Assembly (NCBI RefSeq): GCF_029227915.1
Contig: NC_079879.1
Location: 27,160,501 to 27,224,500, forward strand
Reading direction: 5' to 3'
DNA: 64,000 nucleotides
From: Hydractinia symbiolongicarpus
Taxonomy: Eukaryota; Cnidaria; Hydrozoa; Anthoathecata; Hydractiniidae
Shown: positions 1-64,000 of the stretch, piece by piece
How the letters are laid out: each line of letters opens with the position of its first letter
Position numbering within the stretch: position 1 is the first letter of the stretch
Notes under the pieces: generated by a model
Seen by the model: the letters and a program-made list of their open reading frames with translations, nothing else
The model's database searches: none
What the model was told of the DNA's origin: nothing
Program-made: the position numbers and the translations under genes

Positions 1-1347
1 AGATATACTATCAGATTTTATAATCAAAACACAACAGGTGTCCCATATCACCGGTATTCTTATGATGATAGCCAAAAAATAATGTTCAACAGCTGGCACA
101 TACCAAAGGAGTTTTCCTGGCCCAACAATCAAAAAAATGCTCCTATTTCTGTATGTTCAAAACAGGAATGTCCACCTTCATTTGAAAATAGAAAAGAACA
201 CTTTTTGTCACATGAGACATTATGGCAGAAAGAATACAGTTGGGTCTGCAGAAAATGCAAACCCGGGCATTTTAAAAGCAAAATCGGTAACCAGTCTTGT
301 ATAAAATGCAATGAACATTTAATTGCAAATGATCAGCAAACAGCTTGTATCGATCCATACCAAAATGAACATCTAAGCATTTTCGATATACCAGTACTTA
401 TTTCCGAAGTAGTGTCCTTAACAGGGCTTCTGTGGCAAGTATTTGTCATCACAGTTTTTGTTAAGTTTCGCAAGACGCCCTGCGTAAAATCTTCAAACTT
501 TGTCATGTCTATAACACAATTGATTACGTTTGCAGTATTTTTTCCTTTTTACAGCTACGTAACAATAGAAAAACCTTCCTTTCTAATATGCACAGTGAAG
601 CCGTGTGTTATTGGAATAATCTTGACGTTTGGGATATCTATCACACTTTCAAAAACACAAAAGCTTCTTTTTGCCTTTCAAGCAAAAACAAAATTGACCA
701 GGTCTGCATTAATTCTGACAAAGGCAACAGAAGTGTTGATACTTAGCCTATTGTTGCTAATTGATTGTGCAATTATTGCTGCTTCATACCTGCAGATCAA
801 AGTGGAAGTTCGAGAGCATCCCGACAATAATGTAATGAAAAGGTACTTCTATTGCAGTACCGACAACAATGTTTTGATCCACGCAGTTTTCTTGTTATGC
901 TTATCCATCACATGCAACGTACAAGGATTTCGCGCGAGAAAATTACCACAAAATTTCAACGAAACAAAGTTTATTCTATATGGCACATTCGTTTTCAGTT
1001 TGGTAATGGTGATGTTATTTCCGTTATATTATAGTCAACAAAACCCATTAACAAAAGCCGTTTTAAACCTAATCTTACCTTCCATTGGGATTCTGCTTCT
1101 GTCGATCATTTTATACGGTAACAAGGTGTTCATAATTTTGCTTCATCCGGAAAAAAATACAGCAAAGTCCTTTCGAAAGGGGGTTCTTGAAAATATGAGA
1201 AAAAGAGTTGAAAAAGAAACAAGACGAAGGGAAAAAAAAATCTTGAGAGAAAGCACGTCCAATCAAAGAACATCATCGGTTAAATCTCAAAGCTGTTTTG
1301 AGAAAGATGAAGAATCGATATCAAGAAAGATAAAAGAAAATAGCTAA
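1..1347 (+). CDS. Class C G-protein-coupled receptor (metabotropic glutamate-like), 3' part
   Basis: Reading is open from base 1 (at least 448 codons), so the coding region enters from outside the window; the first internal ATG is at 82 and is unlikely to be the true start. The first part matches the end of the Venus-flytrap ligand domain. A cysteine-rich NCD3G-type linker follows (CRKCKPGHF, then CIKC), then seven hydrophobic helices. The strongest family mark is FRARKLPQNFNETKF before helix 6, which corresponds to the conserved intracellular loop 3 of mGluR/CaSR-type receptors. The tail is short, lysine/arginine-rich and probably coiled. Such receptors sit in the plasma membrane and signal through G proteins after binding small ligands extracellularly. 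No frameshift or stop is seen, and the 7TM part appears to be a single exon. The ligand cannot be inferred because the binding domain lies outside the window. Confidence 0.88.
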   Translation, partial: RYTIRFYNQNTTGVPYHRYSYDDSQKIMFNSWHIPKEFSWPNNQKNAPISVCSKQECPPSFENRKEHFLSHETLWQKEYSWVCRKCKPGHFKSKIGNQSCIKCNEHLIANDQQTACIDPYQNEHLSIFDIPVLISEVVSLTGLLWQVFVITVFVKFRKTPCVKSSNFVMSITQLITFAVFFPFYSYVTIEKPSFLICTVKPCVIGIILTFGISITLSKTQKLLFAFQAKTKLTRSALILTKATEVLILSLLLLIDCAIIAASYLQIKVEVREHPDNNVMKRYFYCSTDNNVLIHAVFLLCLSITCNVQGFRARKLPQNFNETKFILYGTFVFSLVMVMLFPLYYSQQNPLTKAVLNLILPSIGILLLSIILYGNKVFIILLHPEKNTAKSFRKGVLENMRKRVEKETRRREKKILRESTSNQRTSSVKSQSCFEKDEESISRKIKENS

Positions 1348-1380
1348 GAAACAGTCGCAAACATAAATACGAAAGCTAAC

Positions 1381-1386
1381 AATAAA
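1381..1386 (+). promoter_or_regulatory. Polyadenylation signal of the class C receptor gene
   Basis: An AATAAA lies about 34 bases after the receptor stop codon. A second GAATAAAG occurs near 1467. Either could serve the transcript; the first would give a very short 3' UTR. Confidence 0.4.
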
Positions 1387-3022
1387 GTGAGAAAAGTAGA
1401 ATACACTATTTCATTGGCTGTAATTACTTAAATAATTGCACATTTCAGAAAAAGTGCTTCTTAGTTGAATAAAGCCTCCGGTTTAAATAGGTGAGGCCAT
1501 TACGTAGCTCAGTTCTTGAGATTGCTTTGCGTGATAAAGGTTTAAGCAGAACGAAAGATAAAAATTATTATTTAAGACACATTATTTTTCATAAGCAACC
1601 AATACAAGTATGTTCTAAGGTTAAAAGAGATGTATTTGTATGTTTACTAAATTTGTTTGTTGTATATATAAACTGGGAAAATACATTCTGGCTAAGGGAA
1701 TAAAAATTTTTTTTTTTCAAATACCTTAAATACCGAGAGGCGAATTGCGCTGCGGCACGGCTACTGAATAAAAGTTTACGAGAAGTGTTGATTTTAAAGA
1801 CCAGACTGATTGGCTTGCTCGCCTGCTCCATAAACTACAACTATAAACCATGCATCATTTTGTTTACATTTTTGTGAGTGCTGAGTTATTTAAAATTGAG
1901 TATTTTTACGCATTTGTCAAACGGGTGGCTAAATTAAAAAACAATGGGACATATTTCTCTCTTTATTATGATGGTCACGGGGTCAATGTACACAAAGTGA
2001 TTTAATAAGAAAAAGTTGAAGATCAAAATGGCAAAAATGTTGAACAACATGTATATTATTTTGTACTATTAACTTGCCAATAAAATAGCGATTAAAGATA
2101 AAGAAAGTAAAAAAACAAGGAAGAAAGAGCCATCATATTCCACGTTCGATTTGTTATTGAAGGTTTCCGGTCTGTATATTTATTCAAATTTGGCGCCATC
2201 CCATGATAACTAACTTTATCGTTCGAAGTTGGTAGTATGTTGTTGAAAAGGGACTCAAAACATGAAAAATTATTGTTGTTGGTTATGACAGATATTTCTT
2301 TAGTTCAAAGAAGTTTAAACAAAGGTTATAAAATGCTGTTACTACTATAGTACGTAAAATATTCTTGGTTATCTCAAGTGAAAGATGAAATAATACCACA
2401 AATAAAACGTAATTTCTCTGAAACCTAAATGACGCCTTAGGTATTTCTGACATCATATTACGTACCCAGGGGACAAACAAAGAATCTTTCTTTATGACAC
2501 TGTTGGAGGTGTATTATTGCGCTGAAGTATTCCGACAAAACTGTTCTAGAAGAATTGATCGTCGAATTGCGCACGGGCATATCATCCTCTTACATGATGT
2601 TATGAGAACTCGCAGTTTCCAAACATTACACAAAAATGTACAGTAGAAAATAACCGTAATAACATGTGTAGCAACAGAAAAGGTAAAACTTCAGAAAATA
2701 ATTTGCGGATACAATAGTAGCTAGCTGATAAAAAAAATCTAGGTGTATATAAAAATCTAATTTCTAGAAAAACTCTTTGCAAGTCTAAGAAATTATCTGT
2801 TTGGTGCATGATAACTGCAAAAACATTAAGTAATTCTTTTACATTAGCGCAATAATACGAAAAAACACTCTACCAATATTTCTTATAACTTCTTAAATCT
2901 AACGGCAAACGTCAATCTTCACTTATAACTGTGTAATATACTAACTTTGGATTGTCGTGCATTTTTCTGGAAGGAAGGAAATAAAAAAGACATTGAAATT
3001 TCCCGCCATTGCTGTTATCGAA
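1387..3022. other. Intergenic stretch without a supported gene
   Basis: AT-rich sequence between the convergent receptor and membrane-protein genes. Only short, stop-interrupted frames are present, and no RNA gene, terminal inverted repeat or tandem array was recognised. Confidence 0.5.
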
Positions 3023-6000
3023 TTAACTTTGCTGTGTGATAATTTGAGACTGCGGTGGCATCTGCACCTCTCCAGAAACATAAAAAACAGTGCTAGTATC
3101 CTCAGTTATGGGTGCTGGCTGTTGAACATTGTTCGAAGAACGCGACCGATGGCAGCAACAACAAAAGACAATCGAAGCAACCCAAACAACGAAACTTCCA
3201 ACGAGAACAAATATTTTCTCCAACAAACTCATTGAATTCCACCATGCTTCAAGATCTAAAAAAAAGAAGATAAAATATATAAAAAGTAGTATCTTTCTTA
3301 TCACGAGTGATCACGATATTTTTTGCGTGATAAAATTTGGTTTAGAAGGTAACACGGATTTCCCTTATACTAAATAGGTGTCAAATGTGTAGCATAATCT
3401 GTTCCTATTGTTCACAAATTATTGAAGAAATTAGTTTGGTTGATGATAAGCATCACATAGGTAAGTATGGGACGAATGTAATAAATATTTAAAAATGCTA
3501 TTTAAATTATCTTTTCTCTATATTTTATAATAGTAGTCAAACATTAGACACACCTCTGCTATGCGAGATACATGTGTTTTTTATAACAGAATATATTTTT
3601 AATAGAGTTTGAAATTAACTATTTACCGTTGCAGTCAACAGGTACGCTCCTCTGTAGAATCTTAACAGAAGTCGGAACAAAAAAAAGTCCAAGTCCTTTT
3701 AGCTTCAATGTTATCTAAAACACAAAAATAAGTATTTCACGCAAATCATAGGCTGTTTTAGACTCTTTATATTTGGTATAGATAATGCTTTGTTAAAAAG
3801 GTGTGACATTTCGAAAACTTGCTTGACTGCATCTTATCTGAAAATGTAAACAAAACATTTAAAGTCATTTTTTTTAAATTGTTATTTAGAAGACACCAAA
3901 GTAGAGAAATACATGAACGATTTTGGTACGTTTGAGTTCTTTACGGATTTTAACAGTGTAACTCAGCAGTTAGCACAAAAGGCGTAATAAAAAGCTCAAC
4001 AGTTGTGGCCATTTTGTTTAAGCCTTTCATGCCATATTTATATCTGCCAAGTTAGTTACCTGACCTTCAGTGGTCAGACACGTAATAATTTGGACTACGT
4101 GGATAGTACTTTCACCCTTAAAATATATCAACAAGTGTGTTGACAAGATGTGCAACATTATGAGTAATATATTTAATTTCTAGCAACACGATTCTCTACT
4201 TGTAGCTAACTATAAGTTTTTTAAGCCGGATAAATGAATTCACAAAGCTAATTATTTTGGATTTTAAGCCTAATCGCCCAAATAACATGATGGCATATTT
4301 ATATATTTTACAAAGATACTAACAGCATACTTGAGCTTTCAATCGCAGTATCACATGGTATGTAAAATGTGTAAAACTTCTATCTTAGAGGAAACCATCT
4401 ATTATCATTGACGTCGTCATTTTACTGACTGGCAATCTTGGTAAAAATTATCCAATAAATTTCTAGTAACACCAAATTGTATTGATTGTGACGGTAATTA
4501 TTGAAAATAGACCACAAAAGGTATTCTGTCTTGTTGTCCTTTTTTCCTATATTTCATGTCTTTAAATTCTGGGTGTTTCTATTGTATTAAAATTTTTATA
4601 ATGGCACGATTTTGTTCTTAGTTTAAAATGGGTCTGAGTGATTGTTGTTTATTAAAAAAAATTTGAATATTTTAAAGTTTATAAGCATTACTGGCGATTC
4701 GATTTATTAGGTTTGTGGTTAACAAGGAAATAAGTATAAATTTCAATGTATTGGTTTGAGGCCGATACTGGCTTAAACTGTTATCTTAAGATACTATTTC
4801 CAGATATAACACAGTCCTAAAGAAATCAAGAAAGTGCAATCTGTAATTTTAAGAACGACTGTTAAAACATTGTTGGTGTCAACGAAACCGGTTTTCAAAG
4901 ATTTACATCATTTTTAAAACTTGGTTTACACTTGTGGCATGAGCAACATACGCATACGTCGTACGTAAGTACGTGAAATGAGAAGCATAGACATAATGCA
5001 TTCCTACTTATGGTATAAACATAAAATTTAGCAAAAGATAGTGAGAGAGCTTTTGCTGCCTATGTTATCATGGCCACAAATTAAATTAATTAATAACCAT
5101 TTTTAAGTCTTCAAACTTGTCTTTTCTTGATCAGCCACATATTGCAAATCTAAGATAAGCTGTAAGACCTCTGCATTGCAAAAAAAATATCTTTGTCTTC
5201 TTTTTGCGTGTTACATCTGTATTAAGGCGCTATTCGCATAAATTGTCATAATAAACTTGTCATCATCCAGTGAAAAAATTGCACCTACACATTTTGGTTT
5301 ACACACAGAAAGTGGGTTTTATAATATAGATATAAAAACATAAATTATACTATTTGCGCGTTGAATGTAAAAATGTGAAACTCATAGATAGAGGTCGGTT
5401 TTTATGGAAGTTTTATACTTAATCCTATTAATTTCTATTTTTTTAATTCGCACTTATTGCACCAATAATTGTTCGTTAATTTGTTCCATTTTAAGAAAGT
5501 TAAAACAACACTGTATATATCAATTTCTATTAAAGCAAAAATTATGTAAGAATTCATACCGAAAGTTTTAGGTAATCGTTATCCTTAGTCATGTCTATCA
5601 CAATGTACCATCCTGCATTAAATATGGTTAAGTTAGGCACTGGGATGGATACAGAAGCATCAAAATCTCCTTTAAATGTCACCCCAGCCACTTTCATCTC
5701 CAAAGCAATGGTGGGCTTATCTTTACATGGTTCTACTTCTACTTTCAAACTTACATCCTTTCCAGAAATTTCATCAGAGCATTGAATAGTCAAACCACCT
5801 TCACTTGTGGTGCAAGATGCTGAAACATGTAGCATAAAAACAGTCATATTTGTTAGAATATCCTGGAAAATGTTATGTTCAATAGAACACGAACATAATT
5901 CCCTTTATTCAAGAACTATGAAAAAAACATATCTTTAAAAAGCAAATTAACAAGAAGGTAATTTTGTGCAGGCTAAAAAAAATCACAGGCTAAAAAAATC

Positions 6001-6076
6001 ATCTACCTGCAATTTCACGTACAATAACAGCAAGAAGAAAAAAGGAGAAAAAACGTTCCCTTAAATTACCAGACAT
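3023..6076 (-). CDS. Small type I membrane protein, four exons, unrecognised family
   Basis: Four exons fit by splice signals and phase: 6076-6007, 5819-5560, 3714-3627 and 3255-3023 (216 codons plus stop). Exon 1 is a signal peptide starting MSGNLRERFFSFFLLAV and ends in phase 1 at CAG/GTAGAT. Exon 2 follows a TTTCAG acceptor and encodes a cysteine-containing ectodomain (ASCTTSEGG, VEPCKDK). Exon 3 has a TTTTAG acceptor; it enters in phase 0 and leaves in phase 1. Exon 4 follows a strong pyrimidine tract and holds the membrane helix (FVLVGSFVVWVASIVF), a CCCC palmitoylation-like cluster and a short Ser/Pro/Gln-rich tail. All three phase junctions agree, which is hard to get by chance. The product would be a surface protein with one small extracellular domain. 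I do not recognise the ectodomain and assign no function. Confidence 0.72.
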
Positions 6077-9000
6077 TTTTTAAAGCTTAAATCCATTTCA
6101 GAGGCGTCGGAATATAATCATCATAATATTTTTCTAAGGTTTCTTAAATTATTAAAAAGAAGTTATTCATTATAAAAAAAAAAATATTAAATAAAACATG
6201 ACAACAATAATATTAACAATGTAAAATTTATGTTCATAAAACATAGATTAGTTCTAAGAAATCAATTATCAAATACCTTATTCCAGCTATCATTGTCATG
6301 TAGCTATTTTCGTCGAACCTCATTCCAAGGACATGGAAAATAGAACATGATATGTGAAATAGCATTAGTGTTAATTTGTTAAAATGAATTAAAGGAAACC
6401 AACCGTGACACACTCATCATGCACTCAACATTAACTTTTGAGCTAACTAAATATCTAAAAAACACAGCCATTATATTCTCATTTATATTACTCTTTGAGT
6501 AAATAACGCGTGTGAATTTGAATATTTCGTATATTATCTCCAGGTCACAATTTTGGTCAAAGGAGATAGTAAAAACAAGAACCCAGTCAAATGAATTACA
6601 TATATTGGCAAAAAAGGTCAAGGCTAGAATACATGTCCTTTGAAATGCTGCTTCCTCATTCAATACTTACATGACAGGAACATTCAAATTTACGCGATTT
6701 AAAACAGTTTAACCCCCTTAGGCTAGACTTTTGGTGGCTTCTGGTAAAGTGGGCTAAGGAAGGGGGAAGGGGGTTGCTCACAGATTGAAACAGACGGACA
6801 TTCAGTCTACACACGGGCGAACTTTATTTACGTTTTAGCAAGGTTTTAAAAAAAATTAAATAAATATAGCATATTATATTGACATGTTACTGCATCTTTT
6901 TTCAAAATAGACACCCTAGGCTAACCTTGTTATTAGGGTAGGTAAAAAATGTACTTTTTCAGAGAAAGAAGGCTCCAACTTCCTGCACTTAGTATCAACC
7001 ATACATTATTCGGTAATAAACAGATTCCTCTTTGAAATGGAAAACTTATTATTAATGCTAAACCTTGAATGAATGAAAAATAAGTTTAAAATGGTCAATC
7101 AATGCATCTATAACAAATTAAAATGACATTCGTGTATCTACCATTTTCAGTTAAGCAGGATTGTGATCGTTTGGTTTTGAGAGACAATTTCGACCTTGAC
7201 TCAACTTTTAACATAAAGTAGTAACTTTTAACATCTTTCATGTCAAACAACTACACGAAAAATGATGGGAATATGACGAGATCCAGCGATGCTTAAATAT
7301 TAAAGATCAAAATACACCAAAAAGCATTCTGAGCAAAAAATTTGGAAGGATTTGTATATTACGAAAAATTTGGTCACATTTTGTCTTTACAAAAAGAAAC
7401 AAGGAGCCTCAAGGCTTGAAGTTTTCCGCCTTGTCAAGAGAAACTTTCCACAGAGCAAAACGTATAATGGTCGACCCAAGGCTGAGATTTCCAATTTAAA
7501 AACAGGATAAATGATTGAATAATTGCGCAAAACTATGTGACTTAACCGCTTTTTGAGGCTTTTTGACTATTCCATTTCTTGAGTAGTTTTAGTTGTAAGA
7601 ACAATGATTTGAGTCTGGGATTCATGTCAAGGTTCATGTTCTTATAACATTGTTCTTATATAAAAAAGGGGTTAAAGTAACCTGGTCTGAAAAGTATTAA
7701 ATATGGGCGACAAATAACGCAATTTAGATATACTTCAATTTAATTACACCTGAATAAATAACAAAAATATGCAGATTTACACACAGTTATAAAAAGTATA
7801 AAAACTTGGGATCTACCTAGAAAGTTCTAAAAATTTTCATGATACAAATTCTGTAAAATCATAGAAGAACCATAGACGTCTAGTTTCCCTTAAAAATAAT
7901 GTGAAGTAAATACTATTAACCAAAATAAGACTATAATAAATTATATAAATATATATTAGTTTTAGTGATTCATTTTTCACAAATTAATGTTTGCAGTATA
8001 CTCTGTCAACATTTTTTTGGAAATGCTGATAATGGCTGTGTTAGATTATGGCTGACCTAAAAAAGAAAGAAAAATACTAAAAAAACATATATGAAGAACT
8101 CAAAATAATCTTAGCACATTATTGTGATATTGTTCTGTGCCCTATATATTTAAAGATGACAGGTATAAATGCAAGATAAAATAAAATATTTCACTATTTT
8201 ATGAAGTTTTGATAAAAAAATCAGGTGATACTGTGAAACGCCAAGTATTTGTGATGTCTGTCTTTCCAAAAAGAATACCTGCGTGTTCAAAGACAAATTT
8301 TGGAAGTTTTATAAATATTTAATTTTTTTGAAAGTTCAGAAACGTGCCTAAAAGCATCCCTAAAATGTTATATTCAACAGTGACCAAGAATACCATATTT
8401 ACTCTAGTCTATTATTACTTCACCACTGGATTAGTGTTTTAACCTACAAATAAGGTGGGTTTAGCAGGAATCCTATATTGCAGGATATATAGGCCGGATA
8501 TGTTGAATTATTTTTGGGTAAAAAACCTGAGTGTAGTATTATTTTTGTGCAATGTGCAATATTAATTTTTGGGTGCCTAAAGTTCAATTATTTCAGCAGA
8601 GGCAAAATCAGTATTTTGTCTAACATAGTATTCAGAAGTTAGGGCATTTACAAATGAGCAACATAGAACCCAATAACTTTGATCCTAAAGAAATCAAAGT
8701 ATGAAGAAATAAAAAAAATTTTAATTGTTGCGGCTAGCTGAAATGGAAAATTTTGCGGAATAATTTTTCAGAACCGATGTTTGACTGGTTTCTAAAATTT
8801 CTGTGGAACATTTTTACAGATTTGGCCCAAAGTTCTGCAAAAAAAAGTTCCACAAAAATTTCTTCCACAGATAGTGTATGCTAATTTTGAAAATATTTTT
8901 TACAATCCATGGCAAAAAAAGGCAGGATTACTTGAAAAACAGGGAAACTGGATAATAGAGTAAATATGTACAGTATACTTGATGCTTTTTTAAAGCTACA

Positions 9001-9788
9001 TTCACATGTTTTTGTGCACGTCAGGGAGAATTTTTATTCATAACCTCATTTATGTAAGTTACGACACAATTACATACAACTTAAGCTCGTATGTCAGGTT
9101 TTTTATGGAGCAAATTGTTTTGCTTGTTACACAATGTAACACAATGTAGTCCATAGGCCAAAATATATAAGAAAAAATGTTCGATTTAGGATTCAAATTT
9201 ATAAAAATGTTTTTTGAATATTTGTGTACAAAACAAAATAGCAATTAATAAAGGACTTGTTATCTTAGTACAAAAGTATACAGCCCTTTTCATAAAGTTC
9301 ATAAAGAATATTATCAGAAAAATTCACTGTAGATTTGCCTGTCAAAGTTTGTAATTCTGATCTGCTACTGATGCTGCATTTTAACGATAGTCGTGTTAAA
9401 TATAAGACAACACTTATTTTGCGTTTTTTATGTGAAACTTTATATGCAATACAGTCTGTAGCTAGCTAGCTACATGACATGCAAATGTAGCTTAAATCGG
9501 TCAAACTTTCCTGAAAACTACTGCACCTTTTAGGCTATTAATCATCAGTTTTGGTTCCCAAACTGTTAAGTCAGGTAATGGGTTTGATCCCTAACTACGT
9601 ATAAGGAAGGTCATTTTATAGTTGGACAGAAATGCTAGGGAAATGCGTAGCTTAAATAAGAGCTTTATGCACTCTGAAGAATCGCAAATGTAAATCACTT
9701 TAACATAGCTAAGTAACAAACTAGCTAGAACATACAGCATTTTTTACCTGAGAAGTCTCATCGACCAAACATCCTGTTTTGCAAAACA
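6077..9788. other. Long stretch without a supported gene
   Basis: AT-rich DNA upstream of the small membrane-protein gene; its promoter should lie in the first few hundred bases, but no distinct site stands out. Around 8730-8880 there are several TTCCGCA/TTCCACA-type words close together, probably an old repeat. No coding frame has domain-like composition and no RNA gene was recognised. Confidence 0.45.
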
Positions 9789-10208
9789 TTGATTTGGAGT
9801 TTCAAACATATCAAGAGGAACGGTAACCGATTGTTTTGGGCAAGAAACTTTGGCCTGTGGGACCTGAAACTCGAAGAACTTCGAGACAAAGCATCACAGG
9901 AAGCCACGATATCAGGTTCTGACAATCTGAGACCCTATTGGCTAAAAAATCAAATAACGCATTTCTATTGGCTTTTAAGAAATTAAACAACTTTCAGGCC
10001 CAGGGTAAAATACTTTAATCTGGACACCGCGCGTTCAGGCTATAGGTGGTCCCTATCTCTCTATCTTCCAAGGCGATTTTAAAGATTCCGCCTTACGCGG
10101 CGGAAATCAATTATATTTATCAAATAGTTAACAGTGAACTCAGAACAACATTCTAATATCAAACTGTAACAGGAAGGAAAATATACGAAAATATACGGAA
10201 ATAGTGCT

Positions 10209-10676
10209 TTGTTTCGTGTTCTTGGATTGATCACAAAGTTGACTTACATTCTAAACAACCATGTTACTGGAGAAACATTGAATAGCTGGCTTAAAGGTAA
10301 TTCATTTACATATCCTCCTTCTCATAATGTAAATGTATGTTCAACTAGGAATCTTGATAAAGCAAAGGAGGACTATTTTGCTGCATTCAATTTAAATGAT
10401 ACTACAGAAGAAATATTCACTAGCACAAAATTAACCCCATCTCATCAAAAAAGTGTTTTTCAAGTTATATCCACAGCACAGTTGAATCTACACAAACCAG
10501 AAACTCAATTGGTTAGTTTATTTTTTTATGGTGACCCTAACCCTAACGAAATTTTGAGTCATTTTTTCAACTGTCTTAAAAGCGCTGTACATCGCTCTAC
10601 ATCTTTGTCAAGTGGAGACTGTCACTGTGTACGCAGACCTTACAAGGTTTTTGAACCCAACGCTGTTTGAACCTGT
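10209..10676 (+). CDS. Unrecognised open frame, possible exon or element relic
   Basis: A 153-codon open frame with fairly ordinary amino-acid composition (for example LTPSHQKSVFQVISTAQLNL). It lies just upstream of the THAP relic on the same strand and may belong to the same decayed gene. No motif is recognised and no convincing start context or splice sites were found. It could be a chance frame. Confidence 0.25.
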
Positions 10677-10944
10677 CAGACCACACATTTGTGAAGGACA
10701 ATGCATTTCAACTTATTAAGTTACTTAAAGGAATGGTTCACTAGAAAATTCAACTCATTAAAAATGTGATATTTTGAAAGAGCATATCAGATTTAGTCAT
10801 GCGTGTATATTTTTTTATGAAATTCTTATTATTCATCAAGTTACTTCCCTTTAAAAATGTTTCGTAGTGAAAGTAGATTCGTAGTAGTTTTGTTTGTGTA
10901 TGTGTGGAACTATCAAAGTTCTTTCTAAAATATCTACATTCTTT

Positions 10945-11800
10945 TCAAAATTGTGCTACTGTGAACTGTGGAAATTCATCTTTTAAAAAAGAAAAAAGTA
11001 CAGTGAGCTTCTTTCGATTACACAAGAATAAGGAGGTTAGAAAGAATAGCTGATATACTTGAAAAGGGAAAACCTCCCCAAAGATGTACAAGTGTGTCAT
11101 ACACATTTTAAGGAACACTGTTCAAACGTGATCTGGAAGTAATTTTAAATTATTATTTTTCTTCCTGTTCTGCACTGAGGCTAATTATTCAAATCATTCA
11201 TATTTATCTGTTTGTACAAATTATTTCTTTTTTTTTTACATCGAACTTCTAAACAAACAACTTCGTAGAATAACATTGTTTCCACACAACAAAGAGAAGC
11301 AACCATTAAAACGCCGGCCAAGTGTTACCCGCGATGCATATTCAACCAAAAAAAGGTAAAACCAGAATCTGACACATTCAAAGCACTACAAGATATCATT
11401 CTTAACGCAAGGACTTTAAATTGTCTCAAACATTTGACAAAGTTTTCCCATACTGGGAGTTTGGAAATATATCATGCATTGCATAATAAATGGATCCGAA
11501 GAGCCAGCATTTTTCTTATTTGGGAATGATTACAAGAAGTCAGTTAGCAGCTCGTGATTTTAATTCCGGTAATGATTTGAAACAGGCAAAAACAAACAAA
11601 GGCCTATCAAAGAAAAAAAGTCTGATGACTATTTACATCTGATGATCAATAGAACTATTGATTTAGTCCGAGACAAGGAATCTTTGGAATTACCGAGCTT
11701 GCCGAAAAAAATTCCAAAGAATATAGCCCCAATCCCAAAACTAGACAAGATAAAAGTTATTGCGAATCAAAGAACAAGATTTTGTTAGCTTATTCGATCT
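10945..11800 (+). pseudogene. THAP-domain gene relic
   Basis: Around 10951-11040 the + strand reads NCATVNCGNSS followed by STVSFFRLHKNKE. After a shift of frame it reads KDVQVCHTHFKEHC near 11075-11121. Together these give the C2CH zinc pattern and the F-x-x-P/HF surroundings of a THAP DNA-binding domain. The two halves are in different frames, so the domain is broken. Later fragments (KQPLKRRPSVTRDAYSTKK near 11298-11355 and a lysine/proline-rich stretch near 11670-11790) could be further exons. THAP domains occur in P-element-like transposases and in host regulators; which this was cannot be decided here. Confidence 0.5.
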
Positions 11801-11855
11801 TTTTTTTTTTTGCTTTTACTCTGTACATAGATTATTATGTTATATATTGTTAGTC

Positions 11856-12446
11856 TCATTCTCCTTCGCTAAACAAAGTATATTGTCCATCAAACTCTGA
11901 ATATTGCTTTCTTATTGTCCATATAAAACAGGATGGTATAACCCGTCCATTTCCATTTTGCAATGGGTCACCTCTAGTTTCATGAAGCGCGACTAAAACA
12001 TTTTTTAACACTGACTTTTCAAGACAAAGAACTTTAAACTCACTAGAACGAGTAATACAAAGATTGTCTTCAAATTTGTTCTCGCTAAACAATCAATTTC
12101 CCTTATTTCGTGCTTACACTGACCACCATTCCTTGTGTCCAGCTCTCAATTGTGGCTCCCCTCCATCATCGTTTTCGTCACTCATGTCACTTTCATCGAC
12201 TTCTTCTTAGCTGCTGGATGGTTCGCCCTCTTTTTCCGGTTCGTACAAATAAGGGTGAAGGTTTCCCATAAGTTCTGCAACATCAACTTCTTCTGGACGG
12301 TTTTCTTGTTCTTCACAGTATGTTCCGTTTTCTTCATCATATGATTCTGTTTTATCATCAATGTACGATTCGATATCGTAAACAATTAAAATTAAAATTA
12401 AAAAAAAGATATATATTTTTTTAGTGAACCGTCCCTTTAAGACCAA
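11856..12446 (-). pseudogene. P2X7-type intracellular-domain gene relic
   Basis: The - strand first reads an acidic segment ending in AELMGNLHPYLYEPEKE. After stops and a gap it reads CITRSSEFKVLCLEKSVLKN. This resembles the cysteine-rich cytoplasmic (ballast) domain of P2X7 receptors. That domain also occurs alone, in many copies, in cnidarians and other invertebrates. The central WCxCGxC part expected between the two pieces is missing or scrambled, and in-frame stops occur near 12205 and 12090. I treat it as a decayed copy; splicing around the damage cannot be fully excluded. Confidence 0.42.
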
Positions 12447-15410
12447 TTTAGTGAAGGCACACGAATTTAGGACTGCGAAATTCGTTCCTCCTTTTACATT
12501 GAAACTTACTAACTTGATGAGACTAAATAAAAAAGAATAATTTTCAAATGCAGTTGCTTAAAGGTGTACCTATTACGCATGCGTACAATAGACAAAGTAA
12601 TAACTGGTTAGATAGCCCAATAATAATAATAATTTTTTATTTGCTGTCAAATTTTAAACAGAAAGTCGAAAATTCGCTCTACAACTTAAGTAACTGAATT
12701 TTAATCAGGTAGTGGTATATTACAGAAATTTCAAAATTCTGATCATAAAAAGTGCTGAGATAAGCAAATATTTGTTGCTACTATTTTGTTTCTTTCATGA
12801 CGTACTATAAGTGTGCCAACTTTGATTTAATTTGTAGCAGCCTGTCCTAAGTTGTGGAGAGAGGGCAGAATTCACCCTCCCTCCCCCTCAAAACTGTGAA
12901 TTCATTTGTGATTGGATAAGAGTCAAGTTTGGATTATTCAAATAACGTTGCAGTTTCTGAAGGTTGGTTCATTTTAAACCGTGGTATGTGTAAAAAAATA
13001 TGTTGTGAAAAGACCTATGTATACCCATCTTGTTTTATTAGTAATTTTAATTGCGGAGGAAGAATTAATAAATCGGGGAAATAATGATAAAATTATCAAA
13101 CGGAAACCAATTAGTTAATATTTCCTGTCTATTTAAACAGTATTAGCTTATCTTTGTTGTGTACACATAAAGCATAGCTACAAGAGATTGTGTATATTGT
13201 AACATCTCACGTAATAGGGACAAATCACAGACAGCATAAAACAAAACTACATAAAAACTCAAGTAATAGATATCTGCAACGTCCACAAAATATATTAAGA
13301 AAAATTATGGTTAACTTTGAAGTTTGAAAACAATTTTTCCATAAATCAAAGAAACTTTTTCGTTCTCTCTCTTTCCTGGTCATCCTCGCTGCAAACAACA
13401 TCGATGGTATAATATAACTGGGCGAAATCATAATTGTTAACATCGATGAAGTTTGTCGCCGTTTATTTTGTAGAAATCTGCAGATTTTAACCAGTGATAT
13501 TGTACTCAGCCAAATGTAATAACCCATCTTATCGAATCATCAATCAGGGGACGATGCTATATATCTCGGAGAAAAGTGGTGACAAAAATTAGAATTAAAG
13601 ATAATTATGTGTTCTTGATTTCATGCACAAAAACTAGTTTATAAACATCAATCACTAAGTTTTATCTGTTTCGTCAATTTATGAATTTTACTTTCTCTGG
13701 AAACAAAAGCAGTTGATTACGAAAACAGCCTCCAAATGAAACTATGCTCGAAAATTATCGAATTTTAACAGACTAGAATTTTTTTACTTCATGATTCGTT
13801 TCAACTTGCCTTACTTACAAAGTTGAGGTTTGGAGGTAAAAATAACCACATTATTTTTTTAAATTGTCTTTCATACAATGCTGGACAGATAATGTATCAC
13901 AAGTGACAATATTTCTGAACAAACACGTATATAGTTGTTTTAACAAATTTATTTATAAACATAATGCTTGACACAAGAGCCTCATTATTTTTGCAAGGGT
14001 TTTCTTTTCACCTACAATATTGGACATTTTTTCCTAATTATTTAAATATCGACAAAAGTGTTAAACAAATGCAAATGGCAGACTGCAGAGTCACTACTTT
14101 TGCACACACGTAAGCCTGGCACACAGCGTTGAAAAGTTGCTAGTTACATTCTCTAGCACGACCGCTCACTTTGATGTGGTGGGATGAATTTCGGCTCAAT
14201 GTATTAGCAAAATATGAAACTTTAACGATAAAAAATTTTAAACCGTTTCAAAAAATGTTCACATAACTAGCTCATTAATATGAAACATGGTTTTAAGGAA
14301 AATGCATCAGCGAAGATCTATCACTTGTAAAAATGAAATATCACACGTTCCTCCACTCACAAGAAGGTTTTAAAAGAAGAATGTAGCCAGCTTGTCTTTG
14401 ATAATTTGATTTTTTTCTCTTTTTCTAATTTCTTGTGAGTGCAAAAACGATACTAAAGATGGATTTCCATTTAAGAACAAAATTGATCGGATATGAAAAT
14501 TATTGATTTGTGGAATCTAAATGGTTTTTCCTTTCGTTTTGTTCTTTATTGGAATTCCATATTATAACCTCTTTTTATCCATTAATTAGCATCTCATTAG
14601 ACAATACAATGCATAATTAACTTCATTATGTTAATTATAACTGTAATAATTAACAGAGGTAATATTCCTTACGTAAATTGCAACCATAAGCATTGCTGAC
14701 GTAGAAGAAGGAAAAGGAAAATCTACCAACAGATGAATCCATAGTTGTCAACAATGCTTTAAAAAGTTGCAACAACGACTACAATATATAAAAAAAGTAA
14801 ATAACAAAAGAAAAAAAAATAAACATTACTTGGTAACAAATTTCTGCGGATCTCACCAAATCCGCAAATGTTTATTTCGCAGAAATTTCTTCTGCAAATA
14901 ATGTGTAATTCTAAGGTATCTAACGAAGACATAAATAATCGTTAGTAATTACTTAATATTTAGAATATATAAGAATTGGTTGACTTTACCAAAGATAAAC
15001 ACTTTTATTTTATTTTACGAAAAGTGATTTTTTAAAAGAAATTGAAAAAAAAGAGACTCGGGCTTATTAATCCCAAATAGCCCTGGAAATTAGTCACTAA
15101 TTTGTCTATTATCACTAGATTAAGTTTAATCCCAATAAAATATGATTTGTAACATTGTGTCCTTATATAAAACTCTTTTCACATGGATTGACAATTCACA
15201 TCAAAAATACACAACACAAAACTCGTCTCCAATTTAAACAAACACTTTAAATGTTTTTTTTTAAACAATCCACTAAAATGTAGCTGCACAAGTCCAATTT
15301 ATATAGACAAAAAGTCCCGTTTACATAGATTCAGCTACTTCAAAATATTTTATCTACATACTTATATAGAATATACGTCGGCGATGTAGAACTTACTTCC
15401 ACTAAAGCCG
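12447..15410. other. Stretch without a supported gene
   Basis: AT-rich DNA with only short frames. A cluster of TTCTGCGGA/TCCGCAA/TTCGCAGAA words around 14840-14905 forms small imperfect inverted repeats, probably an old repeat. Nothing else could be supported. Confidence 0.4.
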
Positions 15411-15612
15411 TGACGTCACAGAAACAAATTAGAAATTTGGACACTTCTTTCTTACGAAGGTATTTTAAGGTAAACTTCTTGACGTCACAGAAACAAATTA
15501 GAAATTTGGACACTTCTTTCTTACGAAGGCATTTTAAGGTAAACTTCTTGACGTCACAGAAACAAATTAGAAATTTGGACACTTCTTTCTTACGAAGGTA
15601 TTTTAAGGTAAA
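15411..15612. repeat. 69-bp minisatellite, three copies, each with a CRE palindrome
   Basis: Three near-identical units start at 15411, 15480 and 15549; the last is incomplete. Each begins with TGACGTCA, the full CREB/ATF palindrome, followed by AGAAACAAATTAGAAATTTGG. The period is a multiple of three, so the array is open on both strands. I take this as a by-product, not as coding. Confidence 0.9.
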
Positions 15613-16428
15613 AATTGACAGAGAAGACAAGTTCTAATGTACAAAACGGTTATTCTGGCATATAAAATAGAAAACTAAAAAGGTATTAAAAGAAACCTTG
15701 TGTTTAAAACTACGCTGTTCTACCGTGAAATAACTGACTGAATTTGATTCATGATTGTAAATATAAGTGTCTTACACTTTATATTTACATATTACCCCAC
15801 ACACATATATATAAACATATTTACAACAATACAAAACACGAATAAATATAAAAAATATATCTACATAACTACCAGTATTTTTTAAAAAAAGAAAAGCATA
15901 CAATAATTCCCGAATTCTTATAGCCCTTTATTTCATACCATAAATGTTTGTGTGCTCATCTTAACTTGGTATTTAGAGATATGTTTTTTTAGAAGCATGA
16001 CATTTATAAGCATCAGTAGGCTTAAATTTGGCTCAATTTTTAAGCATTGTGAAGCCTAAGAGGATGTTGCAAAGTTTTTATGTTTTGTTTCGTGAGCAGT
16101 TTTTCTTTTTATTCTTTTTGACTAAATTAACCAGTATGTAGTGAGATTTAAGTAATTACTGATGCTTAAAATTCAAATGCAATATCTTTTATAAGCATAT
16201 TTTGTGCCTGTTTATGTGTTTTCTATAAGCGTATTCCGATAAATTTCTTTGCCATTAAGCATAACTTAAACATATTTTGAGCCCGAAAAAGTACTTTTTA
16301 TACGCATCCTGTAGCCTCATTTTGAAATTTCAATTGCTTATAAAAAAACATGTATTTAGCAAAAAATCCCTCTGCACAAAAATAAATGGGCTATAAAAAA
16401 ATAAGAGAATTCAATTATTCAAAATGTT
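15613..16428. other. Stretch without a supported gene
   Basis: AT-rich. From about 16000 to 16330 a loose series of TATAAGCAT/CTTAAA words recurs (AAGCAT, ATAAGCAT, TATACGCAT), suggesting an old degenerate repeat. No gene is seen. Confidence 0.35.
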
Positions 16429-17096
16429 TTATGGAAACCTAGCTTTAATATACTGTCCAACATCTGAACATCCAATATTTGAAAAGTACTTGGTTAATTG
16501 ACGGAATGTTGTTTCTGGGACTCGAGTCATTACATGATCTAAGGCTTCTTCAAACTTTGAGATTCGGTGCACAAAATGTTGCGCATCTTTACAAGCCAAG
16601 GTAACAAATGCTTTTGCTTTCTTCACTGAATGAGGTCGGTTTTCAAACTTGTTGATAATTTCCGTTTTAAACGCAAATGGAAAATTGTCAGGATCCCCTA
16701 AAATTAACAAAAGTGTCTACCATATTTTTACTTTCCTCTTTAATGAGTACTTCTGAGTACAGTGAGGACAAGTAAATGTTAACTGAAAAGAAAATCATTA
16801 TTTTTTATTTCAAATTTTAGAACATCACCTAAAAAACTGTACTTATAAATTAAAGGAAGTGAACCTGGAATTTGAACTTACCAATTGCGCTGTCTAAAGT
16901 GATACCTTGAGAAATTAAAGCAATAGAATCACCAGTACTGATACTGTTTACTAAAAATTGAAAAAAATCAAACACATCGTGTAGATAAAATGAGAAATTG
17001 CGACACCATGTCTTCCGCTTTACTACAATAAAATCAATGATAGCATTTTGCAGTGAACTCTGATTATCAGTTGAAGTTACTTTGTCTATCTGCTAA
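16429..17096 (-). CDS. Two exons of an unrecognised gene
   Basis: Upstream exon about 17096-16882: it follows a TTTAG acceptor, reads QIDKVTSTDNQSSLQN and later KTWCRNFSFYLHDVFDFFQF, and ends in phase 1 at ATTG/GTAAGT. Downstream exon about 16703-16429: it follows a TTTTAG acceptor, starts GDPDNFPFAFKTEIINKF and ends at a stop. The donor, the acceptor and the phase agree. The product is mostly helical and not recognised. Earlier exons were not found; the large transposon lies immediately upstream and may separate them. Confidence 0.45.
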
Positions 17097-17488
17097 ATTT
17101 AAAAAGGAAGTAACCTCAAAAATGTAAAAAATTTTTTTTGACTACGTATTTGTATTTGAACTTATAAAATCAGAAAAATAACACATAAACACAAGAATTT
17201 ATCTCTAAATACCTATATTCCCTGTTCATATCTCCGTAAAAACTTTTTGAGAAAAGCGTGTCAAAATAAAAAAGACTGGGTTCTAATTTGAATATGAAGT
17301 TTTATAGTTCAAAACATTGAGATAGCTAGACGAGGCCCTATGTTGGTGCTTTTAATGCAACAGACTTTCGAATAAGAAACAAAAAAAATGCATCATATAG
17401 TTTCTTGTGCAGTGACGAAGAAAACACTGTTCCAGACATTTCGACTCTAAAGTCATTCAGTTTTAAGGCTGAAATGTCGTTGGAAGAG

Positions 17489-17520
17489 TACGATGGCACT
17501 GAAGGGTCACACTTCCATAC
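17489..17520 (+). repeat. Left terminal inverted repeat of the HECT/DDE element
   Basis: 32 bp, identical to the reverse complement of 23072-23103; outer end TACGATGGCACTGAAGGGTC. Preceded by the target duplication GAAGAG. Confidence 0.92.
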
Positions 17521-17715
17521 GAAAAATTGAAACTTCCATACAAAAAATTGAAACTTTTATAAAATCTCTCAAGGTTTTAGAAACGTTTTTAGAACTTCTA
17601 CAAAAATTTTTGAAACTTCTACAAATTGTTTTTGAAACTTTTATAACACATTTTATTTTTTTCATAAATATATTCATTATTAAACAGACGACTTCACAGA
17701 CGCAAATATGTTTCG

Positions 17716-18190
17716 CGAGGGCCTAATTACGCATGGCACATTGACGGTCATGACAAATTGAAACCCTTTGGGTTTTCGATCCACGGTTGGATTGATGGCT
17801 TCTCGAGAAAATTAATCTGATCAGATGACAGTACCAAACATTATTTGATTGAGCCAATTCATGTTTATTTACATAGTTCAACTGACAGTCAAAACAGCTT
17901 GGGCTTTTTTAGTATTATCTCTTCCTCAGAAAATCAAAGAAATTGAGTCCTACTGGTCTACCTTACAGCGTGATTGCATTGGTTGGTGGAAATCATTTTT
18001 CAGAGATATGACCAACCTAAATGTTTTTAAAGTTCGGATCCTGTTTTAGTCGATTGCATACGCCGTTAATCTGCAAGGAGTTGCAGACTGTTTGAGATGA
18101 GTGGAATTCACACCCTAATGTTTCCCCGAGTTCAAGGAGTTCGCACAAACTTTGATGCAGCAAAATGGATGGGACTTTCCTAATGTTATT
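17716..18190 (+). pseudogene. Decayed DDE-integrase transposase
   Basis: From 17716 the + strand reads RGPNYAWHIDGHDKLKPFG and then IHGWIDGFSRKLI. This is the first catalytic Asp region of a metazoan integrase-core family whose hallmark is WHIDGYDKLKPFG. After an in-frame TGA it continues SDDSTKHYLIEPIHVYL (second Asp). In another frame follows KEIESYWSTLQRDCIGWWK, matching the NQRIExxW catalytic-Glu region, and then a DEWNSH-like end near 18098. So D, D and E are all recognisable, but there is a large deletion between the first two, one stop and at least two frame changes. The N-terminal DNA-binding part is absent. It lies just inside the left terminal repeat, as expected for the element's own transposase. 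Confidence 0.75.
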
Positions 18191-18536
18191 TCAGATGCGT
18201 TACGTCTGTACATGTACTTGCTATCAAAGATCGAACAGTATTCATAGAACATAGTTAACTGTTTAAACTCTTTTTTTAATCCAAATTTAGTATTACGTGT
18301 TTAATATTAAAGTATGAAACAGACCCCTTCATAATTTTCAGACATTCTTCAATTTTCCCAGATATTCATGCATTTGATAAAAAAACACAATAAAAATTAA
18401 TCGACACAAAATTTTTTATTGCACCTAAAATCCCTCTCCAAAATTGTATAAAGAAAGTGTTAACAAAACAGAATACTGGAAACTCTATTGTCTGTCAGTT
18501 CAAACATAGCAAAACAAGAAAGAATCCAAAATCGGT

Positions 18537-20775
18537 TTAAATGATGTCCAACTCCCATTCAGATGACTGCAATATATTGCTGAATTCTTCACGGAGTTCG
18601 CAATAATTATTATAAGTTGAAGGAAGTTCTAAGCTTGGTGTACATGTGTGAGCTACTGGTCTACGACTAAAATTCGATTCCGGTCGCGTGAAAATTATTT
18701 CTACTGTATCAACAACCATGTTATCTGAGCCTGTTATGAACTTTATAAATTTTTTCAACATAATGGTTTCCAAACCTCTCACATACCGCTTTAAATAATT
18801 GAATGAGTCTTGTTCAGCACTGCTACTCGTATGGACATTTTTGAACAAGGCTTCAACGTTTTTTGTGGTTGATTCCAATCTTTCGTAAAACTTCACAATA
18901 TTCTCCATGGATGAAAATTTTGGCTTCTTTTTAAGCTCTGAAAAGGCAACTTTCCAACATGAGGCTATAATGTGACTTTTCTGTACAAGTTCCTGGTGAC
19001 CTAATTCAATGATAACTGATTTCACATTTGATTCTGTTACTACAGTTTTACATTTTAATTGTTCCAAAATTTCAGCAAATTCATCACTGTGAATAACATT
19101 CTCACCTTCGCTTTTAGCAATGGCTTTTGTCACCAACTGACTTTCATCTGATGACAAGTATTTCAGGAATGAAGATATGAGCAGCTCTTCTGGCACTTCT
19201 CCGAACAAACAAAAACATAAAAATGCTCGACTCAAACTGATTGGAAAGTAACCAGTGTCAACAGACCCCTTTAAAATGATCATGCCAATTGCACGCCACT
19301 CTTGTTTGTACAAATCATGCCGAACTTGTGGCACTCTTTCTTGCTCACCATACAAGTATGCATTGTATACTTCATTCCAGAATGAAGAATAAATATCGCG
19401 AGAAACACCTGACCCTGCACCATTTTCTTCTTGGCCACGAGGATCAATCCATATATATCGGATGTCATCTGTCACATTGATCTAAGATGAAAACCAAAAT
19501 ACATTATGTCATTGTGTTATATTCTATATATGCAACAAGGTAACTGTTATTATAGAAGAGCAACATAAAATAATAAACTGAATACTTTGGACTTTATGAC
19601 TTAGGATACCTGGACTTTGAAGAAGATAACTAATTCAATAAGACATGTGTTTTTATTATTGTTTTATTGTATTCAGAGAGGGTCTTAATTACTGTAAAAT
19701 ACAAAATGGTCTCACCTGCTTAGTAATAAATAAATCCATCAAATCTTTCTTTATCGTCATGCAGTGTATTTTAGCAATGTGCTGTACTACGTCTGTAACA
19801 TCAGAACTTGTGCTTGCATTATCCAAATTTGAAGGCTAGATCGCACCGGTTGCTATAGTTATTGAAGCTCCAGCTAAAGTTTGAATCCTTCTTTCTCTCA
19901 ATTGATTTAAAGATGGCCTTTCTTCTTCGTTTTCATTTGAAAGTTCAGAGTCATCATCAAGAAGGTTCAAACAAATTGCCAAACAAGTTCAAGTTGCTAT
20001 CTGCAATACAAGAAGCACTATACTCATTATTTTGGAAGCAAATAATACATTGGTTTCCGATATAGCTGCAATGACAAACAGAACATATATGTCGCCTGCT
20101 AATTTCCTTTGGTTCTGTTATTTCTCAGTGAAAGTTTCAACGTAATCATTATTCAAAGTTTCTTGACCAGCTTCTACATACTCGTTATCATGGTCATATG
20201 CTACAGATTTAGTTGATAAAACAAACCAACACTTCGATAAAAATAGACCTTTCCTTTCAATGTATGCCCAAAGGTCTTCATCTTCATCTAATGTTTCCCC
20301 ATTTGGACCACATAACGACTTCATGCACTCTGATTCTGCCTCTATGTAACTATTACAGTCATTTTGGTCAAAATACAACTTCAAAGCTTTGTATTTAAGC
20401 TCTTCAAAATGGTGTTCAATGGTGTTCCACTTTCCACCTTGATGAATAGATATCCACCCGCATCTTTCTGTTTTACTATTTCGTATCTTTCTCTCAATGG
20501 ATTATATCGCTCCCATTTCACTTGTACTTTTTTGATCTTTCGAGGTGTGTAACTTTTCGAAGAGGATGACGAAGCCTTTTGACGAACTCTTGACAATAAA
20601 TTGTCAAGACGAGTTTCTGTTTCCGTTTTTTGTTGGCACTACTAGTGCTCGAAGAACTTGAAGAACCGTCATCGGGGTTGTTTGTATTACAGCAACTACT
20701 TGCTGTTGACTTTGAAGTATTCATCATGTACGATTCTACCTGGCTGCGTACAATTTGCTCCAGCACGGCGTCCAT
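18537..20775 (-). pseudogene. HECT E3 ubiquitin-ligase gene carried by the transposon
   Basis: Last exon 19481-18537 (314 codons, open): the N-lobe begins near DIRYIWIDPRGQEENGAGSG and the C-lobe ends with RRPVAHTCTPSLELPSTY. The Cys in TCTPSLELP is in the position of the HECT catalytic cysteine that accepts ubiquitin from an E2. A 234-bp intron (19715-19482, GTGAGA...TTAG) joins it in phase 0 to an upstream exon ending DLFITKQ. The N-terminal part (start at 20775, MDAVLEQIVRSQ) has a Ser/Lys-rich region, a KWERYNPL segment and a Cys/His cluster (HICSVCHCSYIGNQC near 20080). It needs about four frame changes (near 20618, 20430, 20120 and 19955) and has an in-frame TAG at 19838-19836. It is therefore broken as one gene, though the HECT exon itself is clean. 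Unlike a retrocopy, it keeps an intron. Confidence 0.7.
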
Positions 20776-20926
20776 GTTTGTTTATAATTTAGTATCATTA
20801 ATTTTACGGTAGCAGATAGAACCTTTCAAAAAAAGTTATAAAAGTTCCAAAGTTTTTTATAGAAGTTCGCAATTTTTTTTACAGAAGTTTTTTGAATTGA
20901 ATGAAAGTTTTTATTATTATGAATAG

Positions 20927-22957
20927 ATTTGGGAGCAGAAATAAGGAAGGGGAGAGATTGCTTGAGTTTGGAATGGCAACGGTCATGGTGGTTTGCAACA
21001 CATCATTCAGTAAGAGACAGAGTAGGCTGATAACATATGAGTCAGGTGGTTGTAAGACACAGATAGATTACTTCCTGGTTAGTAAGTCAGACAAGAAAGT
21101 GGTGAAGGACGTGAAAGTTATATCGGGGGAAGAGTGTGTTTCCCAGCATAGGTTGCTGGTTTGTGATATTATCTTGAAGAGTGTTAAAGAAGCCAAGGGA
21201 AAGTACAGGCCCTGTCGAAAAGTCTGGAAGCTGAAGGAAGAGATTGTAGCAAGACAATTTAGTGCAAAAGTTCAGCAGTTAGCCCACAATGGTCAATGTG
21301 ATAGTGACAATGTTGAAAGTACTTGGACTACTTTGAAGAATTGTCTTCTTCTGATGATACCTGTGGGTGGACGAAAGGACCAGCTAGATATAGACAGACC
21401 TGGTGGTGGAATAATGAGGTTGACCAGTGTATAAAGGAAAAGAGGAAACTTTGGAAAGAGTGGAAGTCAGGTGGTAGTAAAAATATTTACTTAGAAGCTA
21501 AGCGTCGCGCTCGTACAGCAGTGTATAAAAAATCAGAAGCAGAGAGAAACAGATTTGCAGATGTGTTAAGAAGGGAAGACCAGCGCAATGAGGTTTCAAG
21601 ATAGCAAAGCAAATGAAGAAGACTAATCAAGATGTAGGTAAGAAGTGTATACGTAATGATGAAGGTGTTTTGGCTAGCACAGAGGAGGAGAAAAGGGTAG
21701 CTTGGAAGAATCATTATCAGAGGTTGCTTAACACTGAGTTTGATTGGGACGAGGATAATTTGTCTGATGATGATGTTGTAGAAGGGCCAGCTATGCAGAT
21801 CAAGACAGAATGGGTAGTGGAGGCTATTAGGAAATTCAAGATTGGCAAGGCTGCAGGAGTATCAGGTATTGTTGCAGAGATGGTAAAAGCATCTGGATAT
21901 ATTGGAGTTGAGCTTAGTGTAAATGTTGGTGTACATCAGGGTTCTGTACTTAGTCCTTTGTTGTTTATTCTAGTCTTAGAAGCGCTGTCGATGGAGTTCA
22001 GAACAGGTTGTCCATGGGAGTTGTTGTATGCAGATGATTTGGTTCTCATAGCAGAGTCGATGGAAGAATTAGTTGAAAAGTTTGAGGAGTGGAAGAAAGG
22101 ACTAGAAGAGAAAGGGCAAAAGGTAAACACAGCAAAGTATAAAGTCATGATTAGTAGCATTGCAGCCAAGTGTGACCTTGTAGTTGGAAAGTGGCCTTGT
22201 GGAGTTTGCAGGAAAGGGGTTGGTAGTAACTCAATTTTTTGTCAGACTTGCAAGCATTGGGTACATAAGAAGTGCAGTAGTATTAGTGGAAGGTTAAGAG
22301 CTGACATACAGTTTGTATGCAAGCGTTGCAAAGGTGAGATTATAGAGAATGAAGTATTTCCAGCTTTAATGATGTACAACAGTGGCTCGTTAGAGATAGT
22401 TGAGAACTTCTGTTACTTAGGTGATATGTTAGGCAGTGAAGGGGGTGTTGGAAGAAGTGTTACTTGCAGGATAGGTTTTGCTTGGAAAAAGTTCAGAGAG
22501 TTACTTCCTTTGTTGACTAGCAGAGTCCTGTCAATTAAGGTAAAAGGTAGGTTGTATGAGGCCTGTGTAAGAAGTGTTATGTTGTACGGTAGTGAGACAT
22601 GGGCAGTGAAGCAGGAAGATCTTGATCGTTTAGAAAGGAATGATATGAGAATGGTTAGGTGGATGTGTAGTCTCCGTAGAATTAAAGATGTTATCCACAT
22701 ATGAAGATTGAATTGGCTGGGGCACTTGGAAAGAATGGAGGAGGATAATTGGGTAAGAAAGTGTAGAGACTTGATACTTCATTGGGCAAAGCCCAGAGGC
22801 AGACCGAGAAAGACTTGGCAGGAGGTTATAAGGACAGACTTGATACAGAGGAAGTTGAGTTTAGATCTAACACAGTCTAGATCAGATTGGAAGAGGGTCA
22901 TTAATATACCCCGTTTAACCCATGCTAGCATGGAAAACGGACGTTAAGCAGAGAATG
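20927..22957 (+). mobile_element. LINE (APE-type non-LTR retrotransposon), 5'-truncated and internally deleted
   Basis: Starts within the endonuclease (GSRNKEGERLLEFGMA, then SGGCKTQIDYFLVS). It continues into a reverse transcriptase with HQGSVLSPLLF and LYADDLVLIAES, i.e. the catalytic YADD. A small Cys/His finger follows (CGVCRKGVGSNSIFCQTC), as in the 'craniofacial development protein 2-like' LINE group, and then the C-terminal region (ARPRGRPRKTW-like, here AKPRGRPRKTWQ). The first RT motifs are missing between MVKASGYIGVE and LSVNVGVHQG, so an internal deletion removed them; frame changes occur near 21430, 21605 and 22703. ATGAATAG flanks both ends (20919-20926 and 22958-22965) and may be the target duplication. 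It is inserted in the subterminal repeat of the HECT/DDE element. Confidence 0.8.
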
Positions 22958-23071
22958 ATGAATAGAAGTTTGCATTTTTTTCAAAGATAGTTATTTCAAT
23001 TATTTGTATAGAAGTTTTTGTTTTTTTAAACGGAAGTCTAAATTTTTTGAATAGAAGTCTCAATTTTTGTT

Positions 23072-23103
23072 GTATGGAAGTGTGACCCTTCAGTGCCATC
23101 GTA
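23072..23103 (-). repeat. Right terminal inverted repeat of the HECT/DDE element
   Basis: Reverse complement of the left repeat, followed by GAAGAG at 23104-23109. Confidence 0.92.
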
Positions 23104-23247
23104 GAAGAGCAATATAAATTTTTAAGTTCAAACCATGAAGACGAAGTTGTACAAAAAGAAGGCAATCGAATTGGATCGAAAATACAAATAATTTCGCCAA
23201 ATATAAAGTCTTTCATATTTATAATCATGACTGGAGTGATATCCATT

Positions 23248-24059
23248 TTATATCTTTAACATCCTTCTGTCTTCAATTAATCGAAATTGTTAAATTGAAT
23301 CGTGTTAAAAATAAAAAGTCCGATAAAAAAGGAAATACATTTTCCATTCGCACATGATTAAGTTTCTCACCAAGCTCTTCACAATAAACTTTTCAACACA
23401 ATCTTTTGTGAAAAAAAGCATCTTGCTCTCCATCCGAAATATTTTATGCAACTACATAAATTCAATGAAGAAGGCCCGGAAAGCAACAATGATGAAGGGA
23501 TTGAAAAAAATAGAATACCGAAGATGCGTTCTAATGAAGAAATGATGTGATTTCAATGAGTTTACATGAACAGGGGGTAAATTTTAAATTTCCTATTTTA
23601 GGACAAACATATATTATAGATTTGATGGGTACATAATCGATTACAAAAAGATGTTCTGAAAGACATACCATCGTGTTCTTTATGGGTAATCCACAATAAA
23701 TACTCTAAAGCCGATAGATATTTTCGAATTGTTGTCATTACCCCCTGTCTGTCAAGACAACAAAAGCGACGAAGAAAACATTTACTTGTTGTGAGGTGCA
23801 TAATTTTTAAATTTGAAAGTCAAAGTAAGTTTGAAAAAAAAATAATGAATCAACGAAACGAAGTTGTTAGGAAATCATTAATATTAAAAGAAAGAATTAT
23901 CATTGTGTAAAATATAATTTTTATTGGCTGGGTATGTAATTGTTGGTTACGAACATGAAGTTTATACCGAGCTTGTATCTTTTTATTTTGATAAACAAAT
24001 ACGAAAGAAGCATGTGTTTGGCTTATACATACAAAATAAAATGATTTATGTAAATCAGG
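23248..24059. other. Stretch without a supported gene
   Basis: Between the transposon and the THAP relic. Short frames only; no motif, repeat or RNA gene recognised. Confidence 0.35.
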
Positions 24060-24310
24060 TAATTGCCTGAAGATCTCTTTCAAAGCAGTCTGGCTCAAAG
24101 TGCGTGGAACATATATAAAATCCTGAATCCTTAGGCAAGGGACCAGTTCTTCTCAAATGTTTTGTGACCATCTTTTTCGAAGCTCTTATTTTTCTCTATG
24201 CTTGGAATTTTGAAAAAAACTACAACATCGTCAACATTTTATTACCAGTTCTGTTAATGCAGTTGATGGTGGCGCAATTTGGGATGTTTTCAAGCAGTTA
24301 AACTCGAATG
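24060..24310 (-). pseudogene. THAP-domain relic
   Basis: On the - strand: CATINCINRTGNKM (the CxxxxC start), then in a second frame FFKIPSIEKNKSFEKDG, then in a third frame GPLPKDSGFYICSTHFEPDC. These are the successive parts of a C2CH THAP zinc finger, including the HF pair and the proline region. Two frame changes break it. It lies downstream of the TNFR-like exons on the same strand, but nothing suggests it belongs to that receptor. Confidence 0.6.
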
Positions 24311-24758
24311 TTCAAGTAAATTAACAACTAATACTACTACCACCGCCAGCACACCACACTTTTTGAACTAAAAAACGTCATAATTTCAACTCGACCCAAT
24401 CCTTTTAAAATCGCAAAGGGGTCAGAATAACGAAGCGATTTCACGCGTAGTAAACACAACTTTTTACCAAGTTAGTGAAACTTTTATATGAAAAGAAATA
24501 GGTATTTCAAGTTTTTTTTGTTGCAGCTACTGTTTTTTTAAATAAAAAATTAGAGCTTACTTCCCCTTTAAGAGAACTAATAAATACATGTTTTTAAAAG
24601 TTTTCAAAACTGGTTTGATAAAAATGAATATATTGTCTGCTTATTACAGTAACTCGTATAATGGTTTCGAGTTGCTAGTGTTGGCCACTGCAGAAGTAAA
24701 TACAAATTACATATAGATTCTATGCTTTTGTAAAGAATCAAATAAAACCATTACTTAC

Positions 24759-27700
24759 TGTCAGATTGGCTGTGTCTATTTCTTCCTCTTTGATATACTA
24801 AAGTTAAATAGCACATTCTTTAGAAGAAGATAAAAGTTGAGCAAAACTATTAAAAAGATACACACCTTTCCAAATTATTAAAATTAGTAGTACCACAACA
24901 ACAGCGGAAACAGCAGCAGCGGGAACCCATAAAGGGATTCCATTTTCATTTTCTCTGTAGGTGGTTGTTGATGTCGATACTATCTGTTGTTTTGTGGCAT
25001 CAGTTTCACTAAACGCTTTCTCTTTTGGTGTTGTAAAACTTGAATTTGGCAGTTCTGTTGTTGTTTTACTCTGCGAAATTAGTAGTTCTGTTGTCGCTAT
25101 GCTTGAAGAATTTGGCTGTCGTGATGTTGCTGCACTGGGTGAATTTGTCGTTGAATCTTTTATTATTTTCTCCTCTTTGCACCGCTAAAAATAAGTTGTT
25201 TAATTATGGTTAATTATTTGCACGAAAATTCAGGAAGCATTGGTCACTAGCAATACTGGTTGCCATGGTTGTCAATTTATGCTTATGACACTACAAGTAT
25301 TATTGGACATTTAACATTCTGTTGTATACAAAAGTAAAGAATCTTTGAAGAACCCTAATTGAATTTTAAAATAAACTGATTTCTAAGAAATCCTTGCACA
25401 ATTTGTGTGTCACAAAGGGCAGGGCTTAAATAACCATATGACATCTCACAAAAAATTTAATTTTTTTTCTACTGCATAGTTTAGTTGCCTCTCGTGGTGA
25501 TGCAAACAAGCATTTTAGCATTAAAAGCTCTGTGTGAAAATTTTATTTGTGTGAGCGATCCCAAAATAAAGAAATTACAAATAAAAATTAAAAAAGTTAG
25601 GTAACAAATATTCTTTGCCCTTGTACATGGCACAGAGGATTCGTTTTTGCATGGGCAACAAAGGTACAGTACTGTGAAAAGGTTTGTTAACATCGTGTTC
25701 GTGTAACGAGCGTGGTGCACACGAACCACGATAAAATCGTAGTCTTCGTGTATAACAAATATTCAAACATTCTATCGTGGCCACCACGCTAATATAATTA
25801 TCTCCACGAAGGATCGTGTGTCCCACGATCTTTTTCGCGAGCTCCACGATTTATATAGATTTAATTTTTTTTCTTTTCAAAAGCGTCGGTAATTTGTTTT
25901 ATTGAGTTTAACGAACGGACGCAATTAAATGTTTTGTACGAAATGTTATTTTGTAAAGAAAAGTTAAATTTGTCTGACCATAATTTAATTTCAGTTTTTA
26001 AAACTTTAATAACGCCCGTCTCAAACACATCTCATTGTTTTGCCGATATTTTTTTGCCAAAAGAACTCTGTTCAAGAAAACGTTGAACCGAAAATATATG
26101 CAAAATATTTAACAGTCATTAAATTAAAGTAGATTTTAAAAGCGTATTTGGTCATCGAGTTTTTCTTTCTTTTATGTCTTATCTATTTTGCCGATGTATC
26201 TTTCTCTAATTTTGTCGGCGTCTTTAAAAGTCAGATGAGCAATTAGTTTCTCTTTGAAAAAAAAAGTTAAATATGGATGCTCTGTTTGGCGAAACCATTT
26301 ATACAATTTACAAATCAAGACATGGTGCTTCCAAAATATTTCAGACAGCGAATAATAAATCTTAAACAAAAAAAGAATGACCTATATGCAGATTAGCAAA
26401 ATTATTGAAGAGGAAGATGGCAAAAAGATTTCAAGGCAAACAATATCAAAAATTGTTCGAAGATTTAATGAAACGAAATCGCTACCGCCAAAACGAAAGA
26501 GTGGTCGAAAAAGAAAACTGACATTAGATCATCATAATTTTATTGACAAATGCTATGAAAACAACGATGAACTAACTTCAGTTGGTGAGCTTTAAATATT
26601 TTTTAGCGTTTTATTACCCTTAGTACGAAATATTTGCATATGGAGAAGTTTAACGTTTTCTCATTTTTTACATAAATAATATAATTATATTTTTTTATAT
26701 ATTTGTAGATGTTCAAAAACTTGTTAAAAGTGAATTTCAGCTTGACGTCTCGTCATCATGCATTCGACAAGCAAGACAAAAAATAGGCTGGACCCTAACT
26801 GGTCCCCGCTATTGCCAGTTGGTGCGTGTACCGAATCAAGTGTTAAGACTGGAGTTTTGTCAGAAACTTCTTCGGACCAATGAGCAGTTCGAAGACGTAA
26901 TCTTCACCGATGAATCAACCATCATGATGGATAATCACGGAAAAATATGTTTCCGTAAAAAAGGCCGTCTTCCAAACTTAAAACCCACTGCAAAACATCC
27001 TTACAAAATACATGTATGGGCGGGTATATCAAAAAGGGGGCCTACGGATATCTTATTATTCACTGGAATAATAAGAAAAGAATTCTATGCTGATGAAATT
27101 TTACAAAAAGGACTGCTGCCATTTATTCAAAGAGTTTACCCTGATGGACATCGTTTTCAACAAGATAACGACCCTAAACACAAAAGTAAGATCTTTTTAA
27201 TTATTCACTCTGATGAGAACTTCCTTATAAATCAAATATACATGTATTTTACAAATAATTTTTGTGATTGTCAGTCAATAAAACGAGAGTGATGAAAATG
27301 CATATTATTATTATTATTATTATAAATTACTTTTTTGTTATAGGTAAATACGTCCTTGAATTTATTGAACAGAATAACATCAACTATTGGCCTACTCCTG
27401 CGGAAAGCCCTGATTTAAATCCAATCGAGATGTTGTGGCACGAACTAAAACATCACATACGAAGACGGGTAAAACATAAAATAAAAGAAGAATTGGTTGC
27501 TGGATTATTAGATTTTTGGTCAGGTGTAACTTGGGAGAAATGTGAAAGATATATCAACCATTTACACATTGTAATTCCAGTCGTTATTGAGCGCCAAGGA
27601 AAAGCATCAGGCCATTGAGAAGATATTTGTAAAAAAAAAAAAAATATTTAATTTTTGTATTTCTGAATCTATTATTTTACTTTTTACGAACAGATTTTTA

Positions 27701-30700
27701 ATAGTATAATTTTAACAATCTATTTAAAAATTTTAATATTTTGGAAGAAAACAAATAAGGAAATTTAAGGCTGAGAAAGGGTTACGAAAAAACTCTTATA
27801 AAAAACTTTAAAAAAATCAACTCGCCCCCAGGGTTGAAGCCCTGGCGTGGAAAAAGAAAGTGTAAAAAAAATACTAACCTCGCTCTTTTAAAAAAAATGT
27901 ATAATAACCAGAAATCGCCAGATAATATTAGACCTGTTTCACCAAGTAATAAAGCGTTAGCGACAGTAAGGTATATATGTTTAAAAACCGTAAGAACAAG
28001 TATCTTGACTTTCATATTTTTTGAAGCGCAACCATGGGAATAGAAGTGGATATTCTGCGTAAAACTTCCGTATTGTTATAAGAACGTATAGTCGTATAAA
28101 TTTTTTTTCATTTGACCTTAAAATTTAAATTCATGAAATAAAGTCGCTTGATTGTATATACCATGCTTGTGACGATGAGTAACACTAAAATGAAACAACC
28201 TTTATAACATTTATTTAGAACAGAGATGCGTTTTTAAAAAAAAAATAGAAATAAATTTGTGAAAGAATTATTTAAAATGTTACAGTTTTATTTAATACCC
28301 TATGGACGGCGCTTGATTCACGAAGGATTAAAATCTTTTATATAGCTAGCCTTATAACAACGAATTAAAACAAAAAAATGTTAATTTATTTTTTTGTCGC
28401 GGTTTTTAATTTAATTGATAAACTAATACGGTCTTTGTTGTTTTACAATAGAAGTTATCTATCGTGGAAGCCACGATGTAATATTTAATTTTCGTTCGTG
28501 TAGTCCACGAAACATGATCGTGAGGTCCACGATTTTTAAAAAAATACGTATCGTGGGCTATCGTGGTTCGTGCGTAACATGAAATAAACACAAACCACGA
28601 TGTTAACAAACCTTTTCACAGTACTGTAGCACCACTTCCAGCAATGTTCACAACCAGGAATTTCAATCCACGCAGAAAAGATTTGTAAGTGGTGTAATTA
28701 ATTAAACTTTTGTTTGTGGAACAAAAATAATATATGTAAATTAAATTAAGAGAATTTGAACAGTGGCTAATAAGGAAAATGATAAACAATGGATCATGAA
28801 AATCATTTACTTAAAAATGATTGATATTAGCGTTGTACACAGTGTTACTATGATAAAAATATTAGTATTTGACATTCTGTGGTTTCATTTACATTTAATT
28901 TTTTGTTTAGACCAGATCTACTAATTTTTGTCAAAAATATGAAATAAGTCAAAATACTTTTAATATATACCCTTTTTAATGCAATTAATTGTTTACTTGG
29001 AACTTTTTTTCTATTCAGAATTAGAGTGAGAGATATGTTGCCCAAAAGATTCATCATAAATTAGACACTTTTCTGCCATCAAGCCTCAACAAGTGCTTCG
29101 ATACTCTAGCTTGAACTAGTTTATCATATAAACCGACTATAAATCATTGTAGCAGTTTGATATACTCAGCAGAGGATTGTTCAATTTCCATCACAGTTTA
29201 TAAGATCAGCAGCAAAGAATGTATTGCAAGATAATGTGATCATGTCTTTTAATTTATAATCTTTCTTTAAGTTATGATAAATTATGCGCAAGATAGTAAT
29301 TATTTCAAAAAGAAAACAATGTTTATGTCATGCCTCAATGTAATTAAATGAAAATAAATTTTAGAGCAATATATTCATGTTAATTCAATACAAATTAGAT
29401 GAAGCAAAAGCAGTGATTTATCTCGCAAAAATATTTAAACAGGCCTAATAAGTACTGCTGATGTATAATAAGTTAAGATAAACAACACTCAAATTAAAGA
29501 CAAAACTCCTTCAATGCACTATGCCTCACTAAAGTAAATTCACAGTTAAACTCTCAAAAAAAAAGAAGAATTGAACTGTAGTGAATATTTATGATTAATT
29601 GTTAGTTACATAAAAAACAATTCTTTTTATGAAGAGAAAATTATGGAAAAATTTACCAACAAGTTCTCACTTTTTAAGAAAATAATAATTTTACTTGGTG
29701 AGTTCTTAACTAATCAGGAAAAAAAAGAACAGCTCTTTACACGCTATTTCAGCCAATCAGGTGATTCCAATTTAATTAGTTGTTCTACGGGTGAAGTCGA
29801 TAGTAACTTATGGTTAGTCGGTCAGCAAAATAAAAATAATTTTATCAAGAATGTATGGTCAGAACAACAACAAAAAAAATAAAAAATAACAACGGAGGAG
29901 GGTGTTACGACAACAATTTTTTTCTATGTATTTTCAAATAATAATAATTTGTCTCACTAAAAAATATGTAACTAGTTCTCAACTTGCATGATCAAAAACT
30001 TGCTTTTAAAAGTTATGCAGCAAGAATTTTTCTTGTGTTGTTTTGAAAGTTATACAGCAAGAATTATTCATACTTGTATTGTTTTGAAATATATACAGCA
30101 AGTTATACTTGCACTGTTTGGAAACTTATACAGCAAGTTATTCTTCTCCTACTTAAAATAATAAACAATTTTAGTGTTCTTTTAATGTATTTTGCGCAGT
30201 TTTATAGGAAATTCTAAATTTAAGTGCAAATTCTTTTTCGGACTATGGTTGTTTAGTTGAGAATATTTAAAGTCTTTCTTAGCGTTAAAATCATTTTTTT
30301 AAATTCATAACGGAGAAGTGTGTTACGACAAGGGTATTCTATCTTGTTTTAATTATTTTTCCTAAATGGTATCGACCAAACTCTTGCTGTATCACAGTTT
30401 AGCTAGCATAATTTTAAACATATATATCAATCATAACGATAAAGGGTGTCACAACAATAACCTGTCTTGTTTTTCAGTTGTATTATAACTATTTTAGCGA
30501 AAGTAGCTAAATTTTATTATAAATCATTTAAATTTAAACTTCTGTTTAACCACGTAACTATTTTTGTGATTACAAGATTAGTGCACCACACATTTTAGTT
30601 TTATCGCAACAAATTACCATGAACAAAGAATCAACTTCCAGTGACCTTACCAATGGTGGTCCTAAAGTAACGTAATTGATTCACCTTGTTTAGTATAATT

Positions 30701-33522
30701 GTAGATGGACATTCAACCAACAAAAAATAACATCATTGATATATTTTCTATGCTCATTATACTTTCACGAGATGGAATGAGAAAATGTTGGTTTATTTTT
30801 CATGTTTCTTCCTGTAAAATATTTTTGCTTGATATTATTATTTTATTGTTTTCGTGAAAATTAGGGTCGGTTGGGCCAATAGAACAACTAATTAAATTGG
30901 AATTGCCTCAGAGAAAAAATTTCAGCTTTTTGCACTGTAGAATTAAAAAATAAGTAAAAATTGAAGTCGTTTCCTCGCCATAAAGTAAGAATATAGCATA
31001 TATATTTCATGTAGATTAGCCAGTCACAGTGTGAGAAAAACTCTAACCATATGATAAATATGGTTATCTTCTTAAAACACTACACAAAAAAGATTTTTAA
31101 TTAAAAAATTATAAAAATAAATCTTAATTTAGTTCTCTTTGTCATATTTTCACATTTGCGGCATTCTGATCTTCTTAATGTGAGTAAGGGAAAAAATCTC
31201 ATTTTTTTTCAAAAAAATTTTTACGCATTCGTATATAATTGAATACGAACTTTTTGATAGAAAAGAAAAAAATATGAAACAATCTGAAAGAATGTCTTTA
31301 TTCCAAAAAACCTACTTTACCCTCATAGCACACATAACTTATTGTACATGACACATTTCTGAATGTTCATAAATATGTCATCTTGAGAATAATTTTTACT
31401 TACTTTCAGACGAGCAAACTTTTACGATAATTCAATTACCGTCATAAAAAGATTTAAAAAAAAGCAATAGTTATATTTATGCAGAACTTTTTATATTTTT
31501 TCATTTTTTTTACTTTATGTGTCCTTTCTTCTTATTATTTGTTATCTTACCCATGTTGTTTCGTTATGATCAAAGTGTGGAAGAAAGTAGACATGTGCGC
31601 ATCATACAGAAAGTGTTAGAAATACATTCGTTACTATGGCAACGAATGAATTATACAGAAAATGATCAACTTTTAAATAATATTTAAAACTCTTTTTCAC
31701 AGAGTTAATTTTTTCAGAGAGTGTGTCATAGTTTTAATCTCCATTTACAAAACAATAAAAGCTTTGAGGAGGAGGGTGACTTTGTTTTGTAAAGGAATGA
31801 TACATCTGGGGTGCTTTTTTGAATTAAGGTGTGAATGTAAACCTAACTCAGTTATGATGCTTTTTGTGATGAAACGAAGGGAATAATTTAGTACTTAACT
31901 TTGATGGGAAATATCTTTAAAAGTAAAAACATTCAAAGCATAATTCAAAAAAGCTTCCGAGATATATGTGTAGTTAATACAAAATTGCAAACAGAATGTA
32001 TGAAAATCTTTTAGTTTTGTAAATGGAACAAATTTTCTAAACAAGGGGGTCATTTTTAAGGCGTTTTTTTATGATTTAAAATTATTTTTTTAAAAAAATA
32101 TTTAGATCATTGTCTAGATAATTTTATATGCTTCTGGAATATAACTAAGTCAATGCATTGAACACCATTCAATTTTAGTTACATGATTTTCAATACATAG
32201 CAATTCTTTCCCTTACTCACACCTTAAAATTTTTCCCTGGTCCCTGCTCTCAGGTCAGTATGACATTTTCTTTTCAGGTTCCGCTCATGTCACACAAATT
32301 GATTGATTGACGGGGGGCAGCCGAAAAAAATGTTATGACTATTTTATTTATTTTTTTACAAAAAAATGAACAATAAAGTAAAGTAAATTGCTTCTGTTTT
32401 TTTATTATTTTTTTAAATTAAGAAAAATAACTTTAAAAGAAAAAAATAATTTCTTTAAAAATCATATTTTTTTAAATTTGTTCTCTCCGGCCACATTACT
32501 GTTAATTAAAATTTTTATGGTCATTTTCCCCATTAATCATTTTGAATGATGGTTATCAATTAACACTAAAATTTAACAGTGAGGAATAACATCAACAGTT
32601 GATAAAAAAGATGTACAGTAAATGTCTGTAATGCAATAAGAACTCACCGAAATAACCCCAGCATTCTTGTATTGTGTTTTAGTGTCAGCTCTAATGTTTT
32701 GCTTCCAATGTCATAAATTTTTATTTTAATCTTGGGAGACCATTACTCCTTTTCTGTAGGTAATTGTTTCTCATTTTAAGAGATCTTCTGAAAAACTTAT
32801 GTTAAGCCCTCAGGCAAAGTTTTTTTTAGAACCAAGCTGTATTATTAAAGTAAACAAGATACAAAAGCAATAACTTACAAGATTCTTTCCCATGCTCAAA
32901 CAATAACCTTCTGGAACATAATCAGTAATTCTGTTTCGTTTACAGAGACTGCATCTTTGATCACATTTATTAGTACCAGGGTCTCTGTAATACCCATGCT
33001 TACACATGCACTTTCTGTCACTCTCATAAGTACAGGGGGTGCTTTCCACTTCTTCTTCCAAATCACAGGGATGTCTACACTGTATCCATTGGTTGTTTCT
33101 AATGTAGTAATGTCCTTTGCTTGGCGACGAGACACATTTTAATGTAATATTTTTATAATGATTAGTGTTGCAAGGAGGAAACTGTGCTTCACTGACAGGG
33201 CAGATATTGATGCATGGGATGCAAGAAATTAGTTTGTTTTTGGAATATATTCCCACTGAGTTTATTCTACATGGCAACATGTCAACCTGAAAAATGTAAG
33301 CCATTAGATGTAATATAACTATAGCAATATATATGCTCAACTGTAGAAAACATCAAAGAGGGTTGCTTGACCTGGTCACTAGCTAGCTAGTTGACAAAAG
33401 CGTATACACACAGCTATAGCTAGCTATCCAGAACTTATGGCCATTTACCTAAGCTCACTTACCATTTCAATTGCGACACAAAGTAATATAAAAATATTTT
33501 TAGACATTTTAACAAGTTTCAT
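24759..33522 (-). CDS. TNF-receptor-like membrane protein (5' four exons)
   Basis: Exons by signals and phase: 33522-33463 (signal peptide, MKLVKMSKNIFILLCVAIEM, donor GTAAGT), 33286-32879, 25184-24866 and 24797-24759 (tail start). Exon 2 carries the cysteine-rich ectodomain: CIPCINICP, then WIQCRHPCDLEEEVESTPC and RKCMCKHGYYRDPGTNKC. This is the TNFR CRD spacing, with a WxxCxxxC and a CxCxxGYY core. Exon 3 is a Ser/Thr-rich stalk followed by a membrane helix (VPAAAVSAVVVVLLILIIW). Phases are 0, 0 and 1 and agree at each junction. The third intron is about 7.7 kb and contains a whole Tc1 element. Exons beyond 24759 (a possible death domain or TRAF-binding tail) were not identified, so the signalling type is open. 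The 39-bp fourth exon is the least certain. Confidence 0.72.
25667..28626 (+). mobile_element. Tc1/mariner transposon, full length
   Basis: Inverted ends match perfectly over 31 bp (25667-25697 and 28596-28626; outer end CAGTACTGTGAAAAGGTTTG) and are flanked by TA on both sides, the standard Tc1 target duplication. Each end extends inward for about 190 bp with repeated CCACGAT/ATCGTGG words at spaced positions (25725-25855 and 28455-28580). This resembles the paired transposase-binding sites of IR/DR-type Tc1 elements. It lies inside the large intron of the TNFR-like gene, in the opposite orientation. Confidence 0.92.
26322..27618 (+). CDS. Tc1-type DDE transposase, three exons, one frame slip
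   Basis: Exons 26322-26584, 26709-27185 and 27344-27618 with GT...AG introns; phases agree (1 and 1). Start MVLPKYFRQRIINLKQK; then a run of seven A at 26368-26374 puts the frame out by one base. Six would restore it, giving about 337 residues, the usual Tc1 length. The N-terminal helix-turn-helix (SRQTISKIVRRFNETKSL) is followed by a GRKRK AT-hook-like link. The catalytic triad is in FTDEST, QQDNDPKH and SPDLNPIEMLWHEL. With the second intron removed there are 34 residues between the second Asp and the Glu, i.e. DD34E. The enzyme would cut and paste the element in the nucleus. Apart from the homopolymer slip there is no damage, so the copy is young or the slip is an assembly error. Confidence 0.85.
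28629..32878. other. Intron DNA of the TNFR-like gene, no gene supported
   Basis: AT-rich. It contains a short degenerate repeat (separate entry), three occurrences of GTGTTACGACAA-like words (near 29900, 30320 and 30445), and long A/T runs around 32340-32480. No coding frame looks real. Confidence 0.4.
30008..30150. repeat. Four degenerate ~37-41 bp units
   Basis: Units share AAAGTTATACAGCAAG followed by a T-rich part and GTTTTG, starting near 30008, 30045, 30086 and 30119. A small degenerate tandem array in the receptor intron. Confidence 0.6.
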
Positions 33523-33662
33523 AATGTTTTAGTAGATAGATTTTAGTAGATCCTCGTCACGCACACCAATCATAGATTTTTAAACGCTATAATACACCAA
33601 TTCGACAAGGCTACTATTTTTATCTGGAGAACTGAGCGGAGCTTGCCGGGAATTTGTCGAAT

Positions 33663-33850
33663 CATACACTTAACATTCACTTTTCAGACCATGTATAAAT
33701 GACGTAATGTATCGGTATGAGCGCGTGTGATTGGCATACACTTAACATTCACTTTTCAGACCATGTATAAATGACGTAATGTATCGGTATGAGCGCGTGT
33801 GATTGGTTGCCTTTATTACAAGCTCGTGAGCTTATTACAAGCTCGTGAGC
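33663..33850. promoter_or_regulatory. Tandem promoter-proximal duplications with CRE-like sites
   Basis: Two copies of a 72-bp unit lie at 33663-33734 and 33735-33806, followed by two copies of a 19-bp unit (TTATTACAAGCTCGTGAGC) at 33813-33831 and 33832-33850. Each 72-bp unit has ATGACGTAAT (ATF/CREB-like) and GTGATTGG (reverse ATTGG/CCAAT-like words). They lie 140-330 bp upstream of the TNFR-like first exon and directly before the retrotransposon, so they are best read as part of the receptor's promoter region. Confidence 0.5.
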
Positions 33851-33901
33851 TTGTATTAAAACGCAAATGTGTCCTACAGAAAAAAAACTGCAATAGCTTC
33901 C

Positions 33902-33912
33902 CAAGATGGCGG
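33902..33912 (+). promoter_or_regulatory. YY1-like site near the retrotransposon 5' end
   Basis: CAAGATGGCGG, 23 bases inside the left end. The same YY1 core lies near the start of mammalian L1, where it helps set the transcription start. A similar job here is inference. Confidence 0.45.
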
Positions 33913-34043
33913 ACGCTTTTCAGTAACGGAATTTTAGTGCTGTTGGTGAATTTAAAATTATGATAACGCAACGAGTTGCTGAGATAATATCAAGATAGTT
34001 ATTTTCAATAATAGTACTAGCTGAAAGAAGAGAAGGGCGAATA

Positions 34044-37000
34044 ATGAATGGGGGGAATGGCGATTCCATCGGAAATTCAAGACCTGCAACTGCAGCAGAC
34101 GAAGTGATGGGCCAAGGCCTACCATCGACATCAGCGGAAGTTCCGTGTGTAAAGTGCAGAAAATTATTCCGTACGGCGAGAGGTGCTTTACAACATCAGA
34201 GACAATGTAAAGTAATTGTGTCAAGAGTCGATCTTCTGCCTGCAGAAGAAGAGGTTCCTATGCATGAAAATTCTAACAACTATGCAACAGAAGTAACAAA
34301 TCCTGAACAGTTTTACTGGGGTGAAGTGAAGGGAAGTGATTTTACAAAACTGATTGATTCATGCTATGAAAAAATCGTTTTCTGGAGAAAAAATCTTTTC
34401 ATGCTCCCAAGTGGAGGCGCTGGCAAAGACTTTACCCGGGAAATAACTAGATTGCTTAATGCTTGGGTAGAAGATAGCCCGCTGGGATCGATATCTATGA
34501 AGGCGATTCACATCATGCCAGCCCTTTTACTCCAAAAACCAAGCAAAACCTCCAAAACCAGAGACCATGTAAAAGCTCTGGAAAGAAGACTGCGTTTATG
34601 GCATGGAGGGGAGATTAATGCGTTGGTGAATGAGGCAGAAACACTACAATCAAGACTGCCAAAAATGATGGAGAAGAAAACAATTGAAACAATCTCAAAA
34701 CAGTTTAAGGAGAAAATGGAAAGAGGTGATGTGCATGGCGCAATCAAATTGCTTACAAACAATATGAGTGGAGGAGTGCTTCCATTAGACGATGCGACAA
34801 TTGCAACACTGAAGGAAAAGCATCCCAAAGGACAAAATACTAATGATTACAATCTACTGCATGGCCCTGTTCAACGCATCAATCCGATAATATTTGATGC
34901 TATTGATGAGCAAATGGTACTAAAATCTGCATTGGCAACACAAGGTGGTTCGGGTCCTTCTGGTTTTGATGCTGATGGATGGAGAAGGCCGCTGACATCA
35001 AAAATGTACGGAGAGTGTGGCAAGGATTTACGATCATCCATTGCAAATGTCACAAAGAAAATTTGCACCCAACAAATAAATGATCAATCGTTGCAGGGTT
35101 TTCTAGCTGCAAGGTTAGTACCACTTGACAAGCAACCAGGAGTCCGACCCATTGGGGTCGGGGAAGTGCTAAGGCGGATCTGTGGAAAGTTGGTTATGTC
35201 AATTGTTAAAGGAGATGTTATCATATCGGGGAGCAGGGTGCAGATGTGTTCTGGTCAAAAAGGAGGAAGTGAGGCTGCAATCCACTCGATGAGGAAAGCA
35301 TTTGAAAGTGAAGGAGCTGAGGCGGTGATACTAGTAGATGCCGCTAATGCTTTCAATAACATTAATCGGAAAGCTCTACTTCACAATGTGCAAATATTGT
35401 GTCCAGAGTTCTCAAATTATGTCGTCAATTGTTATCGTGTGCCTGCCAGATTGTTTGTCATTGGTGGAATTGAACTTCGCTCTAATGAAGGGACCACTCA
35501 AGGAGACCCAATTGGCATGGCAGTTTATGCTATGGGAATTACACCACTCCTTAACATCATGTTGTCAACAATTGCTGATGTTCCAGATCAAATGGCAGCA
35601 TTTGCGGACGATATTACATCAACAGGAAAATTGCAATCATTGAAGCAATGGTGGACCAATATTACAACAATCGGTCCACACTTTGGATACTTTCCCCAGC
35701 CAATGAAATCATGGCTAATTGTAAAAGAGGAACACTTTGATCTTGCCAAAACAGTGTTTGAAGGCACAAATATACAAATATCCAAAGATGGTGAGAGACA
35801 TCTTGGCGCCGTTATTGGAAGTAAAACAGCCAAAGATCAATACTGCAAAAAGAGGGTCAAACACTGGTCTGATGAATTGACCTTGCTGACACAAATTGCA
35901 GTCACCCAGCCACAGGCGGCATATGCATGTTATGTGAGTGGCTTTCAGCATCGCTACTCATACTTCATTCGAACGATACCTCAAATGGAAGATTACCTCC
36001 AACCAATTGAAGATATTTTGAGACATCAATTTATACCAGCCATCACTGGTGGGAAAGTCATAAACGACACAGAAAGAGATCTTCTGTCCCTCCCTCCTCG
36101 GATGGGCGGACTTGGTCTTAAAAATGTCTGTGAAATTGCACCGATCGAGCACGAGAATTCAAAGCAATTTACATTTAAACTTCAGAATCAGATACTTGGC
36201 ACCACTGAAAATGGGGAAATAAAATCAATTGCAATGATTAAAAGTGAGAAGAACCAACGAAATAAAGAAAAACTGGTGCGACTCAGAGCCGAGTTGAATG
36301 AAGATCAAAAGAAAAAGAACGACTCCAATTGCCTAGTCGGTTCTTCAATCTGGTTAACAAATCTTCCAATCAAAGAGCTTGTGTACGATCTCAACAAAGA
36401 GCAGTTCCAGGATGCACTGCGTATTCGATATAACTGGACCCTACCTCGATTACCCACTGAATGTATCTGTGGAAGCAGTTTTGATGTTTCACATGCGCTG
36501 TCCTGTAAGAAAGGAGGGTTTGTGGCATTAAGACATAATGAGATTCGCGACATAACAGCAAAGCTAATTGATGAGGTATGTGTCAATGTTCGAAGCGAAC
36601 CAAGCTTGATGGCTCTAGATGGCGAGCAGTTTCAATATCGTACTGCCAATCGCAGCAGAGAAGCACGTTTGGACATCAGTGCTACTGGGTTCTGGACTCC
36701 TGGGCAAAGAGCATTTTTCGATATAAGGGTCTTTGACCTAAGTGCTCGAAGATACAGGGGTCTGGAGCTCAGCAAGTGCTTCAAAAGGAATGAAGATGAA
36801 AAGAAACGCCATTATAACGAGCGAATAAACACCGTAGAATATGGGACCTTCAGTCCCCTTCTCTTCTCAACAAATGGAGGAATGGGTCGTGAGTGTGGAG
36901 CGTTTTACAAACGACTATCAGAGATGATTGCTGAAAAGCGGGATGTCACAGTTCAACAATCGACCAAATTCATAAGGTCGAAGATCTCATTCAGTTTGTT

Positions 37001-37115
37001 AAGATCAACTTTACTATGCATCAGAGGCGCACGCTCATTGTGGGGTAGGGAACCTGCAACAATCAATGACATTGAACTCTCCAATTCTCTTTCAAGGATT
37101 GTAGGCAGCGATTAA
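34044..37115 (+). CDS. Retrotransposon polyprotein: zinc finger, reverse transcriptase, restriction-like endonuclease
   Basis: 1023 residues, intact. An N-terminal finger at about 35-56 (CVKCRKLFRTARGALQHQRQ followed by C) is probably for DNA or RNA binding. RT domain at about 340-620: LVPLDKQPGVRPIGVGEVLR, then VDAANAFNNINRKAL (motif A Asp), TTQGDPIGMAVYAMG (motif B) and AAFADDITSTG (catalytic FADD, motif C). C-terminal CxC...H...C knuckle at CICGSSFDVSHALSC. A PD-(D/E)XK-like part follows with EARLDISATGFW and AFFDIRVFD, the restriction-like endonuclease seen in R2/NeSL/CRE-type elements. There is no APE endonuclease. The enzyme would nick target DNA and prime reverse transcription there. 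The start at 34044 is the first good ATG after the 5' UTR. The exact clade is not assigned. Confidence 0.88.
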   Translation: MNGGNGDSIGNSRPATAADEVMGQGLPSTSAEVPCVKCRKLFRTARGALQHQRQCKVIVSRVDLLPAEEEVPMHENSNNYATEVTNPEQFYWGEVKGSDFTKLIDSCYEKIVFWRKNLFMLPSGGAGKDFTREITRLLNAWVEDSPLGSISMKAIHIMPALLLQKPSKTSKTRDHVKALERRLRLWHGGEINALVNEAETLQSRLPKMMEKKTIETISKQFKEKMERGDVHGAIKLLTNNMSGGVLPLDDATIATLKEKHPKGQNTNDYNLLHGPVQRINPIIFDAIDEQMVLKSALATQGGSGPSGFDADGWRRPLTSKMYGECGKDLRSSIANVTKKICTQQINDQSLQGFLAARLVPLDKQPGVRPIGVGEVLRRICGKLVMSIVKGDVIISGSRVQMCSGQKGGSEAAIHSMRKAFESEGAEAVILVDAANAFNNINRKALLHNVQILCPEFSNYVVNCYRVPARLFVIGGIELRSNEGTTQGDPIGMAVYAMGITPLLNIMLSTIADVPDQMAAFADDITSTGKLQSLKQWWTNITTIGPHFGYFPQPMKSWLIVKEEHFDLAKTVFEGTNIQISKDGERHLGAVIGSKTAKDQYCKKRVKHWSDELTLLTQIAVTQPQAAYACYVSGFQHRYSYFIRTIPQMEDYLQPIEDILRHQFIPAITGGKVINDTERDLLSLPPRMGGLGLKNVCEIAPIEHENSKQFTFKLQNQILGTTENGEIKSIAMIKSEKNQRNKEKLVRLRAELNEDQKKKNDSNCLVGSSIWLTNLPIKELVYDLNKEQFQDALRIRYNWTLPRLPTECICGSSFDVSHALSCKKGGFVALRHNEIRDITAKLIDEVCVNVRSEPSLMALDGEQFQYRTANRSREARLDISATGFWTPGQRAFFDIRVFDLSARRYRGLELSKCFKRNEDEKKRHYNERINTVEYGTFSPLLFSTNGGMGRECGAFYKRLSEMIAEKRDVTVQQSTKFIRSKISFSLLRSTLLCIRGARSLWGREPATINDIELSNSLSRIVGSD

Positions 37116-37274
37116 TCAATAATCTATTCTGTGAAGAGATTTTAAAATTCAAAAACAATCAAAACATTCGAACAATCAGATTAAATAGACAGTAGTACAG
37201 TATTAAAAATAAATAAATTGTTGCTATAATTGTAAAAAAAAAAATATAATCCTATATATATAATGTGTCCTACA

Positions 37275-40200
37275 AGAATGGAAATTTTTGCCTCTCTGAG
37301 CACCGACACGGGAGTAGTCGTGTGTTCGAATCTCATCTTGGTAACTATTTTTACTTTTTTTTTCTTTTTACTATCTCGCCCGCGAGGACGTGTTTACAGA
37401 CTGACCTAACGAAAATTGAAATTTCGAGAAATTTTCTATCAATATTATTGCCTATCCGAATAGCAAAATACATCGTGTCTAACTTCAGCTTTTTATAAAC
37501 TTTTTGGCGAGGTTGTTTGCGTATATCATACGTCTTGTTTGTCTCATAATGGCCGCTCTGTTTGCACACAGTTGCTTCCCGTCTAGCATTTTTGACGAAA
37601 ATTTTGGTAATATAGCAAGGGAAATGTGCCAGGTATTATTCTTAAGGTTTCTTCTCCATCATTGTTAAGTTTAGCTACCCTGCAGTATTTACTATAAGCT
37701 GTATGCAAATTATTTTTTATCATGCACAGAAGCCAGCCAGGGTATTTCCTTCAAACATCAACACTCCTAAATTTCTTCATCGCATTTAATGTTTTGACTT
37801 TCTGTTGATTTGATAACAATAGACAGATAAACTTTAGAATATATAGCTATGAAAAATATATACATATTTTTTAAATGGCATTGCGGGATGTGTGGTAGCT
37901 AGCTATAATAGCTAGCTTACCGTATCTGTACGTAAAAATTAACATTTTTAAAAAGTATGTATTTGCCTATCTGTGTTGCAGTATTTGATGTTATTCGTTT
38001 ACTTTTAGTGTTTAGCTTTTTTGACTCTGACATCTGCCTGGCAGGGAAAAAATGCTTAAGCTTGGACCAGACAGAGATCTTTTGTATGGATTTCTTCTCA
38101 CAGAAACATTGTTGGAGCTGATTGATGCCTTGTGATTTATTTGAATCCATTTATAGTATTACCAATGCCTTTGTATGGATAAATGGACTGAAGATGGCCT
38201 CGTTTCACGTATCGTTTCCATTTTCTCAAAACACCCTGATGTTGGAAATGTACACAAAGGAAACCGTCTATAAGATGCTCAAAAATTCTTGTTCTCTAAA
38301 CAAGTGTATTTGCCAGTTGGACCAAGCCTACAAATCAGGGATTCCGTGATAAAGGTATTCCTTTTTTCTGCCAATTTTAAGTAGCACCATAAAGGGATGC
38401 TGTGTTCTATTGTAGTATACCAGTTCAAATAAGACTGGGCTGTCATAAATATGTTCTAGTTTCCATATTTTGAATGCATGACCAGTTTTGCTAAAAAATA
38501 AATTTGAAAAAAAACTCCCAGAAAAAGTTTTTTTGCACCTTACAGTCAAAGTCAATGTCAATTCCGGGCAATCTCACCATAAAAAAAACTGTCATGCATA
38601 TGATGACTTCAGATATTACTATACAAACTCTAGAACTGCTTTCAATATACATGTACAGACACTGTGTTTAAAAAATGTATAAATTTCTTTAGTAGGCATT
38701 TTATATACCTTATTTGGTTCTGTTTTTTTTACGTATTAGAAAGCATGCTCATGTATACAAAAAGCTTTTTGTAAACATTGGCAAATCATTTAAAGGTATA
38801 GCTGGCCAAAAATTAAAAAATTAATTTTATTTCTACCTATCTGTAACAATACTACTTTAGTTGATGTTTTGCGAAATTAATAACTTTAAATGTTAGCTTT
38901 TTAGCATGGCAGCTACCCTCAATTAATGCCAGTTTACTTTTAGTGTGTTGATATGTTTGATAGGCACTTAAATTTGATATTCCAGTTAAGTATGCATTTC
39001 AATAAAAAAAATAGAAAAGGAAACAAAGAATGTTTTGGACTTGGGTGGAATGACCTAAAGAAAGGAGAAAGAGGTTATAGCTTTTAAAAATGAGTGATAA
39101 ATATAGGAAAGAAAATATGGCTTAAGCCCCATTGTGTGTAGTCAAGAAAAGTCAATAAGCTAGCATGTTGTTGCTGCTAACAAAGGGAAAGTCCTTTGGT
39201 GAAATAAGTAAGTTTATAGTGACAAAAATATTATGATTTTGTGTTAAAATATTATTTACTCATGTGCACACATAAACATTGGACAGAAAAGTTAAATAGC
39301 AGGCTCTAACAAATAAGTTATACTCAAATTGCTGGGACTTGTATATACTTAAAATGTTATAAAATTAACTAAGAAAATTCAGGTTTTAATTCAGATTTTT
39401 AATTTTAAATTCAATATTTTATTATGACAGAACATTTGTTTTGTTATAATAAATATTAGTTATTTTAAATATATTTAAATATATTTTAGGGTGTGAGTTT
39501 TTGTGTCTTTTTGTACACATTAAATGTTAAATGCAAGAACATTTAGGCTCAAGTTTTACCTGAGAAAGTTTGCTCAATTAAGAAGACATGAATTTCCATT
39601 TTTTTATCATGTATTTTATGCTTCGTTATAGATTGTGAATGTTAAAAAATAATTTTTTGAGGAAACTTTGTATATTTGTTGAAGTTTCACATAACTTATT
39701 TAAAAGAAGTATACAAGAGTCATAAATATTTTTTAACAGATTGTTCCAATTCCTGCTTTTGTTTTTTCATGTTGTGTACTTATTTTTTTATAGTATATAC
39801 AGCCAAAGCTACGTTGCCGAGGACAGTAGAGATATATCCCTAAAACAAGTGAAGTTTATAATTTTATCCTAAATTTTTAATCTCTTTTTTAATAGATGAA
39901 TGTTGGTGCTGTTTTTTCATTTTTTTCATTTTTAAGTTCTATTTTATATATAAAATGATTTCGTCTATTTTTTTTCCTCAATGCAAATTCAACTACAAAG
40001 TGTCTGTTCTTATTTCAATTTAAAAAGTCTTAATAACACAATAGTCGGACCCTTTTATATTACCAAATCTGTACATTCTTATCAATTCTTGTGTGCAAAA
40101 TTTGAGAGAATTGTTCTATTAGTTTGTCATTTTTATTTCTAGTGAAATTTCATATTAGAAAGTGCAATAGAATGAATATGCATTATGCACAATAATTTAG

Positions 40201-40539
40201 TTAGTGATTCTGATCTAAAATAAAAGTTTATCAAAAGTTTATTTGGAAACTGTTTTGAGCGACATACCTAATGTGATTATAAATTACATCAGCTTTATTG
40301 ACATTAAATCACAAAACTGCAAAAGATGCATGAACCTAACTGTACTACCACAGACGTGGTTGTGCAAAATATTTCCTTGTCTAATATTGTTCTGATTGAT
40401 ATTTACTTAGTCGTTGTATTTATAAAATAGAGTATAAATTATATAATTATACTTTTGATAAATTATTAAAACTAATTACATATGGTTTATTTATTTGCTT
40501 ACAGCCTACCAATGCCTATCCAAACCATTAAAGAATTCT
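37275..40539. other. Stretch without a supported gene
   Basis: AT-rich DNA downstream of the retrotransposon. A frame at 38122-38349 (+) reads plausibly (ITNAFVWINGLKMASFHVSF) but has no motif or splice support. No RNA gene or element end was recognised. Confidence 0.35.
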
Positions 40540-41170
40540 TATTTCAAGAAGCAATCCATGCACATAATTGAAGTTTACATTTTTTGCAAGTGTTTTGCAA
40601 AATATTTATAAGAGGAATTCTGTTTTTTTCTGAGTAAGATTCTGTTGCTTCAGCAATATATGCCAATACAAAGCACTTAGGGAGAATTCTTAGGCCAACA
40701 ATCAATCCATACACATGAAATAATATAACATTTTTAAATAAGGCCTTTACAACAAATTTTAAAGAAAATTTCTGTTTTTAAAAGCAATTCATACATATGC
40801 GATTCGATTGTTTTAGCAACTTATGTCTACAAAAAGCATTTTAGAAAAAATTCCCAGAACAACAATCAATCCATACACATGAAATAATTTAACATTTTTT
40901 AATAAGGCCTTTACAAAACAAATTTATGAGAATTTTTGTTTCTAAAAGCTATCCATACATACGAGATTCGGTTGTTTTAGCAACTTATGTCTACAAAAAG
41001 CATTTTAGAAAAAATTCCCAGAAGAACAATCAATCCATACACATGAAATAATATAACATTTTTTAACAAGGGCTTTACAACAAATTCTAAAGAGAACTTC
41101 TGTTTTTAAAAGCAATCCATACATATGAGATTCGGTTGTTTTAGCAACTTATGTCTACAAAAAGCATATG
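40540..41170. repeat. ~164-bp tandem repeat, about four copies
   Basis: Units contain AATCAATCCATACACATGAA, then AACATTTTTTAATAAGGCCT, then TTTTAGCAACTTATGTCTAC. The CAATCAATCC landmark falls at 40699, 40863 and 41027. A more diverged unit precedes (40540-40698). Confidence 0.85.
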
Positions 41171-41201
41171 AAGAGAAATACCGTTCTGAAAGTAATCAAT
41201 T

Positions 41202-41252
41202 AATTCGCGAAAAGTTCTTCTATTGAGCTAATGGAAGAACTTTTCGCGAATT
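41202..41252. repeat. Perfect 19-bp inverted repeat with TTCGCGAA
   Basis: Arms 41202-41220 (AATTCGCGAAAAGTTCTTC) and 41234-41252 are exact reverse complements around a 13-base loop. TTCGCGAA recurs twice more just downstream (near 41302 and 41318). It may be the end of an inverted-repeat element or a protein-binding cluster. Confidence 0.8.
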
Positions 41253-41689
41253 CCGCTATTTGTAAATGTTTCTTCTGCAAAACTTTTCACAATAGGTCAA
41301 TTCGCGAAAAACATTTTCGCGAAATTATCACAAATAGCTCTCTTCCCTACGCGCGCGGTACCTATGTCTTCTTTAATACAAACGTGAGTATGCTACTGAT
41401 AACAAGTATTTGTGAATGTCAACTATAATTTTTTTCTTATTGCACGAGGCATAAAGACTTTAACCCTGCAAGGTATTTCAAGACCTCCCTGTACAATAAA
41501 AGATATAATATATGATGTGGATATTAACGTTGAAGTGAAAAAGGGCGTTCATCACTAGTCTCAAAACAGTAAAAAAGAACGAAATATTCTAATATGTTCT
41601 ATGATGAATTTTAATGGATTGAGGGGAAAAAATAGATCGATAATTAATTATTTTTTCTTTGGTTCGATTCGCAAAAATTTCTTCCGCCA

Positions 41690-42296
41690 AGGAGAAAAAC
41701 TTTCGAATTGAAGACTAGGCTATGATCTTATTGCTTATACGCACTCCATTTGTGTTGTTTCGTTGAATTTTGGTCGAAAAACTGTCTTTCAGGAGAAAAA
41801 GTTTCAAATTGAAGACTAGGCTATGATTTTATTGCCTATACGCACTCCGTTTGTGTTGTTTCGTTGAATTTTGGTCGAAAAACTGTTTTTCAGGAGAAAA
41901 ACTTTCGAATTGAAGACTGGGCTATGATTTTATTCCTTTTACGCACTCCGTTTGTGTTGTTTCGTTAAATTTTGGTCGAAAAACTGTTTTTCAGGAGAAA
42001 AACTTTCGAATTGAAGACTAGACTGAGATTTTATTCCTTATACGCACTCCGTTTGTGTTGTTTCGTTGAATTTTGGTCGAAAAACTGTTTTTCAAGAAAA
42101 AAAGTTTTGAATTGAAGACTAGGCTATGATTTTATTGCCTATACGCACTCCGTTTGTGTTGTTTCGTTGAATTTTGGTCGAAAAACTGTTTTTCAGGAGA
42201 AAAAGTTTTGAATTGAAGACTAGGCTATGATTTTATTGCCTATACGCACTCCGTTTGTGTGTTTCGTTGAATTTTGGTCGAAAAGAATATTTTTCA
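41690..42296. repeat. 101-bp tandem repeat, six copies
   Basis: Units start with AGGAGAAAAAC/GTTT at 41690, 41791, 41892, 41993, 42094 and 42195. Each contains GAAGACTAGGCTATGATTTT and CGTTGAATTTTGGTCGAAAA. Copies differ by a few bases only. The array ends about 100 bp beyond the 3' end of the KDZ/HMGXB3-like gene. Confidence 0.93.
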
Positions 42297-42394
42297 GGAA
42301 TGAATAGAAATTAATTTAAAGAAAACAATTTTCAATATTATGAACTTATTATCTTCGATACATAAAAAACTCAGTTCAAACAAACAATGAGATT

Positions 42395-45310
42395 TCAATC
42401 ATCAGCACGTCCAGACAGCGCAATGTTCAATTTTCTATTATGTGATTCATCTTTGTGTTGATTCCACAAGTAAATAAAAAATTGCAGATACAACGCAAAA
42501 TGCGTTTGGGACATCAATTTACAAGAGGACTTTATGTTTTGAATATAACTATTAAATTGCTCACAAATGGAAGAATTTATCGCACTTGAAGCAAGAAGAC
42601 GGTTGTGCTTGAAAGCGTTGGTGCATTTGTGCGTATAACCATGAAATACGTCGTGGAAAAACCTTGTTTTTGCAAAAAATCCAGATTCTCGATTTTTGCA
42701 ATATTCCGAAAGACTGCATGCAAAATCGTAAAAAATGTCGTCAGGAGCGCTGTTGATATGGGGTAATAGCGACGCGGCAGGGTCCTTTCGTCCTTCGCTT
42801 CCAGGAATTGTATGGAAGCCGTAGCAATGTCCATGTAAAGGACAAAACCAAAGAAATACGTAGGTTGTTCCTTTTTTCGAAACTGTTGGAAAGCGTTTCT
42901 CACATGCGTTGTCTGGTGGGTCATCAAAATTGGCATGGATACGTTCTTTTGTGTCAATAGTGAACTGTCGCATTTTACGAACTTGACAACCATGTGTATT
43001 AAAGTAATATGCGCGTCAATATTTAGCAGGGTTGTAAGTTTTCGGTATAGGTACTGGATCTTCCGGTGGTTCATCATGAGAATGTACATTTTTTATAAAT
43101 GCCACCAGGTATCTAAGTAACAATATAACATCGTTGCTTGGAAGTTCAGTCGATGACGATATAGAGGATGCGAATAACAAGGAAGATAACTCAGGAGCAT
43201 AAAACCTCAGTTCGTACAAAAATAATCGTAGGTCGGCGGTTGTTAATTCTTCATCAGTAATCTTTTGAACAAAATCTAACACGTCTTGACAAATTTCATC
43301 CATCCCATTTACGTTCACAACAATTCTGCAAGCACAAACGCATGAAAACGTTGCACTTCACCACTTTCCTGTCCAAATACAATTTAGACTCCGTTGACTT
43401 TCCAATAATTCCTTGTGGGAATTCATCTGAAAACCAACCAGCCTAAAGTGACAATTTTAATTATATTTATAAAGAAAGTCTTAGCGATAAGTTCTACATT
43501 TTGTTATAAGGATTATTCCCTACACATAATGCATGCACAAAAAAACAAAAAACATTCTATTTACTAAAGACAGTATACTTTGCCTTATACTAACCTCACA
43601 TGGGCATGTTCCATTCATATCAGGTACAAAATCGATGTCTTCGTTTTCCTCACTCCAATTATCTCTTAATTTTAGATTATCTTGCAATCTTGTAGAAAAA
43701 GGATCGCCATCTACAACACACTTGCTGGGACATTTAAGATTAAATTGCCAGAAACCAGTTTCCTCATTGAATACATCTTTCCACTATAATTCAGAGTTAT
43801 GATTATAAGACATTATATGATATTAAATAATCATATTTAATAGTCAAGCTTCACCTTATCTTACAAATGGTAAGCGACGCTCTAACCACTGAGCTATCTT
43901 CATTTCAGAAGAGCTGGATTTGAACCAGCGACCTTCGCTTTGGAAATACAATGTGTAACTTACGTAACAGTCGTGTAGTCTAACTTTATTGTCAGGTTCT
44001 GTATGGTGGTTAATAATAACTGTAGCGTGGTTTTATGCCGTTAACAAATAAAAGAAAATAAGTCCACTGATAATACACTTAAATAGATTGGGAATATATA
44101 GTTTAAAAGTAAAAAAAAAAAAAAAAATAGATAATAGATAATAGAAAGTACACACCTTATTATTAGGAAGAAAATTAGCATTATTACTATCTTCATCACT
44201 GATATCATCAATGTCATCAGATTCATTATTGGTCAAATAGAAGTCTCGAAATGACACCAAATGAGGACATAAGTCAAAAGCAGTGGTTATGTTTTTGATT
44301 GACCTTTTTGATCCTTTGTCAATAACACATAACGAATTTTTGCATTGAACAACTTTTCTATTTGTTCCAGACACTTTGAAAAGAGATACAATTGCAGCAG
44401 AATCTTCATGGGTGATCGAGAATTTGCGAACATTTAATTTAGCAGGAAGTTCCTCAACAACTGTTTCTGAGCACTTTAAGCCATCATTAATAACTGACAT
44501 ATTCACAAGGCTGACATCAGCCCTCACAGGCTCTGGAATATGATCAGAAGATGGGAGAAGTGAAACAACACTGGCAAGCAATCGCACATGTAAACAAGAA
44601 ACACCCAGCCACCTAACATCAAATCTTTCTGGAGCTTCAACACAGGTTTGAGATACAGAAAATATTTTGCAATTGCAATAATAGGTTGGACCAGTACTTG
44701 TGGTAGTTGAAAATACATGAACATATTCAAAATGCTACAAAATATAAATAGTATAAAGTTACAAAACATGACTAAAGGTTGTTGAACAGCTGTAGAACCA
44801 ATAACCTAAAAATAATTAAAAAGTCAAAAAATATATACAAGCCATAAATTCACCAGTGTTACAATCGTAATCATTCATGACAACAACATTCTTTGTAGCT
44901 GATTTAACATTTTGAAGTTTTCTACTCTCCATAATATCAACCTGTATTCTAGAGTCAGAGGCATCTGCTTCATCACCATCACTCTCTTCTGCATTCTTCC
45001 TGTTGTTTCTCTTTGAAATCAGGTGGAATTTCCTTTTTCTTGTTGTGCTTGGCAATTTTTTATTTTTATAATAAGATATTTCTACTATGTTACCAAGAAT
45101 GCAATTTAAAACAGCAATCACTACTTCGCTAGCTTCTTCAGAACCTCTGAAATTACATGCCTATAAATATGAAAATAAAAATAAAATTGTTTAAAAAATC
45201 CCAGTTATTCAAACTTGGAGCACCATGTATATGCTGCTAACCTGAAGAATTCTGTTTCTTGGAGATGCTGGATATCTTCTACAGCTTGTTGAGAACTTTT
45301 GAACATTTGA
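42395..45310 (-). pseudogene. KDZ-transposase-related, HMGXB3-like gene, degenerate
   Basis: Exons fit by phase: to 45242 (CRRYPASPRNRILQ, donor GTTAGC), 45160-44854, 44734-44156, 43783-43595 and 43442 onward. Cysteine-rich parts (TYYCNCKIFSVSQTC; FNLKCPSKCVVDGD; GTCPCE) resemble the CxC clusters that accompany KDZ transposases and occur in HMGXB3-like proteins. The C-terminal part has IFYDFACSLSEYCKNRE and FFHDVFHGYTHKC, the D..C and FHxxxHxxC signature of the KDZ fold. Damage: frame changes near 43373 and 43326 and an in-frame TGA at 43018-43016, after which the reading continues to 42395. The junction between 44854 and 44734 does not agree in phase; a 43-base piece (near 44807-44765) may intervene. 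So it is either a dead transposon gene or a decayed host paralogue. Confidence 0.62.
43860..43935 (-). other. Permuted tRNA-like sequence
   Basis: On the - strand a tRNA 3' half comes first: AGGTC, T-stem GCTGG, loop TTCAAAT, CCAGC, then TCTTCTG. A tRNA 5' half follows after a few bases: ATGAAGA, TA, D-stem GCTC, AGTGGTTA, GAGC, then an anticodon-arm-like CTTAC...GTAAG. Five acceptor pairs can form between the two halves. The halves are in reversed order relative to a normal tRNA. It lies within an intron of the KDZ-related gene. Confidence 0.5.
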
Positions 45311-45396
45311 CTTTATATTAATTGAAATAAATTAGAAGACATCAATCTCACTGGATAATGGTTTTAAGAAGAAATTCAGTGTAAAAAGACCTCTGT

Positions 45397-45747
45397 GGCG
45401 CCATAGATTAGTGGTTATAGCTCTTGTACTCTGTGCGGGAGACCGGGGTTCGATTCCTCTTGACGGCGATTCAACATGGGCGAGTGAATGTTACCATAGC
45501 CCCGGGTTAACCCAAGCCATGTGAGGGAAATTGGGAAGATGGCACACTGTGTGGGCCGTTGGATGTTGCCGGGAGTTGTCTAGTAGAGCGCGGGCTCTAA
45601 TTGGGTCTGCGTAGCTCAAAATGAGCATTAAATACTCTAGGACTCTCCATCTACGCCATGGCCCCTCCTGGAAATAATAGACAGGGTATATCCCTCGATA
45701 TTTGTGAGGCTAGCCATGTAAAATATGCACATCTATCTATCTATCTC
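45397..45747 (+). mobile_element. tRNA-derived SINE
   Basis: The head at 45397-45470 contains an A-box-like ATAGATTAGTGGTTATAGC and a B box GGTTCGATTCC at normal spacing, so it is tRNA-related and would be a pol III promoter. An unrelated body of about 250 bp follows, including TCTGCGTAGCTCAAAATGAG, and the element ends in an (ATCT)n tail at 45730-45747. No target duplication was identified. Confidence 0.75.
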
Positions 45748-46069
45748 TTCACCTAATCCCAGCATCTTCTTTTTCTGCCACGCAAATGCCAAAGCCAAAA
45801 AGCTTACTACTGAAAAGTAAACAAATTATGTCACAATAGAATCCATCTATGCGGTCCTTCTTTTTTGCCTGCTATTTTTTTGCCTGGATACATGCACGTA
45901 GCTACAATAATCTGTAAATTTGCTCCTTAACTTTTAGATTACAACAGTAGCTTTAACCTTTCCCACAGTGATGATTGGCTAATAAAAAACCTATAGTTAG
46001 TTTGTAGGAGGATTAAGGCTCTGCAAGCCTAGCATGTAGCATGGTCTAGCATCACACGCTCTCTAGCTA

Positions 46070-46115
46070 TCATCATCATCATCATTCTCGGTTAACATCC
46101 GTTTTCCATGCTAGC
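46070..46115 (-). mobile_element. 3'-end fragment of the nested LINE family
   Basis: On the - strand it reads GCATGGAAAACGGATGTTAA, then a (GAT)n tail. This matches the end of the LINE at 22926-22957 (CATGGAAAACGGACGTTAAG). Only the last ~45 bp are present, i.e. a very short 5'-truncated copy. Confidence 0.65.
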
Positions 46116-46379
46116 TCTAGATATAGTTTGCTAGCTACATAGCAACCTTAAAAAGTGCAGAAAAGAGGAAAAACAATGCAGCTACTTATATCTGTACAAA
46201 TTATTAAAAAACAATTTAGCAGAAAGAAAAAGCAAACCAAAGCAAACAGAAAACAGGCCGATGAAGAACCGTTGCTTGGCTCGTTGCTTTCGCTTTCCGT
46301 ACCCGAACCTGCTGGAAGCATCAAAAAATGCTAACGCAGCATTGGCCTGCAACTGACCAATAGTATTACAATATTTTAT

Positions 46380-46926
46380 GTGGTCTGAAAAGTGAATGTT
46401 AACGTCCTCGAATATTCTAAATACGCTTTTCCCCGAAACTTATGATGCCTCTCGTTTATAAACAGGTCAGAAAATCCATAATCGGGGCAACATAATAAGT
46501 ACAGGCCAGCGTACGACAGTTGTACGTTATTCCTCACTTATAGAACAAACATAATCCGGACCGACGGGCCTTTTATATCATTTGTGACAAGCAAATAGCC
46601 CTGGTGGCAAAGTTGTTGTTGTTCTTACATGAAATGAAATTCCTTGGAAACTAAATTTTGGGAATCGCAATTAACGTTGAGATTTTTTTTTTCGCTATGC
46701 CTATTTTTTAGTGTTCTATCTTGCAGAGAATTTCATCATTCTGTGACAATAATTCGTCAATGTTTCATTCACAAAAGTTCGAAAAAAAATGCCGATCTCA
46801 GCCTGCCTGGCCAGCCATTATATCAGCATTCATAATCCGGTCACCACGACATAATTAGGGCAAAAAAAAACATAATCGAACCATGCGTACATAATCCGGC
46901 CGTCCTGTTATAAACAGGCTGTTTTT
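46380..46926. repeat. Cluster of CATAATCCGG words
   Basis: CATAATCGG/CATAATCCGG-type words occur near 46472, 46550, 46831, 46871 and 46890, and TTATAAACAGG near 46456 and 46909. This is the look of subterminal repeats of a DNA element, but no ends were found. Confidence 0.4.
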
Positions 46927-46936
46927 ACAATCTGGG

Positions 46937-47046
46937 CATCCTCGTCCCTAGGGTTTGTTGCCTAAGAGCCGCTAGCGCTTACTTGACGGGTAATTTCGCC
47001 GTCCGCCCCGATGTTAAAAAAGCAAAAAATCCCTAGGGATGAGGTT
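46937..47046. mobile_element. MITE, family 'CCTCGTCCC', with target duplication
   Basis: Ends TCCTCGTCCCTAGGG and CCCTAGGGATGAGGTTGC are inverted. AATCTGGGCA lies on both sides (46927-46936 and 47047-47056) as a target duplication. No coding capacity. Three relatives occur at about 47376, 57751 and 61212. Confidence 0.75.
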
Positions 47047-47056
47047 GCAATCTGGG

Positions 47057-47250
47057 CAGAAAATATTCACAAAATTAAAATGGCTCTTCAAGAAGAAACA
47101 GCGTGCTCTCAACAACTAAATTTACTTGACAATTTACTTAGCGATATCGATCGGCAGTTACCAAAAACTATTACAGAAGATGAAGATCATGTATTCTTAG
47201 ACGTTTCAAGAATGCAAGTTTTCTGTAAAAGAGCTGCTTTCGTATATAAT
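47057..47250 (+). CDS. Possible exon, unrecognised
   Basis: Open from the MITE target duplication; it reads IHKIKMALQEETACSQQLNL and VFLDVSRMQVFCKRAAFVY with strongly protein-like composition (helical, few rare residues). A weak acceptor (CTGGGCAG) precedes it and GGAGCAA/GTCTTT could be a donor. No partner exon was found and no family is recognised; a fragment of a degenerate gene is equally possible. Confidence 0.35.
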
Positions 47251-47375
47251 AAATACATGGAGCAAGTCTTTAAAATATTTGCCTATATTTTTTACTTTGA
47301 GAGAGATGGAGTTACACCGCTTAATTCTATTCATACCGCCAGTGTGCCAATGTGCACAGACTAAATCTATTTAGC

Positions 47376-47487
47376 CCCAACCTCGTCCCCAGGGTCTTGT
47401 GGCCCCTGAGCCGTTATTACGGGGTACTTAGGGTCTGGTGGCCCGTTATTACGGAGTGGCAAACAATGACCCTGGAACAGGCTGGTC
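47376..47487. mobile_element. Degenerate copy of the 'CCTCGTCCC' MITE
   Basis: Left end CCAACCTCGTCCCCAGGGTC; right end diverged (CCCTGGAACAGGCTGG). Contains two GCCCGTTATTACGG/GCCGTTATTACGG words. Confidence 0.55.
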
Positions 47488-47689
47488 ATGTGATACAAAA
47501 ATGCCCAGATATACTAGTAAGTCGTCCACGTATTACTGCCTGAATATAAAGGAGATAACACATTCAACATGCGTTAGACCTATGTACTTTCCCAAACGTT
47601 GTGAAGATAATGATTTCCCATTTTCCATATGCCCCGCTTTTAGCACACAATAGCCTAGACTCTAAACAACAGTGTAGCATGGAGCGTGT

Positions 47690-48305
47690 TTTCCTGTAGC
47701 ACACTGTAGTGAGGCGCATCAATGCCTGTTGTCGAGTGTAGCAGGCCCTTTCTTTCCTGGTAGTGGAATGTAGTAAAGCGTAATTTTTCGTAGCGATGTG
47801 TAACAGTACGTTATTTTCTGTAGCAGGCCGTAGTAGAACGTATTTCTCCGTAGTATTGTGTAGTACACTGTAGTAGAGTGAAGTAGCCTGTAGTAGACCG
47901 TAGTAGAGCGTACTTCTTTGTAGTAGCCTGTAGTAGAGTGTAGTACAGCGTAGTAGAGCGTATTTCTCTGTAGTAGAACGTATCTCTCCGTATTAGAGTG
48001 TAGTAGCCTGTATTAGAGTGTAGTAGCCTGTAGTAGAGTGTAGTAGAGCGTATTAGAGCGTATTTCTCAGTAGTAAAGCGTATTTCTTTATAGTAGAATG
48101 TAGTAGCCTGTAGTAGAGTGTAGTAGTCTGCAGTAGAGTGTAATAGCCTGTAGTAGAGCTTAGTAGAGTGTAATAGCCTGTAGTAGAGCGTATTTCTCTG
48201 TAGTAGCCAGTGGTAGAGTGTAGTATCCTGTAGTAGAGCGTAGTACAGCGCATTTCTCTGTAGTAGAGCGTATTTTTCTGTAGTAGAGTGTAGTAGCCCG
48301 TACCG
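47690..48305. repeat. Minisatellite of ~10-bp TGTAGTAGNN units
   Basis: About sixty decamers of the form TGTAGTAGAG, TGTAGTAGCC or TATTTCTCTG in head-to-tail order. Ten is not a multiple of three, so a 30-bp (10-residue) pattern stays open in several - strand frames (for example YYRLLHSTT). I do not take these as genes. Confidence 0.88.
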
Positions 48306-48340
48306 AAATTTTCTTTGAAGTAACCGAAAAATGCATCTCT

Positions 48341-49768
48341 TATAATAATACGGAGTGTATGTGACGATCATAGTGGATATCGTCATTTTCCTTTAAAGTC
48401 GCCGAAATTTCCTTTGAAATTTCCGAAAAAAGTATGTCTCAAATGTTAAATTTTATGACGTTACGGCGCGACGTCAATAACACTACTTTAATAGTATTAA
48501 ACTAGTCGATAAATCCCGTGGAGTAATCCACTTAGGCAAAAGGACAATGGAAAAACAGGTTGTTTTAGTTTTTTTGTATACCTGTTGCCTTCATCGTATA
48601 GATCTTGAAATGCTGATCAAGAAAATGTATATGATCATGTACTTTTGACAAACGGTTGCAGAGATATCAAGGTTTAAAGGTTTTTTAATGACGTCATCAA
48701 ACCGTCCATTCCGAAACGGATTTGGGGACCCACGTTTGAAAAACTTACCCAAATTGGTCCCAGGTTGTCCCTAGTTACCCACGCGGTGAAAAAACATTGA
48801 CGTTACCACCTCGTTTCCAAGTTATTTGGCCTCAAAATTTTAAGTGCATTGTAATGGCTTCACTAATCTTAATTAACTTTCCTTTGACGTCAATACTATT
48901 TTATCGGTAAAGTTTGGTAAATTACAGAACAATTTTATAGGCGATGCTTTATAGAATTTGTTAAAGAAAATTTTGAAGAATGTAATCCACTTTGCTAAAG
49001 TGACAGACAGACACACGGAACTGGCTTATTATTATAAGAGATAGTCGATAAAGCCCGTGGAATAATTCACTGAGGCAGGATAAATATGAAAAAGAAGCGT
49101 CATTCGAATTTTAATGAAGTCAGCAACCGATCCACAAAAAAAAGAACCTTGTTTTCACGTTGCCTCCATCGTGTAGAGCTTAAACTGCTGATCAAGAAAA
49201 TGTATAGTATCATGTGTTATTGACGAACGGTTAAGAAGATATAAAGGTTTAAATATTTTGCTGACGTCAGCAATGGTCCGTCAAAACCTTAAAAAATTTA
49301 TTTTAGAAATTTGTATACCTGTTGCCTACATCGTATAAATCTTGAAACGCTGATCAAGAAAATGTATAGGATTATGTACTTTTGACAAACGGTTGCAGAG
49401 ATATTAAGGTTTGAAGGTTTTTTGATGACGTCATCAACCCGTTCATTCCGAAACGGATTTGGGGACCGGGTTTGGAAAAATTACCCAAATTAGTCATAGG
49501 TGGTCCCTAGTTACCCACGCGGTGAAAAATCATTGACGTCACCACCTCGTTTCCAAGTTATTTGGCCTCTAAATTTTAGGTGCACTGTAATGGCTTCATT
49601 AATTTAATATAGGATATTGACGTTAAAGTAGTGCTATTGACGTCGCGTCGTAACGTCAGAAAATTTAACACATTAGACATGCATTTTTCGGCAACATCAA
49701 AGGAAAATGGCGATATCAACTTTGCCTGTCACAGAGACACGGAACTGGCGTATTATTATATAGACTAG
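48341..49768. mobile_element. Dispersed repeat family: two head-to-tail copies inside long inverted ends
   Basis: Copy starts at about 48506 and 49045 (TCGATAAATCCCGTGG / TCGATAAAGCCCGTGG). Ends are at about 49044 and 49768 (ACACGGAACTGGC, TATTATTATA, CTAG or ATAG). The outermost 48341-48492 is an inverted, diverged copy of 49625-49768. Both copies share an internal core (GAAACGGATTTGGGGACC and ACCTCGTTTCCAAGTTATTT). No protein is encoded. Confidence 0.6.
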
Positions 49769-50474
49769 TTATTTAAACCCGTGGAATAATTCACTTAAAT
49801 TTATTTTATTCGTTCGTTTTAAACGAAATCTCGTGGAGATATCCACTCAAAAACATTTAAAATTTATTCTATGTTTCTTATCACAAAATCATTTGTTGTC
49901 AGTTTTATTTTAAAGACGCAAACAATTAAAACTTTTGAGCGAAATTGACAACTATAATAACAACGTTAATTGGCTGTGACTTTACTCGTATAACAATTTA
50001 TAACAAAGCTCCCGTCACGGTAAATTTAAATTCGTATGCAATAAAATTCCTAACTAATGAAATCACTTTAATTTATCACATGATTTGTTTTAGCCAAACA
50101 GCGAAATTCATTGTTCTTTTCGTCAAAACGTTTTGTTGTTAATTCCATTCAACCGGGAATAAATAAAACCAATATGTTTTTCATATAACAGTAGACATAA
50201 TAGACACGTGCTTAAGGGAATAATAAAAATTGACTTTTGTGTAATAAAGTTTACATAATTACACAAAGGTTTTTATGAGAACAATAAAATAAATTAACCG
50301 TGACTTTTTTAAAACAAAAATTTTGAATTAATTTCAAAAAGCACACAAAAGACAGAATAAAAATAAAAGTTTAGCAAAAGTGACATGCTACCGCGGCTGT
50401 TTCTTTAGAAAAAACAACACATCCACTTTGCCTGTTACAGACACACGGAACTGGCGTATTATTATAGAGACTAG
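49769..50474. mobile_element. Further copy of the dispersed family
   Basis: Begins TTATTTAAACCCGTGG, has a second start-like hairpin at 49833-49846, and ends ACACGGAACTGGCGTATTATT at 50444-50474 with CTAG. It may be one copy inserted in another. No gene. Confidence 0.5.
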
Positions 50475-50968
50475 TCGATTAGGCCCGTGGAAAAATCCAC
50501 TTAGGCAGAAAAACAATTGAAAAGTTCTGTCATTTGAATTTTGATGACATCAGCAAATATTTCAGTATATTGAATATGCCTTTTACTAAAAAAAATAATC
50601 TGAAAATGCATAAAAAGAAAGTATATAAGTCATAATTTAACAAAAAAGTTCTTAAAATCTAACACAAAATATCAAATGTCAAATCGCATGAAATCCTCCC
50701 AACAAAACTTCAGACAAAATATGAAAAACAACGGCGTGCAAGGTGTAAAATCTAGTTAGTAGAAAGTTACAACATTGACAGTCACAACCCAGACAGTTAC
50801 GACAACAATAATAATAATGTCAGAAATAACACATATCTCAAATATGTATACATCTTATTATGTGATTATGTTGAAAACCTTCAATATTTTAATCTAAAGT
50901 TTCCAAAACTTCGTAGCAACACAAGATTGCAAAGTATTTTCATAAAAATTACAACACGTTTTATTTTT

Positions 50969-51001
50969 GACATGTTTCGACTTTACCAAAGTCATCTTCA
51001 G
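50969..51001 (-). ncRNA. Hammerhead-ribozyme-like motif
   Basis: The - strand reads CTGAAGA, a 6-bp stem (GACTTT/AAAGTC) with loop GGT, then GAAA, then ACAT and GTC. This is the hammerhead core CUGANGA, stem II, GAAA, a minimal stem III and a GUC cleavage site. Such motifs are known in Penelope-like elements and small retroelement circles of animals. Stem I is weak here, so activity is uncertain. Confidence 0.5.
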
Positions 51002-51775
51002 AATATTATACAAAAGTTGATACATACACTCTTTATACAAAATTTTTTTCGAAAGTTATTTAAATATTTCCCAAAAGTACAATTTATATGAATTATACAC
51101 AATTAATCTAAAGTGTCGAAAAGAAAGGCTTGCAACAGTAAGCACAGATCTATGAAATAAGTTCTTTACGCATTTTAAACAATATCAAAAAGCCAAACTT
51201 AAACAAACACAAAACACCTAAAAACAAAAAGTTAAACTTTGAAAAATCATTTATTCGGTTGCATACCATCCTCTCCCGCAAAAATATGCACAAAATGTAA
51301 AAATTAACCGGTTAACAAAACAATTTTTTGTCTAATGATCCGTACTGACTTTACCAAACATTTTAACCTGAAATGTCGAAAAAGCAATATGCAAGTAGTA
51401 AATTTCAAATCAACAAAAATCATTATTTTGAAAACATTGTATATATATATGGTCCTTCCTCACAAAAGTTTACAATAAATGTAGAACACAAAGGTTTATG
51501 AGGAGCAAATCAAAATATGAACAAAAATCAGTTCAATTGGCATGTTCTATATTGTCTTCAGCCATAAAATCTTCCACAAAATTGATATGAAACCCATCAA
51601 ATTCAACTCAGAAAAAGCAGTCATTTAAGTGCATACAAAAATACAACTTGTAGAATATCAAATTATTATTTTTAGTATATATAATTGCATATGGTCCTCC
51701 CTCACAACAGTTAAATTTTTGCACTAAATTTGCAACACAAAATACAAATTCTAAATAATTCCTATGGTTTTCCTC

Positions 51776-52051
51776 AAAAGTTTAATCAAAATATAAAAGA
51801 TGAGAGGTGAACGACAAAATCAAAGTTTGCAGAATTTAATTATTTTGGTATATATATGTCTATTGATATATGCCCTTTATAACAATATTTCAATCCAAAA
51901 TTTGAAAAAGAAAAAAAGTTTAATCAAAATATAAAAGATGAGAGGTGAACGACAAAATCAAAGTTTGCAGAATTTAATTATTTTGGTATATATATGTCTA
52001 TTGATATATGCCCTTTATAACAATATTTCAATCCAAAATTTGAAAAAGAAA
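51776..52051. repeat. Exact 138-bp tandem duplication
   Basis: Two virtually identical copies, 51776-51913 and 51914-52051, each holding AAGATGAGAGGTGAACGACA and TGTCTATTGATATATGCCCT. A recent duplication within the older, degenerate array. Confidence 0.88.
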
Positions 52052-53248
52052 AACAGTTTGCAACAAAATCAGTTATTCTGATGATATTGCATACACTTTT
52101 TCTCCACAAAAGTGTAAAAAAAGAATGGTTGTAGGAAATACTTCTGATTCAACAAAAATCAGTATTTGCATCTTGTACTCATTAAATATTACCCAAAATT
52201 TCAAAAAACTGTGATTTGGAACGCATCAAATTTAAAAATAGAGAGGGATCAGTCATTTCAGTATGTTGTACAGAGTCCTGCCTGGTAAGAATTTAAACAA
52301 AATATAAAAAAAACACAAGTTTTTTCGGTGTTGTACTCCCTCAAAAAAGTTGAAACTTTTCTTAATTGAGACAAAATGCCATAAACAAAAACATTTTAGT
52401 CAGAACATCTAGAACAACAAAAATCACTACACTTAAGGTACCAGAATTACTACACGTTAAATAAAAATCGTTTCGTCATATTGCATGTAACCGATGTATA
52501 TAAGTTTAGCTACACAAAATGTGAAAAATACATTATTTGCATACACAAATTGTGAAAAATACATTATTTGCTTAAAAACAGTCCTTAAACTCTTCTTAAA
52601 TATTATGTAATACTTTTTTAAAAGTTGTTGTGGCTTGTTAATTTAAGCTTAAAATGTCAATTAAAATAAGTTACAGTCACATTCTTAGCAAAGACCACTA
52701 AGATTAGCTTACATGTAAAAAGCAACATAAAACTGAAGCTAACATAAGGTAGCTACAGCAGCTAATAGCTGGTCACTTAAATATAAACTGGAGACTTAGC
52801 TAGGTATAAAGAACATGGCTACATATTTATAAATTCCTAGCTACCTAGCTAGTTGTTGTTGGTGTGGTTGATGCTAGCTAACAAACATGTCTCGCATCAA
52901 TAATATCATCAAAACTTTAAAAAACATAAACAAACCTTACAGAAACCTTTCTATACTTCATTTATATACCATGTTCCTTTTTAAATGCTTTTGTAAAGAT
53001 TTATTTTGAAGGCAAGAGAAGACAAATGCTTAAAAAGGACAGCCATCTTTTTTGCAAACACAATTTCCGTTACTTTGTGCTAGAACTTCATTTAACAAAC
53101 CACACAAAACTCGCGGCTTTTCACGACAAAGAAGACATATTTTTTTCGGCAACATCAAAGATTTTTTTCGGCAACATCAAGGGAAAATGACGATATCAAC
53201 TTTGCCTGTTACAGACACACGGAACTGGCGTATTATTATATAGACTAG

Positions 53249-55800
53249 CTGTTTCCCGTGGAAGAATCCACTGTATTCCATTTAATTTATGTAGCAGATA
53301 TATGTCCATCAAAAAACAAACAATACAGCAGTGCGCATCTTACATCTGCATTATTATATAAATGACCAAAAAAATTAAAGGTGTGCAACAACTGCAGTGT
53401 ATATGTGACATTTAAAATCTAAATCTACTAAAATTACTGCTCTGACCATCTGACAAATGCGAAAATTATTCGGAAAAAAGTTTTTAAAAGCATTTCAACA
53501 TACATCTCACCCATAAAATTTAAATCACTCAAAACGCCACATATATACAAAAAAGCTGATCAATGTCAAACACAAATCTCTCTCATTGTATATGTTAAAA
53601 TCAGTTAGTTTATTGCAAACCCTGCCACAGGTTGACACAAAATATGAAAAATAAACAATAAATTTTGCCTAAGTAGAAATTTTTATCTAAGGTGTTAAAA
53701 AGGGATTTGCAAGGATAAATTATAATGCAATAAAACATTATTTGATATATTGCATACGGTCCTTCCTCACCAAACTTTAGACAAAATACCAACAAAATAA
53801 CGGTGTTTAAATCTAAAATTAATAAAGTCCTTTTAGCAATTTGCATGCTGTTTTACCATCAATAAAGTAAACAAAATTTCAAATCTCACATAGTATTCAG
53901 TCACAAATTTTCATAAAATATATATATAAGTCATAATGAGTCATGTTAAACAACAGCAATCAATCTGTATATAAGTTTATTTTATGTCAATTTTTGCACC
54001 AATTTTGCAACACAAAATATATACAAATTCTAAATAATACTAAAATCTCTTATTTTGGTCCTTCGCATACCGACGGTCTCCCACAAAAGTTTAATCAAAA
54101 TGAAAAAAATGAGAGGTAACGACAAAATCAAAGTTTGCAAAATTTAATTATTTCGGTACATATATCTACTGCATATGCCCTCTAAAACAATATTTTAATC
54201 CAAAATGCCTAAGAAAGACAGTTTGCAACAAAAATCAGTTATTTCGATAATATTGCATACACTCTTTCCTCACAAAAGCTTCACAAACTGTAAAAAAAAA
54301 GAATGGTTGTGCTTCTGATTCAACAAAAAAAGTTTTTTTGACATATTGCATCTAGCCCTTACCCATTAAATCTTACACAAAATTTCCAAAACTATATACG
54401 ATTTAGAACACATCAAATTTAAATCGAGAAGGATCAGTCATTTCGATATATTGCACAGAGTCCTCCCCAGTAAGAATTTATACAAAATATAGAAAAACAA
54501 AGCTTGCAAGGTGTAAAATTGAATTCTTCTTCTGTGTATATATATATGGTCCTTCCTCGCAAAATTAACATAAAATGTCAAAAAGGTTCAGATATAACAT
54601 CTAACACAACAAAAATCAGTTCTATCAGTATATGTCATGCCATTGTCTTCCACCAAATGTTCCCCTTAAAGTTTCGCAGACACAGCCTGTAAATTAAAAA
54701 CAACTAAGATCAGGTATTTTGGTCTATTTCATACCATTCTGTTCCAAATAACTTATAAAATGTAAAAATTGAGTGGTAAAACAGAAATGTCAAAAAGAAG
54801 AAAAAAATAGCTTACAAAGAGTATAAAATTGAAATCAACAAAGTAGCTCTTTTGGTGTATTAAAAATAAGCCATACGCACAAAAGTTTACACTAAATGTA
54901 AGAAAATGGTTGTGTTTAGTAATTCTAAATTAAGAAGTCAGTTCTTTTAGCATGCTGATTAAGGTTTTTGCCCACAATTTGAAACAAATTAAATTTACAT
55001 TTTAAAAATAAGTAATTTCTGAACTTTATTTTCAGAATATTTGGAGGAAAAGAACTTCGCAAACCAAAAAAAACCCAGGAAAATGTTTAAAATTTTCAGG
55101 GTTAATAACGTTTGATGTGTTTTGTGGGAATATATATACTGGGAATCTTTAGTTTAAAGCTAGCATTAGCTAGCTACAGCAGCTAATAGCTAGTCACTTA
55201 AATATAAACTGGAGACTTAGCTAGGTATAAAGAACATGGCTACATATATATATATATATATTCCTAGCTAGCTAGCTAGTTGTTGGTGGTGGTTGGCTTT
55301 TTATGATGCTAGCTATAAAACATGTCTGGCAACAATAATATAATCAAAACTGAAAATAAAACATGAAAAAACCTTACAGAACCTTGCTATGATTAATTTA
55401 TAAAACCATGCTCTTCTTCAAATGTTTTTTTAAAGATTTATTTTGAATGAAAGAGTAGAGAATACTCAAAAAGAACAGCCATCTTTTTCGTAAACACAAT
55501 TTCCGTTTTATGCTGGGAACTTCATTTAACAGTCCGTATGCTTTGTGAATATCTAATACCGTTTCATATGTAGCGATACCTATATATATATGCTAACATA
55601 GAGTTTTTTGGCATAAGGGTATATATATTTATATCGTTATTAGCAGCGGGTTATATATTTACACCTTATGTGCGATTTCTATGAAGTACATCCCTAATCT
55701 TTTTAGTTAAATTTTAGCGTACAGCCACGTCATAGGAAAGTGACCCGTGATTTCCGTGTCGTGGACTCACAGTTTTACTCACGCAAGGGAATTAATATAT
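53249..55800. mobile_element. Second long copy of the dispersed family
   Basis: Begins CTGTTTCCCGTGG with the hairpin at 53258-53271. Same build as the preceding copy: degenerate units (53300-55120), then a region (55150-55535) that matches 52735-53095 closely, including ACTGGAGACTTAGCTAGGTA and AACACAATTTCCGTT. The typical 3' end is not seen, so the copy is probably truncated. Confidence 0.55.
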
Positions 55801-55814
55801 AAGATTACTGAAGC

Positions 55815-56364
55815 CGTTACAGTGCACTTAAAACTTTGAGGCCAAATAACTTGGAAACGAGGTGGTGACGTCAATGATTTTGTACCGAGTGGATGGCTAG
55901 GGACCACCAGGACCAATTTGGTCCAAACCTGGGTCCCCGAATCCGTTTCGGAATGGACGGGTTTGTAACGTCATGAAAAAACCTTTAAACCCTAATATCT
56001 CTGCAACCATTTATCAAAAGTACATGATCCTATACATTTTCTTGATCAGCGTTTCAAGATCTATGCGATAAAGGCAACATGTGTACAAATTTTTAAAAAA
56101 AAATTTAGGTTTTGACGGGCCATTGCTGACGTCAGCAAAATTTTTAAACCGTTATATCTCATTAACCGCTCATAAAAAGCACATGATCATATACATTTTC
56201 TTGATCAGCGCTTTAACCTCTACACAATAGAGGCAACGTGAAAACAAGCTTCTGAATTATTTTTTTTGTGGATGGGTTGCTGACGTCATTAAAATTCAAA
56301 TAACGCTTCTTTTTCATTTTTATCCTGCCCCAGTGGATCTACGGGCCTTATTGACTAGTAATCA
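55815..56364 (-). mobile_element. Inverted short copy of the dispersed family
   Basis: The reverse complement matches the core shared by 48540-48895 and 49305-49600 (GAAACGGATTCGGGGACC, CTTGATCAGCG). It starts, on the - strand, with ACTAGTCAATAAGGCCCGTA near 56364. The 5' hairpin is mutated. Confidence 0.65.
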
Positions 56365-56779
56365 TATAATATTCAAAATTTCTTTTTTTGTATAATTTAT
56401 GGTGTAAATCTAAATGTGAACTTATTTTTCCAAAGTTTTTGTTTTCTCCTTTATAATGATCACAACCCACACTCAAGAATTAAAACTCTATTCTTATAAG
56501 TTGTCCTTAATTATTAATTAATTAATTATATAAACTGCATCGTGTGATGTTTGGAGCATTGTCCACTTTGCTTCCACGAAGCCATGCTTTAAGCTGGAGC
56601 AAGTTGGACATGACCTCCATCTTGTTGACTTTGTTTTGTTACAGAAATATAGCATGCTGCTTAACTACAACTTAATTAAATGCAATTCCAAAACACTACA
56701 ACCGGCGCTGCGAGATAAGTGAACCTACTGTTTATTCATTACTCCGCTGTTCTTCTGCTACTATGGCGCAAGTGTTGCA

Positions 56780-57695
56780 AAGATCTTGCCCTGCTTCTTT
56801 TAATGCAAAAAGCGACCCTACCAGTCTTGGTAAAAAAATAGACTAAATGGGTTTCTGGCTTTAATACTTACCTGCTAGCGGCTGACGAGCAAAAACGTGC
56901 TCTTCTACTTCATTGTGCAGGAGAGTCTGTTCAAGAAATTTTTGATGCTCTCCCTAATACTGGGGAGACTTACGAGGAGGCTTTAAAATGCCTTGGACAC
57001 TTACTTTAAACCCAGGCAAAATAAACATTTTGAGCGTCATAAATTTCGATCCTGTGCACAACAGGATGGTGAAACTATAGACTTGTATGTTACACGTATT
57101 CGAACCTTAGCAAAAACATGGCAGTTTCATGATACACAAGAAAAAATTGTCGACAAAATCATAGAAAAGTGCTTTTCTAGTCGTTTAAGAAAGTGACTGG
57201 TCCGTGAACCTGATCTGAACCTTGAAAAAGTTTTGAGCATTGCGCAGTCGATGGATGTAGCCGACCGCCATGCAAGTCAATATGAGCGGGACGACAAGAA
57301 GGGAACTGCCAGCGGAGGGATATCTGATGAAGAAGAATGCTTAACAAACTTAGTTTTAGTCGACCCTACAAACCGAGAAAATCTTCAATTAACCGATCCC
57401 CATAGAAAATTGTTACAGATGTTGAAATGCTACCCATCTAGCTAACAAATGTGAAGTCACTCGCGGCAAGACATGCAACAAATGCGGACAAACTTGATAT
57501 ATTAGCAAAGTGTGCCAATCTAAGACTTCTGAACCATTAGTCCGTTACTTATTCGTCGAAGATGAGACAGATTCTGATGAGTATGCTTTTGCTCTCAGTC
57601 CCACTCACTTTCAGCTATATCCTGCTAAGATTGGAAACTTAGTCATTAAAGCCATGATTGATAGTGGAAGTTCAATCAACATCATAAGTCAATGA
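56780..57695 (+). pseudogene. Ty3-type gag-protease relic
   Basis: Gag-like part in pieces: ALLLHCAGESVQEIFDALPN-like reading around 56890-56960, then RHKFRSCAQQDGETIDLYV, and after a stop LEKVLSIAQSMDVADRH. An aspartic-protease segment follows at about 57620-57690 (IKAMIDSGSSINIISQ, with the DSGS active site). Stops occur near 57195, 57445 and 57695, and no reverse transcriptase or long terminal repeats were found. It is an old, dead fragment of an LTR retroelement. Confidence 0.7.
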
Positions 57696-57750
57696 ATGTT
57701 CATAAATTATTTTTCGGTTATAATTATCATAATTTATAAGCGATCATGTG

Positions 57751-57823
57751 GCCAGCCTGTTCCAGGGCCTTTTCGCCGCTAATAACTTCATCAACAAGGC
57801 AAAATGCCTTGGGAACGAGGTTG
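57751..57823. mobile_element. Short degenerate 'CCTCGTCCC' MITE
   Basis: Left end CCAGCCTGTTCCAGGGCC; right end GCCTTGGGAACGAGGTTG, roughly inverted; 73 bp. Confidence 0.5.
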
Positions 57824-60800
57824 ATTAAGTCCCTGTTTCCAAAATTTTCACCATAGCGTGTTGAAATTTTATGATTTTTATTATTTTTTACTAGCGGTTC
57901 CTGGTAAGAAAAAGTTTTGATATGTAAAATGTAATAATCTATCTTTATACCCAGTTTATGTACTTTTGGACAAAATTTTTAATTTGTTTATTGTGATATT
58001 ATTTGAGAAAATTACTAATATAAGAGTGGTGTTTCAACATATAAGTGGTTGAGAAGCAAGACTAACCACTTATAATCTAGCAAAAGGAAAAAAATCAGTC
58101 CATTTTACCCAAAAAAGGCCGACAACGCAACTTGTACCCCAGCAGTCAAGAAAATTTTTTTTCAAAAAAAAATTATTTTTTAGTGATACATTAATGGTAA
58201 AATGTTATCCAGTCAAAATTTCAAAGCCATTGAACAACCGAACAATTTTAAAGCACCCCGTGCGCTATGTGCACACTGCCGGTTTTAAGCGGCATCAAAA
58301 AAGCCGTTATGAATAGGGTTAAACAGTGGAAAATCACCAGAAACTGCAATCATAAAAACACCTGACAGAGGAAAAAACTTAAAAACGAGAGATATTTAAC
58401 TGCTGATAGCATATTTACTTAATGGGATTGTTCCACCCCGTGTTGTTTACCGTCCCATATTGTCCATGATTTGAAAGTACAGGGAATCAGACAGGACGGG
58501 ACATGTTCCGATAATATTGGTCGTGAATTTTTTTCGCTCTAGAAGCAGTTGGAGAAGGCTCGTTGTTGTTGCATGCGTTTAGAAAAATTATTTTATCGTT
58601 TAGTTTATGGAAGATTTATTCGTATAGTTTAGCGTTGAGATAAGATATAGCTCTGGCTTGGTTAGTTTAAAATAAAGCTTTTTAGTATGATGCTAACTAG
58701 CTAGATACAGCTACCCACTTGTCGCTACTTAGGTAAAGCTAGCCTTACCTAACAGCCGTACTTAACAGTTGTACCTTAGCCGCACGTAATTACACTTTTT
58801 CTTTTAAGATGAGGTAATGTGTTTTAAGACAACTCAGCTAATCGTAGTGGTAAATTTTTTGTCACTGAATTTCTGTTTTTGAATCGTCAATGAACCCGCA
58901 AAATACAAAAAATGTTACAGAAATATCTTGCTCTTATAAACAGCAAACGGGGGAGAGCACGGGAGGGTGATTCTTCAATCGAAAAATTAAGTACGGCTGG
59001 CAATAACAAGGTGGTTAGTACGGACGGTGAACTTCAAAACGACTATAAATTAAAGTAAAATGAAGGGGATGGATAAGAAAAAGAGATGAAAAATATGAAA
59101 ATTATAAAACAATATATTTCACTCAAAAAATATTTATCTACATAGAGTAAAACATTGTCAATAAAAATTAAGTTTAGGTCGGTTAGCTAAAATAAGGTAC
59201 ACGGCTGGATTCTATTATATAAGGTCCTATCATATAAAACACAACATGTGCTTAAAAATATTCAATATAAACGAAATTAATTAGGTACGGCTAGCATTGG
59301 CCAAAATAAATTTAACAATGGGAAATGTAGCTTTTGGATAGATTCCTGTTCTTTGTAAATAAAACACATTTGCAAAATGAATGAGTTTTACAAATATCAC
59401 ACCTGACATAAGGAATAAGAATAAATAATTTATGCTTTCCGAAAAACATCTCCTACTGCTTTAAATCACGTCACTAGAACGAAAGTGTACGCATGTAAAG
59501 CCGTAAAACAACACTGGAATCCAAAATCAATTCTAAGCTCCGGTTATCAAAATCAGTTGCGCTGAATTTAGGAAAAACGCAGCAACTTGACCCACGATGC
59601 CAGCACATTCTATTTATCAGAAAACTTACCAGTTGTGGCGTTACTGTGTTTCCGTATAGCGCAATATATAAATCTTTTAGATGCTCGCTTTTAATTATTC
59701 CGGAAAATATTGCAGACATAAACCCATTACATTTATACAAGCTTTCACTGCACCTTTATCCAACTCCTCACTTGCTTCCATAAATAATTCTACTTTTGCA
59801 TCCGTACAATTTCTTAAAATAAATGTTGATGCTTTTTTAACAAAGAGTAAAAAAAAATTAATAAAACAATGCTTAGCAGTGTAATGTCACTGCGAAGCTG
59901 AAAATATGCATTTTTACTGTCTGAGAAATTTGGACTTGTAGATTCAAATTAACTTTACCATTTACAAAATACCTGAAGTAAAGAAATTTTTACAGGAGAT
60001 ATTCTTGCGCGAATCAAGATAAAATTCATGAAAATTTTTTCCCTTAACATAAATATTAAGAAACAGCATACGCGTTAGTAAATCTAAAATTTCATATTTC
60101 CTCTCTTCCATTAACTATAAAGCATGTAACGAATAAAAACGTGCGTGTTCTTCAACTGGCGAAAATGTTAATTCTACTCCTTAATCAGAAATTCACTGTC
60201 TATACCTCAGTTAGACAAAAGATCTACTGCATCACTTTCAAAGTAGCAACTTTTTTAATTTTCCTGTACAGAAAACAATTTGGAGCCAACTTAGTATAGC
60301 ATATCTGCATACAATTTTTTTCTTTACCTTACCCGCACTTTACTTTCCAGTGAAGTCTACTTCTACGTACTTATTGTTTTTCGTTTTGCTAAGAAATTTA
60401 GGGATAAGAATCATTTTTAGTATCAACCTCTTTAATTGGGTTTGGCATAATTAAGAAATTCGGGAAAGGTCTATAGGAACCAGCCGCACCTTTATATTGT
60501 CCAGCCATAGACGTACAACTATTAAGGGAACCTAACCTAATATTGTCCGCAGCGTAATAATCTTCAATCTTACTTTACTAATGTTTTTCATACATTCAAT
60601 ATCAAAAACACTTTATAAAAATTATAATGCATGAAGAAAATATCATCGGTATTTCATCATTGAGGATTCCCTAGGGTTAATTGGGCTCGCCGATGGAGTG
60701 CTCCATTTTGCATCATTATTATCGGCATAAATATTCACCTAAAAGACGAAACAAAAGTTAGACAATTTAACTTCGATATACATTAACTACTAATTTAGAG

Positions 60801-61211
60801 CTTCGAAGTAAGCGGTCTTACACAGAGCTTCCAATTACTATAGGATGGAACCGATTTTACGACAATGTGGGACAGTCGGACAATATAAGACGGAAAAGGT
60901 AGCTTGCACTAGCAGACTTCGACAGTGGGGGTGCCTCTACAAGTGAAGAGTCCTGTAATGGAAACAAGAATACAAAAACAAATTAACCAAAAAGAAATAT
61001 CATCTACATTGTATGACCCTAGGGAAGCTAGCCATAAACAAGTCGACTGGGAAAAATTAGACACCAAACATTTGTAAAAGAAAAACACCGAAACATTGGT
61101 TTTGCATGATCCATTCCACCTAGAGATGTATCACAACATGAGCAAGTTTACACACTTTATGGAACATTTGTTTTTAGGAGTCCACTTTCCTTCCACTTGC
61201 ACCCAGTTGAC
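57824..61211. other. Mostly featureless stretch; possible old element
   Basis: No gene is supported. CCGTCCCATATTGTCC (58451-58466) has an inverted partner near 60877-60893 (14 of 16 bases). GTACGGCTAGC-like words recur at 58730-59300 and inverted at 60480. This could be the outline of a ~2.4-kb element, but no exact ends or target duplication were found. Confidence 0.3.
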
Positions 61212-61306
61212 CAACCTCGTTTCCAGGGTATTTTGCCTTGTTGATATGTTGGTTGGCTACTCCGTAATAACGGGTCAGGCGCCACAAGACCCTGGGGACG
61301 AGGTTG
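61212..61306. mobile_element. 95-bp 'CCTCGTCCC' MITE
   Basis: Inverted ends CAACCTCGTTTCCAGGG and CCCTGGGGACGAGGTTG. CCAGTTG lies just outside both ends and is a likely target duplication. Almost the whole element is the two arms. Confidence 0.7.
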
Positions 61307-61417
61307 CCAGTTGTCTCTTGCACAGAAATTCTTACAAACATTGAACCCATGCCAGATCTGAAAGCCACTGAACATCAGCCACTACCCATGACTGTCTACG
61401 ATAAAGATCACCCATAT

Positions 61418-61433
61418 CCCCCCCCCCCCCCCC
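61418..61433 (+). repeat. C16 homopolymer
   Basis: Sixteen consecutive C in otherwise AT-rich DNA; exact length is assembly-sensitive. Confidence 0.9.
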
Positions 61434-61484
61434 TAGATTGAATAGTGACACTCCAAGAAGAACAGTTTTTTAATATTATTTGAC

Positions 61485-61911
61485 TTGTATTGGAGAAAAG
61501 ATACCATAATACAGTCTGACCTCTGGGTTTCAAGTAGAAAAAATAGGATTACCTCAAGTAATGCACACAAAGTTCTTATACGCAAGAGAAACTTTCATAC
61601 TCTTTCAGACTCACTATTAAATCCAAAACAAATAAGTGAACATTCACAAATAGTGCAAGACGACATGAAGCACGGTAAAATATACGAACTGCTAGCTCGT
61701 GAAAAGTTACCATTTAAGACAAGATGTTACAGTTCGCAAAACTGGTGTTGTAGTTCAACCGAATTTGTGTTGGCTCCCTGTTAGTCCAGATGGTCTGATA
61801 TGTGACAAGTCGAAAGAAGCACCGCATGTCGGTCTTCTTGAAATTAACACAAGTCGAAAAGGAACAGTAAACTTCAAGAATTACTTCTTAACGATAGCTT
61901 CTATGTTCTAA
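61485..61911 (+). pseudogene. YqaJ-type nuclease relic (ISL2EU-associated)
   Basis: Two overlapping frames. The first reads SSRKNRITSSNAHKVLIRKR and QDDMKHGKIYELLAREK. The second, from about 61699, reads VRKTGVVVQPNLCWLPVSPD, then GLLEINTSRKGT. Together they give the lambda-exonuclease/YqaJ core (G...E, SPDGLI, xLEI). One frame change near 61710 breaks it. ISL2EU-type DNA transposons carry such a nuclease beside their transposase, which fits the neighbour on the - strand. Confidence 0.65.
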
Positions 61912-62196
61912 AAAAAAAATGGTAAACTAGAATTATAAAGAAACCACCCTTATGGTTATTTTACGCAAATACCAATGACAATGGGTTTGTCGGGTGCAAC
62001 ATTTTGTGACTTTGTTGTTTATACTTTTTCTTGAGTAATAATTATTCGTACTTCATTTGATGAAAAATACTTTTCAGATCTTATCAAGAAAGTAAATCAA
62101 TTTTACAAGAACCATATGCTGCCCAAAATCATAGAAGGGCTGAAATAAAATGTTTGACAAAATACAATAACAGAACAGTGATTTTGAGTTTGTTTT

Positions 62197-62520
62197 TCAG
62201 TTTTCCAAGTTAAAAAAAAAATGGCTGGAAAGCACTCTCTTACTGCTTTGTTTGAACTTTGTGTCATTGTTGAAGGTGTGCGTTTTCAGGTATGTTAGAA
62301 GTTTCACAAATGTATCAGGTTCCAAGCCAGTTGCACTTTTAAAATGTTTTTCATTATCACGGATATTTTTGTAAGAATAAATGTGCTTAGATTTTAACTG
62401 TTCGTTTTCCTTGTGTATTAAACGCAAAGTTTCCTAAAGCTGAGATACCCTATGTTTTAGCATTGCATTTTCTTCTTGGAGGACTTCTAGTTCACTAGGT
62501 TAAGATGGCAAAATCTCGTT
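62197..62520 (-). pseudogene. ISL2EU-like transposase N-terminal relic
   Basis: The - strand reads ELEVLQEENAMLKHRVSQL, a stop, then LRLIHKENEQLKSK (coiled coil), then EKHFKSATGLEPDTFVKLL. The FxxxTGL...F..L segment is typical of the region before the catalytic domain in ISL2EU/IS4EU transposases. The catalytic part is absent. It lies tail-to-tail with the YqaJ relic. Confidence 0.5.
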
Positions 62521-62563
62521 AGGATTAGCACATTCATAGTCTTCCTCTGAGCTGTTTTCAAAT

Positions 62564-63756
62564 TCAATAGAAGATTCTTCCTCGACAGTGACACGATTTT
62601 TTGGAGACTTGCCTTTTTCTTAATTTCTTTCTCTCTGAACTCAAAAACGACTGGAACACTCCAGGTTTACGCTTCTTCCTCCTTACACCCAAAGTAACTC
62701 TGATCTCTTCAGCTTTAAAATACGTACAACCTTTTGCTTGGTTGCCAGCTATCCCCACCAGGAAACCAGAATAGTAAACGTGGAAAAAATTACGCAAACG
62801 ATTTTTCTGCAGTCAGAATTCTGACCGCGTTTTTTGATTGGTTAATTCTAATGTTCTGTTTACGTGGTCAATACAGGGGAATCTTTTGTTTAAGAAATGA
62901 ACAAATATAATTAATTCTTTTATTATTTAGGAGGGTGACATGTGACCACTCCGCGTTGTCCTCATTGGTTCACTATAATTCGGGGTTTGCTGTAAGGTGG
63001 ATTTAAATTTCAACGATTTACTCTAATATTTGTTTGCGTCTAAGCTTTTGTTTGAGAGAAACTGAATTAAATATTCTTGAAGAAAGCTTAGTTAACTAGG
63101 CTATCCAACTTAAAGAATATTGAACGATTACTCGAGTACTTACCGTACGCGATTTTCATTCCAATTACGTAATGGGCGTTTTATTTCCGAACCTGCTTAC
63201 GTAATGTGTGTGAGAGAGAGGCTTGCGATTCCTGTTTCTTACCAGACCGAGCATTATTATTAGTCAACCCATATAACCAACAGCTTTGACACCAAAGTTC
63301 TTGCTTATTTGGGAGCAAAGGATGAAAAAATATACTTCACTGTGTGTGTTGTAATCAAGAAAAAGAAATTTTAGCGGTTTTATTATAGCAGTTCACAGGT
63401 CTCCCCAGGGTTTCTTTTTAGAACATATAATAAATAGGAAAATCGTGAATCTGTTAAACGCGCATTCGTTTTTCAGCGAAGAATACAAAGAAAATTAAAA
63501 AAAAAACATTGCAAAGATAGAGCCTGAGTTTTCCTTGCTTCTTAAAACGTAGCATTGCTTTTGTTTTTTCTGGCTTTTGGGGTTTAAGAAATCTAGAATA
63601 ACCCAGCTTTAACTATCGTTAATCCTTCTTTAAAAAACTCCGAATAACTTGAACGTTTGTTAACCATTTTCCGTTCCGATCCGTTCCAATCCAAACTGAA
63701 AGTTCATTCCAACTTTTCTTGTGAAAAAAAACGGAAAAGTAGAAACCACAAAAGAA
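62564..63756. other. Stretch without a firm gene
   Basis: A - strand frame at 62797-62564 is lysine/arginine-rich and may be a further piece of the transposase relic; otherwise nothing was recognised. Confidence 0.3.
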
Positions 63757-63940
63757 TAGTTAGCAACAGGGCCTACGCTACGCTTTTGAAGGTGGTGGGT
63801 AACACTTAAAAGACGCCCAATTAGAGTGAACCCGAGGTGCCACCATGGTTGCCTCCGAGAGCCCCAGAAACCTTTTTTAATTATATTTAGGCGCTCAATA
63901 AATAAGTTTATCTCGGAATAATAAAATCATCATCATCATA
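63757..63940 (+). mobile_element. Possible 3' end of a SINE or LINE with (ATC)n tail
   Basis: A comparatively GC-rich segment (GTGCCACCATGGTTGCCTCC) is followed by GCGCTCAATAAATAAG and an (ATC)n tail at 63926-63939. The composition change and the microsatellite tail suggest a retroposed end; the family is not recognised. Confidence 0.4.
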
Positions 63941-64000
63941 TGGTTATGAGGCAACGAAGTAATTAGAACCTTTTACAAAGGAAATTTTGTCATTCAATAC

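Follow-up and report, generated by a model that had tools for sequence, protein, structure and literature searches.

A HECT ubiquitin-ligase gene accompanies the transposase in IS3EU/GingerRoot-type DNA transposons of Hydractinia symbiolongicarpus

We identified a decayed copy of a cut-and-paste DNA transposon in the cnidarian Hydractinia symbiolongicarpus that pairs a transposase gene with a gene for a HECT-type ubiquitin ligase. The element occupies positions 17483-23109 of the window, which denotes the whole stretch of DNA analysed (64,000 nt; assembly GCF_029227915.1, contig NC_079879.1, 27,160,501 to 27,224,500, forward strand), and all coordinates are window positions. With its relatives, it very probably represents a two-gene transposon of the IS3EU/GingerRoot type whose HECT ligase is under selection, an assessment that concerns the gene pair and not the substrate of the ligase. 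We regard these elements as encoding a HECT E3 ligase because the pair recurs, diverges in parallel, is constrained and keeps its catalytic residues. A preliminary description of the window had recognized an element with terminal inverted repeats (TIRs), an integrase-type transposase and a HECT gene; this observation is confirmed overall, and its interpretation is partly supported.

Architecture of the window copy

The features of the element are listed in Table 1. Its ends are identical over 32 bp (17489-17520 against 23103-23072) and 95% identical over 38 bp, and the flanks match at a length of 6 only among the lengths from 3 to 11 compared. The left end (17483-17560) is matched 41 times in this genome, and the ends are therefore not a chance repeat. 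The subterminal repeats form arrays at both ends, repeating about every 21-23 bp in the copies of three families examined; the left array of copy L011 contains 8.2 units of 21 bp. The left subterminal repeats are probably binding sites of the transposase. GingerRoot inverted repeats span 100-150 bp, and those of the window family are perfect over up to 32 bp. A search of viral contigs with the 27-bp end, whose scope may have excluded records of the window's own genome, returned no match.

Table 1. Features of the transposon copy, in window positions
Feature	Position	Strand	Remarks
Left target-site duplication GAAGAG	17483..17488	.	Exact match to 23104-23109
Left terminal inverted repeat, starts TACGATGG, 32 bp perfect	17489..17526	+	
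Left subterminal repeats, spacing about 21 bp	17510..17660	+	
Decayed transposase gene (Pfam rva_4)	17682..18245	+	About the N-terminal third deleted, stops, one frameshift
HECT domain, last exon, 314 aa open	18537..19481	-	Pfam HECT 1.1e-10
GT-AG intron, phase 0	19482..19715	-	Read by eye
Upstream HECT-gene exon	19716..20775	-	Start region MDAVLEQIV, CxxC..CxxC; frameshifts and one stop
Nested LINE insertion (reverse transcriptase, PHD finger)	about 20928..22954	+	Foreign to the transposon
Right subterminal repeats	22960..23080	-	Inverted relative to left array
Right terminal inverted repeat	23066..23103	-	
Right target-site duplication GAAGAG	23104..23109	.	Exact match to left copy

The transposase gene lacks about 100 bp between the first and second D regions, which share one frame, and its E region lies in another. 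The codons of the catalytic regions, read by eye, are near 17743-17745, 17824-17829 and 17945-17947. The integrase matches Pfam rva_4 at 1.4e-8 in the window and at 1.5e-29 in copy L011. Among its relatives the DDE triad is kept in 117-118 of 120 sequences, and the HHCC pattern is absent from all 75 relatives that reach at least 370 aa.

The HECT gene is convergent with the transposase gene, and its active-site cysteine (residue 280 of the window HECT) is encoded at 18644-18642. The HTC columns of the HECT profile align with AHTC of HUWE1, and the catalytic cysteine is present in 129 of 146 relatives (15 gaps); a bilobal HECT fold was found for the transposon ligase. Copies L012, L025 inner and L026 have the intron at the equivalent position. 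The upstream exon includes a stretch that is ubiquitin-like in relatives, as seen in a domain model from a relative in L025 (mean pLDDT 72, pTM 0.39). Foldseek related this N-terminal domain to LC3, UFM1 and ubiquitin at low significance (E about 1e-3 to 1e-2), with other folds also among the matches, so that only a beta-grasp shape is supported; judging from the model, the domain is probably ubiquitin-like. Of the 88 proteins compared, 27 have a basic stretch among their first 200 residues.

The preliminary description had thus been accurate in reporting perfect 32-bp inverted ends, a 6-bp duplication GAAGAG, repeated subterminal words, a broken integrase with three recognizable DDE regions and a convergent HECT gene with the catalytic motif TCTPSLELP. 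It had missed the LINE insertion and the broken upstream HECT exon. Because that exon contains frameshifts and a stop, and the transposase is also broken, both genes of the window copy are dead. The LINE, a later insertion, is absent from the sister copy L011; by eye, it is flanked by a 12 bp duplication (20916-20927 / 22955-22966) matching at 11 of 12 positions. Nested insertions are also present in copies L025, L013 and L012.

Recurrence of the gene pair

Starting from the window's ends, we traced 18 elements in the same genome, of which 14 combine transposase sequence with sequence of the HECT domain. The remaining four (L009, L017, L018/19 and L025 outer) are deleted or truncated copies without the HECT domain, and all of them still contain pieces of the HECT gene. 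Exact 6-bp duplications flank 12 distinct insertions (12 of 13 rows, corresponding to 11 distinct insertions, plus L026; L020 failed); 11 of these 12 have TA at each end, and L018/19 has TG at one of them. Both checks proposed in the preliminary description, namely whether copies with these ends keep both genes and whether 6-bp duplications recur, therefore gave positive answers in Hydractinia. L019 was merged into L018, and L024 into L023, on account of shared flanks; L009, L010, L022, L023/24 and L025 outer, each with a missing or decayed end, were left out of the duplication test. Diverged pieces with transposase and HECT similarity beside L020 and L025 were not counted as elements. The left end initially considered for L020 was rejected, as it belongs to another, diverged element and the flanks mismatch.

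Eight further transposase loci (L033-L040) were chosen blind to HECT. In four of them (L033, L034, L036 and L037), TIRs enclose the transposase together with a convergent HECT gene, which is a weak match in one case; the transposases of these four are 30-50% identical to those of the window family. Their inverted repeats align over 87 (L034), 105 (L036), 277 (L037) and 283 bp (L033) at 77-92% identity. Exact 6-bp duplications were found in four of five diverged loci and TA ends in all four diverged elements. At L035 the partner gene is represented by its N-terminal part alone, with no TIR or target-site duplication seen. Within the 5.5 kb taken, no HECT was found at L038-L040, which belong to another, higher-scoring rva_4 group; HECT is thus not a companion of every rva_4 gene. 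The HECT sequences of L033 and L036 gave no significant match to the window's HECT profile, so a single common capture is not demonstrated for these two. Overall, the pair is present in seven Hydractinia families, enclosed by TA..TA inverted repeats at least about 30 bp in length. Where an element has both its ends and an exact duplication (16 cases), both domains are contained in 14, and the other two are internal deletions.

Record sizes and locus numbers suggest linkage of the pair in the octocoral Dendronephthya as well. An equal record length of 2994 was set aside as a sign of linkage, being short and shared by two records from different sources. The HECT profile, run over genome contigs and viral contigs in a search possibly excluding records of the window's own genome, yielded 164 and 54 pattern stretches, respectively, none of them confirmed.

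Divergence and constraint

Transposase and HECT diverge in parallel (r 0.95). Between families, pN lies far below pS; synonymous sites are saturated, and for this reason we give no between-family ratio. Within families, the ratios are 0.46-0.67 for HECT and, for the transposase, 0.76-2.83 in the window family and 0.23 in L026/L027. These values indicate no clear constraint in the window family, and constraint is visible in the between-family counts only. Both the parallel divergence and the between-family constraint argue against a chance capture of HECT.

Classification and known relatives

The preliminary description had named no superfamily for the element. Its TA..TA ends, 6-bp duplications and integrase-like DDE transposase are published features of IS3EU/GingerRoot, and we assign it to this superfamily by these features. 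Ginger1 and Ginger2 also came into consideration, on account of the integrase-like core. As far as the available text of the published account goes, IS3EU/GingerRoot elements have TA..TA termini, 6-bp duplications and a DDE transposase without HHCC, and supposedly occur in animals too; that text mentions neither HECT nor ubiquitin, whereas the Hydractinia element has a HECT gene. Neither Ginger nor IS3EU is mentioned in the accessible text of the paper on the Hydractinia genome (PMC11067881).

One parallel comes from rust fungi, whose IS3EU elements, in the available text, share with Hydractinia the TAYGG..CCRTA ends, the 6-bp duplications and a second enzyme gene opposite the transposase (PMC12730594). 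In contrast, the second gene there encodes an alpha-kinase (plus TET/JBP) rather than a HECT ligase; the TET/JBP genes are thought to aid escape from methylation-based silencing. Styx of Zymoseptoria, IS3EU-related and with four coding sequences (PMC10853768), and the IS3EU-derived 'Intons' (PMC3520738) likewise encode more than a transposase, but HECT appears in neither text, as far as available. Helitron-encoded deubiquitinases are also transposon enzymes of the ubiquitin system; however, they remove ubiquitin where a HECT ligase adds it, and they belong to a different transposon class (PMC9741609, in the text available). IS3EU elements with other extra genes are already known from fungi; the HECT ligase as second gene sets the Hydractinia elements apart from these. 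The literature searched contained no report of HECT in IS3EU-type elements, a statement that Repbase or the GingerRoot article could still qualify by recording a second ORF.

The transposon ligase shares the HECT fold and the catalytic cysteine motif with the host E3 ligases UBR5, HUWE1, UBE3C, HERC and E6AP. It differs from them in sequence (11-18% identity in domain-spanning alignments), in its N-terminal ubiquitin-like and CxxC..CxxC architecture, and in being encoded by a transposon.

Possible roles of the ligase

From what is known of these protein families, the transposase would bind the subterminal arrays and move the element. The ligase would load ubiquitin from a host E2 onto its cysteine and hand it to a substrate selected by its ubiquitin-like/zinc-binding N-terminal part, and may act in trans to favour transposition. 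Elements with their own ubiquitin-tagging enzyme suggest active manipulation of the proteins of their cell. The preliminary description had called the ligase cargo; the pairing is real and recurrent, but the term understates what is a standing component.

We tentatively favour a host-directed role, to which we give somewhat less than an even chance, in which the ligase may ubiquitinate a silencing or restriction factor of the chromatin or small-RNA pathway. Such a role would fit the between-family constraint on the HECT gene and the basic stretch near the N terminus of some proteins. It also finds precedent in the proposed silencing evasion by fungal TET/JBP (PMC12730594) and in a 2012 meeting report which, in its accessible part, describes diverse transposons carrying conserved host-derived proteins as suggested regulators of transposition (PMC3520738). 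Conservation, however, would fit any benefit exerted in trans.

Ranked second, and rather unlikely in our estimate, is that the ligase marks the transposase of its element, either limiting the transposase level and so avoiding overproduction inhibition, or helping to dismantle the strand-transfer complex, as ClpX does with that of MuA. The retention of both domains in 14/16 elements would be consistent with this, as would the parallel divergence expected of interacting proteins, although linkage by itself yields parallel divergence and, to our knowledge, most DNA transposons do without a ligase.

That a host HECT fragment was captured once and amplified as a functionless passenger is very improbable and largely contradicted: both genes of the window copy are disrupted and within-family constraint is not clear, but diverged families contain open HECT genes with the catalytic cysteine, and pN between families is far below pS. 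We reject, as the least probable reading, a HECT gene that inserted into or beside the transposon on its own; nested insertions do occur in the window and other copies, yet gene order and convergent orientation are the same across independent insertions and diverged families, the intron has the same place in three copies, and the window's long inverted repeats pair the end regions of the element and not the HECT flanks alone.

Taken jointly, the observations would be compatible with a speculative scenario that we consider possible but not probable. A single early uptake of HECT in an animal IS3EU/GingerRoot branch would have made it the defining second gene, and unnamed cnidarian and fish HECT models would largely be transposon genes. 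The alpha-kinase of fungi and the HECT of animals would sit in the same slot, convergent to the transposase, and the superfamily would repeatedly recruit enzymes of post-translational modification as a means of controlling either host restriction or the transposition complex of the element itself. If the favoured two-gene reading is true, a DNA transposon group widespread in animals encodes, under selection, a ubiquitin ligase of its own, and this would offer a handle on the host protein or transposition step that ubiquitin controls. For annotation, uncharacterized cnidarian HECT genes may be transposon genes; the Hydractinia NCBI models LOC130656470, LOC130626009 and LOC130646033, for example, are 78-92% identical to the window HECT exon over the aligned parts.

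Structure of the element in the window

The transposon copy carries the features named in the preliminary description, namely perfect inverted ends with a GAAGAG duplication just outside them, a broken integrase, and a HECT ubiquitin-ligase gene convergent with it. All three catalytic (DDE) regions of the transposase are recognisable, with the stretch between the first two gone and the third in another frame. The LINE fragment lies in the right subterminal region next to a 12-bp duplication (11/12 matching), and sister copy L011 lacks it. Given the decayed transposase, the broken upstream exon of the HECT gene and the inserted LINE, the window copy itself is dead.

Features of the window element and inverted-repeat starts of four transposase-picked loci
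Feature	Position	Strand	Description
Transposon copy	17489-23103 (5615 bp)		32-bp perfect inverted repeat, GAAGAG duplication outside
Transposase gene		plus	decayed, integrase-like; Pfam rva_4
HECT gene, upstream exon	from 20775	minus	disrupted by frameshifts and a stop
HECT gene, intron	19715-19482	minus	GT-AG
HECT gene, last exon		minus	314 aa, open
Nested LINE fragment	20928-22954		reverse transcriptase and embedded PHD finger
TIR start, L033			TACCGTGG
TIR start, L034			TACGATGG
TIR start, L036			TACGGTGG
TIR start, L037			TACGGAGC

Both genes recur between the same ends

Searching the same 480.9-Mb assembly with window 17483-17560 gave at least 41 matches, which fall in the window and at 18 further places, 19 in all. 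Merging L018/L019 and L023/L024, which have common flanks, leaves 17 places, and an element nested in L025 brings the total to 18 elements. Transposase and HECT-domain sequence, partly incomplete, occurs in 14 of them (window, L010, L011, L012, L013, L014, L015/16, L020, L021, L022, L023/24, L025 inner, L026 and L027). L009, L017 and L018/19 retain fragments of the transposase and, of the HECT gene, the N-terminal part alone; the outer L025 copy has HECT-gene pieces only. When flanks were compared at lengths of 3 to 11 bp, 12 of the 13 rows tested were identical at 6 bp alone, L020 failing; one matching row is a duplicate, and with L026 added there are 12 distinct insertions having a 6-bp duplication. 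Ten of these contain both domains, L017 and L018/19 being internal deletions. The preliminary description had asked whether intact copies keep both genes and whether 6-bp duplications recur; within Hydractinia most copies, though not all, hold sequence of both genes, and the duplications do recur.

An open transposase with D, D and E is found in L013, L023/24, L025 inner and L027. In L025 inner both genes are open, with a transposase of at least 381 aa and HECT stretches of 331 and 311 aa flanking the intron. The transposases of L011 and L012 are open, both 387 aa, with V replacing the first catalytic D, as might result if a single dead copy had been duplicated or moved by other copies. In L021 the second region has G in first position.

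Several copies contain further insertions. In L025, the HECT gene of an older window-family copy is interrupted by a two-gene element from a different family (582-5132), flanked by a TTATTG duplication of its own. L012 has an additional insertion between the HECT gene and the right end (about 4028-5598), one ORF of which we take to resemble a THAP domain; L013 has a large insertion within the HECT gene (3498-7462), whose 1096-aa ORF presumably resembles an LTR-retrotransposon polyprotein. L018/L019 and L023/L024 each lie on one contig in opposite orientation with common flanking sequence, which points either to inverted duplication of a large segment or to a misassembly.

Diverged families and a transposase-picked sample

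Relative to L012, which represents the window family, 45% of transposase and 48% of HECT residues differ in L025 inner, and 33% and 41% in L026. Despite this divergence, gene order, orientation and intron place are the same. Adjoining diverged transposase and HECT-like pieces, also convergent, lie at L025 8599-10290 (numbering continued into L029) and L020 about 483-2824, and seem to represent additional families of this type.

As a further sample, we hand-picked eight loci (L033-L040) by score and ORF length, using neither HECT nor the window ends, from the listed rva_4 matches (151 matches; 705 candidates, 150 scored). About 0.5 kb 5' and 4.5 kb 3' of the transposase core was taken, the 3' side being the expected HECT side. 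A convergent gene scores above the Pfam HECT cut-off in L034, L036 and L037 and below it in L033 (7.9e-4); the partner gene of L035 is the N-terminal part alone, with no recognisable HECT. No HECT gene lies within the DNA taken around the core in L038, L039 and L040, which belong to a higher-scoring rva_4 group. After extending L033-L037 by 1.5 kb of flank, a scan for inverted ends with exact 6-bp duplications gave, in each of L033, L034, L036 and L037, a single solution with both genes inside it, and no TIR/TSD in L035. Read by eye, L033, L036 and L037 have a cysteine in an LP-type C-lobe motif. The window HECT profile gives no significant match to L033 or L036, and a single HECT origin is therefore not established for these two.

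Relatives in other species and co-divergence

Among the best 120 of 413 matches, transposase relatives include Clytia, Dendronephthya, Oculina and Hydractinia. The HECT search (92 matches) returned cnidarians (Exaiptasia, Acropora, Stylophora, Desmophyllum, Nematostella, Dendronephthya) and fishes (Epinephelus, Notolabrus, Odontesthes, Merluccius). Contigs longer than 5 kb with transposase (43) and HECT (83) relatives show three exact size coincidences; among unequal pairs, none differs by 5 bp or less, 2 differ by no more than 20 bp and 10 by no more than 100 bp. One coincidence is in Dendronephthya, where the locus numbers are adjacent (114515611 and 114515612), sizes and numbers together suggesting that the pair is linked there too.

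Transposase and HECT distance matrices, in which HECT identities of the most diverged pairs are near 15-25% and close to noise, correlate across six linked pairs with r = 0.957, reached by 2 of 720 orders, the true one included. Ten pairs, three of them inferred from equal contig sizes, give r = 0.949, a value that 0 of 20,000 random orders reached; restricted to the seven Hydractinia families, the comparison gives r = 0.951 (2 of 5,040 orders). By Nei-Gojobori counts between families, pN is 0.27-0.33 and pS 0.78-0.83 for HECT, and 0.21-0.32 and 0.78-0.88 for the transposase; both genes are alike in being saturated at synonymous sites and not at amino-acid sites. Within families the ratios, from few changes, are 0.46-0.67 for HECT, and for the transposase 0.76-2.83 (window family) and 0.23 (L026/L027).

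Superfamily and proposed role of the ligase

By features alone, the ends, duplication and transposase type fit the IS3EU/GingerRoot superfamily as described in PMC10045372. TET-bearing fungal IS3EU elements have an alpha-kinase gene opposite in orientation to the transposase with a TET/JBP gene between them (PMC12730594), Styx is proposed to descend from a two-protein fungal IS3EU ancestor (PMC10853768), and a 2012 report mentions 'Intons' that encode five to six proteins (PMC3520738). Members of this superfamily are therefore already known to carry extra genes; the consulted portions of the literature on IS3EU-type elements and their extra genes make no mention of a HECT ligase.

We favour a mechanism in which the ligase would act in trans upon a host restriction factor; the main rival is that it controls or removes the transposase.

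At L038 (2-1477), in a different rva_4 group, a nearby ORF with a HEPN_DZIP3 domain (2.4e-13) is possibly another accessory gene.
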